Source: Spinellus fusiger
Taxonomy: Eukaryota > Mucoromycota > Mucoromycetes > Mucorales > Phycomycetaceae
Direction of reading: 5' to 3'
DNA: 64,000 bases
NCBI GenBank assembly: GCA_025094145.1
Contig: JALLLS010000050.1
Coordinates: 124,001-188,000 of the forward strand
Shown here: in pieces, positions 1 to 64,000 of the stretch
Layout: the number at the start of each line of letters is the position of its first letter
Position numbering within the stretch: position 1 is the stretch's first letter
Translations under genes and position numbers: made by a program
The notes under the pieces: generated by a model
Told to the model about the DNA's origin: nothing
Database searches by the model: none
Seen by the model: the letters and a program-made list of their open reading frames with translations, nothing else

Positions 1-139
1 TCTTTTTATTTTTATTTTCATTCTTTATCTTAATAGCGTTGTTATTTTATATATTAATTAGACAAAGAGTTGAAATACTCAATAATTAAATAGATGAGTG
101 TTGATAATACAAAGCAGCGGCTTTATTTGCAAGCTACTT

Positions 140-1240
140 ATCAACCACCATGACTACTCTTGACATCAGTAACTGCCCGACATCTCCACTCCATGCTGGC
201 AATGAGGTTGTCTGTCACTTTCTTTGATATTTTTTCTTTATTTCAGCATCAAGGCAGCCTCTAACTTTTCCTTGGTGAAATAGACTTTCCTGTCTTTCCT
301 AATGATCATCTTGAAGTGGGCTTATTGATGCTCCATTGGATTGGGATTAAGACTTTGTGGCGACTGTTAAAGAGTGATCACTAACTGTTTACTACTTTCC
401 AATTGAGTTTTTTTTCCTAGTATAGGGTATAGCATTGTATTCCTGTATTCAGTTACTGAATCTAGAATTTAAAAAAGAGAGATGTTTGAGCTCATGGCAG
501 TAAATTTCTCCCAAGATATCAATACACTTATCGGAGTTTATCTTACCATCCACTGCGATCCATCTCTTAATACCTTGCCTACTGAAACAGCTCCATACTA
601 TTACTCCATCACCTCCAGATTTCTTTGTTCCCAGAACATTTTCAGGGCTAAAGGTTATGACTTATTGCCTATTGACTTTGATGCCCCCGTCATGGCTCAT
701 CAACTTTACTCTAGACTCGGACGACCAGACTACTTTCAACTATTGTTCATAAGTCTAGTTTATTTTCTTAAAGACACATTGGAATATTGCCTCCATGTGC
801 CTCTTCTTTTTATTTTTATTATTGTTATTATTAAAAAAAAACTTGATCATCAAGATGTACTAATGAAAGTTTATTCTTATCAAGGTATTTCTTTAAAGTC
901 TTATATGAGATCTTGATGGCCATCTTCTCCATGATAGTTTCTTTCGTTTGTTGAGGATCACACACAGCTGTTATGTGTAGCCACTGAACAGTCCTATCAT
1001 AACTAGTTCTACTTTATCTATTCTTGAGTAAAGGTGCTACCGGGGTTTCTTTTTTTTTTGCAGCACCTTACTATGTCTCCTATAGTGGTAGAAGGCACAT
1101 TAGACATTCGAGATACCTCGGCCTGGGTGAAGTTCATGTTCAGCACCTAGTGGTGAATAACTGAACGGATCTCGATACTGGCACATTTTATATAGATCTC
1201 AGCGGTTTTGTAGAAAATTTTTATGACGTTGGATGGCACA
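140..1240 (-). mobile_element. Degraded Tc1/mariner-type transposase relic
   Basis: Reading the minus strand in broken frames gives the landmarks of a Tc1/mariner DDE transposase in order. An N-terminal helix-turn-helix region (FTQAEVSRMSNVPSTTIGDI) lies near 1090-1140, with likely upstream coding to about 1200. A VWSSESRVKL segment, equivalent to the VWSDES motif carrying the second catalytic Asp, lies near 750. GGDGVIVWSCF and AVDGKINSDKCIDIL follow near 550-620. SPQSLNPNPMEHQ, the decayed SPDLNPIE motif, lies near 330-370. A C-terminal piece, ASMEWRCRAVTDVKSSHGG, ends near 140. Several stops, frameshifts and an A-rich tract around 830 make it inactive. Terminal repeats were not recognised. 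The 144-codon plus-strand ORF at 482-916 is the antisense shadow of this relic. Confidence 0.75.
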
Positions 1241-3159
1241 TACATCTCAATAAAAATATTGTTATAAGAAGAGGAAAATAAAGTGTATATTATTATTATT
1301 TTTTGATATAGAAATGGCTTGCAATTTTTAAAACTATTATTTTTGTGTTCGATCACTTTATATGCACTATCTGTGATTATTCAGACAAGTAGAAAATAAC
1401 GAGACTGAACAAAGATAATTTTTATTAAGTGAAGAGTGGTTCATTATTTATACTTTTTGTGGGTGCTTATTCTTCAGTGGCATTCTACCTTTTGGTAGTT
1501 AATGATTAGTCCATGGCATAGCTTATTGATAGATGCAACCGTCTGGTTGGTGTAGATGATTTATCCTATGGTAGTTTACATAGGTGTAGCCTTATGGTTG
1601 GTTCATTGAATAAGCACACCATTATAAAGCCATCTATTATGTCTTCACTTTTAATTGCCTTTGATAGGTCTTATTTAATCCACTAAGGATTTATAGATGA
1701 AGGCAGCTCATTAAGTGTCCGATAATAATTTGAGCTTAGAAGGTTGATTTGTAGTTACGACCGATCAGTGAGATGATACAGAGATGTACTATGGTACTTG
1801 TATGCACTCAAGCTTTCATAGAGTATTCTGAATGTCACAGCATACTACTCATGTTGACCAATTCATGAAGAATCTTTGGATTGAAGTCGGAACACGACAC
1901 TATCTATATTCTTTCTTTTTTCATACTATTTTATTCAGTAGTATCATTGAAGTCAATATGAGTTACATTCTTTTCTAACAATAAGTTTGGAAACATAGGC
2001 TGACCTGCTATAAAAATCTTTAAGATGACTAAATCCAGGATGTGTTATCTCTCAGCAGGTGTACATATTATCAATAGCAATATGGAATACACTACTATAT
2101 TGAAATGGGATAGGATATTCATCAACAATATATATATATATATATGAGTTCATACAAAATAAAAGTTACTTATTCGATAAAACTTTTATTTTGTACAGAA
2201 TGCTCTTTTCTTTACTCGTCATAATTGTTGTCTGCATAGACTACATTTATAAATTTATAGAAATCATCCAAAGGTCGTTCATGCACTCTTCCAGGGAGCT
2301 CATCTAAGTAATGACCCCTTTACTCTCTTTTATGTCTTGCTTAGCATGATAACATATCAATGCATTGGCTATTTCGATAGAGCTATTGTTCATAACTCTG
2401 GCTGCTCTATAAAGAACACGTGTTTATTTTGATTTTTCCGTGGTTTTATCTGCTATTTTATGCTTAATTATATTACAGAAACATGATGAGGGTAATATCA
2501 GCACTATTATTTAAATATTAGGTTAGTTTGGCCTGTAGAATATAAAATGTGTAAACATGTCAAGCATTTGTGCTACTCTAAAGCCAAAGTAATATTCTTG
2601 GACATTGGATGCTATAGAATGTCGACATACGTATATTAACAATGGTCAGTAGGATGCTAGTGCTATTGGGATACTGTATTTATTCTTTAAAAGTCAATAG
2701 AAATGTTATGATACTGTACTAGAAGTCTAGATAAAGTACAAGCAAGTCAAATGTGCTCTATTTATAGGCAGTAGTCTGAGAAACGTTCAATAGTCTATAG
2801 TACATTTTGTATATTTTAATGTTTTATATCTATTAATTTCTTTATTTGTATAGTTTATCTATGTTCCAAATGAATTTTATGTTCCAAAGGTTTTATTTCT
2901 TTTAAATGAAATATCTACTTTCAAATAATAACCCATTTCTTTAGTCAATAATCTCTACTGTGAAAAAACTGATTATTTAGAATAAAATGGATGCATTGAT
3001 CCCCTAGTCTATTTAATATATACTCATTTTGAATTTAGGAAAATGTTTATCTATGGTTAGCCAAATCATTTAACAAACTCAATCCTATATAGTTCAGTAT
3101 ATTGTTGTAAACAAAAGACATCTCTATACTGATTCTCGGTATATTTCTACTAGACATTA
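1241..3159. other. Gene-free AT-rich stretch
   Basis: I see no ORF with family character on either strand in this 1.9 kb. It holds a short (TA)n run near 2130-2146 and one perfect inverted repeat at 2153-2195, listed separately. It probably contains further decayed transposon DNA. Confidence 0.5.
2153..2195. repeat. Perfect 15-bp inverted repeat (hairpin)
   Basis: The left arm tacaaaataaaagtt (2153-2167) and right arm aacttttattttgta (2181-2195) are exact reverse complements around a 13-nt spacer. It may be a tiny transposon end pair or a chance AT-rich palindrome; no flanking element was recognised. Confidence 0.7.
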
Positions 3160-4212
3160 TGTCTTTTGCATGAAAAAATTCAATGATATACACTTCATTA
3201 TGTTTTTAGATAGTTTACCTTTAGCATGGGTCTCTGTCAGTTAGTCAACCGAGGCTCCAATGATAATTAGGGAAGAGAAGGATGGGGATGAACCAGAAGG
3301 CTTGAACCTTTTACTGGTTCTAATTGTATTATTTTTGTTGTGCTTTCTTTTGTTATATCTACAAAAGTGCTCTGGGCGGGTACCATTTTCCCTTTGATAC
3401 ATTAGAATATGTCCAAAGGTCAATGTAGCATCTAGATCATGATTCCAAAGCCTCAATGTCTTGTCTTTCATACAATTTTGGTTTGAACACCTATTTGAAG
3501 GGAGAAAAATAAGTATTTGTCTTTTGTTTCTGTTTGATGTAGCTTAAGCTAGCTCTTCAATAGATTCAATGTTGTCTCTATCAATAGGTGCTTTGCGACT
3601 ACCACACGAGGAACGTTTCGATATAAAGTTTTGCTTGACTACCGACACTGCCACACTATTGGTTTCTATTGTACTTTGACATCTCATTGACTCATCTATA
3701 CCTTGATTTTTGAACACCTTTGATGTTAAATTGACGACATGACCCCAAAGATCAAACTTTTCGCCCGTGTAGCTCTTGTTTTTTTAAGGTGTGGTAGCTG
3801 AGTATCTTGGTGTCTATCGTAATGAGAAAAGGAAAGAAGTTTTTACAAAGTGAGAAACAACTAAAAGATTTGTTTCCATTTTCTTTGTATAGTTGGACCG
3901 GCTTAGCAAATATGTCTATGTGCTTGGTTGGATTGACCTTAACATCATAATAGATAGAGTCACATACATACATACATACATACATACATTTATATATTTA
4001 TATATTTATATATTTATATATAGCAAATCTATAACTGAGAAGATAGTAGGCTAGCAGGTCTTGTACTTGACTAATGGCCTTTTTGTTTAATAAATCTATG
4101 GGTGCATTGGGAACAGCTTTTGTCGAGATATCGAGTTTGATTTGTGTGCATATATCCAACACATTTAATGTGATCATATTTACAATGATTATATTTACAA
4201 CAGTTTGTATAT
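3160..4212 (-). mobile_element. Fanzor-type (TnpB-like) relic, family A, copy 1
   Basis: The minus strand encodes broken pieces matching the plus-strand copy at 50.5-51.6 kb. Going 5' to 3' these are a piece with LDICTQIKL-like sequence near 4150, LYKENGNKSFSCF near 3860-3900, a segment around 3600-3760 ending in a C-x-S-R-like half zinc ribbon, and a C-terminal zinc-ribbon/RuvC-III piece (MKDKTLRLWNHDLDATLTF, 3415-3471). The pattern (N/H)RDxxAxxN after a cysteine pair is the signature of the TnpB/Fanzor nuclease C-terminus, here with Arg changed to His. Several frameshifts show it is dead. A (CATA)n/(TTTATATA)n microsatellite at 3963-4021 interrupts the coding part. Fanzor proteins are eukaryotic relatives of TnpB; the family call comes from motif order, not a database search. 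Confidence 0.7.
3963..4021. repeat. Microsatellite inside the Fanzor A relic
   Basis: About five to six CATA units are followed by four TTTATATA-like units. The sister Fanzor copy near 50.78 kb has a run of about 15 A at the same place in the gene, so the same spot has expanded differently in two copies. Confidence 0.85.
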
Positions 4213-4291
4213 CTATTTTGAAGACGGTTCACTAAAAAAAAGTTATTGGGTATATAATTAGGATGAACCTACTTGTTCAAGAAAGTGTGAA

Positions 4292-5327
4292 TACAGCCAC
4301 ACTCAATTGAGTTTAACACTTTTAAAAATAAATTTCAGAACGAAATAGATAGGATATGTTCAACATTAAATAAAACACCACATTTAATCTAAGAGCTATA
4401 AACTTAAGCATATTAAGTCTCAATATCTTTAATTATAGAAAATAGAATAATAATACAGTTAATATTTTGTATGGCCTTTTTTGGCATCAATGACATCCTG
4501 GCATGTGTCCGTCATAGTCAGAACTAATTCTTGGTTTACAGTGCGATTAACAACGACTAATGGGCCAAATACATTAGCCTAACAACAGCTCCAAAACAAC
4601 ACACTATCGCCACAAGACTACATTATTGTGACAATAGGATTATAACTATAACTTTCTCTAACTATTTTAATGACACAAGCATCTCCATTGTTTCCTTTCA
4701 TAATGTATGTTGACTCATCAGACTAAATGATACCTCTCTACTGGTCGTTTGTTCAGTTGACATATTCCTTAGCCCAACAAAGCTGTTTCTCTTTATGTTT
4801 TGCAGTCAAGGCCAGAGTGTGATTTACATAGAAAGATCCGAACTCTAGCTGATTACAGTAGCTGATAAGGGTGTCTCTATTTATATCAACCTCAAACTTC
4901 AATATTCCCAATGTCAGTTGATTGTATGAGGCAAATGGGTCCTTTCTAATGACCTTTTCTAGGTGTCTGAGGTCCCTCTCATTCACTTTTTGGGGTTTTC
5001 CATGACTCTCCAAATGCAATAGTGGTCTACACTCTTTAATGTTCCTAATACTATTCTAAACTATAAGCTTTTTCCTCACAATCACAGCCAACTCTAATCC
5101 AGCCATAAACTGGCAATAAATGCCCCACAATCTTCCACTTTTTATCTTGTCCTATTCCCCACAAATGTAATATTCTGAATATCCATCTGATATACTGTAT
5201 TGTCCTAACACTATTGAGAAAGAACAGAGCTTCATACAATAGAAATAAGTCTTTCTTTTTCCCTTTTATCACTAAGCTTCCAAACAAATATTAAATAATA
5301 AATTCAATGAGGGCGACTGGCATTATC
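4292..5327 (-). mobile_element. Tc1-like element, copy 1 (internally deleted)
   Basis: The right end in transcription sense is a terminal repeat, tacagccacactcaattgag, starting at 4292; a decayed partner is visible near 5300-5327 (aaattcaatgagggcgactg). Between them the minus strand codes for parts of a Tc1-like transposase. These are an HTH_Tnp_Tc3_2-like piece (HGKPQKVNERDLRHLEKVIR, 4940-5005), TAKHKEKQLCWAKEYVN (4753-4805), SDEST near 4715, GDSVLFWSCC near 4600, and a C-terminus CQDVIDAKKGHTKY (about 4450-4495) typical of the family. The stretch from GPLVVVNRTVNQE runs straight into this C-terminus, so the part holding the last catalytic motif is missing. It is homologous to the copies at 13.9 and 46.6 kb. 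Confidence 0.85.
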
Positions 5328-6033
5328 TATCAACTAATCAAATAGCCGGATTAGCCCTTCTTAAAAGGTGATTTTTCAGTAACTATATTTCTATTTCTAT
5401 AGAAAGATAGGGCAATTGAATTGGTGTTTTGTTCATTGGCTGATGCTTATTTCCCATATAAGACTCTGTCTGTGCACTGTCTTTATTGATTATATTTTGT
5501 ACACTCAACATGACTTAATACCATTGGATACTCTCTACGTATAAATACTACCAATGCATGCCATGGTTGGATAATAATAAACAAAACTCAATCCTATATT
5601 TTATCAGCAAGGCCTAAATTAAAGAAGTACTTTTTCCCACCTCACCTTCTTTTTACTCACTATTCAGATGCTCTGTATTTCATGTCTCTTGTCATGAAAT
5701 AGCAGTGTCTGTTCTACTTACACACCTACACACCTACACACCTACAATGTCCTTGCTCTTCTCTGTGTATCCACAGCTCACCTGAGTTCAAGCAGCAATG
5801 AATGATCCATTGAGGATGCTATCTGTCTGAGTACAAAGCGGAGTGATGTTGCTCAAGCCCTTTTAAAATACCCTGCTGATGCCTAGCGTGTTTCCCTAAG
5901 CGTCTTGTATCTCTTAAGAGTTAAACGTTACTTGCGCAATCAAAACAAATTCCTTTGGTAATGATACATGCAAATAGACGCATAGATGATGGATGGATGG
6001 TAGACTGATGCATTGGATGATGCCAGATAAATC
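5328..6033. other. Intergenic, upstream of the P2 gene
   Basis: No gene seen. It contains a small tandem repeat (ACACACCT-like units, about 5719-5745) and GATG/GGAT repeats at 5985-6002 just before the P2 start. A promoter for the P2 gene must lie here, but no box could be assigned with confidence. Confidence 0.5.
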
Positions 6034-6366
6034 ATGAAGTATCTTGCTGCTTATGTTCTTCTCACTACTGGTGGTAACGCCGCTCCCTCTGCCAAGGATA
6101 TTGAGGCTCTCTTCAGCTCAGTCGGCGTCCAATTTGAAGATGAGCGCATTGGTTCTTTGATCAAGGCTCTCGAGGGCAAGTCTATTGATGAGCTTATTGC
6201 TGAGGGTAAGGAGAAGATCGCCTCCGTCCCTGCTGGTGGTGTTGCTTCCGCTGGTGCCGCTGGTGCTTCCGCTGGTGGTGCTGGTGCCTCTGCACCTGCT
6301 GCTGAAGAAGAGGCCAAGGATGAGGAGTCCGAGGATGATGATATGGGCTTCGGTCTCTTTGACTAA
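6034..6366 (+). CDS. 60S acidic ribosomal protein P2
   Basis: An intronless 110-residue acidic stalk protein of the large ribosomal subunit. With P1 and uL10 it forms the flexible stalk that recruits and activates translation GTPases. The N-terminal dimerisation domain ([15 protein letters not shown], residues 1-15, through about 65) has the P2-type start and the [20 protein letters not shown] helix. An Ala/Gly-rich hinge (about 68-90) follows, then a charged run [13 protein letters not shown]. The end is MGFGLFD, the P1/P2 C-terminal tail used for factor binding and in many species phosphorylated by CK2. Length is as expected for P2 (105-115). The start is the ATG that gives the canonical M-K-Y-L-A-A N-terminus. 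Codon choice is C-rich compared with neighbours, as expected for a highly expressed gene. The 88-codon minus-strand ORF across it is a shadow. Confidence 0.97.
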
Positions 6367-6550
6367 ATAGCATTCACTTACAAAGTGACTTACTTAATTA
6401 AACACTTTGGAATCTGAAAACAATAATTGACTGGTCACAATTAAACAGTCACGGCATAATTACAGTGGCCATAAGGGGGAGGAAATGTCCTTAAAAGGGC
6501 TGCTTAATAAGGAATACTCTGTCAAATCTAGCGCCTCTTTTCTTGTGAAT

Positions 6551-7603
6551 ATGTCTGCACGTACTTTTTTCACTACAGGCCGTAAGATTGTGGCTATTGG
6601 ACGTAACTTTAGGTAAAGAAAAGGAAGAAAAAAAAGACAGAGCCATATGGCTGACAGTAGCAGTGAACATGCCAAAGAACTCGGCAATGCTGCTCCAACT
6701 GCACCCTTTTTCTTTCTCAAGCCAACCTCCTCCTATTTGGCTAATGGTGGGAAAGTTGAGATTCCCAAGGGCTGTGATGTACACCACGAGGGTAGGTGGT
6801 TTGCTGGAGGAGCTAAGCAATAACCAGACTCGCAGTTGAGCTTGCAGTAGTGATTGGCAAGGAGGGACGTGATGTGAGTGCTGCTCAGGCCATGGAGCAT
6901 ATTGGTGGCTATGCACTGGCTATTGATATGACAGCAAGAAACTTGCAGGTACTATTGGCTGTGAAAAAAGAAAAAAAGAAAGAAAAAAAAAGGAAGAACA
7001 TTGTTCCTACATGTACAGAGATGGGTGTGGACACAAATAAGGGAGTATGGCCATTAAATATTCCTTATTTTAGAATGATGCTAAGCAGCAAGGATTACCC
7101 TGGAGTACTGCCAAGGGATATGACACTTTTACACCTATCAGGTAGAAGCTATATCGATTACCAAGACAACTAATAGAAATTGCAGTGAGTTTATTCCCAA
7201 GGAGAGTATTCCTGATACGTCTAATATTGATTTGTGGCTCAAGGCAAGTGGAAAATGACAGTGAGAGGTGACTAAGTCCTTCTTATAGGTCAATGGTGCT
7301 TTCCGTCAACAGGGAAACACTAAAGACATGATCTTCAAGTAAGTAGAGTGGGTTGAATTTCACAGTAGGAAAGTAAACCAAATCCTAAACTCAAAGTCAA
7401 CCGTTGTTAGCGTGCCTTCTTTGCTGGAACATGTCAGCTCTATTATGAAGCTGGAGGTGGGTGATGTGATTCTGACAGGCACACCCAAGGGAGTAGGCCC
7501 TGTTAAGTCAGGAGATATTATTACTGCTGGTCTGAAGCTAGGTGAGGCAGAGAAGAACATTGTTAATATCTCCTACAATGTCGAGGATCGTAAAGGTCTC
7601 TAG
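6551..7603 (+). CDS. Fumarylacetoacetate hydrolase family protein, FAHD1-type
   Basis: Seven exons reconstruct to 224 residues: 6551-6612, 6661-6791, 6836-6948, 7074-7141, 7186-7243, 7289-7338 and 7411-7603. Phases join cleanly throughout. The product matches mitochondrial/cytosolic FAHD1, an acylpyruvase and oxaloacetate decarboxylase. Visible markers are the N-terminal VAIGRNF, FFFLKPTSSYL, the metal-binding CDVHHEVEL (the H-x-E-x-E pattern of the family), GGYALAIDMTARNLQ, GLPWSTAKGYDTF, and the C-terminal GDVILTGTPKGVGPVKSGD. All expected active-site segments are intact. Intron 5 (7244-7288) has a GC donor (AAG|GCAAGT). The 3' end faces the stop of the F-box gene 106 bp away. No clear mitochondrial presequence is visible. 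Confidence 0.92.
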
Positions 7604-7709
7604 TGCTTAAGAGAATATTCTATTACGAGAGCTTATTAAACAGTATTTAACAAGTAATAGTTATTGGATATGTATGTACAGAATTAGCTGAGCATTCCAT
7701 CACCATAGC

Positions 7710-8867
7710 TTAGGGCCTATACATATGCCTTTTATTCAAGAATTGAATAATTGCATCACTAATATTGGTTTGTTCTATTGTTGTACTGGCAATGGACTTG
7801 AGGACAGTGGCAAGACAGAACCCGGGTTTGATGTATGTGAATAGCAGTGTGAGGTAGTTTTGTATCTGTCGCTGAGTGGCGTACCCAACGGAATGTCGGG
7901 TAAAGAAGGCTGTGTATGTGTATATAAATATGTCTTGGTCCTTGATCCTTCGTAGCATATGTCTACTGGTCTTGGGAAGGATGACACAGGAAAGAGATCT
8001 TAGCTGTGCATAATGGTCTTCATTCAGCTCAGATAAATAAGCAAATTCAAACAAAAGACGGTGGATGGCATCCCAGAGATGACGTCGGGCTGCAGGATCA
8101 AATTCAAATAGAAAGGATAGATTTGCATAGTCCTTGGGTGATGTATGGGCCATCTTTATAAAGTGGAGGAGAGATGGGCTCACCAAGGCACCTGTCTGGA
8201 AAAGAATGGGACCAGGCATGAACCCATAAGTATTCACAAGAGAATGTAGCTCTTCTGTAGGCACTCCCTTTGTTTCATTCAGTATCGTCAGAAACTGGCG
8301 AAGATCCCCTTGCTTATTGTGCATGGATATGTCGCCATAGGTCGTGGATGCTAGATACATAAGGGTAGCATAGCCCGAGAAGGGGATGCTCTGGACAGCT
8401 GTATTGAACAGACTGTCTACATATGGTATTAAGTCTCGGCCTTTCTTTGCCTCTCTTATAGGCATAGGATGGCCGTACTCTTTAACAAAAGACTGTACAA
8501 GGTGACGTGGGATATCAGCACCGTTGCTGGTAAGACAGCGTATAAGATGATCATCACAACACTCTGGTATGGCTAGGAGAGCATAGTAAAGTCCAAAGCG
8601 GGGTCCAAAGCGGGTCAGTATCCACAGAGCAAGCGCATGCGGCATAACAGCTACACTGTACAACTGCCGGCAGGTTGCTGAAAAGGCAAGAATCTCCTGG
8701 ATACTGTCTAATTGCTGGAATATCAGCAAAATAATCTCCTTTGGAAGAAATGAAAACAGATCAGGGGAATTTTTTCTTCTGCCAAAAGTGATTTTGATAT
8801 GGTGTAGAAGAAGTTTACAAAGTCCACCGGCTGTGGCAATGCGATATTTGGGGTCTACACGGAACAT
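7710..8867 (-). CDS. F-box domain protein (385 aa)
   Basis: A single-exon gene. Residues about 40-78 (LFSFLPKEIILLIFQQLDSI followed by QEILAFSATCRQLYSVA) form an F-box, the SKP1-binding motif of SCF ubiquitin ligases. The remaining roughly 300 residues show no repeat such as LRR, WD40 or Kelch that I can recognise, so the substrate-binding part is unassigned. A basic patch (HHIKITFGRRK) precedes the F-box. The start is the first ATG of the open frame, and the stop lies 106 bp from the end of the convergent FAHD1-type gene. Role as a substrate adaptor is inferred from the F-box only. Confidence 0.8.
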   Translation of the reverse strand: MFRVDPKYRIATAGGLCKLLLHHIKITFGRRKNSPDLFSFLPKEIILLIFQQLDSIQEILAFSATCRQLYSVAVMPHALALWILTRFGPRFGLYYALLAIPECCDDHLIRCLTSNGADIPRHLVQSFVKEYGHPMPIREAKKGRDLIPYVDSLFNTAVQSIPFSGYATLMYLASTTYGDISMHNKQGDLRQFLTILNETKGVPTEELHSLVNTYGFMPGPILFQTGALVSPSLLHFIKMAHTSPKDYANLSFLFEFDPAARRHLWDAIHRLLFEFAYLSELNEDHYAQLRSLSCVILPKTSRHMLRRIKDQDIFIYTYTAFFTRHSVGYATQRQIQNYLTLLFTYIKPGFCLATVLKSIASTTIEQTNISDAIIQFLNKRHMYRP

Positions 8868-9407
8868 GACTAGAGATAGTTAAAGGCAGAAGAAGTGATA
8901 AACAGTAGGCACAAAAGAACTTGGATTTTATTTATCTTTTAGAAGTATAGAATCAAGGGAAATGCCATGGCATGAGTAAGAGACAGCAGTAGTAGTGAGT
9001 ATTCCACGTGCAAAAATGATTGGCTGCCTTGCGGATCTTCTTGTCTCTCCTCATCTGTCAGCCCACCTCTCACCGTGTAATAACAGTCTCACTGGACACT
9101 GCACTTTATTTTTGCCCCAGGACTGCAAATAGGAACTCTCTCATTTGCCCGCGTGCTGTCAGCTGTGTCTTTTTCCCTCATATGCCTATACCCAGCTATT
9201 GGATTGAGAAATAAAGAAGTTCAGTGGTCAATGTCCGCACAATAACTTATATAGAAGACAGTGTACAGATAGAGCCATATTTATATATAAATAAAGGTAC
9301 ATTTTGTTTTGTTTCCTGCTTCATTAAGCCATGAGATCAATGCAATGTGTTTACAGTCATTGGCACAAAACAACAGGGAAAATACAAAGACAAATGTAAT
9401 ATAAGAA
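8868..9407. other. Intergenic between two minus-strand genes
   Basis: This 540 bp holds the F-box gene promoter side and the 3' flank of the exopolyphosphatase gene. No conserved ORF is seen; the 64-codon frame at 9020-9214 has no family character. Confidence 0.5.
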
Positions 9408-10617
9408 TTATAGTTTGGACAAAAGAGACTGTATCAGTGGCCATATCTGCTTTCGTGACATTTTGATATTGATCTGATTGTACAAAACTATTCTGCCACC
9501 TGCATTGTCATAAGGGATAAGAAGAGGTACTAGGTCTATCTCTGTATCCATTTCTAGTGCCCTCTTCACCTCGAGAAGACGATTGTTCACAATAAACAGA
9601 GCAAGTTCTCTTTTGTAAGAATCTCCCTGTTCTTCCTTGCTATGGTCATAAGACGTCAAAATCACCTCCATATCCAAATGCCGCTCTTTTGCATAACCCC
9701 ACGTCGCCTCGATAGCAGAGTCAGCTCCGTCTCGCTCTATCCAGCCTTTTAAATGCCATGGAAGGGAACTTGTGCCAATTCGATAGCCATGGACAAACCA
9801 CTCCTTGTAGTCTTTACGCAAGAGATCCCGCGTGTTCATGTGCTTTACATTGGATTTAATATGCTCAATAGACTCATACAGTTCCTGGACTTGTTTATCT
9901 GAACTGGTCCAATGCAGAAAGAGAGACAGAACATCAAAGGCATCCATATCAGTTTGTGTCATCTTTCCAAAATCCCATCTCAGTCCAATGGTGTCCACTA
10001 GTAATGGAGAAAGTGCGAGTTTGGCCAGTTTGGCTGCATATTCTGGCTGCTTCATAAAGGTAGTAAAGTGACGTATTACCAAAGAAGTGCACGAACCAAC
10101 CATTTCTACTACTCTCAATGGAATATCCTGGTATTGGCCTTCATCAACATGGTGATCCAGTACACCCACAACACGACTTGTCCATGTAGCATCAAATGGG
10201 GCCGTGAGATGATTGTGGTCTACAAGCACTACCTGTACTTTGTTATAATGCGAAGAGAGACTCTCGAGGTCAATGTGATCGCTACAGACAAGCTTCTTGA
10301 CGTCGATGCTAGCTGATCCAAGTACAAACTCAACTTCTGGGCGTAAGGCAATATCAACAAGAGGAACTTTGACAAGAGGAACAAATAGAGTGGAAATATC
10401 GGCCTTTTGTTGACTAAGAAAGGCAAACAAGAGGGCAGAAATAATAGAATCGAGATCTAAGTGAGAATCTTGACATTAGATGGACACACTACATGACATT
10501 GTGTTATAAAGTACCAGCCGAGTCGTTTCCAGTGACAATCACAATATGGGACTTTTCACTCTTTTCTCTTAGCTCTTCATGAACACTATCAAGAAAAGAG
10601 TTGACAGTTGGCACCAT
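9408..10617 (-). CDS. PPX1: Exopolyphosphatase, PPX1/DHH family
   Basis: Two exons, 10617-10515 and 10468-9408, join in phase to give 387 residues, close to yeast PPX1 (about 397). The enzyme removes terminal phosphates from inorganic polyphosphate. Exon 1 supplies IVIVTGNDSA, which continues in exon 2 as DSHLDLDSIISALLFAFL, equivalent to the GNESAD-DS motif binding metal in DHH phosphoesterases. Later markers are VLVDHNHL (DHN) and GVLDHHVDEG (the DHH motif), then GSCTSLVIRHF. The C-terminal half (after about residue 230) fits a DHHA2 domain. The 46-nt intron separates the start codon from most of the protein, so an annotation starting inside exon 2 would lose the first metal-binding motif. 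Confidence 0.92.
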
Positions 10618-13600
10618 AGCAAAAGATGTATTGTGTTTCGGAGTCTCTTCTGTTTAGGACAGTCTTTCCACACAATTGGATGGGCTTCTGAGTTTCAATG
10701 TTTATGTTTCCAAAAGTAATATACTTTCTGAAATTGTACCTTTTTTTATGTCTCCATAGCAACACTAGACATCGACAGTGACATCAATCGATTTATTTGG
10801 TATCTGTTGTCATGCTAGTCGATCAATTCAGTTTTTTCTATTCAGTGATAAAAGAGCCTTATGAAAGCTATATACTCTGGAGAACAGACATGTGAAGATT
10901 CCTAAAATGGTTGACCAGAGATGAGTCCACTAATCCTGAAATGTACTTGTTTTTCACAGCTATTCTCCTTTTCACAAATATAGGGAGTGGCATTGATATA
11001 TATATACTCACATTAGCTATTCAAAGCTGTAGATACAACATATGAAAAGAGAAGAAATATGATTTAGAGAAAACTAAATGTAAAAAAAAGGTATTACAGA
11101 GATCAGTGAGAGGAAAGTGAAATGGTACAAATAATCTATCCAAAAAGTATACAAATAAACTAAATATGAATAGGCTTGGGTTGATGTACGAATAAAATAA
11201 AATGATGGTTATCAGCTATATTCTTCAATATAGCTGATAACCATAAAATACATAATAGACACATGGATCAAAGTACTATACTCCAATCACACACTGAGTA
11301 CGGTAGTCACTTGTGAGAATAAAATAGCATAGCAGCATATGTCTGGAAGACACTTTCAATTAATAAATGTAGAGAAGATAGAAGTTTGAAAATGAAATAA
11401 TAGATGGGATAAATACAAACAAAATAAGAGTTTATTGGTGAATGGTTTCTTTAATATGAATGAGAACAGAACTCCTTACCAATTTACCCATCACTTGTCT
11501 TGATAAACACGATGCCAGGTAATGTCTCTGTCTCAAACAAACATGAATTAATCAATGGTCTGTGGAGGTATTATTACAACAAGCCATCTAATCTATTGGT
11601 TAACAAAACAACCCAACTATATACAATAAGATAGGAAAACAGTAATCAATAGAACATATATTTTATAGAGATTTAGAGATAGTAAAGAAACCGTGAGCAG
11701 TTTATTGAAAACTCGTAAACACCCCATGAGATGATTCTAACTGACTGCATAACTTTTACCTTTACAAGAGAGTGAATATTTTGGTGTTAACTAAAAAAAA
11801 GACATCAACCAGAGTAGGTAATTATAAATCTTAGTTTGTATCATTTTGCGAACACTAGAGAAATATTGACAGAGAGATAGAATGATTAGAGATGAAAATA
11901 GAGAAGCAAGCTAAAAAGGATAGAAGAAAAGAATGATTATGAATATATGTTCAATCTATACAGTCTTCCTACTATGTAGACTGGTTATCTATTTCAATGA
12001 GTATTATCTTTATAAAATATACAATATAGAGTAAGCTAACAAGTAAGCTTAACGGTGAAATGATTTTTGCAGAGAGAATAAAGTAAAGAATGAACAATAA
12101 GAGACAAAACTCAACAAAAAACTCAAAAGAATGGAGAAACAGAGATGGAACATTTAAACCAATAGATACTGTAAAACTGGTAATAGGATCAATAAAGAGA
12201 GCTTCTTGTGAAATGAATACAATACAATCAGCCACTAAAAGGATTAGCCGGTCTTGAGCACTAAACACCAGGAAATCATTCTGATATTTAATTATTATTC
12301 TTTCTACTTCCATAAAAATCAATGTATTGTCTTATGTATTCAAAAAGCATACAGGAAAAGACATTGTTGTGCTTGGGGCAGTGTAATATTGGGTGATTTT
12401 CATTGAATGAGATATGTAGGTCACTTGTAGGCTGTCTATGAAATTGCAGTTGTGACAAGAATAGATGAAATAAGCAAAAGTAAAAGTAAAAACTATATCC
12501 AAGTGAGAGACCAATAGGACTATAACCAAAAGTATTTAAATAAAGACCTAATAAATATACCAATTTAGCAGACTTATAGATATTTTACAAGATAGATTAA
12601 TATTAAGTCAATTATTCAATAGTATCATCTATAAATGCACTGATAGCATTCTTCCCAAATTTGATTGAAGCCAGGGACAGAATGTCTCCTCATTTATAAC
12701 AATAGTCTGCACAGTTTAACAAATATTTATATATTATACAGTAGAATATCTAGTGTTCAATATCTGCATGAAAATATATTATAGTAGCATAAATAATACT
12801 TTTGCCAGTTTGTCAACTAATCACTCAGTTACTGATTTAATAGGCCACATAGTTACTTGCAGTAAAGACAGCAGTTGTCTGTCTGTGAAGATAAACAAAA
12901 TTCCTATTATTTATAAACATTTATCACTCATTTATACTAAAATGCCACACATTATCACTGATCAATCTATTCATGTTTTTATGTCTGTAGTATTACAAAG
13001 ATTCTATAAACAGGAGCTGGGGTTAGTTTGTCCATACACCTGTCAAAATACACAGACTGAACAAGTATTGGCTATCATACAGACCACTACCGTTAATGTA
13101 TGAGGTAAAAATACAAATGAGAAGTGGTTATATACAGTCAAAGATGTGGTGGTCATAGTAATGAATGGTGTTTAAACATAGAGTAGAATGGCTTTACTAC
13201 AGGTACATATTTGGCTACTATTGCAAAATACACATGACCTTGTAACTCAACCATACCTCTTTTTCATTGTTTTATTAAGCTCGATGATTTCCAAGAAGAT
13301 ATTATAGTAAAATGGTATGGGTAGTAATCAGTACATAATCAGTGTAATTAACAATATAGACTAAATTACGCAAACATAAGCTATAATGTTTTCAGTAACT
13401 CATAAATTCAATTGGCCAATATAAACAGTTATTAGTTAGGAGTTCAACACTTAGTACATTATAGAAGCCATATACATAGTAAAATAGTTAGTCTTCTTTT
13501 TTTCTTTTTCAGTGAAAATATAACAGAAAAACTTTCATTTTATATTATGACATAGCTACTTTTTTGTTATGTACAGAATCTTTTTTTTAAATAGATCATA

Positions 13601-13886
13601 CTGTAATATACAAGTTAGAAATCTTTCTATTATTTTAGTACCAATACTCTCATCTACTAGAATAGATATAATATTTGCACCCAAAAAGTGTCTAAAAAGA
13701 ATCATTTGCCTATACTTGTTTAATAGGGATAAAGTATAAATAAATAATGATTTTTTATATGAATATAAAATAAATCATTTCTAAGCAAATAGAGCAATAG
13801 AAAATATATGAATTAGAATGAATCTTGTTCTTTTTATTTTATTTTATATATGATCTTATCCACTATTTATATTTCCCAGTTACTTG
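10618..13886. other. Gene-free AT-rich stretch
   Basis: I find no supported gene in this 3.3 kb. Frames such as 11972-12322 (-), 12288-12563 (-) and 12753-13103 (+) have biased, hydrophobic or Ile/Tyr-rich composition with no family motif. A perfect hairpin at 11205-11244 is listed separately. Confidence 0.5.
11205..11244. repeat. Perfect 18-bp hairpin with 4-nt loop
   Basis: atggttatcagctatatt (11205-11222), loop cttc, then the exact reverse complement at 11227-11244. The stem is mixed in base composition, so it is less likely to be chance than the AT-only palindromes around it. It is not associated with any recognised gene end or transposon. Confidence 0.9.
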
Positions 13887-14850
13887 TACAGTTGTACCCA
13901 ATTGAATTTAATACTTGTCTAAATTTTAATAATAAAAAAAAATACTTGTTTTTGTATAAAACTTTTCTTCTTTCTAAATAGTGTTAAGCCAACACTACAT
14001 GTCAGATAGATAGTCAGAAACTCACATTCGTGGAGAATAGAACAAGGTAAAAGATAGAAGATGATGGGGCATTTATTACCTGCTGAAGGCTGGATTAAAG
14101 TTGACTGTCATTGTGAGTGTAGTTGGGATGAAAAAGTTCATGGTTTAGAATAGTATCAGAAACATCAAGGAACGTGGGTCACCATTGCGTTTAAAGAGTC
14201 ATGGAAAACATAAAAAGGCCAGTGAGAGGGACCTCATACACCTAGAAAAGGTCATTAGAAAGGACCCATTTGCCTCATAGAATCAGCTGAAATTGGAAAT
14301 ATTGAATATTCAGGTGGATGTATGTAGAAACACCATTATCAGCTACTACAATCAGTTAGTGTTTGGATCTTTTTCTGTAGATCACAAGCCAGCCTCAACT
14401 GAAGAACACAAGGAGAAACAGCCTTGTTGGGCTAAAGAATATGTCAGTTGGACGAGTGATCAGTAAAGAGGTGTCATCTGGTCTGATGAGTCAAGGTACA
14501 CCGTGGAAGAGAATGATAGAGGTGCATTTGTCATCAGAAAAGTTAGAAAACATTAGGATTCTAATCCTATTGCTCCAAAAACGAAGTTTGGTGGCGATGG
14601 GGTCATGCTTTGGTGCTGATTAAGAATGGGTGGATTTGGCCTATGAGTCTTTGTTGATGGTATTGTAAACCAAGACAGATATATCAATATTTTAGCTTAT
14701 AAGTTTCATCGTTGGTGCATGTAATTGCATCAGAAAGAGAACGAAGAATTTCAGTTACAAGAAGATGGTGGTAGCTGTCATAATGGGTCCTGTGATAGAT
14801 GGTAGAAAGAGACACATCAAATCTGATGATTCGATGTACAAGCTATTGTG
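13887..14850 (+). mobile_element. Tc1-like element relic, copy 2 (3' end lost)
   Basis: From about 13890 to 14780 this is nearly identical to 46637-47532, including the 60-codon frame MSVGRVISKEVSSGLMSQGT. The left terminal repeat is changed (tacagttgtacccaattg at 13887). Transposase landmarks on the plus strand are TSDQ...SDES-like sequence near 14450-14490, VNQDRYINIL near 14665-14700, and FQLQEDGGSCHNGSCDRW followed by KETHQI near 14750-14825. These last continue past the point where the 46-kb copy is deleted. The right terminal repeat was not found. Several in-frame stops show it is inactive. Confidence 0.85.
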
Positions 14851-15289
14851 GATAGAATCATTTGTACAAAAGTCATTACAATTGTCCAAATAATGATAAG
14901 TACCAAACAGAGAGTAGTGACATTGTGATAAGATCAAGGAATGGCAGCTTACTATAAAGAATGAGTGAGATGAATCAGTCATACAATCCTATGAGCTACG
15001 TACTTCTTCTTCCTACAGGACAGTTAGGTTGGAATATAAATACATGCTCAGTCAATGACCAAAATGTCAAGATAAGCACACTAAAATACTACTGCTTCAG
15101 ATTGATGTAGATAGAGATAAATCACTTGCATTTATTTAGAAAGCCCTCTTTATCAGTGTAGAGTCTATGCTAACATTGAGCAAGTTCATTTGGATTTTAT
15201 AGGGCATAACTAAGACACATTGAGAAGAGATACAATAAGTAGTGTACAGGATGCTGTTACTTCAGGTTCTATATATTAAAAAGCGAAAT

Positions 15290-15495
15290 TAGTAGTTAGC
15301 AATTTGTAAAATAAATAAATAAAAATAAAAACAGCTACAAAATCAATGGTATGAGATGAAGCATCTATGATAAGCTGTAGTGTATCTGAATGCAGTGGAT
15401 AAACCTTTTAGAGATAGTATAAGAGTACAACAGTATGTATTAGTATGTGTTATGTTGGGTGGTTATCTCTTCCAAGTTCTCCTATTTGTATTAAC
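15290..15495 (+). mobile_element. Possible PIF1-type helicase scrap
   Basis: In plus-strand frames, KSMV-stop-DEASMISCSVSE (15343-15390) resembles the Walker B region of PIF1-family helicases, and AVDKPFRDS (15392-15418) followed by CVMLGGYLFQVLL (15448-15486) resembles the next conserved block. The reading needs one stop and one frameshift, and spacing between blocks is longer than usual. Such helicases occur in Helitrons and as free copies in fungi. This is a weak call from short motifs. Confidence 0.3.
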
Positions 15496-15740
15496 AATTA
15501 GAGTAGAATAGAAGTATAAAAGAATGACAAACAAGTTGAATAAAAAGGAGCAGAGTGAATCGTACATTGACTAGCCAAAACACCTTTGAACCCAAGAAAT
15601 CAAAGATACTATCACACCAACAGATGATAAATAGTAGATGATACTATTCAATGGTGTTAAAGGCTATTTTTTTTTATTTTTTTTATTATTGTATTTCTAT
15701 CTATTTTCTCTAAACTAAAAATACTACCTATTCATCAAGA

Positions 15741-15935
15741 TACACCTAGAACCAACCAAAGGTCAAAGCCTAGTGGTTTATCATTTCTTTTCGCTAATGA
15801 TCACTACAGCCTCTGTTGACTAACTCACAGAAACTCATGCTACAGGTAAACTATCTAAAAGGTGATAAAGTGTGTCTTGATGGATTTTTCCATACAAAAG
15901 ATAGTACACTGTCTAATATTCTACTACCAAAATAA
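15741..15935 (+). mobile_element. Fanzor family A 3'-end fragment
   Basis: This piece aligns by eye with 51431-51620: tagaaccaa...aaggtc, agcct..tggtttatc, cctc.gttgactaactcacagaaactcatg and acaggtaaacta. It therefore carries the C-terminal tail and the downstream flank of the Fanzor A gene but not the zinc ribbon. It lies on the same strand and downstream of Tc1-like copy 2. Confidence 0.75.
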
Positions 15936-16546
15936 GACTGGGCGTGTGTTTACACTGCACAGAGTGAACCTTACTTCCACGTTACTAGTTTACAAGATAA
16001 GCAGTAAACCACGCTAGACTTGAACACAAATTAAAACATGCCTTTTTATTATTACTATTGTCTCTATAAAATCAGTCACATTATAGAATCTATCCTTATA
16101 ATAAGAGAAAGAGGTTAAAGAAAGAAAGAAAAAGAAGAGATCCATGCCTTTATACACTTCTTCCTAATCATCTATCTTTTCTGGTGCTTCTAAAATCAGA
16201 GTTGGGCCATTCTTCTTATTACGTAGTTCAACGATGACATGTTGGTGAAGCAAGACACTATTTCCAAACTATACACTGTAAGGTAGTTTTTATTATGCTC
16301 TAATGGTCCTTTACTGAGAATCAAGTGAGAATAGAGTGATTCCTTATTGAATTGGTTTTTTTACAGCTCATGTTATCAGTTTAGTATGTCATAGATCGCA
16401 TGGAAAGCCATTCTTTGCTATTCACTTGAACCTATTTCTGGACTAGAATTACTCTGAATAGAGTTTCAAAGTTCATCGGACAATGAATTTAGGAAAAATA
16501 CCACACATTTCCATTACTGCATTGGCTCTTCTTCTTCCTTTTCCCC
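15936..16546. other. Intergenic, upstream of the Hsp70-like gene
   Basis: No gene seen in this 610 bp. It should contain the promoter of the Hsp70-like gene; no heat-shock element array was convincing by eye. Confidence 0.45.
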
Positions 16547-19158
16547 ATGGATACAGCGTCTTCTGGCTTCAATTACGCAGACTACCCTGTTATTGTAGGA
16601 ATAGACTTTGGTAAAAGAAACAAAAAGTATTTAAAAGTTAAATTAAACATGTCTATAGGCACAACTTTCTCGGGCTGCTGTTATGCATTCACACAAAATG
16701 AGGAAGTGATTGACATTGTGAAATGGTAATTGTCCACTCTCTTCCCATCTCATCCTCTTTATAGGCCTAGACAGAACAACCACATTTATCCAAAGGTATA
16801 AAGAAGAGCACAGAGAATAAAAAGATGCAGGGCCTCACTCTCACCATCTTCTTTCTATTGCTGTATCTATCCTAAAGACACCTACACTCTCCCTCTATCG
16901 TAAGGGATCGACTCAATTAGTTGAGTGGGGTCATGGTGCACGACGTCAAGCAATGAAGCCCAACAGCGTTGACTCTATCCTCTTGTCCAAATTCAAACTG
17001 TATTTGGACGAATACCTCCAACAAGACTCTCTTCCTAATGGACTCAATGTGATCGATGTCATTGCAGATTACCTGCGCTCTTTCCATGCTCATGTATGCA
17101 CTGAACTTCTTAAAGGATTTGCTGGCAACTATGATCAAAGTAAATTTCGCTATGTAAAGTATTGTGTTTATTTGTTGGAAGATACAGTCTATTAGAATTA
17201 ACTGTGGTAGTAGTGCTTAACTGTACCCGCCATGTGGAGTGATCGTGCAAAAGCAGTCATGAGAGAGGCTGCTATCCGTGCAGATCTTATTCAGCGCTCT
17301 GATCATCCCGAACGACTCATGTTGATCAGTGAACCCGAAGCAGCTGCATTGTACTGTGAGAGGAAATCCGAGCAATTCAATCTTGTGCATGGCCAGCGAT
17401 TCATGATATGCGATGCAGGTGGGGGTACTGTCGATCTTATTGTGTTTGAAATTGACCAACAGCCTAACGGAAAGTAAGTCAAAGTGTTTGTAATCAAAAA
17501 AATGTATGGGGTGAACTTTGTCACTCACCTAGGACACACTCTTTAGGCGCACACTAAAGGAAGTGACGAATGGCCATGGTGGTTCTTGTGGCTCTGGCTT
17601 CTTGGATCTTAAGATGAGAGAGTATATCAAGCGTAAATTCTCACACCATGGCAACATTAATGATTCTTCTATGGAGCACATTATGGATACATTTGTGAAT
17701 ATTATTAAGGTGAGATTGGCACTGGAATGTTAGGCTCACTCTCTTGCTCATTAGCCAGAATTCGATGGGTATGAGGATCACTTTCTGGATTTACCAGCCT
17801 CCATGGGATTGGGTGATCTGACAGATGAAGACATTGGACTTGAGAATGGTTCTCTTTGCTTGCCTGCTCATGAATTACGAGATGAAGTCTTTGAGCCTGT
17901 CATTGTACAAGTGCTTGATCTGATAGAAGGTCAACTTGCCCAATCTCCCAACCTTGAGGCTATCTTCCTTGTGGGTGGGTTTGGTCAGTCCAACTACCTA
18001 TTCCGCCGTGTAGAAGAAGCTTTTGCCAACCGTGTAGGAATGATTGGTGTTCCTCCTCGAGGCGAACTTGCTGTTGTGCGTGGTGCAGTCTATTTTGGCC
18101 TCAACCCACAAATTGTAACAGAACGTGTTTCTCGAAGAACCTATGGTGTTGAAACACGTATGTTGTTCCAACCTGACCTCGATCCTCCTGAATATTCTGT
18201 TGTTGGTGTGGATCAAAAAACATACTGCCGCCAACGCTTCAGTATCTACGTACAAAAGGGCCAAAGTGTAAAAGTAGATGAAAGAGTCTCCAAGAACTTT
18301 GTTATTAGCTATCCTAATGACACTGATTCAGGTAATTCATATGCTATCGAGACATTTTTTTCATGTTTTGTATGTATAGATTTGTTTGCATTTGATGGAG
18401 AAGGACTTCCCCCACGCCTCACTACACACCCTTTGATAAAGAAAGTGGGACATTTCCCAATTCGCATGCCAACCCTTGATAATATTCGACCAGGTGACAA
18501 AGTAAACATGTCTATAGATATGTACTTTGGCTTGACAGAAATCAAAATTGAGTGCACAATTCAGGATAAGAAGTTTGTATTTACTTCCTCATTTGATGCT
18601 ATGGATGCTTTTGCAAATGCAAGTGCGGGTGCACATGTAAATACAAACCCAGGTTCAGTTTCAGGTACAAGTGCTAGTGTGGGACGTGCTAGTCCATACA
18701 GTGGTTATGCACTTGCACCTGCACCTCTGGGACAAGATCTTTATGGTATGCACGATCTTACAAACAGTGCTAGTCAACTCTCAATTCAAAATCCACCAGG
18801 TGGCTACTCATCTCCCTATGGTCAACCTCATCCAAACATGTCCAGTCCTTCTCTATCCCAGCAAAACTACATGCAACAACAGCAACAGCAACATCAGCAG
18901 CAACAACAAAAACAGCATCACCTACCATCTGCTGCAGGTTATCCACCTTCCAATATGATGGGAAGTATGTCTTCTTCAAACTACCGCTCTGGTACAGGGC
19001 CTTATCCACCTGCTCAGTCCCAACAGAGCCAAGACTATTACCCCTCTTATCCTCATCCACAAGGAAATTTCCTACCTTCACAATCTTATTATACCAATTA
19101 TCCTCCCCAGTCTGGCCAGTCTTCAGGCTATGGACCCTCTGGCTATAGTCAACACTAA
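16547..19158 (+). CDS. Hsp70-like protein of the HSPA12 type
   Basis: Eight exons (16547-16610, 16659-16725, 16765-16795, 16878-17153, 17214-17473, 17547-17709, 17755-18331, 18380-19158) join in phase to 738 residues. It is an actin/Hsp70-fold ATPase. Phosphate 1 motif is VIVGIDFGTTFSGCCY (exons 1-2). LTVPAMWSDRAK then LISEPEAAALY are typical of the HSPA12 branch. Phosphate 2 is ICDAGGGTVDLIVF, and the adenosine motif is IFLVGGFGQSNYLF. The canonical substrate-binding domain and EEVD tail are absent. Instead the last roughly 150 residues are a Q/S/P/Y-rich low-complexity tail with a near-continuous Q/H run (18870-18920). Client and partners are unknown. The last intron is 48 nt, in frame and free of stops, so its retention would insert 16 residues. 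Confidence 0.9.
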
Positions 19159-22100
19159 ACTCAATCACACAACTTTCCCCTTTCTCTATAAACATTTATA
19201 AGCACACATCTACATTCACACAGGAAATATATAAATGCATATAAAACCTTATATAGATGGATATATGGATAAGTGGATGGACATCTCTTTAGTTATACAA
19301 AAGAATGTATAGCAGAGGTAAAGTCATTCATAAAAATAATCGCTAGATTTCAAATAAATAGCCATGTTTATTTATTTGTTGGCTATACTTTACTATAATC
19401 GGCTTTATGAATTCATTGGAGATGGATATAAAACATTCATTCAATCCATCCATCAATGAGTGTTTGCTGTTTATAAGGATGGTTCATTAACAAAATACTT
19501 AGTCATTAGTAGGACTACTTTTGATCAAGAGACATGGAGGCTCTGCTATAGGAGAATTCTTATTTGATGTGGATTATTTGATATATCTTAGTATAGTAAG
19601 TAAAGTCCAATGTAACTCGTATTGTGAGCGCATGAGATGTCACTATGTATACTATGCATTGGACTCCATTAAATTTGACAAGAACAATAGGTTTTCATAA
19701 GTGTTTATGAGACCCACTCTATTAAGACCTTGTATGTCTTTCTAAATAGCTACTTGTTCAGAGCATAGACCATCATAGTCTTGGTAGCAATACTCTTTGT
19801 CTTTCTTCTTTCCGCCCACTCTCTCATAGTAAGCAATAATAATAGAGTGAGAACATAGAAGATATTTGTTACTGGCATTGCTAAATCTATGTATTTTATG
19901 ATTAATATTGATCATTTCTGGTATCAGAGGTCTTCTAGTCTTTGTTGTTGTTCTATCCTTGTGAGGATATGTCCATGTCACTCTTTCCAAAGAATAGGTT
20001 AATTGAATTTCATTGGTGTGAGTATACCCATCAGGCCATAGACTTCTTAAGGGTACTTTAGTGTTTAGTTTTAGAAGAAAATAAGACATGTTTATCAACC
20101 CCATGTTCTCATCAACAGAGACGAATCCAACCCACCACTACTATGACTGACAATACAGTAACACTATTAATATCCATTCATCAGTCCGTCAATTATAATA
20201 CACCTTTATATTCCATAGTGAATATATAAAAACACTTAATACTTCTTTTATATTTGTATATGAATTTATACTTGGTCAGAGGTGCATAAGAGCCATATGT
20301 GATGCTTGATGTAGAAATACTTTTAGAAATGCCTGACGCTGAGAACTGACAAATCATCAGGAGCTTCTTTTTTTTGTTTGTTCAGCAATCTATAAGCAAT
20401 ATCGTAACTCTAATGCACCCATTTAATAATAGTTCATTGTTTATTGTCAATAAAAATACACCTATAGATGTGTTATAATCACTCTACATCAGTCTTTGTG
20501 GTGAGAATGTATTTATGATTCAAATGAGAATAAAAGCCCCAAATCATTATAATAAAAAGTTCAATAGTGTTGGGAAAATGGCATATAACATGTTACTGGT
20601 TGGATCTCTTCCCATGAAATTCAATAAGTTTGAGATACTTTGTACCTTTACATAAAGAGGTATGTCCATTTGATCTATACCAATAGATGGAAATAGAATA
20701 GAAGAATAAAGACTGCTATGTTAATTGGAAAACATAAAAGTCTTATTTTTTGTTTTGAATCGTAGAGTGAATGGCTTCATATAAATAAATAAAAATAAAA
20801 ATAAAAATAAAAATAAAAAAACACAGCTATACTATTGTTCTTTTTAAGAATAATGATATTATTGCTGTCACCCAGACTGTTTTCTTTAGGAAGATACATT
20901 TGAGTGATACTCTTTTAGCCATTGAGTGTCATGATGATGGCATAGAAAATCCAATGAAATTCGTATCAACATAAAACACAGTGAAAGCCAATAAGTGCTC
21001 ATGTTATTGATGTAACACGGTATGAAAAGGGGGTTGAAGACGACTCAAGTGATCTAAACACTAGAGAATAAAATAATGTGTTTTAAATTGAAATTTCCTG
21101 GTCTATTCTCTTTGGCCTTATAACACATACTGATTTATTCAAGGAAGGTCAAAGGTAGTTGTATGGATTCTATTAATTTACTAAGATAGAAAGTACATTT
21201 GCTTGATTTCTTGGGAGATATCTGCAGGTTGTTTTCAATAATGCAGTTGTTTATTTAAAACTATAATGCCTATACAGAACCATCTATTGTTTCTAATTAT
21301 GTAACTAATAGATTTGTAATCTTAACACGGCCTTCTTATATTGACTGTACAACATGTGTGTATGCCCTTATAAAGAGTACCAGTAAGACAAATTCATTGA
21401 ATCCATTCATTCATGATATGTGCTAAGTATTAGAATTTCTTATGAGAAAGACTAAACCTTAAAATATGAATTTCTGTTCTAATTACTTTAGTCTATTGTC
21501 ACTTACTCAGAGAACAAGTGATATGTTTCCTCAACCTTGATTCACTTTTGTATAAAGTGAATTCTAAATATACTTGCAAGTTGTGGATTCTCCGATTCTA
21601 TTTATTATATGCCATTCTCCTTGTTATAAAGATACATTCAACATACAATAGAATCCCCAAACTCATATAGAACATGGATAATATCAACAGAATATTAAAT
21701 AAATATGTATTGAATAGAAAGTCTTGGTACTTGGTACTCCAATTCTTTGCTTCAATAAGACTGATCATCTTATATATTAGTGTCTTTATGCAAATAACAG
21801 GATAGGTTTGAAATTCCCAGTTCTTCTGTATCTCGTATTCTGAAGAGATACAGTAGTAAGGTTTATATCAAAGCCATTGACACTTCCTATTTGACTGGTG
21901 TTATTTCTATTTTGTGTACAATGAGTAAAGCCGTCGGTCTTCTTCTTTATGTTTAAAAGAAGCTGTGTTGTTTTCTTAGTGATTTTGAATAAGTTTATTA
22001 TTATGAAAACAAAACAAAAAAGGTGTTGGAATAAAAATATTAAAAACTACACACATTTTTGTTGTAATTTATTTAGTAGGAAAATCCAAAACTTGAATCT

Positions 22101-23904
22101 TTTTTTATAACTTGCTGTACCTTTTTAACTACAGAGCCAACAATTACCATTTGCTCTTTTTTTATTTGCCTTGATAGGATTTAATTCAAGCAATTATGTT
22201 CTATTCTCCAGACTAGGTAGAACTTTCTGTTCCATGTTTTCTCTTGAATGTATATTTATATACGTATCTACATAGAAATGCCTCCCAGCACATGATGGAG
22301 TGTGTCATGTTCTTCTAACCATAGCTTCGGTCTACTAGACTAGAAATAGGATAATCTCAGTTTACTTCGGAAATAATAATAATATGAGTCTGCATAAAAA
22401 CCAATGATGGGATCCAAATTCATGCTGACTGCAAGGAATAGAGAAGAAAGATACGACTAGCGAGGTGACTTTTTTATTGCTAAATAAAGTAATCTTTTCT
22501 TTTTACCGCAAAACAGGCAATGCACTGATATATCTTCTGTACTCTTGTAAGACACAGTTAACCGAGTTCTTACTTGATGACACCATTTTATGGTTATGAC
22601 TATAGGAGGATGATTAGGATGACAGATAATCACAAACCCTTTTCTTCTGAAATAATCCCTTGGTTAGGGCTAACGACACTATACAAACGTTCCATCTGTA
22701 CCAAGTACATGAGTATAATAATAGTTTCTTCTGTTATGGATCATCAGTAACAATGCTATTAGAAAACAATGGAGACATTTGTATACATTAGCAGGAGGTA
22801 ACAAGGGTCCACACACTCCATCTCTTATAAGTGAGATGCTGATTTAATAGAAAAGACTATGAATGGAGTTGATGGTTCTATATGAATGAGTTGTTTGTTT
22901 GTTTGTTTGTCGTTTTCCTATCAAACTTCACTAGTGATAAAGTGAAAGTCTTTCCACTGTCATTGTCACACATCTATGGGTATGTCTACTCCCTTTTTAT
23001 CAGATCATAGAAAGAGGAGACAAAATTATTCTTCATCTTTTTCTATACTATGGGCGGGACCTCATTCTCAATCGACAAGCGAAATAAGATAAAGTAACCG
23101 TACTTTGGGACGTTGTCCGTCTCTAAATTTGTCCAACCTGACTTGTCATTGGGGCGGTTGAATGTCTGCCTGCATGGTTCTCCTCCCTCTTCATGACTCT
23201 TATTTCATGACAAATGGCAAAAGTTAAAAATAAAAAGAAAGGGGGTGAATAATCCATGTTATTTTATTTTTATGATTGTTCTTATGGGGTAGTATTCAAG
23301 CTGCATTCACTACTTTGGCGGATGATCTATGCTAGTTGTTTCTAGACTTTAGCTCTATTTCTTTGGTACAAACTTCCTTAAGAGAGAAGTAAGTGTACGA
23401 CTGTGGCGCGACATGGTCTGTGTGACTTTAGACCGAACGATCTTTGTTTTTGTGGCGGCGAATCTCTCGACATTGGAAGAAATAATAAAGAATGATTCAC
23501 AAATTCAGCAAATGTCTTGTTAAGAATAATCGTCAGTCAATTCAAACATGGAGATGAGTAAAAGATGAACACACGTAGACTCTTTTTTGCTTATTCTTTT
23601 TATTAATATTATTGGCATGATGATGATTAGAATAAACAAATAAACAAATAAACAAATAAACAGGTCTCCTACAGGCTAACCATCAGTATTTTATAAGAAA
23701 AGAATCAAGAGAAAGTAGTCTATTCTTTCTCATGTGCTTTTACCTTTGATCTTTAAGAACTTTACCCTATTTATAAGCGCCGTTACTAGGCATAAGTTGA
23801 GGCACACTCCGCAATCTGTTCTCCTCTTTCTCTTCCCTTTTCCCTTTTCCCATTCCCATTCCCATTCCATTTCCCTTTTTTTTTTTCTTTCTTTCTCTCT
23901 TTTC
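19159..23904. other. Gene-free AT-rich stretch
   Basis: This 4.7 kb has no recognisable gene. It carries simple repeats ((AAAAT)n at about 20785-20820, (TTTG)n at 22892-22910, (AAAC/AAAT) at 23634-23662). A polypyrimidine tract with CCCATT units (about 23820-23900) sits just before the next start codon. A lone 120-codon minus-strand frame at 19742-20104 is listed separately. Confidence 0.5.
19742..20104 (-). CDS. Unrecognised 120-codon ORF, status uncertain
   Basis: This open frame starts MGLINMSYFLLKLNT and has a balanced composition (ERVTWTYPHKD, YYERVGGKKKDKEYCYQDYD) unlike the Ile/Tyr-rich junk frames nearby. That is the only reason it is listed. No motif, intron or neighbour supports a function. 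It may be a fragment of a captured or decayed gene. I do not recognise it. Confidence 0.2.
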   Translation of the reverse strand: MGLINMSYFLLKLNTKVPLRSLWPDGYTHTNEIQLTYSLERVTWTYPHKDRTTTKTRRPLIPEMININHKIHRFSNASNKYLLCSHSIIIAYYERVGGKKKDKEYCYQDYDGLCSEQVAI

Positions 23905-26747
23905 ATGTTCAACCCACCTCCACAAACACTGAAGAAGTCACTGCACACGGTTATTGATCATGCACAAGAGTACCTGGCGGATATATGTATAGAAATCTCT
24001 TCTGAAGAAATATGGGTTCATCAATGTAAGCTACGGCTTTTTTCTTCTTAAAATGGGATCCTAATCTCCATGGCCCCTACTCTTTTCTCTTTTATTTATT
24101 CTCTTAGCTATGCTTCTTGCGCGTGCTCCCAATGCCTTTCGAGAAAAATACTTCTCTATACCCAAAGATCACTTACAAGGCACTGAATGTAGAATAAAAC
24201 TGCCAGATACGATTCCCTTGACACTTTTTCAGGCACTGGTTCGTTTTTGGTACACTTCCGACTTTTGTCCTTCTTCTGTCTGGGAGGAAACAGACACGCC
24301 TTCCTCTTCCACCCCCAGCACACCAGCAACATCCACTAGCAGTATGATAGATATCTCAATAATAACACCTCACCTCACTATAGAGAAGGAGCTGGAGGAA
24401 CTGAAAAATACCTTGGGAGTGGATCTCCTACCCATCCGACAGCAGGGTCAGACTGATTTTGAAATACTTGTGCAAGACCTTACACGTATGTTTGAGGAAC
24501 AATTGGCATCCGATGTCATTCTGGATCTTCATCCTGCACCACTCCACACACTGCAATCTTCCGGGAAGCGAAAGGGGATTCTATGCGAACCTACGTCAGC
24601 CCCTCCTGCTGTATTTCCTGTGCATCGCTTTCTATTAGCAGCACAGTCTTCCTACTTTTACGCTATGTTCTGTACAGACTTCAAAGAGGCATTGGACTCT
24701 ACTGTGTATCTGACAGACGAGCTACTGACACCATGGACACTGCATGTCCTATTGCGCTACTTTTATACCAATACCATCATTATTCCCTCACTTCCTATAA
24801 TAGCTCAGATCAACTCAGTCCCTCTTCAGCGACTCTCTCATAAGAAACATTCCCTCAGAGTCCTACAAAAGACATTTCATACAGCAGACTATCTTAGTCA
24901 TACAGGTTCGGCTGGTTTGGCAGTACTGAATGCCATGTCCCAGCTATGCCATGAATTTCGATGTACATGCACAGACTGCAGCACTCTCTTGCCTTCTATG
25001 CTACTGTTTGCCTATAAGAATCGAACTGCTCTACCTACCATGGTGGAGGGTCTCTTGTCGCTCTACACAGATCCAGTACAGTCCATTGCACCCCTTTGGT
25101 CCACAAAGTCCTTTGCCATTCTCATTCACTCCATGGCCCACACTGCCATTGATCTCTCGGACCCAAGTACCACTCTATCCCAAATAACAAAGACGGCCCA
25201 GCCATCGACTCTTATTAAAGTGCTGATTGAGCAAACACAGGCCAATATTACAAAACACAATGCTATCCATGCCCTCCACTCTCTCCATCTCTGTCTCTCT
25301 TTTATCCGTGGACATGATCCTTCCTCTACCTGGTCTGCACCCGTGTATGATCTTCTTCAGCCTTTTGTACGCCACACAGTAGCTATGATCTCCAGACATT
25401 TTGATTTCTACTGTGTAGAGTATCCGATTCTTCTCTCTTGTGTCGATGGTATTGGGTTTGGTTTCTCGGTTGATTTTCTGGAATTCCTTCTCAAGAGAGT
25501 ACTGGATGAAGGCATTCAGAACTCAAATGCAGGAAGTGTGTACCAGGGCATTGTGCGTGATTTGGTGGGACGCCAAGAAGTGGTGCATAATGCAGCTGTA
25601 GATGATGTTTTAATTGAAGCACGACAGCAATGTGCTGCTTATCTTGCTCGTCGATGGACTGCTATCAAAGCCCAAGGAGGATTCAGCATACTTGACAAGG
25701 AGACACTCCAAAAGCTATCCGGCGGTAAGTACAGCCTATTTGTCTTTTTCTTTTTTCTTTTCTTTCTACTGATGCACTTTTTGATTAGATATTGGAGTCC
25801 CCTACCGATCTCTCACTCGACCCTTTGATTCTGATTTCTCTAACCTCTTCAGCTTCAAACCCAAAGCAGCCAAGGCAGCCCTCAAATCCAAGTTCTCTGA
25901 AGTCGACAGTAGTTCTACACTGTTCAAATCCAACAGTCATTCTAGCCGTCGTCTTTCTTTGGGTACTCTCCGCACACGACGCTCCAGCAGTGCCCTCCAA
26001 ACCAAAGCCACACAGGATGCAGCCAAGGTACAAACACGGCCCCGCTCTCGCTCCAATGAATCTCCAGTCTTGCGCAGATTGGGCAGTAGTGGTTATTTGG
26101 ACAGAACAGCCGTAGATGCAATGTCAAGTCAACCACTGATTCATCTTCTGTCTCTGGAAACAGAAGCACGACTCCAACATGCCCACCCTGCCTACAGCAC
26201 TCCTACCTATACCCACCACCACTCCAACCCTAGCCGTCGTCGTGATTCTGTCATCTCTCTTACAGAAGCACTTCTTCCCTTGGAGATCAGTGCCAAAGTC
26301 CCCTCTCTCCCTGTAGTAGGGACAGCCAAGAGTGTCCCAAGAGCCACACGACTGACATTTGAGCTGCCTGTAGCCCCCCTTCGAGCCAAACCACCCGTCC
26401 AAGTCACCTCCTACCTGCAGTCACCCACAAAATCCAACAAAAAGCCAGCCTCTTCTCGTCGGTGGCGCAGAAGCAGTGATGCCAGTGAAGAAGAGGATTT
26501 GCGTGTAACACCTGTCATTGGAGCCAAAGTAGAACTGTTGCGCCGTCCCCTTCCTACCCTGGGCAAAATCAAATTTATTGGCTCTGTTGAGTTTTCAAAG
26601 GGGACTTGGGTGGGAGTTGAACTTGAAAGTCGGTTGGGCAATAGTGATGGGTCTGTGGAAGGGGTTCGATACTTCCAGACAGACGCCCAGCGCGGTGTGT
26701 TTGTTAAACCCGACGATTACAAGATTATTACCATGCCTTCCTCATAA
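23905..26747 (+). CDS. BTB-BTB-CAP-Gly protein (898 aa)
   Basis: Three exons (23905-24025, 24108-25724, 25789-26747) join in phase. A first BTB-like half (ADICIEISSEEIWVHQ, then LLARAPNAFREKYF, about residues 28-95) is followed by a second BTB domain. That second domain begins LASDVILDL, and its core VFPVHRFLLAAQSSYFYAMF and later YLTDELLTPWTLHVLLRYFY lie at about residues 170-245. The middle is alpha-helical with BACK-like character. The Ser/Arg-rich linker (RTRRSSSAL, SRRWRRSSDASEEED) precedes a C-terminal CAP-Gly domain (about 825-890). It has KIKFIGSVEFSKGTWVGVEL and GVFVKPDDYKII, although the usual GKNDG loop is LGNSDGSVEG. CAP-Gly binds the EEY/F tails of tubulin or EB1; BTB may dimerise or dock cullin-3. 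A microtubule-linked role is inferred. Confidence 0.85.
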
Positions 26748-27154
26748 GAAGGTCTTTACAAGATATCCTATGCTTCTTTTTCTTGGCTGTCTATTGTCCA
26801 TGCTACAGTATATATTGCTTATTACTTATAGAGTGGGATGATGTTATTTCACTGTGTTTATTTATTTATTTCTTCTTTTTTTTTTTCTTTTTTTTCTCTT
26901 TTTTCTCTTTTTTCTCTTTCTATTCTTCATTTCTTCATTTGCATATTGATTCATTTCTTTATTTCTTTATTTGTTTTCTTGTCTATTTATCTGCTTCTTT
27001 GTAGACGGTCCATGAGTGACTCTCACTTTCTTCCCTCGCTCTGTCGAGTGAGACTGCTTTTCTACGAGTGGCTTGTCTAGTCGCCGAATAAAGTAAAAAA
27101 ATAACTGTCCCCGCTTTCTCCTTACCTCTTTTTGTATTTTAAAAAAAGTATAGC
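26748..27154. other. T-rich spacer between two plus-strand genes
   Basis: This 407 bp carries long T and (CTTTTTT) runs at about 26860-27000, which is likely the 3' region of the CAP-Gly gene. The start codon of BRX1 follows a short A run. The frames at 26783-27080 are translations of the T-rich tract and are not genes. Confidence 0.6.
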
Positions 27155-28337
27155 ATGGCCACCGTGTTTAAAGCAGCAGAAAAAGCAGTAGCCAAATCCA
27201 ATGCTACATCAAAGACAAAAGACAAGCGTGTAAACAAACAGCGTGTCATGCTGCTATCTTCTCGTGGCATTACTTTCCGGTAAGACAAAGATCTCAGCAC
27301 GAACTCATTCTTCTTCTTTCCTTTATTTCCCTTTTTTATTTCCCTTTTTTATTTCCCTTTTTTTCCCTTTTTTATTTCCTCCTCGATGTATTGTACTGTA
27401 TTGCACTGTATACTAGCCACCGCCATCTTCTTACTGATCTCGAGGGATTCCTACCCCACGCTAAAAAGGACTCTAAACTCGACACAAAAAAAAACCTCCA
27501 TGCTTTGAATGAATTGGCTGACCTTAACAACTGCAACAACGCCATCTTTTTTGAAGTACGCAAACGACAAGACTTGTATTTGTGGATGTCCAAGACACCC
27601 AACGGCCCTTCTGTTAAGTTCCACGTACAGAACTGTAAGTAGAACAAAACAAAAAGACAGGCCTTGGACTTATTGTTGGTTCTACAGTACACACGATGGA
27701 TGAGCTCAAAATGACGGGTAACTGTCTCAAGGGATCCCGCCATGTCTTGTCTTTTGATAAGAACTTTGATTCTGCACCTCACTGGTCTTTGTTGAAGGAA
27801 TTATTAGCACAAGTATTCAATGTTCCCAAGGGGTCAAGGAAATCCAAGCCCTTCATTGACCATGTGCTTGCCTTTTCCATTGTGGACAATCGCATTTGGT
27901 TCAGAAACTACCAAGTGAGTGTGGACAGAAGAAGCTGCCAAGAAGAGGGAAGAAGAACTGACAGGGCATCTATAGATTGTAGAGAAGAATGCAGAGAACA
28001 CGCCTGGATTCACAACATTAGACAAAGGAGATGTGTCCTTGATTGAGATTGGCCCTCGCTTCTGTTTAACTACCATTCGTATCTTTGAGGGTTCGTTTGG
28101 TGGACCCACTGTATTCGAGAACCCTGAGTTTGTTCATCCCAACTTTGTAAGTTCCTCTCTGTAGATAACACGAGAAACTATGGACTCACACGACTACTAT
28201 AGATCCGTTCTTCTATTCGTAAGGACAAGTTGAAGAAGTACCAGGACAGACAAGGTTCAATGGAGTCTCGTAAGCTTAGACTTAAGGATGCCGAGGGACA
28301 AGAGAATGAATTGAGCAATAAGAGAGTGTTTGAATAA
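27155..28337 (+). CDS. BRX1: Ribosome biogenesis protein BRX1 (Brix domain)
   Basis: Five exons (27155-27279, 27417-27634, 27688-27914, 27976-28146, 28203-28337) give 291 residues, the same length as yeast Brx1. It acts in the nucleolus in early 60S assembly and binds pre-rRNA. The basic N-terminus precedes VMLLSSRGITFRHRHLLTDL, the opening of the Brix domain. LYLWMSKTPNGPSVKFHVQN, TGNCLKGSRHVLSFDKNFD and the conserved VDNRIWFRNYQ follow. The close is SLIEIGPRFCLTTIRIFEGS, then FGGPTVFENPEF. Intron 1 (137 nt) is filled with tandem TTTTTTATTTCCC units. The stop codon lies only 14 bp from the stop of the convergent mitochondrial TyrRS gene, so the two 3' ends must overlap as RNA. Confidence 0.95.
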
Positions 28338-28351
28338 ATACAAGATTCTAT

Positions 28352-30387
28352 TTATACTCTGTGTATTAAGTGATAAGATGATTTGCCTGTACGCAGAATA
28401 CAGAGACAGCCATCAATCCAGTCTGCTTCAGACAGTTGGTAGCGTGGATCCGTCACACGCACATTGTTGATATAGACTCCACCTGCCTTGACCAGTTTCT
28501 GTGCTTCGGCTAAGGGAGAGTAAGTCAAGAATACAGAAGAATGAGCCATGGTCGTGGTAGAAAGAAAAAGAGGACTTACATTTGGACCGAGTGGCCTTGG
28601 CAAGAGTGGCAAGAGTATCCAAGGCATGGATCTGTTGAGAAGCATTCAATGTAAAGAGACGTGTACTTTTGTCTTCTTCAAAGGCGGACAGGATGTCTGA
28701 TGCACTCAATACACCCACATCACTACCAAATAGGACCCGACTTGCTACCTTTGCCTTTTTCACTGCAGCATCTAAACAGAGTCCATAATAGAGTCCATAA
28801 TATAGAGTGAGTCCTGAGAATGAACACATCGTCACTGCAGTATACACCTACCTCCATGCACCATACTTGTAACATGACAGGCCAATGTCTCCTGTGCTAT
28901 CCGCTGTTCAGGTTGTTTCTATCAACAAGGAGAAGATGAGTTTATGTATCCATATCCATATCCATATAGATCCAATACTCTTAGTCATTCACCTTGTGTT
29001 CTTGCATAATAGTATCAATCTTCTTACTATCCAAGAGAGTCAGCATGGACAAATAGCGACTGACATCTTCATCTTGTGTTTTCATAAAGAACTACACTCT
29101 CTTGTCAGCTACACATCCTCTTGCCCCAATAACACAGAACTCACCTGATAAAAGTCAAAAACACTCGTCATTGTCTCATCCAGCCATACTGCATTACCAG
29201 CAGACTTCCCAAACTTCTCTCCTGTCGATGTCAGAAGAAGGGGAATGGTAATACCAAAAGCAGTCTCTTGACTGTGCTCTTCTGCTGTAGTCTGTGGATA
29301 GGGTTTTCTATGGATCATATCAATCCCTGCTGTGATATTTCCCCATTGATCACTACCACCCAGCTAAAGTGAATAAGATGACATGCTGATAACATGAGAA
29401 AACAGTCATTCCCTCTTTATTGTTTATTGTTTATTGTTTATTATTTATTATTTACCTGAATACGACATGATTCTTTATGATAAAGATGCCAGAAATCATA
29501 TGCTTGTAACAATTGATAGGAGAATTCTGTAAAACTAATTCCCTGTGTACTGTCTAGGCGGGTCTTTACACTAGGCACAGTGTTCTCATCAATTCCTCTC
29601 CTTCTCTCCAAATGCACCTGTATTTCTCTTTCTTTCTAAAGTAGAGGACTCCATTCTCTTACCTTTCTTTGCCCAACATGGTATTGACTCTTGCATATCT
29701 TCCTACCTCACCCAACAACTCAAGGGCACTCATAGACTGGAACCATGTGTAATTGTTCAGTACTTTGGGTGTGACTGTTTCTTGATGAAATCCATGCTGT
29801 TGGGCATAGGCAGTGCCATTGGAGAAGAAGCGGTGGATTTGTGCCTCAATGCCTTGTACATTGGCAGTGAGGACCTGTTGTGACAGGGGAACACGCTCAG
29901 ACTGACGACCAGAAGGATCACCAATACTGCCTGTAGCACCACCCACCTGTCCAATAAGAAGCAAGCCAGTAGAGTATCAGTCTTTCTCTTCTATTCTCTC
30001 TCTTTCTCTTCTCGATGGACTCCTTTAGCAGTACTATGTACTTTACCAAGGCTATAGTCTGGTGGCCTCGGATATGAAAGTGCAAAATACCCATTAATGT
30101 CACAAGGTTACCGAGATGAAGACTTTTGGCTGTAGGATCTACACCACAGTAGATGGTCGTTGGCTTGTTTGTAAACTGAATAACATCAGAACTAGATAGA
30201 ATAGAGAGTAATAAGATAGGGTGTTATTGCCTAGTCCTTGCCTTGTTAACTGAGCAATAAGGCCTCTTTGTGTCATGTCTGTCACTGCATTGGACTGTGT
30301 AGAGTAGCTCAATAGCAGGCGTCGTACTCCAAACACACCATGACGCTGTGGTCTCAACAGACGTGAACGTAGTGCCAACATAAACAC
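28352..30387 (-). CDS. Mitochondrial tyrosyl-tRNA synthetase
   Basis: A multi-exon class I synthetase that charges mitochondrial tRNA-Tyr. Exon 1 (30387-30242) encodes an Arg-rich amphipathic presequence ([19 protein letters not shown]). The body then shows [20 protein letters not shown] (HIGH-type motif, here HLGN), [51 protein letters not shown], and [16 protein letters not shown] (the KMSKS loop as KFGKS). A C-terminal S4-like RNA-binding domain ([14 protein letters not shown], 28420-28500) ends the protein. Bacterial-type length and motifs mark the mitochondrial form. Intron 1 (30192-30241, 50 nt) fits only with a GC donor (AG|GCAAGG), which restores the phase. Two ATGs lie at the start (M-F-M); either works as a presequence start. 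Confidence 0.93.
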
Positions 30388-30561
30388 TTGTATTCTTTGG
30401 TCATGTCAATAAGGTACACCTTGAATGTCACTTTCTTTGACAGTGACGTCATGCTATTCTCTTTACTCAACCCATGCTCTTTTTAATAATATAAAATGTC
30501 ATTTAGAGTAGATATAGAGTAGATATAGAGTAGGAAACTCCATCAAATACAGACACTCGTC

Positions 30562-32993
30562 CTATTCTTGTAAAAGAGTAGCTACAACATGAGATACACG
30601 CAGATTCTTCAGATCGGTGTATGTTTGTCCTGTGCCTACAAAATAGATAGGCTGACCTGTAATATAGGTCATGGAGAGTGCAGCTCCCATCTAAACAGAG
30701 TGAATAAGTAAATAATAGGCACATAATAATAATAGGCACATAATAATAGTAATAGGCACATAATAAAGAATTATTCTTGTCCAGGAGAGGGACTTTACCT
30801 TGTCATCAATTGTATCGAATTTAGTGAGAATCATGCCATCAATATGTCTTGGATTTTGTAGTCCTGAGAAATCCTTCAGTGCTTGGTTGAATTTAGTTAA
30901 TTGATCCACAGCTTCATTCCCAACAAGAGCTTCTCCAACAAAGATGATCTTGTCAGGATTATTCACAGAGACAAGCTTAGCCAAAGAACGCATCAATGGC
31001 TCATTGTCCTGCATGCGGCCTGCTGTGTCAATAAGCACCACATCAAAATGATGAAGATTGGCTGGAAAGATAGGTCCTATGTATGAGACAACAGACAAAC
31101 ACACTCTATTCCTACCGTAACTGATGGCATCCTTGGCAATGCCTGCAGCATCCTTGCCATAGCCTCGCTCAAACAGCTCCACAGAACCACCACCACTTGT
31201 TTTTAGTGCTTCCAGATTGCGTGCATGGACACGAAGCTGCTCAACAGCCCCACTTCTGAAGGTATCACACGCAGCAATCAACACCTTGCAGTTATTCTGT
31301 AGCAGCCAAAAACACACCTTGCTGAGGTTGGTGGACTATGGACAGACACTTGTTAGAGATCCAATGGACAGCTGTCTTTTTGAACATTACCTTGCCTACA
31401 CCATTCACACCTATAAATGTAATCACATAAGGTCTCTTTTCTACTCTTGTCTGGTCAATATCTCTCAATATATCCAATGATGTCTTTGGTGTGAGGATTC
31501 TTTTTAATGCAATTTCCATGCTCTTCTTTACTGTTGTAGATACACCTAAGACAGTGTCAGTAGGGCTCTATGGGGTAGCCATCTTACGTTCAAAACTCCC
31601 CAGCTTCTTCCCCATAAGACTCGATCGCACACTCTGGCAAAGATGTTCAGCAATATCACTGGCTACATTTTTAGTGATTAGATGCTCCTTCATGGCTGCT
31701 AGTGTAGGATCCAGTGTCTCTGCTGATAGTTCTCTCTGTCCTGTCATTGTCTTTAGATAGGAGAAGATACTACTGCCTGTGAACTTGGAAGGGGCTGTGG
31801 TGTCCTCCTCCTCTTCTTCCTCCTCTTCCTCTTCTAGTAGCACATCTTGGACTTCATATACACCGTCTTTGTTCTTACTGCCCAGTTTGCTGTGATCAAT
31901 AAACTGGGCTGCAATGGCCTCTGAATCCACTACAGTATCTTCTTTTCCATTGCCTGAGGAGGAATAGTCCAAAGTGGCCATCTCTCCCTTGGATATTTGG
32001 CCTTCCCAGACACGCGCTTGTTTCTGGGATTTCTTTTTCTTTCCTGTAGTGTCTCTAATAGAATAACATCAATGCCTCTGACTCCTTGGGCTATTCTCCA
32101 CTGTGCTAGTAGTCCACCTACTCTTTTGTCTCGGGTGAAGAAGCAGGCCCTGTCTTTGCTTTACCTCCCTTTCTATTCTTTAAGCCTGCTTTTAGACCTC
32201 CCTGTAACTTGAGGGCTTTGATATTCTTTGCAATCTCATCCTCATCCACAGTACGAGATGCTGTGGCTAGTAATTGAGTGTCTACTACAGGCATCAGTTT
32301 CTCGGTTTCTCGGTTTCTCGGTTTTCCTCTCTCTCTCTCTTATGGATCTATACTACCACTCACTTGGCACTATTTTGGATCCCTTGAGTGTATTTTCAAA
32401 CTTCTTTGTCTCTTCAAACTTCCTTGGTGCTTTTGTCCGATGCTATTGACAGCACAAGTATCCCAATGACATCCCACATTCATCAATTAGAGAAAGAAAG
32501 AAAGAAAAAAAGAGCTACTTACTACATACTTGTCTTCAAGCTGTTGTAGTAATTGAGTAAACGTAGACTCAAAACTACTATAGTCCTTGAACATGCTATT
32601 CTCAATCATACCAGAAAACATCGTCAGAAATAACTGCTTTACTGTCTCGAGAAGCTCATCAAGGTAAGCAAGTTGAAGTATCTTTTGGTAGACAGCCTAC
32701 AAAAGAAAGAATAAGAAAAAAAGAAAGAAAGAAAGAAAGAAAAAAGTCGGGATATGGGTAGAGAATAGATATTTCTATGGGATTCTGCTGTTTACCACAA
32801 ACACAAGGTCAAGCTCATTAGCAAACGTCCATCGTAGTGCATATCCATCTTTTGTATAAGAAACAGTGCCAGCTCTTTCTTCAATAAGCACATTCTTAAT
32901 AAGGTCGTCTACAGGTGAACCAGAGACAGGTGTGTAAGACTTTTGCCACAGAACATAGCCTCCCTTGGTGAAGATAGAAAAGTGGTCGAGCAT
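30562..32993 (-). CDS. SRP101: Signal recognition particle receptor subunit alpha
   Basis: ER-membrane docking GTPase for SRP. The N-terminal SRX longin-like domain starts [20 protein letters not shown] (32993 downward) and binds the beta subunit. A charged linker follows with [15 protein letters not shown], an acidic Glu run (about 31805-31835) and ATLDYSSS. The NG domain carries [18 protein letters not shown] (G1, split by an intron), [23 protein letters not shown] (DTAGR, G3), [10 protein letters not shown] (TKxD, G4) and, in the last exon (30692-30562), [17 protein letters not shown]. Many short introns are spread over the gene; exact limits of all of them were not fixed. The start codon lies 127 bp from the end of a Fanzor element, so part of the native promoter may have been displaced. 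Confidence 0.93.
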
Positions 32994-33119
32994 AGAAGAA
33001 GAAAAAGGAAAGAAAAAGGGCAGTGATGAAGAGAGTAAGATAGACAGGGGAAGAGGGGAGATCAAGTGTGACTGCTTAAAAGAGAGAGATGATCTGAGAT
33101 TCAATAAAGATGCATTTAT

Positions 33120-34505
33120 TACACACCAGGAGATCTTTAGGATATAAAAGGAAATAATCGAAATATAATTGTTTAAGAAATGACAAGTCGATTTGAAAAG
33201 GAGCAAAAATAAATTAAGATATATTCATGTTAGTTTTTAAATAATAATAATAATAATTCACTTGTAAATATCTGAATCCCGAAGGAAACCACTTTCGATG
33301 TGGCGATATATAATATGAATACGAATAAGAATATCTATTTTTTTCTACAGAATGGAACTGGTCGGTGGCGACCATTTAAACACTCTTCTGCAATTGTATA
33401 GATATTCTTTGATGCATTCACATCTCTGTTCCAAACAATTCCACAACTTTGGCAAGCGCGGATATTGTTGAAATTCACTAATACTTCAGTGAGGCTGTCT
33501 GTGTTGCAAGTATGGCAGATCTTGAGAACAAAAATAAGAGTAACTGTTAGAAGAGCTTTTCATATTGGGTAAGAGGTCAATCATGTTTACTATTGATGTT
33601 CCGAACTCATCGACATCAACCATAAGAAGATCTCCATCTTTTTGTCTCTTTTTTCAATGATTGATATAGAATTCTTGTCAAACCAACACAATGACCTTTA
33701 AATGTGGCAGCATCTTTTACCTTGATTCCTGTGCCATAAGCAACGACTGACAGCTTAGTAGGATCATAGTCTAATCCTTTTAGGTGCTGATACCCTTTTC
33801 AATAATAAAATAATAGTAAAAATAATGAGTTCGAGATGCATTAATATACTCTCTATGTATATCGTATTACCCTTGCACTGGCACCTTCTTCTTGCCTTTG
33901 TCTTTGTAACGGATTCACTGGGTTTATTAAAATAAAAGAATATACAATAGAAACTGACTAACATGTCAGACACAATAAACATACACAAACACTTACCAGA
34001 TCACAACAGTTGGTTTATATGACAAACAAAGGCAAACAAAATAAAAAGGATAGAAGTTATGAAGAACAACAGACAGTGTGTTTGGCAGGTATTAATATCC
34101 AAGTAGAAGAGAACAAAACAAAATTTCACAAGTCATTTGCTTAATCAGAACTACCAAAGTAATGCAGACTACAACAACATTTTAGAAAGAAAAAGAATTG
34201 CTTAAAGAACAGTTGCCTAGTTACTCACTGTGCTCAAATTGTGTGTTGTGTTCCTGTTCATGTACCCTCTTTGATTTCCCTAGATTAGCCATTGTACTAA
34301 TACTCTATTTTTCCTCACTGCTATAGACCAGACAACCACAAGTTCATCTCTCTAGTGGTCTTGTTGATAACTACAGTGCCCTTTATTACAGATACTTGCA
34401 AACCTTTTGATTTTTAAATACAGCCCCATAAAAGGCAAGACATTTTTAGACGTAAAAGGAAGGAGATATCCCCGCCTAAAAGTCAGAAAAATCTCCTGGT
34501 GTGTA
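33120..34505 (-). mobile_element. Fanzor-type (TnpB-like) element, family B
   Basis: The ends are inverted repeats of about 15 bp (tacacaccaggagat at 33120 and its reverse complement ending at 34505), starting with TA as in Tc1/mariner-type insertions. The minus strand codes for a broken Fanzor nuclease. Its first RuvC block is KLSVVAYGTG with TFKGHCVGL (33640-33760), then LMVDVDEFGTS (near 33605). The two zinc-ribbon pairs are ICHTC (near 33515) and ACQSCGIVW (near 33450). RuvC-III is WNRDVNASKN (near 33410), then EECLNGRHRPVPFC and a stop at 33335-33337. Frameshifts and stops separate these parts, so no intact protein is made. Fanzor proteins are RNA-guided DNA nucleases related to TnpB; the 200 bp after the stop is where a guide RNA would be expected by analogy. 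The 5' half (33.8-34.5 kb) is decayed. Confidence 0.85.
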
Positions 34506-34754
34506 GTGTTCACTCTGTGTACAGTTCAAAGTTTTACATTTCTGTTTCTCTTCTATTTTCATTTTTCTTTTAGCTAGTTCTGTTTTTTCTATTTGTATTT
34601 TTCCAATTTTCTGCAAGTGATTTGTGTCCATTATGTTTTTCCCACTCAGACCTCTCAGTGCGACGTGTGGCTGCGTAAAAGACGCTTAATAAAATAAAAA
34701 GTGTCTTATACAAAAAAAATAAAAAATAAAAATAAAAATGTATAGTTCAAAATA

Positions 34755-34785
<31 letters not shown>

Positions 34786-34833
34786 TTTATTTTTATTTTC
34801 ACTCTGTGTACAATGTTACCAGAGTGAACACTA
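34504..34833. mobile_element. MITE-like element, 14-bp perfect terminal repeats
   Basis: TAGTGTTCACTCTG at 34504-34517 and its exact reverse complement at 34820-34833 bound 330 bp of non-coding, A/T-tract-rich DNA (long AAAAAT and TTTTTA runs at 34705-34800 that can fold on each other). The right end has an extra copy of ttcactctgtgtaca (34798-34812), so it also forms a small hairpin. The first TA is shared with the end of the Fanzor B element. Confidence 0.75.
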
Positions 34834-35115
34834 ATAAACCTCCGGAAGGTATCCCCAGGATTCCACTGATATCCTATGCTAGGGCAGCTCAAAGAAGTAT
34901 TCCTGTTACCTTTGTCTCTGTGCATGAGGTAGTCATTTCCGAGGATGACCCTCTTGCTCTCCTCCAAGCCCTAATATCATATAACAAAACTTATATAACA
35001 AAGAGGTGTGATTCTCTTTTAGTTACCTAATTAGATATTCACAAGAAATCCGAGCCAAGTCTCCCTTTACAAGAGATCTTTTGATATATTTTGGACCCTA
35101 ATTTACTGTTAATGA
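34834..35115. other. Unassigned spacer between MITE-like elements
   Basis: A 75-codon plus-strand frame (34806-35030) begins inside the MITE end and has no family motif (KPPEGIPRIPLISYARAAQ). Its composition is less biased than surrounding junk, so it could be a remnant of a gene or element, but I cannot name it. Confidence 0.3.
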
Positions 35116-35225
35116 TACACTATTGAATTTCAAACATAAACAATCCACCGCATTAGAATATATTTATTATAGTATAACTTTTGAGCATAGGCAGTAGATA
35201 CAGTTTTATGTTTGAAATCCACTGT
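35116..35225. mobile_element. Short MITE-like inverted-repeat element
   Basis: Left end tacactattgaatttcaaacataaac (within 35116-35141) mirrors the right end gttttatgtttgaaatccactgta (35202-35225) with a few mismatches. The ends resemble Tc1/mariner termini (TACA(G/C)T start). At 110 bp it cannot encode anything. Confidence 0.6.
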
Positions 35226-35281
35226 ACTACACTCTTCCTACCCTTGTGCCTGAAGATCCCCCTTCTCTTATGGAATGGTCT

Positions 35282-38079
35282 TTACAGTACTTGGTTACGT
35301 TCTTCACTCAATTCAAGATCCACACATTGAAAGGGCAAAACAGCACCTAATGGTTTAGTACTGAGTGTATCCAAGCAAAGACACACTGACTCTATATGCT
35401 GGTCAAACTTCTGTATCTCCCACTCCATCAGTGGACGAAGCCATTTGTCTTGAGAATCCAATGACCTATGCATATCCCTCATGCATCAACTTTCTCTTTT
35501 CTCTTTTCTCATTGCAGGTTTGATACTTACGCTGTCTGTGTTTCTTTAATGGATGCCTTTGCCTTTTTCAACTCTTTTACAATAATACTGCCTAACCAAC
35601 CATCGAATAAATATTCCAAGCAGAGAAAAAGACAATCCTCATGCTCTCATTATAATGATAGCAATGACTCTAGGCTTACCTGCTTCCATTTCCAACGCTG
35701 TAAACTCTCTTTCGACTGCAAATACTTTATTTTCATATTCCTTGAGGGTTTCTTGAGCCTTGATGACTTTCATTTCTTGCACTTCTCTTTTCTTGGTGGC
35801 TATCTCTAATGACCCTTCAATGGCTGTGATGCGTGCTGCTGCTGTGGCTGCATTCTGGAATTGGCCATTCTCCACAGCAAGTCTCTTCTGACGGCTGAGA
35901 CTTTTCAGCTGGAATTCAGTATGCTCAATGGTCTCGTTTAGACCATCTAATTTTTGTTGTGATGTATAAACACGATGTTGAAGGGACTCTATCTCTTTTT
36001 TATACTGCAGAAATGCCTCCTGTGCTCTAATCAGAAGAATAAGCATATATCTTGATATTATGCCAACCTATACTTACTGTACTATCGCTTGCTTCTTTTC
36101 TTTCATCACTTGGTCTCCTGTCTCAAGTGTGTTGAAAAGGATGTGGTGTATTATTGTTGCACTCTTCCGATTCCTCTCTGCTTGGCCTAGAGCATCAATG
36201 GTGTCTTTCTCTTTTGTTTTTAACAATTCTCGTTCTCGTTCAATCTCTTTTGTGTGTTGATTCAGTTGATAATGAAGCTCTGATCCTTCTTGGTCAAGTT
36301 CAGTCTATAATAGTATCAATAGTAAGAGTGAATAACACCTTTTTTCTTTTATATCTATATCTATATTTATATTTATATTTATATTTATATATTTATATAT
36401 ATCACCTACACATCGTTCTTCAGTGTCCTTCATACGCTTGTTAATCGACACATACTCATCTCTGTGTGTGCTTTGTTCAGGTGCAAATTCAGCTGTCTTT
36501 TCCTGTACGATACTCTCCAACTGCTCTAATCTAGCAATGCAACCCTCGCGTTGTCTCTTCAATTGTTCTACACACTCCACCAATGCATTGATTTCCTCCT
36601 AATTCTCTCTCTCTATCAATCACCTCACTCTTACAGTATATTCAGGGATGTATTTTACCTGTAGGGTTTGCTCTTTTACTAATAATTTCTCTCTCTCTTC
36701 CTGCTCATTGTGCACACGTTCACTGATCTTTTCTTGGAATTCAGAATCAGATTGCTCCCACATGTCAAGATCAAAGGCAATTTCACTTTATCCATGGATG
36801 TTTATTTTTTCTTTCCATTGATGAACATTTCCTACTCAACAGATGTTTACCTTTTCTCTTGTTCTGCTTCTGCTCTTTTAGTACTGATGGTCTGTAGTTT
36901 TGTCTCGTAGTGTTGCCTATAGCTAGTATCCACCTTTGTCAGTTTCTCATTGCGCTCTGTCTATGCATACATCAACCTATTTAGTATCACAGTGGTATGA
37001 TGAAGAGACTCCTGTTGTTATTTCCCATTCTCCCTCACTCACCATCGCCTGCTGTGCTGTTATGGCCCATGTCTCTGTTATCTCAGATTCCTTGATGAGA
37101 ACAGTAGCAAAGGATCCCCATGCTTGATGCAGTTGATGATCCAAGGGTCCCATGACAGAAACAAACAGTTCATACATGTGCTGGTTCAATCTGTCTCTTT
37201 TTATGCAGGATGCCTCTGCTGCCAAGTAATTCTCCATTCCTAGTGCTTCTTCTTTCTCTGTCTGTGCTTCTCTCATCTTCTGCCTTGTCTGTTTCGCATA
37301 CACATTTAGGGTCATTGGAGTAGGTCGTCGAGGAAGATATTACCTGTTGTAGTTGTTGATATACAGCCGAATGCCGCTCATACAGTCGCTGTAATTCTGT
37401 TTGATGTCGAAAGGTTTGTGCCTGTGCCTGTTTCCAGGCTGCGGATTCTGAGAGTAGCTTTGATTCACTGTTGATGGTGTTTAATGCTGCAAGTGTTGAA
37501 TGAGACTCCTGTGAAGTAATGACAGATGGACTTGTATGGACTATAAATGCTGGATATCCCTCCCCTCGATGGCTGATTAAGAAGATGATCTAACAAGGCC
37601 TTACTCTCTTACCTGGTCTTATGGGAGACAGGGTCTGTGATTCTTTAGACACAAGGGCATTGTAGGAGGTATGTTTAGCTAAATGAAAATGGAGTACACG
37701 TATCAGCACACTTTTATTTCTTTGCTTCTTTGCTTCTCTACTAACAAGGAGGACTGATAAACAGAAATGATGATTTTGGAGCTGTGTCTGTACGTTGGAC
37801 TAGAGATAGTGTTTCTTATGTAAGTAAAACAGGACTGAAGAAGAGTCAAGGCGTACTCGAAGAAGCTGTATCTACCAAGGTATTCTCTGTGTTGGGGTTT
37901 CCTTCAAACCACCCACTGAAAGAAGCCAGTCTCTGTCTATCTCTTGGTAGGTCATCTGTGTTATTGAGCATGGCGGCTGTCATTGCACTGTCTTTACTAC
38001 CACTACTATGACTATGACTATGACGAGTATTGCCACCGATAGGAGTAACTGAGGGTTTGATAAAGTGGAAAGCAGACAT
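35282..38079 (-). CDS. Coiled-coil protein with UVR-like motifs
   Basis: A multi-exon gene with start at 38079 (MSAFHFIKPSVTPIGG), last two exons 35591-35531 and 35465-35282, and stop at 35284-35282. A Ser/His-rich N-terminus (TRHSHSHSSGSKDS) is followed by long heptad-rich helices through most of the protein. Two segments look like UVR motifs (helical hairpins found in UvrB/UvrC and other proteins). One is KEEALGMENYLAAEASCIKR (near 37210-37260), the other KRLAVENGQFQNAATAAARI (near 35825-35890). The C-terminus (KWLRPLMEWEIQKFDQHIES) is compact and helical. Introns include an AT-repeat one at about 36310-36405. A scaffold or tethering role is plausible from the coiled coils alone; I do not recognise the family and would not name it further. 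Confidence 0.7.
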
Positions 38080-38433
38080 AGAGTGTGATAATAAAAAGAA
38101 TAGAACTTCTTTCTACAAGCACTTGTTCTATTTCTACTCCCCTCCTCGTCTCTTTCATCCCCCACACCCACCCACAACTTCACACACAGTCCCCGTCTGA
38201 CCCTCTTTCCAAATCCATGCAACTCACGGCTCATCCATAAAAGTAAATAGAGTGCTACAGTTCCAATCCTAGTCACAGAATCACAGCCACAGTACAAAAT
38301 AAACAACTTTATTAACAATACCACCCACCCTTTTACCCATAGCAGTGGGTAGTAGCAGATAGAGAGAGATGATGGATGATGGACGATAGAGAGAGAGAGA
38401 GCACGTGTTTTATTAGGCATTGCTTCTTCATTT
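38080..38433. other. Spacer between coiled-coil gene and eL15
   Basis: This 354 bp holds the 5' flank of the coiled-coil gene and the 3' flank of eL15, both on the minus strand. A GA-rich tract lies at about 38360-38401. No gene is seen. Confidence 0.55.
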
Positions 38434-39296
38434 TTAACGGTAACGAGGAAGAGAGAGGGTGTTGCGGCGCTTCCAGTTGGAGGTGCGACCAGATCCCTTG
38501 GTCTTGGTGTAGCGGTGGCCCTTGTTCTTGCCACGGCTTTTCTTGCCAATAGCAGTCAAGCCACGGGCCTCACGACGCTTGTGAACAGCATTGACGATCC
38601 AGTTGATACGAGGATCACGGCGGATGGCCTTGTGGGAGGGATCGACTAGGATGACTTCAAAGTACTTGTAGGTAGCATCCTGGTTAATCCAGTAAGAGTT
38701 CAACACACGCAGGTTGGCGCACTTGCGACCCACACGCTCCTCAGCAGTGGAACGGAGGGAGCGCTGGTACTTGAGCTGGTTCACACCCTCATTGACAGGC
38801 TTGCCAAAGGTAGCACCCTTGTGGACGGGTCTCTTGCGGCCACCACGACGGACACGGATACGGTAGATGACAAAGCCCTGCTTGGCCTTGTAGCCGAGAC
38901 GACGTGCCTTGTCAGGGCGGGAAGGACGGGATGCACGGTGGATGACGTTCATCTGTCTAACACAAGGCAATGCGGGGAGTTCCCATGTCGTATGAGTTGC
39001 TTTTGCTTTCAAGTACAATAGTTCATCGGATGAATTTAAACCCTAGTAGCTAACTCTTCTTCTTCAATAGGAAAAGAGCAAACTACTAGGGTATTCAAGC
39101 CTAAATAGAATCCATAATAGACTCAAGTGTACCTGAATTCCCAGCATCTCACACGAAGCAAGAAACGGAAGACATCCGACTGCTTCTTTTTGCAAAGCTC
39201 CTCAATGTATTTGTAGGCTAATACATTATCAGTCCAACATGCATATAACAAGCACCAGTCAACAGTGCCAGCAGACAATCACCACTTACCACCCAT
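38434..39296 (-). CDS. 60S ribosomal protein L15 (eL15)
   Basis: Three exons, 39296-39290 (7 nt), 39217-39133 and 38956-38434, join to exactly 204 codons, the universal eL15 length. The reconstructed N-terminus runs [10 protein letters not shown], then [20 protein letters not shown] across exon 2, and [20 protein letters not shown] into exon 3. [20 protein letters not shown] and the basic C-terminus ([14 protein letters not shown], ending SLPRYR) are all conserved. It binds 28S rRNA deep in the large subunit. The start exon has only seven coding bases, so simple ORF callers begin inside intron 2 (ATG at 39018), giving a false N-terminus. T-rich sequence and ATCC repeats precede the start, as in a strong ribosomal-protein promoter. 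Confidence 0.96.
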
Positions 39297-39483
39297 AATT
39301 CACTAACAAATAAAAAAGAAAAAGAGAAATGGATAGATGGATGGATGGATGAACGGATGAATTTAAAAAATAAAAAATAAAAAAATAAAAAAAAAGAGGA
39401 AAAGGAGGGAATCGAGACTTCTCATCCTACACCTCAAGGACAGACCATTGCTTTTAATCATTGAAAGTCCGTTCTCACGAAAC
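39297..39483. promoter_or_regulatory. Upstream region of eL15
   Basis: On the transcribed sense this is T-rich (39363-39400) followed by four to five ATCC units (about 39330-39352) before the start codon. It must hold the eL15 promoter; no specific factor site is assigned. Confidence 0.35.
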
Positions 39484-39710
39484 ACTCTACTCTACTCTAC
39501 TCTACAGCACTCTAAACTACTCTACAGTACACTACAGCACACTACAGTACACTACAGTACACTACAGTACACTAAAGTACACTACAGTACACTACAGTAC
39601 ACTACAGTACACTACAGTACACTACAGTACACTAAAGTACTCTATAGTACTCTACAGTACTCTACTCTAAACTACTCTAAACCACTCTACTCTACTCTAC
39701 TCTACTCTAT
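39484..39710. repeat. ACTCT/CACTACAGTA minisatellite
   Basis: About 227 bp of 5-bp (ctact) and 10-bp (actacagtac) units with a few variants (actaaagtac, actctagtac). The centre is highly regular, the edges are pure ACTCT. It lies between the F-box/LRR gene and eL15 and contains the last codons and stop of the F-box/LRR gene. All long frames through it are translated repeat and not genes. Confidence 0.95.
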
Positions 39711-41618
39711 CCAGATCTTCTCTGTCTATCCATTCGTCCGATGGATCCATATCTTCTGCAATGACTGCTCCTAGTGCATCTTCCTCAAGTGGTACTGTAG
39801 GAGAGAATAAGGGGTGCTGGGTATTAGGGTGATGAGGATGAGGAGGGTTATGATGTGTGTGGGTATTGGCATGAAGGCTGAGTCTTCCTTCCATGACTGT
39901 ATTCAGATAGTCCCTAAAATCATGGACACCCGAGCCACTGAACACACAGAATGCATTTCTCTGCTGAGGAGTAAAGTCCTTGGGTGGCTTACGACAGAAT
40001 TGCTGGAACTCTGGCCTTAGGAAAGCACGGACCTGAGTAAGACTAAGATGGGTAAGGCGGTGGCAGATGTTCAGGAGACGAAGAATGGAGGCCACAGTGA
40101 GTTGGGCACAGTAGCTAAGATGGACTCTCTCGAGAGAATTAGCAATGCGTGGATGGTTAGCAATGGCATTGACACCACGATCAGTGATGTTACTGCACTT
40201 GACAAGACCAATACGCTTTAGTTTCTGCAGTGTAGCTAGTTCTATAACAGAAGTGTCTGTGAGTTGACTACAGCAGGCAAGATCGAGATAGCGAATGCGT
40301 GTGCAGTGCCTTGCTAATTGAGTAATAGCACGGTCTGTTAGTAGGGAGCAGTGGCCGAGGTGGAGGAAGTGTAGGTAGCGTCCAAGGTGACAAATGGCAT
40401 AGATACTGGCATCTGTAATATTGTAGCATTTGTTCAGTACTAAATTACGGATCTTGGGTGCAGTATCAATGATGGCTGTTACTGCCTCATCTGTAAGGGA
40501 GGAGATTCCTGTCATATCAAGAATACGGAGCTGCTCGTAGTATATCTTTTTTGTAAAAGGGGAGGGTGGAGGAAGAGTAGTATATAGGAATCCTGCATTG
40601 CTGACATTCATGCAGTTGTTAAGGCGGAATTCTCTCAAGTTCTGGCATTGTAGGAATATCTTTTGCAGAGATACATTTGTAATAGCACAGTTCATTAGAT
40701 CAATCTCCAGTAAAGAAGTACATTTGTCAGCCAACACAGTGATAGAGTCATCTGTAAGCAATGAGCAGTTGTTGAGTATAATCTATACAGTAGAAATAAA
40801 TACACAACAGTATCTTTGGGCTTTATATCAATCTATGGTTATATATATTGATATTGATATAGATATAGATACCCTTCGTAATCCTCGACATTGGTTGGCC
40901 AGCGCAACAATACTGTTGTCGGTCACACCATGGAATTGCTCAGTGCCCTCTCTGTACATGCTCAGATTAAGGCCCTGTAGCCTAGGACAGCACTGAGCTA
41001 TTCTGAGGATGGTGGTGTCTGTGATGGCAGTAATCTCACTGAGATCGATGGAGACAATATTGGCACTTGATTTTTCACTTAGTAAATCCACAAGGCCCGC
41101 ATCTGTCAGTAAATGACAGCCTGTGAGTGTGACTCTTTCCAAGTATTCGCACGATTTGAGGAGATGGATGTGGCTATCTTTGACGTATTCTGAAAGAGCT
41201 GATAAATTAATACGTCTAATGAAAGATGCATACGGATAATGGACCTTGGTCTGTTCATTAAGGGTATAGCACAGGTATTCCATGCTGCTGGTCGAGAGAG
41301 TGTAGGCTTGTACCATATCAGCTCAAATGCATGGTAACTCCAGGGTCTTATAGCCAGAGCACAGTTGAGGAGGTCTGTAGGGCGAGTCAAGTGTTTAAGA
41401 ATATGTATGATCAGTTCAGACGGAACACTGAAGACTGCGTGTGGTTTTATAGCTTGTGCTGTTGGTGCTGTTGGTGCTATAGTTGATATGTTTTCTCTCT
41501 CTTCTCTCTCTTCTCTCTCTTCTCTATCAAATCTATCTACTCTATCTTTTAGGGTGGTGGTGGGCAGTGGTGGTGATGGTGGTGGTGCCAAAGTATGAGT
41601 CATGAGGCGTGGAGTCAT
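39697..41618 (-). CDS. F-box/LRR protein, GRR1-like, with a 2-nt frameshift
   Basis: Two exons, 41618-40873 and 40782-39697. An N-terminal REEREEREEREN run is followed by an F-box (AVFSVPSELIIHILKHLTRP, about residues 62-100) and then leucine-rich repeats of the cysteine-containing SCF type. Examples are RVTLTGCHLLTDAGLVDLL, LRNLVLNKCYNITDASIYAI-like units and RYLDLACCSQLTDTSVIELA. SCF substrate adaptor is the expected role, with GRR1 as the nearest model. Exon 1 changes frame after IWYKPTLS. Taking out one CT from the CTCTCT run at 41294-41300 makes the frame continuous, the exon phase-correct and the total 609 codons. As written the gene is truncated. It could be an assembly error, a natural slippage allele or a young pseudogene. 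The stop codon lies in the minisatellite. Confidence 0.82.
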
Positions 41619-43322
41619 TGTCTTTTAAGACTAGAAAGACACAGGTATAGCAGAAAAGAGGAACTATAATTCTGAGTTTAACGCTGCTGGCTGTCTCCTA
41701 TAGGACTGCGTAATGATTCGTCTTTTTTTTTTTTTTCTTTTTCCCTTTTCCTCTTGAAGAAAATAGAATGGGAGAAAAGAAACAAGTTCTGTCTTTGTTC
41801 CTCTTTTTAATGTCAGTTGTGTGCATAACTCTCAATACAGTGTTTATCATACTATCAAAACTCCGCAACACATCCTAGAGTGAATAGAAGCACCCTTTCC
41901 TGTGTGTAGTCTATTGAAGATTAAAGTGTAAGGAAGAAAGATAGAAATATTTAATGTGAAGTGTTTCTGTAAACATTAAATACTTTTTATAGTAGTGCTT
42001 GTAGTAGAAGAAGTATGACGGTAGAGTGTAGATAGACAGCATATTATAATAATGATCACCAGTAATAAAAATACTTCTAATGATAACAATAATACAACAT
42101 CATCACGGCACTGTCCTTTCTTCTATTGTAAAAGCGTGCATATATTACATAGCAATGTCTTTATGGTTTCTTATTCTCTATTGGTCTATCTTTTTGCCTA
42201 TAATAAAGTACATGGATCTAACTCATTACAGGTGAATGAAGAACATTACTATGAACTAGTGGGTTTCGTCAGATGCAGCAATGAACCTTCTTTTCACCCC
42301 TTTTCTTTGCCAGTGTATATGAGATTAGACTAGTAAAATAGTATAATTACCCGTAATACTGGATTGTTATCTTGAAAGGCTTTACCTGTTTCTGTCTTCC
42401 TTCCCAGTCATTTATAGTAAAATTACCACCGCATTCCTTCATATATATATAAAAGTCCTCTTTTTGGTACTATTCTATTGTGTTGTTTGACAATACTATG
42501 CTTCTTCACAAGCTGATCTGAATAAATAATTCAAGAAAAGAGAGAAAGAGAAAAGAAAAGAAAAGAAAAGAAAAGAAAAAAGCCCTATTGGCTTATTATT
42601 GGTCTTGTACCTTATTCAATCACACATTAAATGCAAAAACCCACTCAGTTGGATTTGCTATCGATTTTTCACCTGCCTTTTATGTGGATCTATAGTACAT
42701 AGAAATCTTTTCTTTAGCATTGGAGTGAGTGATGTCCTATGCACTGATATCTCATGCTTAACTCTCTCCTTACTCTAGTATTCAATTAGTATCTTGTCTA
42801 TCTATTGTGTTGAGAAACAGAAAAAAAAAACATTCTAGTTGCTATAACAATAAACCACTCATCTTGTTGTTACTATTAAGAAGAGCAAAGTTACTGCTAT
42901 ATTCGAGTGCCAACGTGTTTGAATTCAGAGTCTATTTCTTTAAATGCTGTCAGTCAATTCATATCTTGACTACACATTAATATAGTAGACCATTCATTTT
43001 ATTCTCACTAAAATATCAGACAAAAATTGTAAGGATAACACTCTTGAGATATGATCTATAGAACTATTTATATCATATAGCCTCTCTTCTTGGCTTCTAG
43101 TTATATGGAGACTACACACAATAGCAACATATCAATGTCACTTGCTTAATAACGGGGATGAATAAGTACAACGTCCATCCTTATACTTTTATTATTGACA
43201 ATGGATCTATATATTTATAAAAGAATTTTGATTTTTTAATAATGAGAAAAATCCATTTACAAAAAGGTCGAAATAAAAATCTATAACCCTTGAATAACAA
43301 ACAAACAAACAAAGTCTTGAGT
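41619..43322. other. Gene-free stretch
   Basis: No supported gene in 1.7 kb. It has a T-run (41719-41740), an AAAAG microsatellite (about 42540-42582) and AT-rich sequence. The 93-codon frame at 42052-42333 (NNNTTSS start, Tyr/Leu-rich middle) has no family character. It separates two divergently oriented genes, so both promoters should lie here. Confidence 0.5.
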
Positions 43323-45951
43323 ATGAGCCTTCGCTTATCTACTCCAGTCATTCGCTGGAAATGTTTTATTCTTCTTTCTCTCTTGAACATTTGTAGTAGA
43401 CTAAAAAGAAAATTCAGCACCAAAGGCAAGTACCAAGTTAACATCTCAATTCTAACCTGTGATATTTCTTTTTTGATGATTACGCGTCTACTCTTTAGAT
43501 TTACAAATTCCATTATTATTCACCTGATGCAAAAGAACAATCTCCTTCAACTCTCAACTGGAAATCTCTCTGAATCTTCTGAACTACTAAGAGAATGTTC
43601 AAGCTATGGCCAACCCAGTCCCCTCGACTCCATCTCCATCAGTCCACTCCTTGTTGATTCTGTTCATACTGAAATGGATAGAGTCTCTACCACCTCTTCT
43701 GTTTCTATAGAGAACCTTCGATGTACTACAAATCATCTTGATTTTCATTCTTTTTATATGGGAAGCAACAAAAATAGATATCCTAGTACTCGCCATTATT
43801 TGAAATGCAAACATCTTAGCTCTTCTGTCAGACCCTGTGCATTTATTAGAAGGCGTGTTCGTTCATCTCCACGATTTATTGGTGTAAGAAGAAATCTTAT
43901 GAGACGCCGATGGGTCAACCGACGTCGTAGATACGCTCATCTATCTGTGAATGAAAGTGGGAGATTTGCTTTTATAGCAGACCAAATGAACATGTCAATG
44001 TCTGCGGAATCTCCTCAGCCTAATTCTATTCGACGAGAGACGAGGGGCCACAGCACACAAACTGACGCTGGTAGCTTTGTATCAGCTACTCAAGTATCGA
44101 ATACTTCTGGATACTTACCACGAGTCAACTATGATGCAAGCTACGCTAATGGAAACTACCTATCTACCACAACAAAAGACACTTCAGTGAAGAACAATTG
44201 GACTCCTCCCATTAGTGTCTCTTCTCTTGAAGAGCTGTCAATGGAAAGCATTTTCAATAATCTACAATTAAGGCATGATATGATGTTTGATCCAACCCTT
44301 TCTTTTCGTCCAAATATGGATGGTATGTCTGGAAGAGACAAGCGTCGTAAAGTAGAAAATTACTGGCTGCGTGTCAGTCAAGCCATGCAATTAGTATTGA
44401 ATCCACCACCAGAGATATTAAGAAATGGAACAATACCCTTGGAATATTATGATTTTCTATCCACCCTTCTTGATGAGTTGGTGAAGATTTTATTATCCTT
44501 TTCAGAAACACCATTTTCTAACAAAGAGGGCCCATGTCCATCATGGGAATGGCCTGATCATATTTCAAAAAAAAACATTACTGAAGTATTGGATCCAAAG
44601 ATCGTTATACAGCAAATGCGCTTTACCACAGAAGGGTTTTCAAACAAAATCGATTATTTGATTAAATTATTCGAAGCATTATGTTCACCCAATTTCTCAA
44701 CACGCTTACAGACTGTGACTCGATTATTTCATCAAGAGCAGTATGTCAATGCCTTTAGACAATGCTTTTCTCTGCTGGAATTGGTGAAACTAGTGAGTAT
44801 CTATCAAAATCTCAACAAGAGAAAAATAGAAAAATAGAAAAAAAAAGAAAAAAAAATGATGGACACTACTCACTACTTATGTTACTAAATAACTAGGACT
44901 GTGCAAATAAAGTGATTCGCCATTATCGAACTTTTCTGATCGGCAGCTGTCCTGAATTTGAATGGCGTTGCTTTATGAAGGAAGCAAACAATGGTCAGTT
45001 GGGCATAGATTCTGTCTATCTATGGTATAAAATGAATTGGGAACGACAAGGACACTCAGAAGAATTTTTAGATATCTATTACGAGGGTGAGTCTTGAGAT
45101 ACTATAAAGTTAATTTCTATGGACTAACATACTTTTATATTTATAAAAAAAATAAAAAAAATAAAAATAAAAAAAAAGCCTTGGTGCATTTAGTAACAGA
45201 TGATCAAGAAACAATCATGGCTCTTGGCACTCGACCTGTTCCTTTTCCAGCCACCCTTCAGTTCGATGAAAAACGACTCACTCATCTCTTTAGATATGAA
45301 TTCCAAAATATCATTGTTACTTCTATCCTTCTTATACCCTATCGACACTTGGCAGGAAAACACCAGTCCGTGGATGATATTATGAAGCTAAAGCGTCTTT
45401 TTGCTTTCTTTCTGGAAGGAGCATTCATTTTAACAACACCTGAGACTGAACATTCTTCCGAAGATGTAGCGCAGGGACTCAAGGAAGGAACAATTATTTC
45501 ATGCTATAATTTGGCTCTTCATGCTTGCAATGTAGCCATACTGGCCCATGAGCGTAGTAATTCCAGTGGTACTGGTACAAAGGATGAAAAACCCCCTGCA
45601 TTAGATAATAGTCAACTGACATTACAAGCAACATTTTGGGGAGACTGGTTATGCCACAATCTGAGGCCTGGATCCCCTATCTACATGCTCATGTACAATC
45701 GCATATGCAAATTCTTAAAGAGTTGTGCAAGTAGTAATGTGGAAGAACAAGAACAAAAAGGGAAGCATAGAGATCCAGAAGTAGATACCGGTATACTGTG
45801 TCTGGAAGAAGAGCTGCGCAGTTTGGGCCAGAACATTGGAATGATCGCCAAAACTAATTTAGATACCTATACATCAGTCTACAGCTTTGTAGCAAAGCTT
45901 GTCAAACAAGACATTTTTGGTCATAAAAAAACGGATACTATAATAAATTAG
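43323..45951 (+). CDS. Tcp11/SOK1-family protein
   Basis: Three exons, 43323-44792, 44897-45086 and 45179-45951, join in phase to 810 residues. The Tcp11 domain starts around FDPTLSFRPN (44290-44320), followed by KRRKVENYWLRVSQAMQLVL and NPPPEILRNGTIPLEYYDFL, and continues to the C-terminus (LRYEF-type segment FRYEFQNIIVTSILLIPYRH; ALHACNVAILAHE). Yeast SOK1 and animal TCP11 are linked to cAMP/PKA signalling. The first roughly 330 residues are Arg- and Ser-rich (RRRVRSSPRFIGVRRNLMRR) and probably disordered. The start is uncertain: the ATG at 43323 gives a hydrophobic leader that may be unspliced non-coding DNA, and the ATG near 43528 is an alternative. Intron 2's acceptor follows an A-rich tract without pyrimidines. 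Confidence 0.82.
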
Positions 45952-46636
45952 GCGTTGGTGAGAGTTTGATATGGAGTTATGGGTTCTAACTTCTCAGATA
46001 TCATAAAATAGGTTAGATTATAGAATAGAAATGCTTGTAGATTGCTTTTATAGACTGAGTGAGCAGACAATGAATTATTCAAACTATCATAATAGACTAC
46101 TGAGAATGTTCAAGTTCTTGTTCATTCATTCAACCTATTTTTGTGTGACTATATAATAACTACAACACGAATCTATTAAATAAATACTCAAACACACGAT
46201 CCATGGGGAAAGGTAGTAAACTATTATCTGAGTAAAGAAAAAATTGTGCTACAAAGTTCAAGAGTCAATATATTTTTATCTCTAGGATAACTGTATATTA
46301 AAAATGAGATGAATGAAGCTAATACAAATATTATAAAGTGAATGAAAATATGACATATTAAGTTAATATAGAACTAATGAATAAAGCCTTAACACTGGCT
46401 TTCCTCTCTGGTTAAATGTTCGCTATGTGTCAAATGAGTAAATATAGTCTCTGGTTTCCCTTTAAAATCTAGAATCTAGTTCATAACACATTTGGCGTTA
46501 CCTCTCCTCTATTCTCATTATTAAATTGCCTGAATCAATGGATCAACTTATTCACTAGACTCTTGGCAATCAATAGTTCATTGATTTGCTAAAACAATAA
46601 TAGAAAAAGGCAATATATTATAGAGAAATCCATTTA
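45952..46636. other. Intergenic AT-rich spacer
   Basis: No gene or repeat family recognised in these 685 bp between the Tcp11-family gene and Tc1-like copy 3. Confidence 0.5.
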
Positions 46637-47734
46637 TATAGCCACACCCAATTGAATTTAATACTTGTCTAAATTTTAATAATAATAAAAAATACTTGTT
46701 TTGTATAAAACTTTTCTTCTTTCTAAATAGTGTTAAGCCAACACTAGATGTCAGAAAGATAGTCAGAAACTCACATTTGTGGAGAATAGAACAAGGCAAA
46801 AGATAGAAGATGATGGGGCATTTATTACCTGCTGAAGGCTGGATTAAAGTTGACTGTCATCGTGAGTGTAGTTGGGATGAAAAAGTTCATGGTTTAGAAT
46901 AGTATCAGAAACATCAAGGAACGTGGGTCACCATTGTGTTTAAAGAGTCATGAAAAACATAAAAAGGCCAGTGAGAGGGACCTCATACACCTAGAAAAGG
47001 TCATTAGAAAGGACCCATTTGCCTCATAGAATCAGCTGAAATTGGAAATATTGAATATTCAGGTGGATGTATGTAGAAACACCATTATCAGCTACTACAA
47101 TCAGTTAGTGTTTGGATCTTTTTCTGTAGATCACAAGCCAGCCTCAACTGAAGAACACAAGGAGAAACAGCCTTGTTGGGCTAAAGAATATGTCAGTTGG
47201 ACGAGTGATCAGTAAAGAGGTGTTATCTGGTCTGATGAGTCAAGGTACACCATGGAAGAGAATGATAGAGGTGCATTTGTCATCAGAAAAGTTAGAAAAC
47301 ATTAGGATTCTAATCCTATTGCTCCAAAAACGAAGTTTGGTGGCGATGGGGTCATGCTTTGGTGCTGATTAAGGATGGGTGGATTTGGCCTATGAGTCTT
47401 TGTTGATGGTATTGTAAACCAAGACAGATATATCAATATTTTAGCTTATAAGTTTCATCGTTGGTGCATGTAATTGCATCAGAAAGAGAACGAAGAATTT
47501 CAGTTACAAGAAGATGGTGGTAGCTGTCATTGATGCTAAACGAGGCCATATAGAATATTAACTGCATTATTATTTTTCTATTCTCGATAAATAAAGATTT
47601 TGGGCTTTGGTGTGTTAAGGTCTTGAGGTTCTAGATCAAATGTAAAGTGTTTTATTTGATGCTGAATATGTCCTAAATATTTCATCCTGAAATCGATCTT
47701 CAAAAGTATCAAATTCAATTGAGTGTGGCTGTAT
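46637..47734 (+). mobile_element. Tc1-like element, copy 3 (both ends, internal deletion)
   Basis: Left terminal repeat tatagccacacccaattgaa (46637) and right repeat ending ttgagtgtggctgtata (47734) define a 1.1-kb unit flanked by TA. The sequence up to about 47532 nearly matches copy 2, and from 47527 onwards it matches the C-terminal part of copy 1 (gtcattgatgc, GHIEY in place of GHTKY). Between FQLQEDGGSCH and VIDAKRGH the transposase lacks the stretch with the SPDLNPIE motif. The frames also contain stops, so it is non-autonomous and dead. The 60-codon frame at 47190-47372 is a piece of the transposase. Confidence 0.9.
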
Positions 47735-48639
47735 AAGGAATGGAAAATGAAGCTAGTGAATAAATATCCTACAATTTATTCCTATAGCAAGGTTATCTAT
47801 CAGGTCTCCCAATCAATCCTTCATATAGTTCTTCAAGCTAATAAAGCACGCATTATTATTTATTATTGATGGTCCAAGAAAGTCAATCATGCTTACAACT
47901 TTATTTTATTATTTTATTTTTATTTTCTTGCTTCTATTTGATTACTTGTTGGTTATGCAATGTCCTTAATGTGTTTTAACTCTACTATAATCGTTAGACA
48001 GCGATTTTATATATGCATTTAGCAATCAAATAATTACACAAGATAAATGGTATTTTTGACAGATCCATCAAGTACAAAGTATCCAATACAGTGTTTGAAC
48101 ATTAAGTCTCTTTCACCTTTTATTCTGTAACACATGGTAACATTTATAAGCAGTCTATGAATTGAGAAATTCTGATAACATCCAAAAGTCGAGACTCATC
48201 CGAGGATTTTATAAAATTTATTTTATTTTGTTCTCTATTTAATATTAGAAGAAACACTTGAGCTAAGTCGTCTTTGGATATAAGACACAAACTACAGTGG
48301 TCAGGAAAGGGATGTTTATGAATTAAATTTTAAAGTTTTCTTATGAGATAAAAATGTATGGCTATCATCTCATTACTTTTCATGATTAGATTTTCTCTTG
48401 TACCTCAGATATATGTCAATATTTCCATTTTTTCCAATTATTACCTTTGTGGTAGGTCATTTATAGTTCAGAGGTTTAATTGAGCACGATTCTAAATTTT
48501 TTCATTGTCATGAAAAAACTAGTTACTTGTAAAAGATTGATAAGCCTCTATGTATAATCAGTAGGTTATATACTATTAGCAAACATTGAGGCTCTTTCGG
48601 AAGTAGATTTAAGTTTAGAATATAAAAAAGGGATCGACA
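47735..48639. other. Gene-free AT-rich stretch
   Basis: Nothing recognised in these 900 bp beyond A/T-rich tracts. Confidence 0.5.
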
Positions 48640-49300
48640 AAAGAACATGAGCTAGAAATTGAGACAAAATGCGATTTCTTCCATATCAACGATCATAACA
48701 ATAATGAAATAGACAAAGAGGAAACGAACACCATCAGCCAAAGAATGGTAACTCGGGTCTTAATGACAGCTTTGACCAACTTGATTGAGGAAAAGCTGCA
48801 TTCCATCTCTCATGTATTGTTATGGCAATATCCGGTCAGAGCCAGGAACACAACGTGAAATATCCAAAATAGGTCTAAGAGCGCCTTTATTAGGTTCGTG
48901 AACAATGGTGTTCCGTTGTGTGGCCCGATGAGTTGTCATTCCGGTTGATTGGTATAGTATTAGTCATGATCATGGTGTTGGTGGCAATAAGCACGTGCTA
49001 GAATAAAAGAAAAGATGGGACCTCTGGTGAGACACATAGTGTCCATGAAAGAGAAATGATAGTAATGGCGTCATGGTGAGGCTGGCTTAGTGGTAAAAGA
49101 AAACACTGAAAGTATGTACGTTGTAAAGGCCAATACAAACTCCGGAAAGTACTTCTTTATTATGAAAGAAACATACAGCCCTAGGCTTTGTTGATTCGCA
49201 TTTTTAAACTCTAAAGTTGGTCACTGCATTTATAAACATAACACCAGATGTCACACCAGTAAATTAGAGAAGAAATAGTGAAAAGTAAAATGAGTTTTGT
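48640..49300 (+). mobile_element. Degraded Tc1/mariner-type transposase relic
   Basis: Plus-strand frames show CSVVWPDELSFRLIG (near 48905-48950), matching the VVWSDESRF block of Tc1/mariner transposases. GEAGLVVKENTESMYVV and ANTNSGKYFFI (49077-49165) follow. NTRCHTSKLEKK (near 49240-49275) resembles the DN-x-x-x-HTSK motif around the second Asp region. Several stops and frame changes separate the blocks. No terminal repeat was found. It differs from the three Tc1-like copies and from the relic at 140-1240. Confidence 0.6.
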
Positions 49301-50529
49301 AGGTTCTAGTATTCATAATGTATCTCTAATAGAGTATTAATAAAGTACATTATGAACCTAATTATGAAAAAGTCATTGTTAGGTAAGAATAGGTCTTATT
49401 GTTAAGTGCCAATATGAAATATTTTGATGTAGAAGTAAAATTAGAATATCTTTAAAAGGTCTCCTTCTCATTGCTACAACAAATCTATAATGCTAAACTG
49501 CCACTAATATAGCAATTCTGCCCTATCAGGCATATAGACTCTGGCAGTGAATCTTTTCAATAAAGTTAATATTCATTTCTTTATGCATTGTAATCTTGTA
49601 ACAATTCGAAAATGCAGCTTTCAAATGAAGACTAAAAAACTAATACAAGTATGGTTACTATTTACTCTGCCACTGTGGCTCCAATGAAAATACTATTAGT
49701 TATTTTTTCTTTAGTGAGCCACTTTTCTTTGTATCAAAATATAATAAGAGATGGATATTAAAATGTCACTGTAAATATGGTTAAAAACGTTCCTTATCAA
49801 AGAACTTTAATACATTAAATGAATAATATTAGTAAATTTCTCAAGATGACAATGTGAAGAATCTTTGAATATAAATCTGTAATTATAAAGACAAATTCAT
49901 TAGAAGGCTTCATATCTACACTTGAAACTTCTCAAAAGTACTACATAAAGCTTGGTAAAGTAAGTTTATTTTTTAATATGCTACTGTTAAGCTTCTTGTG
50001 TCTACTATAATATTATTGTTAGAGTTACTTAGATACTACATTTTGACAATGTAATCAGCTTTAATACATCTTAAATTAATTTTTCTGTAATATAGCTATT
50101 TGATTAGAAGGATGATTTCAATTAAAAGTTCTACTTGTCTGTTTTTCTTTTAAATAAAATGCTATTCAACGGAAAGCATAGTATAAAAAAGAACTGTTAA
50201 TTGGATGTCCTAACACACAGTTTTAATTGTAAACTTATTAAAACAATTATACATTAATCTTTTATTCTATCTTAAATACATGATAATACAGTACATTCTA
50301 CATCACTTAATCATCAACGCAGTCATAGAACCCACAACAAAGTGACTAAAAATTTATATCAATAATCCTTAAGATAGGGATTCATTGTTCATGATAGATT
50401 ATCTACATTTAGTTGGACATTACAATTAAAGTTTTTCTTTTTCCATTTTAAACTAGTCCCTAAATCTTTCAAAAGCACACTCACACCTGCATATATAATA
50501 TTGCGTCTCAATTTGGGAATCGTCTTAAA
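49301..50529. other. Gene-free AT-rich stretch
   Basis: No gene or recognised element in 1.2 kb; it separates the mariner relic from Fanzor A copy 2. Confidence 0.5.
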
Positions 50530-51625
50530 ATGTTCTTCAACATCATCCTACGACAAAAAGAAAGAGTTGTCACATTAACCCATGCCATGAAAGCCAAAAA
50601 CTATTCTGAAGAGGCCATTGCAAATAATATTAGATTAAATGTGTTAGATGTGTGTACGCAAATCAAACTAAACATTTCGACAAAGACTGTTCCCAATGCA
50701 CCCATAGATTTCTTGAACCAAAAGGCCATTAGCCAAATACAAGAACTGCTAGCCTGCTATCCTCCCAGTTATAGATTTGCTAAAAAAAAAAAAAAAACTC
50801 CATCTATTATGATGTTAAAGCAAATCCAACCAAGCACATATACGTATTTGTTAAGCTGGCCCAACTATACGAAGAGAATGGAAACAAATCTTTTAGTTGT
50901 TTCTCACTTCGTAAAAGCTTCATTCCCTCCCACGTTACGATAGATACTAAGATACTCAACCACCCTATCTTAAAAAACAAAAGCTATACGGACGAAAAGT
51001 TTGATCTTTGGGGTCAAGTCGTCAATCTAAAATCAAAGGTGTTCAAAAGTCAAGGTATAGATGAGTCAATGATATTTCAAGGTACAATAGAAACAAATGG
51101 TGTGGCAGTGTCGGTAGTCAAGCAAAACTTTATATCGAAACGTTCCTCGTGTGGTAGTCGCAAAGCACCTATTGATAGAGACAAAACTGAATCTATTGAA
51201 GAGCTAGCTTAAGCTACATCAAACAGAAACAAAAGATAAATACTTAATTTTCTCCCTTCAAATAGGTGTTCAAACCAAAATTGTATGAAAGACAAGACAT
51301 TGAAGCTTTTGAATCGTGATCTCGCTGCTACATTGAACTTTAGACATATTCTAATGTCTCTAAAAGAAAATGATACCCGCCCAGAGTATTGTTGTAGATA
51401 TAACAAAAGAAGGCACGACACAAATTATACAATTAGAACCAATAAAAGGTCCAAGCCTTCTGGTTTATCCCCATCCTTCTCCCTGATTGTCACTGGAGCC
51501 TCGGTTGACTCACTGACAGAAACCCATGATACAGGTAAACTACCTAAAAAGTGATAATGAAGTGTATCTTATTCCATTTTGTCATGCAAAAAGACTTATA
51601 ATGTCTAGTACACATATACAGAAAT
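50530..51625 (+). mobile_element. Fanzor-type (TnpB-like) relic, family A, copy 2
   Basis: This is the best copy of family A. An N-terminal frame (50530-50943) encodes RQKERVVTLTHAMKAKN and IRLNVLDVCTQIKLN. After a frameshift, KSFSCFPLRKSF-like sequence and FDLWGQVVNLKSKVF (near 51005-51045) run into TIETNGVAVSVVKQNFISKR (51075-51140). SSCGSRKAP follows as the first half of the zinc ribbon. A stop at 51209 precedes RCSNQNCMKDKTLKLLNRDL with AATLNFRHI (51265-51345), the second cysteine pair and RuvC-III. The tail ends TETHDTGKLPKK (51554). Cysteine pairs and the RDxxAxxN block place it with Fanzor/TnpB. A run of 15 A at 50782-50796 lies in the coding part. It has at least two frameshifts and one stop. 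Confidence 0.75.
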
Positions 51626-54600
51626 ATGCAAACACAGGCATCTTAATTATATTTGATTTAAAACTGGTTAATGGCAAGAAGGTAAAAGTTGAGATTATAT
51701 GAGTGCATCTTTACACATGATAAGAGAGAGAAAAAGATATAGGAATAATAAACCTAGAATATACTAGAACAAGCAACTGAGGGTTGTAAGATGTGGTATT
51801 ATTATTTTTTGCACAAAGCAAAGGTAGAAAATATGTGATGGACCTAATAGTTGTTTAAAAGTTAGACTGTCTCTATGGTATATCAAAATACAGCCATATT
51901 CTAATTTCCATAGGAGATACATTACTATGTAAATGGATAATGAAAATGAAGAGCAAAGCATTTGGCACACAAACTATTAAATATATTCGGATGCTCTATA
52001 TCATATATGACATTAAATTGGCATTTATGCCTACAGCAGGAATTTCAGCATGAAAAAGAAAAGTAATACAAACCCCATTGAATAGATTTGAATTTATAGA
52101 TCGGGTTTGATCAAATGTATGTAGGACATATTTGTTTATTGACTTAAAAAATAGCATTCACATTTTCTTTAATGACATATTAGGAGCACTATGCTTTATG
52201 CATGGACCAGTACAACATGATTTAAATTGTTTTAATAGAAAACAATAAATCGATATAATTATTATTTACATTGATTTATCTGTTGATGAACAATTAAGTG
52301 TAAGATTAGGGCATGTTATTATATAATGTGGACAGCTACAACACCCCAAATTTATAACTGAACAGTTACAATAAACAGAATAACAGAGATTGCCTTATTG
52401 CTCTAAATCTATACCATGCTAGTATTTAGCTGCCTCAAGTGTACATTGATAATAGACAAAACAGCTGCATGTAGAGGCACACTATATCTAAAATAGCAAC
52501 CTTATGACAATATTACTATATCTCATCACTATATGTCTTTACAAACTTTTGTTTGTTAACGAGAAACAGACCTTATAATTTTCTTAACAGTTGTCTTTTT
52601 CTTTTCTTTCTTCTGAAAAACACTTTTCCAAATTTAGTAAAACGTGTCATGTTTAATATCTACGATAGTAATAAATTATTCTTTTGTATGGAAGTCAGTG
52701 GCTTCAATTTTATTTACACGCTACGACAGCAATAGAAAGCCATCGTGTTACAATTTTTTATTTCTTCAGTCACAGACATGTGACCTGACTAATGAATTGC
52801 CGCACTCGCCACTAATGAGGCTGCAAGCGGTCACTATTGATACAATAACTTTGGATTGTAACATGTTCTGAGAGTAATTCAGACTTATGAGCACATGCCT
52901 TTTTATGCACTATCTAAATTTAAGAGTCCGTCCATATAGTAGTTTTTATGGTTGTTATTTGATACAGCTGTTTCTGCTCATGTGCATATACTTTCTGCAA
53001 ATAGATAATTATAATAGATTAAATCAAATAGATATTGTCATTAAAACCATCATAAACAGGATAAAAACCATTATCCTGAAGAAAAACGCAATCCAAATAA
53101 ATGAATACTTTCACTATAGACCCTATAATAAACTCAAACAAAGCAGCTTTTTCTTTTTTAAAATAGATCACTGTACTTCCTAGGACACTTATTATTTTTA
53201 CAGAAAAATACTCCTCATACTATATTCTAAAAATCAATAGAGTAAATAGAGTAAATAACTACGGCTAGACCTATTTTTGTATAGTAATAAAAGCACTTTG
53301 CTCTTTATTATAAAATGTTGTTGGCTAATACTCAGGCCCATTTACACAGATGAATACTGAGTATCTCCGATCTCTACTGAGGATAATACAACTTAGGTTA
53401 ACCTGTGGCTGTCTGACACATCAGTATCGTTAATCCAACTACAGTTCAGTTTATGTTGAAAGACTAGGTCTTTAGAATCCATATATTAAAGAAATCTATT
53501 CAATAGTGGTTGTGTAAAGTACAATGCCTTTTAAGGTATTTGCTCAATTTTATAAACATACTAGCATTACTCATTTAGTCTGCTAATGTTTTGCTGTCTT
53601 GTATCTATGACAGTCAGTTCTGTTCTTTTTCAAAGACACAAGGCCTTTGAAAATATCATGTAGAGATGGTGCAGCTCAAGGCAGAGTGTGTCACTTGAAC
53701 CTATCATATCTTGTGGAGCCATCATATGCTATTTTTAAATGAAATGACTACATCTATACTTTATGCTACAAATTTAGTTCGAAGCACAAATGATGGAAAG
53801 CCCAATAAACAGTTCAATGAGAAAAAAGTACTGACTTCACAGCAATGAATATTTCATTTTCTGTAAATTTACATGCCTATTTTCTGATCTTTTTACTAAT
53901 ATAAATATACTAGAGTACTAAACAGTCCTTATACTCAATAGTATTTATACTCTTCAATGCATGCATACGGTTAAATTTATTTATTGATAGAAAATGTGTA
54001 GCATAAAGCGAATAATGGAGTAGGCTTAATGGGTTTTATGTATATACTATAGAATAAGACAAAGATAAAACATTACTACTTTTCTGACTATAAAATATGT
54101 ACATATTTAATAGTAATGTTAGGATAGAAAGAACACATATTGATTGAGTTTATGCAGTCCCTTGAGAACGCCACCATGCTTTTTTCGCTAATTATAATAT
54201 TTTTTTATTATTATTATTATATATCTTTCACGCTAGTTCAACCATAGTGTCTGTTGTAGTATGCTAGTAATACTTTTGTAAAAAGACTCAACAATAAATT
54301 GCATATCCAGTAGATAGTACTAGATAAATGATGATTACCTTGTTAAAGAAATACTACACTATGCATCTATAGTAACAATTTATTGAGGTGTATTAATGTT
54401 GATTATTAGATGTTCCATAAATCACAGGGTTACTTGTTCTAGATCAACACTACGAGTTTATATTACCTTAATGTATACTTTCTACCGGCATTAAAAACAA
54501 ACACTAAACAGTATAGCATGTATTAAATTGCCTATCTGCATACTTTATATAGAGATTGTACTATACATTGAAGATTAGGTTTATTCCTCTTTCTACATAC

Positions 54601-55071
54601 AATATAAGGTTTTCAATTTTATATCATTTTTATTATATAAATATATAAAGTTCCAGATATTTTATTATTACAAATACTTTAATAGCCACTCATAGCAATT
54701 GTCTTGTTTCTATTATCAGACGCTTGCCTTCTTTTTTAGGAAGAATGGTGGTGAGCTGTAATTGTATACTGTCTTACATACCCTGAAGTCGGACAGTACG
54801 AATATAGCATAAGCACAAATGGAGTTTGTGTTATACAGTCCCACAGTAATTCTTTTGATCAAGCTTTTCCACATTTACTTATTAACTCTGTCTTTCGGCC
54901 TCTTTCTTCTTTCTTTCTTTCTTTCTTTCTTTCTTTTTCCTTCAATTCTTCCACCAAAGAATTGTCAAATGGAAATTAGTCTTTTTACTACTATACCACC
55001 ACCAAATTGATATAAATAATCTAACTGCTGAAGATATATTACTGTTCTGATATCCACATCAACGATTAACA
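51626..55071. other. Gene-free AT-rich stretch
   Basis: Frames of 60-98 codons occur (52553-53183) but are Ile/Phe/Tyr-rich with no motif. A (TTTC)n run lies at 54908-54938. The promoter of the LIM-RhoGAP gene should be in the last few hundred bases. Confidence 0.5.
54908..54938. repeat. (TTTC)n microsatellite
   Basis: About seven TTTC units, roughly 130 bp before the LIM-RhoGAP start codon. Confidence 0.9.
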
Positions 55072-58000
55072 ATGGAAGACGAAGCCGGCCCAATATGCAC
55101 TGGATGCACTCAACTGATTGAGGAGGGCTCTGTCATAGCCTTTGGAGATTCACTATTTCACTTGGGATGGTAAGGTAGCATAATTCTATGTTATGTTAAC
55201 CGCCTATTTCACCCATAAGCTTTGTTTGTGCAAAATGTTCTCAGACTGTGGATTACAATTCCAATCTATTACTGCTCACTGACGGTAGACCTGTGTGTGA
55301 GAGTTGTTCTTACAACTGTGCACTATGTAAAAAGTCTATTCATGATGAAGCTGTCATGACAGGTAATGATATATTAAGATCTAAATACATCTGTTGAATT
55401 GTGCTGGATCATATGCTTACTCATGGCATAGGTGACGAAGCGTACCATGCAGAATGTTTCAAATGTGTCAGCTGTAATAAAAAGATTGACGATCTAGTGT
55501 ACACTCAAACAAGCAAGGTTTGGCATAGAATATATAAATATATAAATATATACATCTAAGTCTAAAGAGAATAAAAATAGGGTATATTTTGCACTCAATG
55601 CCATGAAAAAGAAAGGCAGACAAACAAAAGCGTCGTGAAGAAAGAGAGAGGCAAAAAAACCAAATTCGACAGCTATCTCAAGACTCACAGGTACTGTCCC
55701 ACATATTGAGATTGAACTGACATAGTGCCAGCTGTCGATCTATAGTACTTATTCGTCCCATCGACAGCTACGTCTTGAGCCTATTTCCTCACCGATAGGA
55801 AATGATTACACAAAAGCACAGCAGCAGCCACGGACATTGCTTGATACACGTATTCGTTATGAGAATAGAAGCCCACTTCAACCAAATCCTCCTGGTTCTG
55901 ATTATCTCGGAACTATCTCAGACCGACCTAGAAGTAACTCAGTTGATATCACTACTAAGTCACGCCTCGACCATCTCCTTAGTCCAACCCCACGCCTTCA
56001 TGGTCCCGTCCAACCCACACCCTCTCGCTCAGAAGTAGTCTCAAGCAGCAGACCTTCTTTATCACCTAATAGCTTATCCCCACATGTAAATAATTCAAAA
56101 CGTTATTCCAAGCTACCTCCCCCACTTCAATTGGGTCCAATCGAGCGAAGCAGAAGTGTACCTGGATCACCATGTCCTTCAAATGTAGAGCCAACTAGCA
56201 ATGTGCGCTGTTTGGATACATCGCTGACCGAGTCTTCGCTGTCCGAGAGCCGCCCTTTCAACTTGTCCTTTTTTGACGATTCGCCCGAATTGCTTGACTT
56301 AACGAAGACACTTGGCGCTAGTTTTGCCTGTAATACAAGTATCACTGATAAAGAGTTGAAAGATTTCTCCAATTCTGCTAGCACTACCAAGAATATCAAT
56401 AAGGCTTCAGAAATCCTTCGCTCATCTCTCAATCTCTCAAGCTACGATAAATCACCTCAGCTTCATTCCCCTCTTATTTACTGTGGAGAACAAGATTTGA
56501 ATGATTATGTATCCACAAGCAAAGAATATGTATTAAATTTACAGTCAGAATTGAGGTTAACAAATCGCAAATTGGTTTCTATGGAAGCTAACTTTAATCA
56601 AATTAAGGTAAAAAGATTTGACAGCGGATGTTTCTTTTCACAATTTAGAGTTTTACATTCTGAAATTTGACACATGTGCTTTTAAACTATAGGAGGCAAG
56701 TAAACTGGCTTTAGAGGAGTTTACACGGGCAAAAGAAGAATTCTCCAAAGAGGCAATTCTTCGTCAAAAGTATGAGAATACATCAATGCATTTACAGCAG
56801 CAACTGGTCATTATGCAGCAATTACAGTCTTCAGATTATCCTGGGGTTGTAAGGAATGTGAAAGAAGACACTGAAAAAATTGTACGAGTGAGACTTAGTC
56901 TTGAGAAGAGTTGTAGCGAACTTAAAGAGTGTCGCAATGCACTTTTCAAAGAAAGCGAGAACTTATTCAATCAGTGCCAAAACCATATATTCAGGTAAGT
57001 CTCTTAATACAGTGATAAAAGAGGGGAATAATGATAAAGAGACATAAGAAGATCATTAAAGCAGTGCCTAAAGATACATTTTTACATTTTTTACAGCTTG
57101 CCCACAAACACCACACATATTACCGAACACCAAAAAGCATTAATATCAGTGATCAAGTCCTTAGCCTATGAGAAGGATGCATTAAAATCAGAAACAGAGC
57201 GCTTGAGTAAGATTCGTGAAGATGTTATTCACGAAATGGTCGTCCTCAACACAAAGAACGCTGAATTAAGTACGATGAATAATGATCTGTCCAGAAGAAT
57301 GAGTGAAAGAGAGAGAGAAGCTTTAGCTGTCATGGCTGGCACATCATTCCTTCATTCACCTACACCCAGTCGTTCCACTGAATCCCACTCATCTTCTTTG
57401 ACACCACGAAAGCTATCAGATACCACAATACGTAAGGTGGCTGCTCGTGATAGCTTCAATGGAAAACAAGCGCCAAAAGTGTTTAAAATTAAGAAAAGAG
57501 CGGGTGGAACTATCTTTGGTAAACGAAGTGGCAAAAACAACAAGACAGACCCAACTCCAATAAATTGTGGGGAGGCTTACAGTACGAATTCTCCTCCTGT
57601 ACCTGTTCGTGGAGATACACGTCAAGGTGTTGCCCAGAGCCGGCCTCAGGATGGACATGCGTTCCAGCCAACATCATTTTTAAGACCTACTAAATGTGAT
57701 GCTTGTGGTGAAAAGATGTGGGGATTATCTGAGCTTCGGTGTCAATGTAAGTTACTCCACACTCTTTATATTTATCTTATAGTATTAATGTCATCACCTT
57801 CTTAAGGCTGTGGATATATTACACATGCAAAATGTCTTAGCCATGTTCCCCAGCTATGTTTTGCAGGCACTGTAAGCACCCTTGATCTTCTTGGTACATC
57901 TGAAATAGAATCAAATATCAATTGTAAGTACAATCATTCTGGGAGTCTAATAGGCTAAATTTTTCATATCAACAGTAAGTATGTTTGGTACCAATTTGTC

Positions 58001-58686
58001 TGTGCAGACTGCATTAGAAGACCGAGATGTGCCTATCTTGGTAGAAAAGTGTATTACTGCTGTTGAAACACGTGGAATGAACTACGAAGGCATCTACAGA
58101 AAGTCAGGTGGTGCAGCACAAATAAAAGCTATTCAACACGCATTTAATCAAGGTCTAAATATCAATTTGGAAGATGAGGAAGAGTTCAATGATATTTGTG
58201 CAGTAACAAGTGTATTGAAGCAGTATTTCAGAGAACTTCCAGATCCATTAATAACATTTGATCTCTATCCAAAGTTTATTGACCTTGTTTGTAAGTAATT
58301 TGTGCGTGTATAATTTATTATGGCAAATTATTAACAAAACTACAGCAATGACCTCTGGTGATGCCAAGCTTGATAAATTCACAGAATTGATTTCACAGTT
58401 ACCCCCTGTAAACTATGCAACAATGAAAGAATTAATACAGCATCTGCATCGGTAAGTTTATTCTTATTCTATTGAAGATAGTTTGGTGATTAACCTATTC
58501 ATGTGGTGTGTTTATAGTGTACAATTACGTGATTCAGAGAATCTAATGACAACGAAGAATTTAGCCATGGTTTTTGGACCTACATTAATGAATGACAAAG
58601 ATTCTTCCCGTAATCTCCTTGACATGAATTATAAAAACGCAGCCATAGAATTTATTATTAGTCAAGCATTCAAACTATTCTCGTAA
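55072..58686 (+). CDS. LIM-LIM-C1-RhoGAP protein (Rga type)
   Basis: A multi-exon gene; the first exons are 55072-55169, 55220-55362 and 55432-55517. Two N-terminal LIM zinc-finger domains show CTGC...HLGCFVCAKC and CALC...HAECFKCVSC...FCTQCHEKE. A Ser/Pro-rich linker (55750-56450) precedes coiled coils (56500-57320). A C1-type finger has HAFQPTSFLRPTKCDACGEK then CGYITHAKCLSHVPQLC, split by an intron at 57748. The RhoGAP domain (57980-58686) has the arginine-finger block MNYEGIYRKSGG, LKQYFRELPDPLITF and NLAMVFGPTLM. It should speed GTP hydrolysis on a Rho/Cdc42 GTPase, like fungal Rga proteins controlling polarity. All key residues are present. The intron after exon 4 uses the acceptor before TACTTATTCG, which alone keeps the frame. 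Confidence 0.93.
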
Positions 58687-59004
58687 AGAAAAGGAAAAAA
58701 AAGCGGACAGTATTTTGTTGTATCTAGTCATCTAAACCATAGCATCATCTTATTTATAAACCTACATTTCAATATCATATATCTCAACTCACATAAATAT
58801 ACTGTACATGGGTTGACTTTTATTTGTACTGTTTTGCCAATGACATGGGTTTATTACTTATAATACAGTGGTAAACAGTATAATACATCTTGGTCAATGA
58901 AAATGTTCAATGTATTTAAATATAGACAGGTTTTAGTTGTGCCACTGTCATCAGAGAGAAAGTATAAATAATCACTACTACCAACATCTTTTCCTATTAC
59001 ACGA
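58687..59004. other. Convergent 3' spacer
   Basis: 318 bp between the stop of the LIM-RhoGAP gene and the stop of the MIT-like gene on the other strand. AT-rich, no ORF; it should hold both polyadenylation regions. Confidence 0.6.
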
Positions 59005-60381
59005 CTAAGACGGTGTTTCGTCCAAGATAGAACTAAGGTAGGTGGAAAACCGTGAAATAAGAGTATGCCCTGGCCCCTTGCGATTTTCGCGTCGGATGAA
59101 TTGGGTTATACCGTAATAGACATTATATATTATCTTACTGTTCAATCCATAGGTTGAATCCGGATTGGAAAATACACTCAGTAGCTGGTGAGTGACAGAA
59201 TGAAAAGTATCTAGAAAGAACAGAAATTAGTGAGCCTTTGTGATCTAGTTCATTTAGTCATGACTACATACCAGAGAGTGATGTGTTTTGGATATATTTT
59301 CCTGCATACTTCGCTAATTTTGAAATATCGCTTGTCAAGGAGCTCATACTCGGCTGTGAATATATTTCGTTTGCTGGACTGCTTATTGAAATTGATAGCT
59401 GATGTTGGACTTCGATTTCTTTGAGTTTAATTGTTACTAGTTTTTTGTTTTCTGCATCTCCATCCACTAAGATAATTGTTTATAGGTAATGACATAAGAC
59501 TTATAGTACCGTGTCTCTCTTATTCTAATAAACGTCATACCTGGCAATACATCCATAATGGAGCTGATGCTTGAAATAATCATATCAACAGCAGCCTTTT
59601 GATTTCCTATGCGTTCCACCTCCAATGCAAGTTTAGCGGAAGACAAGGCTCGTATAGCGTGTTGCATTTGTATGCCAGTGGTATGACTGTTTGATGAGTT
59701 TGTGGACGTATTTATATGAGGCACAGATCCCGTAGAACTTTTAGTATAACTGTTCATTATGTTGGGTAGCATTGATTTGTGTGCAGTGATGTTCTGATCT
59801 TGGTACTGCATAGTATTATTATCGTACAAATCTATTATATTTGGATGTGTGTTGTTATGTGAATAAGCTGTAGTTGATTGGCCATACTCTGGCATGAGTT
59901 GACTATCTGTATAACTGCCTGATCTGTAATGATGTGGTAATTTTGTTTGGCTATAAGATAGTGGATGAAGGACTTCACTCCCCTCATAATCTGGTTCAAT
60001 ATCTTGAGCTGATGCCTCAGACTGGGTGTTTGATTCCAACGCAATCTGATCGAGAACAGTCTTCATTAAAGAGACAAGACGATTACGTGACTCCATGTTC
60101 TTTTGAGGAGGCTTTGGTGGGAGACACTTTATCTTATTTTTTGCTTGCTTCATCTCACGAGATTTTAGAACGTTTTTGTCCATAATAGATATCATAAGGG
60201 CTGCCAGTTCATCTCTCTCTAAACATTTGTCTTCACTAATTTGAGCTATCGTGTCGCTAGAAGAGATGTACTGCTTCTCATTTGTGTTTGACTCATCTTC
60301 GCTCGTATAAGGGGAGCCATAGTGATACATTTGTTTTGTTGAGTGAAGCATACGGATGCCTGAAGTCCAAAGAAATGACAT
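59005..60381 (-). CDS. Unnamed protein with an MIT-like helical region (413 aa)
   Basis: Three exons, 60381-59541, 59466-59272 and 59210-59005, join in phase. The first two-thirds is low-complexity (Ser/Asn/Tyr/His-rich, with a KCLPPKPPQK motif). A helical segment spanning the exon 1-2 junction, HAIRALSSAKLALEVERIGN, then QKAAVDMIISSISSIMDVLP and KLVTIKLKEIEVQHQL, fits the three-helix pattern of MIT domains (A-x-x-x-A...E...G-x-x-x-x-A...Y/I). MIT domains bind ESCRT-III or microtubule proteins. Exon 3 adds 68 residues (TFHSVTHQLLSVFSNPDS ... SILDETPS) and is recovered only by splicing, since exon 2 otherwise stops at 59264. The MIT assignment is an inference from pattern; the family is not recognised. 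Confidence 0.65.
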
Positions 60382-60869
60382 GGTAGAGTTGAAGATTGAG
60401 AAGCGCTGGAAAATTGAAAGAAAGAAATACTAATTCTATAGAAAGATGACAATAAAATACTTCCTGATAATTGAGGCTGACACTTTGTATATGAGACTGA
60501 AGTAAAATAAATAGGTGCAAGACAAGCCAATTTTTTACTGTTTACCATGCAATTTTTTATGCGATGAAAAACATCTTTACAAAGAATGTTGAGATATCAC
60601 ATTTAGAAAGTGTAGGGAGAGGAACGTCCTTATATAGCGAAACATCACGAGGACTAGTCAATAATGAACTTTCCACTGGTAAAGATAGAGAGATAGAGAT
60701 AGAGATGGATTCCATTGGAATAGAAATACTCTGTTTTAATTACTTTAACCACAACAGTGTAAGGGCATATCAAATAATACAAATAAAGTATAATATTACA
60801 TAAATACATGTTAGTCTGTATAATACATGAGCAGAATATCATTCATTATTAAGATCCTGATTTTAAGTA
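60382..60869. other. Spacer between two minus-strand genes
   Basis: 488 bp with the 5' flank of the MIT-like gene and the 3' flank of the DUF4112 gene. A GATAGA-type short repeat lies near 60684-60706. No gene seen. Confidence 0.5.
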
Positions 60870-61602
60870 TCAATGATTAGTGGAGGTATGGGTCATAATG
60901 ATGGGTGCAGAATCAGAGGTAGATAAAAGTGGCGATTTACTTAATATATGTGCTTCACTCGACATTTCAAATTGTCGCCTTTCGAGTAGATAGTTCTCTA
61001 ATAATATAGCATTACGAGTATTACATTTGTAGAGAATATCAAGGATGTCGCCTATAATTGGAAGCAACCCCATCTATTGTTATGTTTTACTGTGTAAGTC
61101 TCTATGGCCTTAGCATTGTGTTTTTTACTTACAGCAAAGTCCAACATAATATTAAACATCATTTTAGAGATTAGAGCACCTGGTAATACTGCTTCCATAG
61201 CCATCTCTACTAGCTGAAAAGCAAGAATAAGTCCAATAAAATCACCAATAAAAGGAATAAGTCCTGAATTATAAGTAATATATAGTATTAGGATAAAATA
61301 CACTTGAGACTTATGAAGCTTATTGACTCACCAATAAGACCATCAAATCTAATCTGAACACAACAGCAGCTCACGCCTTTATCAAGAAAGTAGGCCCTTG
61401 CTTTGACTTTTTTCAATATTTTTTTTTCCTTTGGTGACAATATGTTTTCTGGTTTGGGTGGTTTGCTTTGCCACCATTTGCGTGATGACGGTTCTTGATC
61501 AATAGGCAGCTGAGCACTTTGTGTTGATGGAGATGAGTCATTAGCATTGAAAGACCCAACCACATTTTTTATAACATATTTTGATATTAATTCTTTGTTC
61601 AT
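60870..61602 (-). CDS. DUF4112 family membrane protein (201 aa)
   Basis: Three exons, 61602-61332, 61263-61133 and 61073-60870, join in phase to 201 residues. The family signature is two repeats of a P-x-x-G-D segment, here GLIPFIGDFIGLILAFQLVE (exon 2) and MGLLPIIGDILDILYKCNTR (start of exon 3), each followed by a hydrophobic helix. N-terminal to them are a basic region (SPKEKKILKKVKARAYFLDK) and an RFDGLIG lead-in. DUF4112 proteins are small predicted membrane proteins common in fungi and bacteria; their biochemical role is not known to me. The start codon is 97 bp from a Fanzor-derived foldback element. Confidence 0.9.
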
Positions 61603-61698
61603 TAATGCTCTGATAACTATATTATAGTGTGAGAGAAACTGCTTTATTATACAATAGAGATAGAACAAGGCTAATATTGATCAGCAGTATAGCGTTAT

Positions 61699-62206
61699 TA
61701 CACACCAGGAGGTCTTTAGGATATAAAAGGAAATAATCGAAACACAATTGTTTAAGAAATGACACATCGATTTGAAAAGGAGCAAATAAAGTGAAATGTA
61801 TTCATGTTAGTTCTTAAATAAAGATTATTATTATAATTTACCTGTAGATATCTGAATCCCGGAGCAAACCACTTTCGATGTGGCGATATAATAAAATATG
61901 AATACGAATAAGAATATCTATGCTTCTCGACAGAATGGAGCTGGTCGGTGGCGACCCTTTAAACACTCTTCTGCAATTGTATAGATATTCTTATTCGTAT
62001 TCATATTTTATTATATCGCCACATCGAAAGTGGTTTGCTCCGGGATTCAGATATCTACAGGTAAATCTACATAGTTTTTATTTATTTAAAATCTAACATG
62101 AATACGTTTCAATATATTTTCACACCTTTTCAAATCGATGTGTCATTTCTTAAACAATTGTGTTTCGATTATTTCCTTTTATATCCTAAAGACCTCCTGG
62201 TGTGTA
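61699..62206. mobile_element. Foldback element made from a Fanzor family B 3' end
   Basis: 508 bp with arms of about 225 bp (61699-61921 and 61981-62206) that are reverse complements with scattered differences and a 59-nt centre. Both ends are TACACACCAGGAGGTC-type, the same as the Fanzor B ends at 33.1 and 34.5 kb. The left arm plus centre (61699-61992) is collinear with the 3' end of the Fanzor B element (33120-33396), including the C-terminal codons and stop of the nuclease gene (RHRPAPFCREA-stop in minus sense). The right arm is an inverted second copy. It has no coding capacity and would be mobile only if a transposase recognises the ends. Confidence 0.92.
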
Positions 62207-62639
62207 GTTCATCACCATGATCATAAACTACTTTTGAGTTATTATTATCATTTTCATTACAAGAAGTCCACCATCTTCTTAATGAATAAAAATAGTTATT
62301 CAGGATTACAATAAAAGAGTCAAGACAGTAACCTGAGATTCCTAATAATACATTTAAGGCTCAAAGGCTCACTTGATCCAGTATTCACACATTTTAAGTA
62401 GCATAAAGAAAAAGAGAAAGAGTTGGTATAGGATTATATCATTTATTATTATACTTTGGGTGAACTTTGAATAAAGGAGCATTTATAATCACCCAAAAAT
62501 AGATAAGAAATCTTCTCCATAAAATGGTATAACATCTATGCATAAGGCTAAACTATAGATCAATATACATCTCATACTATTGTATAGACTATGAAGATAA
62601 TTCTTTTTTCTTTTCTTTTTTGAAAAACTTATCGTAAAA
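62207..62639. other. AT-rich spacer
   Basis: No gene recognised in these 430 bp between the foldback element and a mariner relic. Confidence 0.45.
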
Positions 62640-62960
62640 AGAGGAAGATCCGATTCCTTTAAAATCAGCCCTCTATGGCACAAGAAAATGTGAACATTGT
62701 CAATACCTAGAGAATTTGTATCCAAAGAGAATTTATAATACCAAAATAATAACTTTGTAAATATTGTTTTTAACAATAGTGTTGTATTAAGAAATGTTTG
62801 TATTTATCATTCATCTTTATTGAAAAACTCTGATGATTTAAGATTCAGTAGCGTTTTAAATCTTAGTCAAGTTGTAAATGTACAAATTCAACATCCATTA
62901 GCTAGCCCTGATCTGAACCCTATAGAGTTTCTTTGAGGGCTTTAATCTGAATGGTAAGTA
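62640..62960 (+). mobile_element. Mariner-type transposase scrap
   Basis: In one plus-strand frame VQIQHPLASPDLNPIEFL (about 62880-62933) matches the PxYSPDLNPIE block carrying the last catalytic acid of Tc1/mariner transposases. The upstream 200 bp has no other clear block. It is a lone 3' remnant. Confidence 0.6.
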
Positions 62961-63344
62961 AGAAAATAGTCTTACTATTGAAGATCGATACGTTGAATGT
63001 TTTTTATTGTGAGTGGAAGAAGATGCTTATTGTGAGCGAGGGATTAAGAAAACCGGTTGTCTGGTCATAATGTTAGATAGAAATGAATGTGTTGTTTTTA
63101 TTGTAGCTTATCTTTAATGAATTGTTCTTATAATTTTGAATAGAATAGCTTATTATTTTATTAGCTTATGAATAATAATTGTATATTAATATATTCTATT
63201 CTGTTTTTAGTATAATAAGTTTAATAGACAATAGACTATTTTAGTATATTAGTGCTATTTTACTTGCTACAAATGACATGTTTCAGTGTGATTTCAACAA
63301 ATAAAACAACTCTAAGAAATTATTTTAACTAATCTACTAGACAT

Positions 63345-64000
63345 TACACCTTTTTCGGAAAGTATTCGCACAACCTCAGAAAAAAATCGCATACATTTTT
63401 TTTCACTTTTTGCACACTTTCTAAGAAAAATTGCACACTTTTCGAAATACTATTTTTCAACAATGAGCTTACAAATTTACTATGAAGATGGACAGGGAAA
63501 TACTATCGATGAATCGGGCAATGAGCCCATATTGATGGATGTAGATAAAGAATCTTTTCCTCTTCAAAACATCGTAGACTACAGTACTTACTTGGACTTA
63601 AAACCACCCGAGAAGCCTCAGCCAAAACCCAAGGCCACCAAAAAGGATACAACGTCTACTCCAAGCACCTGTGTCTTACTACAAGAAACATGGTGATGAT
63701 GTTAAAGGTCACTTTTTTCATCTGGTTTATGAACTAGATATGACTGCAAGTAAAGCAGCTAAGCAGTTGAGTATTGCTCGTCGAACCGCATACGACTGGC
63801 TTGAAAGAGATCAGGAGCAAATCATGCAAAATATGAACAGAGATCTCAAAGTTGAGCCAGTAGAGACCCCAAAAATGGGCCGACCAGCATTATTAAATGA
63901 AGACCATAAGGAACATCTTTCTGAAAAGTTCAAAGACTTGAAAGTTGCCAAGACAACGGTTTACATCTTTATGACAGAAAAGTGTGCCTTGTCATTTAAG
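63345..64000 (+). mobile_element. Tc1/mariner-type element, 5' part, cut by window end
   Basis: A likely end region (ttacacctttttcggaaag near 63345, followed by internal gcacac/gcatac repeats) precedes an ATG at 63463. The first frame (SLQIYYEDGQGNTIDESGNE ...) breaks at about 63650-63700, where a +1 shift leads into HGDDVKGHFFHLVYELDM, then TASKAAKQLSIARRTAYDWL, a helix-turn-helix. MGRPALLNEDHKEHLSEKFK and AKTTVYIFMTEKCALSF follow, a second helix-turn-helix. This HTH-linker (GRP)-HTH layout is that of mariner/IS630-type transposases seen in Mucoromycota. The DDE catalytic core would lie beyond base 64000. The frame change suggests it is already damaged, unless the true start is further downstream. 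Confidence 0.75.

Follow-up and report, generated by a model that had tools for sequence, protein, structure and literature searches.

Repeated, mostly independent conversion of Fanzor transposon copies into palindromic foldbacks in the genome of Spinellus fusiger

Copies of a transposon that encodes Fanzor, a CRISPR-like nuclease, have been converted repeatedly into palindromes in the genome of Spinellus fusiger (assembly GCA_025094145.1). Across the whole assembly (38 Mb) we identified at least nine of these foldbacks: six small and two large ones carry two right ends of the element (RE-RE), and one carries two left ends (LE-LE). Their arms meet within short inverted repeats, their outer ends are exact to within one base in seven cases and overshoot the element in two, and their sequences indicate that most of them formed independently. 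The explanation we favour, with confidence somewhat above even, is that fold-back repair at a short inverted repeat overwrote one half of a Fanzor copy, in place, with an inverted duplicate of its other half.

Results

Anatomy of a foldback and its Fanzor relative

The window, a stretch of 64,000 nucleotides (contig JALLLS010000050.1, positions 124,001 to 188,000), holds one foldback, named C144, and one normal two-ended Fanzor copy, Fanzor B. Their features are listed below in window coordinates; n and c denote the non-coding and coding arms of the inverted repeat.

33120..34505, minus strand: Fanzor B, normal two-ended copy, with RE at 33120, LE at 34505 and terminal repeats of 15-19 bp
33327..33338, plus strand: n arm of the inverted repeat, normal copy
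33338..33559, minus strand: last Fanzor exon, matching PF07282 (Cas12f1-like TNB, zinc ribbon; E 1.8e-7)
33398..33409, plus strand: c arm of the inverted repeat, normal copy, within the Fanzor reading frame
61699..61921, plus strand: left arm of the foldback, a Fanzor RE read from its outer terminus inward and ending in AAGAATATCTAT
61699..61711, plus strand: left terminus, TACACACCAGGAG, its TA being either a target duplication or the repeat's own bases
61781..61836, plus strand (approximate limits): left-arm patch unlike the right arm, containing all differences between the arms
61910..61921, plus strand: 12-nt inverted repeat, n arm
61922..61980, minus strand: loop, the last codons of the Fanzor C-terminus and the stop region, in the order of the parent
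61981..61992, plus strand: 12-nt inverted repeat, c arm, the switch point
61981..62206, minus strand: right arm, an inverted RE copy
62067..62125, minus strand (approximate limits): matching patch of the right arm
62194..62206, minus strand: right terminus, inverted, CTCCTGGTGTGTA, next to bases unrelated to the left flank

The foldback is a palindrome of 508 bp (61699-62206), made of two RE arms joined at the 12-nt inverted repeat. Long inverted arms, of 223 and 226 bp, make up most of it, which is the structural mark of a foldback, and it aligns with its own reverse complement over 516 columns at 86.8% (E 4e-172). Both arms open with TACACACCAGGAGG. Arms and loop match the parent sequence from 33116 to 33409, C-terminal exon region included, at 89% (E 1e-109) and as far as the second 12-mer, identifying the element as a Fanzor derivative. 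The self- and parent alignments together bear out the earlier note, according to which the foldback is collinear with the parent through 61992 and then reads its left arm in reverse: past this point the parent continues TGATGCATTC, and the foldback reads ATTCGTATTCATA and onward through the reverse complement of its own left arm, out to the terminus. The order of the loop is that of the parent, which marks the left arm as the original one and the right arm as new.

The 12-nt repeat bridges the end of the Fanzor gene and the 3' non-coding end of the element. In the window, AAGAATATCTAT is found at 33327-33338 and 61910-61921 only, and ATAGATATTCTT at 33398-33409 and 61981-61992 only; the last exon of Fanzor B also contains the segment NRDVNASKNIYTIAEE. 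The inverted 12-mers that the earlier note described in the parent are thus real, but it had placed them slightly off, at 33326-33396; the spacer between them is 59 nt.

Fanzor B is probably shortened internally, because it is shorter than a 3.26-kb copy in L119. It is a diverged family member and is not among the closest copies to either arm of the foldback. It carries TA at both ends and short terminal repeats, two features that bear on its assignment to Fanzor1 and to a transposase superfamily. Its RE and LE have in common just TACACACCAGGAGAT (15 bp, or 19 with one mismatch). Terminal repeats of 220 bp, whose presence in a full-length parent would have spoken against the scheme of the earlier note, are absent from Fanzor B and from eight other complete copies (two each in L057, L119, L120 and L121). 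A parent with long terminal inverted repeats pre-dating the foldback is ruled out, since the terminal repeat of normal copies is 15-19 bp long.

The two arms of the foldback are identical over their outer 85 columns and in their inner part. Their 18 differences (15 substitutions and 3 gap runs) all fall inside one patch of 64 columns; a rough bound on the chance of as few as 14 substitutions in one such window is 1.2e-5. Within the patch, the closest copies to the right arm are L097 and L105, at 7 differences each, and the closest to the left arm are L017 and L060, at 1 each. To judge from these distances, one arm probably took the tract from another copy; the right-arm patch is perhaps a conversion tract of this kind, later than the foldback or simultaneous with it.

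Left of the foldback, the minus strand carries exons with a DUF4112 match (PF13430, 60870-61600). The foldback lies about 100 bp upstream of the inferred start codon of this gene, in its likely promoter. A piece 1.1 kb away (L001:3118-3495) resembles by eye a DDE_3 frame found near the C140 foldback, without a Pfam match.

Foldbacks across the genome

Searches with the RE gave 572 to 588 first-look candidates, of which 40 were scored each time. Five small foldbacks came from the first search and the sixth from a later one. Two genome-wide scans for exact inner-arm motifs facing each other (spacers of 106-166 and 46-105), which would miss diverged motifs, returned these six and no further ones. 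The large RE-RE foldbacks were traced through close outward-facing RE pairs, and the LE-LE foldback through the same reading of the LE list.

C144 (window), C140, C175, C13, C156, C15: small RE-RE foldbacks
C172: large RE-RE foldback; arms of 696 bp, 99.1% identical; the centre consists of a distinct related element that has ends of its own, TACACACC...GGTGTGTA
C167: large RE-RE foldback; arms of 1253 bp, 99.92% identical; a 1.5-kb loop; the arms meet at TAGCTA
C111: LE-LE foldback; arms of 201 bp, 99% identical; 311 bp between the arms

Arm identity is 97-100% in seven of the nine. As exact matches in the genome, two variants of a 32-base RE terminus occur 122 and 96 times, and one 33-base LE terminus 126 times; one 32-base RE terminus pattern had no match in the viral contigs. 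The termini inspected were 100 of 114 and 100 of 122 places for the RE and 100 of 126 for the LE, the last two sets being exact matches only, and foldbacks with wide loops are probably under-counted.

Several other elements were seen alongside. Downstream of the C140 foldback, at L002:2328-3497, is a DDE_3 transposase frame (E 4e-24), any action of which on these ends is conjectural. Related elements with TACACACCC- ends occur at L056:782-2009, in L118 from 2233 and in L039, and two are nested in Fanzor copies. Some short contigs are 100% identical to stretches of longer ones, over about 500 bp that take in 30 bp of flank (L057 in C131 and L100 in C104; L116 in C187 and L117 in C86); they are redundant contigs or alleles in the assembly.

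Junctions within inverted repeats

Each junction examined lies inside a short inverted repeat next to a loop, as expected of a hairpin, and the junctions fall in four different repeats of about 6 to 23 bp. In C140 and C13 the axis of symmetry is a 23-bp repeat of the GAATGCATCAAAGAATATCTAT type, in the window foldback its 12-bp form and in C175 a repeat of about 9 bp. In C156, the coding arm of one copy meets a second arm whose identity with another copy (C115:218802-219018) is 98%. The loop of C15 is shorter, and the n arm of this foldback matches c better than in its closest relatives. The junction of C172 is the 8-bp identity between the ends of its nested element; that of C167 spans about 6 bp, and the repeat of C111 reaches up to 15 bp. 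The strand switch at a 12-nt repeat proposed by the earlier note was therefore right in kind, the second arm being the inverted first arm joined within an inverted repeat, and the same outcome recurs at other repeats: the 23-bp, the 9-bp and the 6-bp ones, and the terminal repeat of the nested element.

Ordinary copies vary in the same region. Among 91 other ends, the longest perfect inverted match measures 22-27 bp in 14, 12-17 bp in 46 and less than 12 bp in 31, some of the shortest not being the n/c pair. The repeat is variable, and the 12-nt version is one of its forms. The earlier note had named copies with arms that differ at the proposed junction as a finding against its scheme, and across copies they do differ: both arms of C140 and C13 carry GAATGCATCAAAG, both arms of C175 carry GAATACAAATATC, and C156 has one of each. 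As a sequence pattern, this argues for separate origins over one dispersed element.

Separate origins of the foldbacks

The comparison took in 105 distinct RE arms, of which 14 belong to seven foldbacks (C144, C140, C175, C13, C156, C15 and C172) and 91 are others. C167 and C111 stand outside the arm tree as foldbacks, and L112, one of the 91, is an arm of C167. Over about 190 bp, the two arms of one foldback differ at 18 places in C144, 0 in C140, 2 in C175, 1 in C13, 16 in C156, 4 in C15 and 0 in C172. The closest other end is 6 differences away for C140, 14 for C175, 19 for C13 and 4 for C172; in all four the element's own second arm is the closest of all, and by these distances they appear as new arms on old copies. 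For C15, with its closest other end at 3, one arm is slightly closer to ordinary copies than to its partner, so it is uninformative on arm age. The two arms of C144 have different closest copies, as do those of C156.

On the tree of the 105 arms, the foldback label changes 9 times for 14 arms, against a mean of 13.5 when labels are shuffled (0 of 500 as low), because each element's own two arms pair up. At least three of the changes are forced by well-supported branches, at bootstrap values that had not settled. For a loop stretch of 57 nt, the closest sequence is an ordinary copy in all seven foldbacks (C13 is tied with C172, whose loop is ordinary); that of the window foldback is the same as in copy L024, at edit distance 0. 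All six small foldbacks have single-copy flanks. TA, a putative target duplication, stands at both element ends; a search with the joined flanks brought up no empty-site paralogue, and open reading frames across such joins were uninformative.

The arms and loops of the seven compared foldbacks derive from different Fanzor copies, and we saw among them no lineage of foldbacks that had multiplied. A single dispersed foldback is rejected for these seven by arm distances, tree and loops. The search for many dispersed copies with the same centre, proposed in the earlier note, ended at the six small foldbacks; its suggestion of a new symmetric element that could be mobilised in trans finds no support in the single-copy flanks, the loops or the mutual distances. 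The window foldback is one such accident, with no sign of spread.

Outer ends and flanks

Read outward from the terminus, the two flanks of a foldback have 0 or 1 base in common in seven of the nine. Beyond the RE of C167, 20 identical bases follow on both sides; those on the left cover the last codons and the stop of a host gene that encodes a CobW C-terminal domain (PF07683, E 5e-10), and the bases after it. C111 has 12 common bases beyond its LE (17 with one gap). Ten or more common bases occur in 0.024% of 4095 random flank pairs. Such an overshoot fits synthesis in place past the end of the element, and neither transposition of a finished foldback nor deletion between two insertions. Thus C167 and C111, at least, look copied in place by their flanking sequence. 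A decayed RE terminus (L127:52-86) lies just outside the left arm of C111; this site held more than one copy, so it is not simple.

How the foldbacks may have formed

We infer a break, a hairpin and a joining guided by the terminal repeats, with the element remaining at its parent's place. A break, perhaps made by the transposase, by the Fanzor nuclease or in replication, or else abortive gap repair, within the element would expose single-stranded DNA, whose 3' end could fold back and pair at a short inverted repeat (in the window, the 12-nt n/c pair). Synthesis would then copy the RE arm outward as far as the terminus, and the new strand would connect with the opposite side, in most cases by way of the 15-19 bp terminal repeat common to RE and LE. 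Joining at this repeat would leave an exact element end and two identical arms. The arms of C144 and C156, with their 18 and 16 differences, require a second template or a second event; another copy serving as template could give differing arms (C156) or a patch (window foldback). Comparable steps are described in yeast, where resection, a hairpin at inverted repeats near a break, extension and homology-mediated resolution follow one another (PMC7467729), and defective copies of the P superfamily have been ascribed to imperfect gap repair with template switching (PMC4168063).

Besides these arm differences and the empty-site search, which brought up no site with the two flanks contiguous, two observations weigh against fold-back repair. 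The exact ends of seven foldbacks would be explained by transposition or by loss of a centre without the extra terminal-repeat step, and near-identical inverted pairs lying close together, the substrate for such a loss, are common. Those measured are the following.

C131 (L057): outward inverted pair, 100% identical, 1.39 kb apart
C90 (L120): outward inverted pair, 100% identical, 0.5 kb apart
C125 (L121): outward inverted pair, 99.7% identical, 47 bp apart
C133 (L122): inward inverted pair, 100% identical over the 411 bp compared
C115 (L123/L124): inward inverted pair, 98.7% identical over 399 bp

It is possible, if rather improbable, that a copy hopped nearby in inverted orientation (RE-LE...LE-RE) and that the resulting unstable palindrome then underwent a central deletion between c of one copy and the inverted n of the other, which are short direct repeats, leaving RE-n-loop-c-RE. 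Close inverted pairs are mostly near-identical: besides the three outward pairs above, the arms of C172 and C167 are so, against 96.5% for the outward pair C116, and the inward pairs contrast with a second C115 pair at 87.5%. Two tandem pairs (C114, C115) reach just 88-89%, and random pairs of other ends attain 98% in 0.66% of 3916. Loss of a centre also yields exact ends on both sides, and arms of different origin as in C156, with no further step. It needs two events each time, however, and the 20 and 12 common flank bases of C167 and C111 are not expected from two separate insertions.

In the near-identical inverted pairs of the family, the two copies lie between 47 bp and 1.8 kb from each other; the copies of the two tandem pairs examined are not alike. 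Local hopping would explain this, as would conversion between inverted copies; recombinational loss of identical tandem copies could explain why identity is kept in inverted pairs alone. Within 6 kb, 268 ends form 6 outward, 3 inward and 2 tandem pairs. A total of about 11 is expected, and the numbers are too small to show an excess of outward pairs. Two facing LE termini 1.4 kb apart (G000:C132:839670-841126) make another probable inverted pair.

Decidedly unlikely, in our judgement, is that the foldbacks were moved, once finished, as two-ended elements by a transposase acting in trans. Both outer ends of the RE-RE foldbacks are the terminus of mobile copies (of the TACACACCAG type, and TACAGACCAG in C13), and exactness to within one base in seven of the nine would suit such movement. 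Yet none of the seven compared is close to another (C167 and C111 being outside that comparison), and the two exact-motif scans, which would pass over more diverged copies, gave six small foldbacks in all. This contrasts with ordinary copies, for which near-identical relatives exist at other sites: L100, which has the sequence of an L057 copy, matches L096 at 99.1% over 437 bp.

There is very little to recommend one ancestral foldback that spread long ago, its descent hidden by later homogenization of the arms within each copy: the conversion-like patch in the window and the C15 n arm, changed to match c, would suit it, but loops are not expected to be homogenized by arm conversion and are closest to ordinary copies, the variants at the junction are not the same, and the centres of C172, C167 and C111 are of other kinds.

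A possible guide RNA at the duplicated end

By general expectation and published work (PMC10711439), the guide RNA of a Fanzor element would come from its right end. An RE-RE foldback would then have, speculatively, two outward-facing putative guide-RNA ends. We examined whether n/c pairs as a stem in 28 ends, including the C167 arm L112. The bases pair in 98.7% of cells, a share that falls to 16-60% once the partner is slid by 1 to 3 columns. It is, however, no higher than among-sequence shuffles give (311 of 500 reach it), conservation of the n-side stem columns does not exceed that of random non-coding blocks (4701 of 10114 do as well), and an Rfam search gave no match at the gathering threshold. 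With no sign of covariation, the n/c repeat as a conserved guide-RNA stem is unsupported, not refuted. We would put hardly any weight on the idea that Fanzor itself causes the foldbacks, its RNA-guided cuts or those of the transposase triggering fold-back repair, and the two outward guide-RNA ends perhaps targeting both flanks, so that the site and its repair would stay exposed to cuts on either side in a self-reinforcing two-guide state.

Discussion

Foldback and MITE-like derivatives are a known kind of element; what the present finding adds is that Fanzor copies have been turned into palindromes repeatedly and, for the most part, independently. MITEs are defined by amplification to many similar copies, and the TnpB-related palindromic MITEs of prokaryotes are included among them. 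The foldbacks resemble them in being short and non-coding, with inverted arms and transposon termini, but no amplification is seen here: the small ones recovered by the two exact-motif scans number six, and the seven compared are not closely related copies. Among the titles and abstract openings of open-licence literature, we found no report of palindromic Fanzor derivatives.

The Fanzor copies, candidate members of Fanzor1 or of the Mariner group, are like the Fanzor1 elements carried on Mariner-type transposons with TA targets (Bao and Jurka 2013, PMC3627910) in their PF07282 zinc-ribbon exon, short terminal repeats and TA ends; in the portion of that description available to us, RE-RE or LE-LE palindromic derivatives are not mentioned. 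The foldback-like Galileo transposons (PMC4168063) have long inverted arms, as here. Galileo is, however, a P-superfamily element described with long terminal repeats, whereas in the Fanzor family long arms are sporadic and normal copies have only their short ones.

The foldback inversions of Saccharomyces cerevisiae (PMC7467729) come closest: both are inverted duplications with a junction in a short inverted repeat, a loop and a second junction mediated by homology. Those of yeast are gross chromosomal rearrangements, genetically selected and largely from repair mutants, as that account presents them. The Fanzor foldbacks, in contrast, are natural and confined to single transposon copies, and their outer end lies mostly at the transposon terminus. 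They provide nine natural fold-back rearrangements in one transposon family of one genome, with stems of about 6 to 23 bp, most outer ends exact and two overshooting. The end that eight of them duplicate is where, going by published Fanzor work, the guide RNA is expected to be encoded. This series makes the birth of long terminal inverted repeats and of MITE-like palindromes directly testable by strain comparison.
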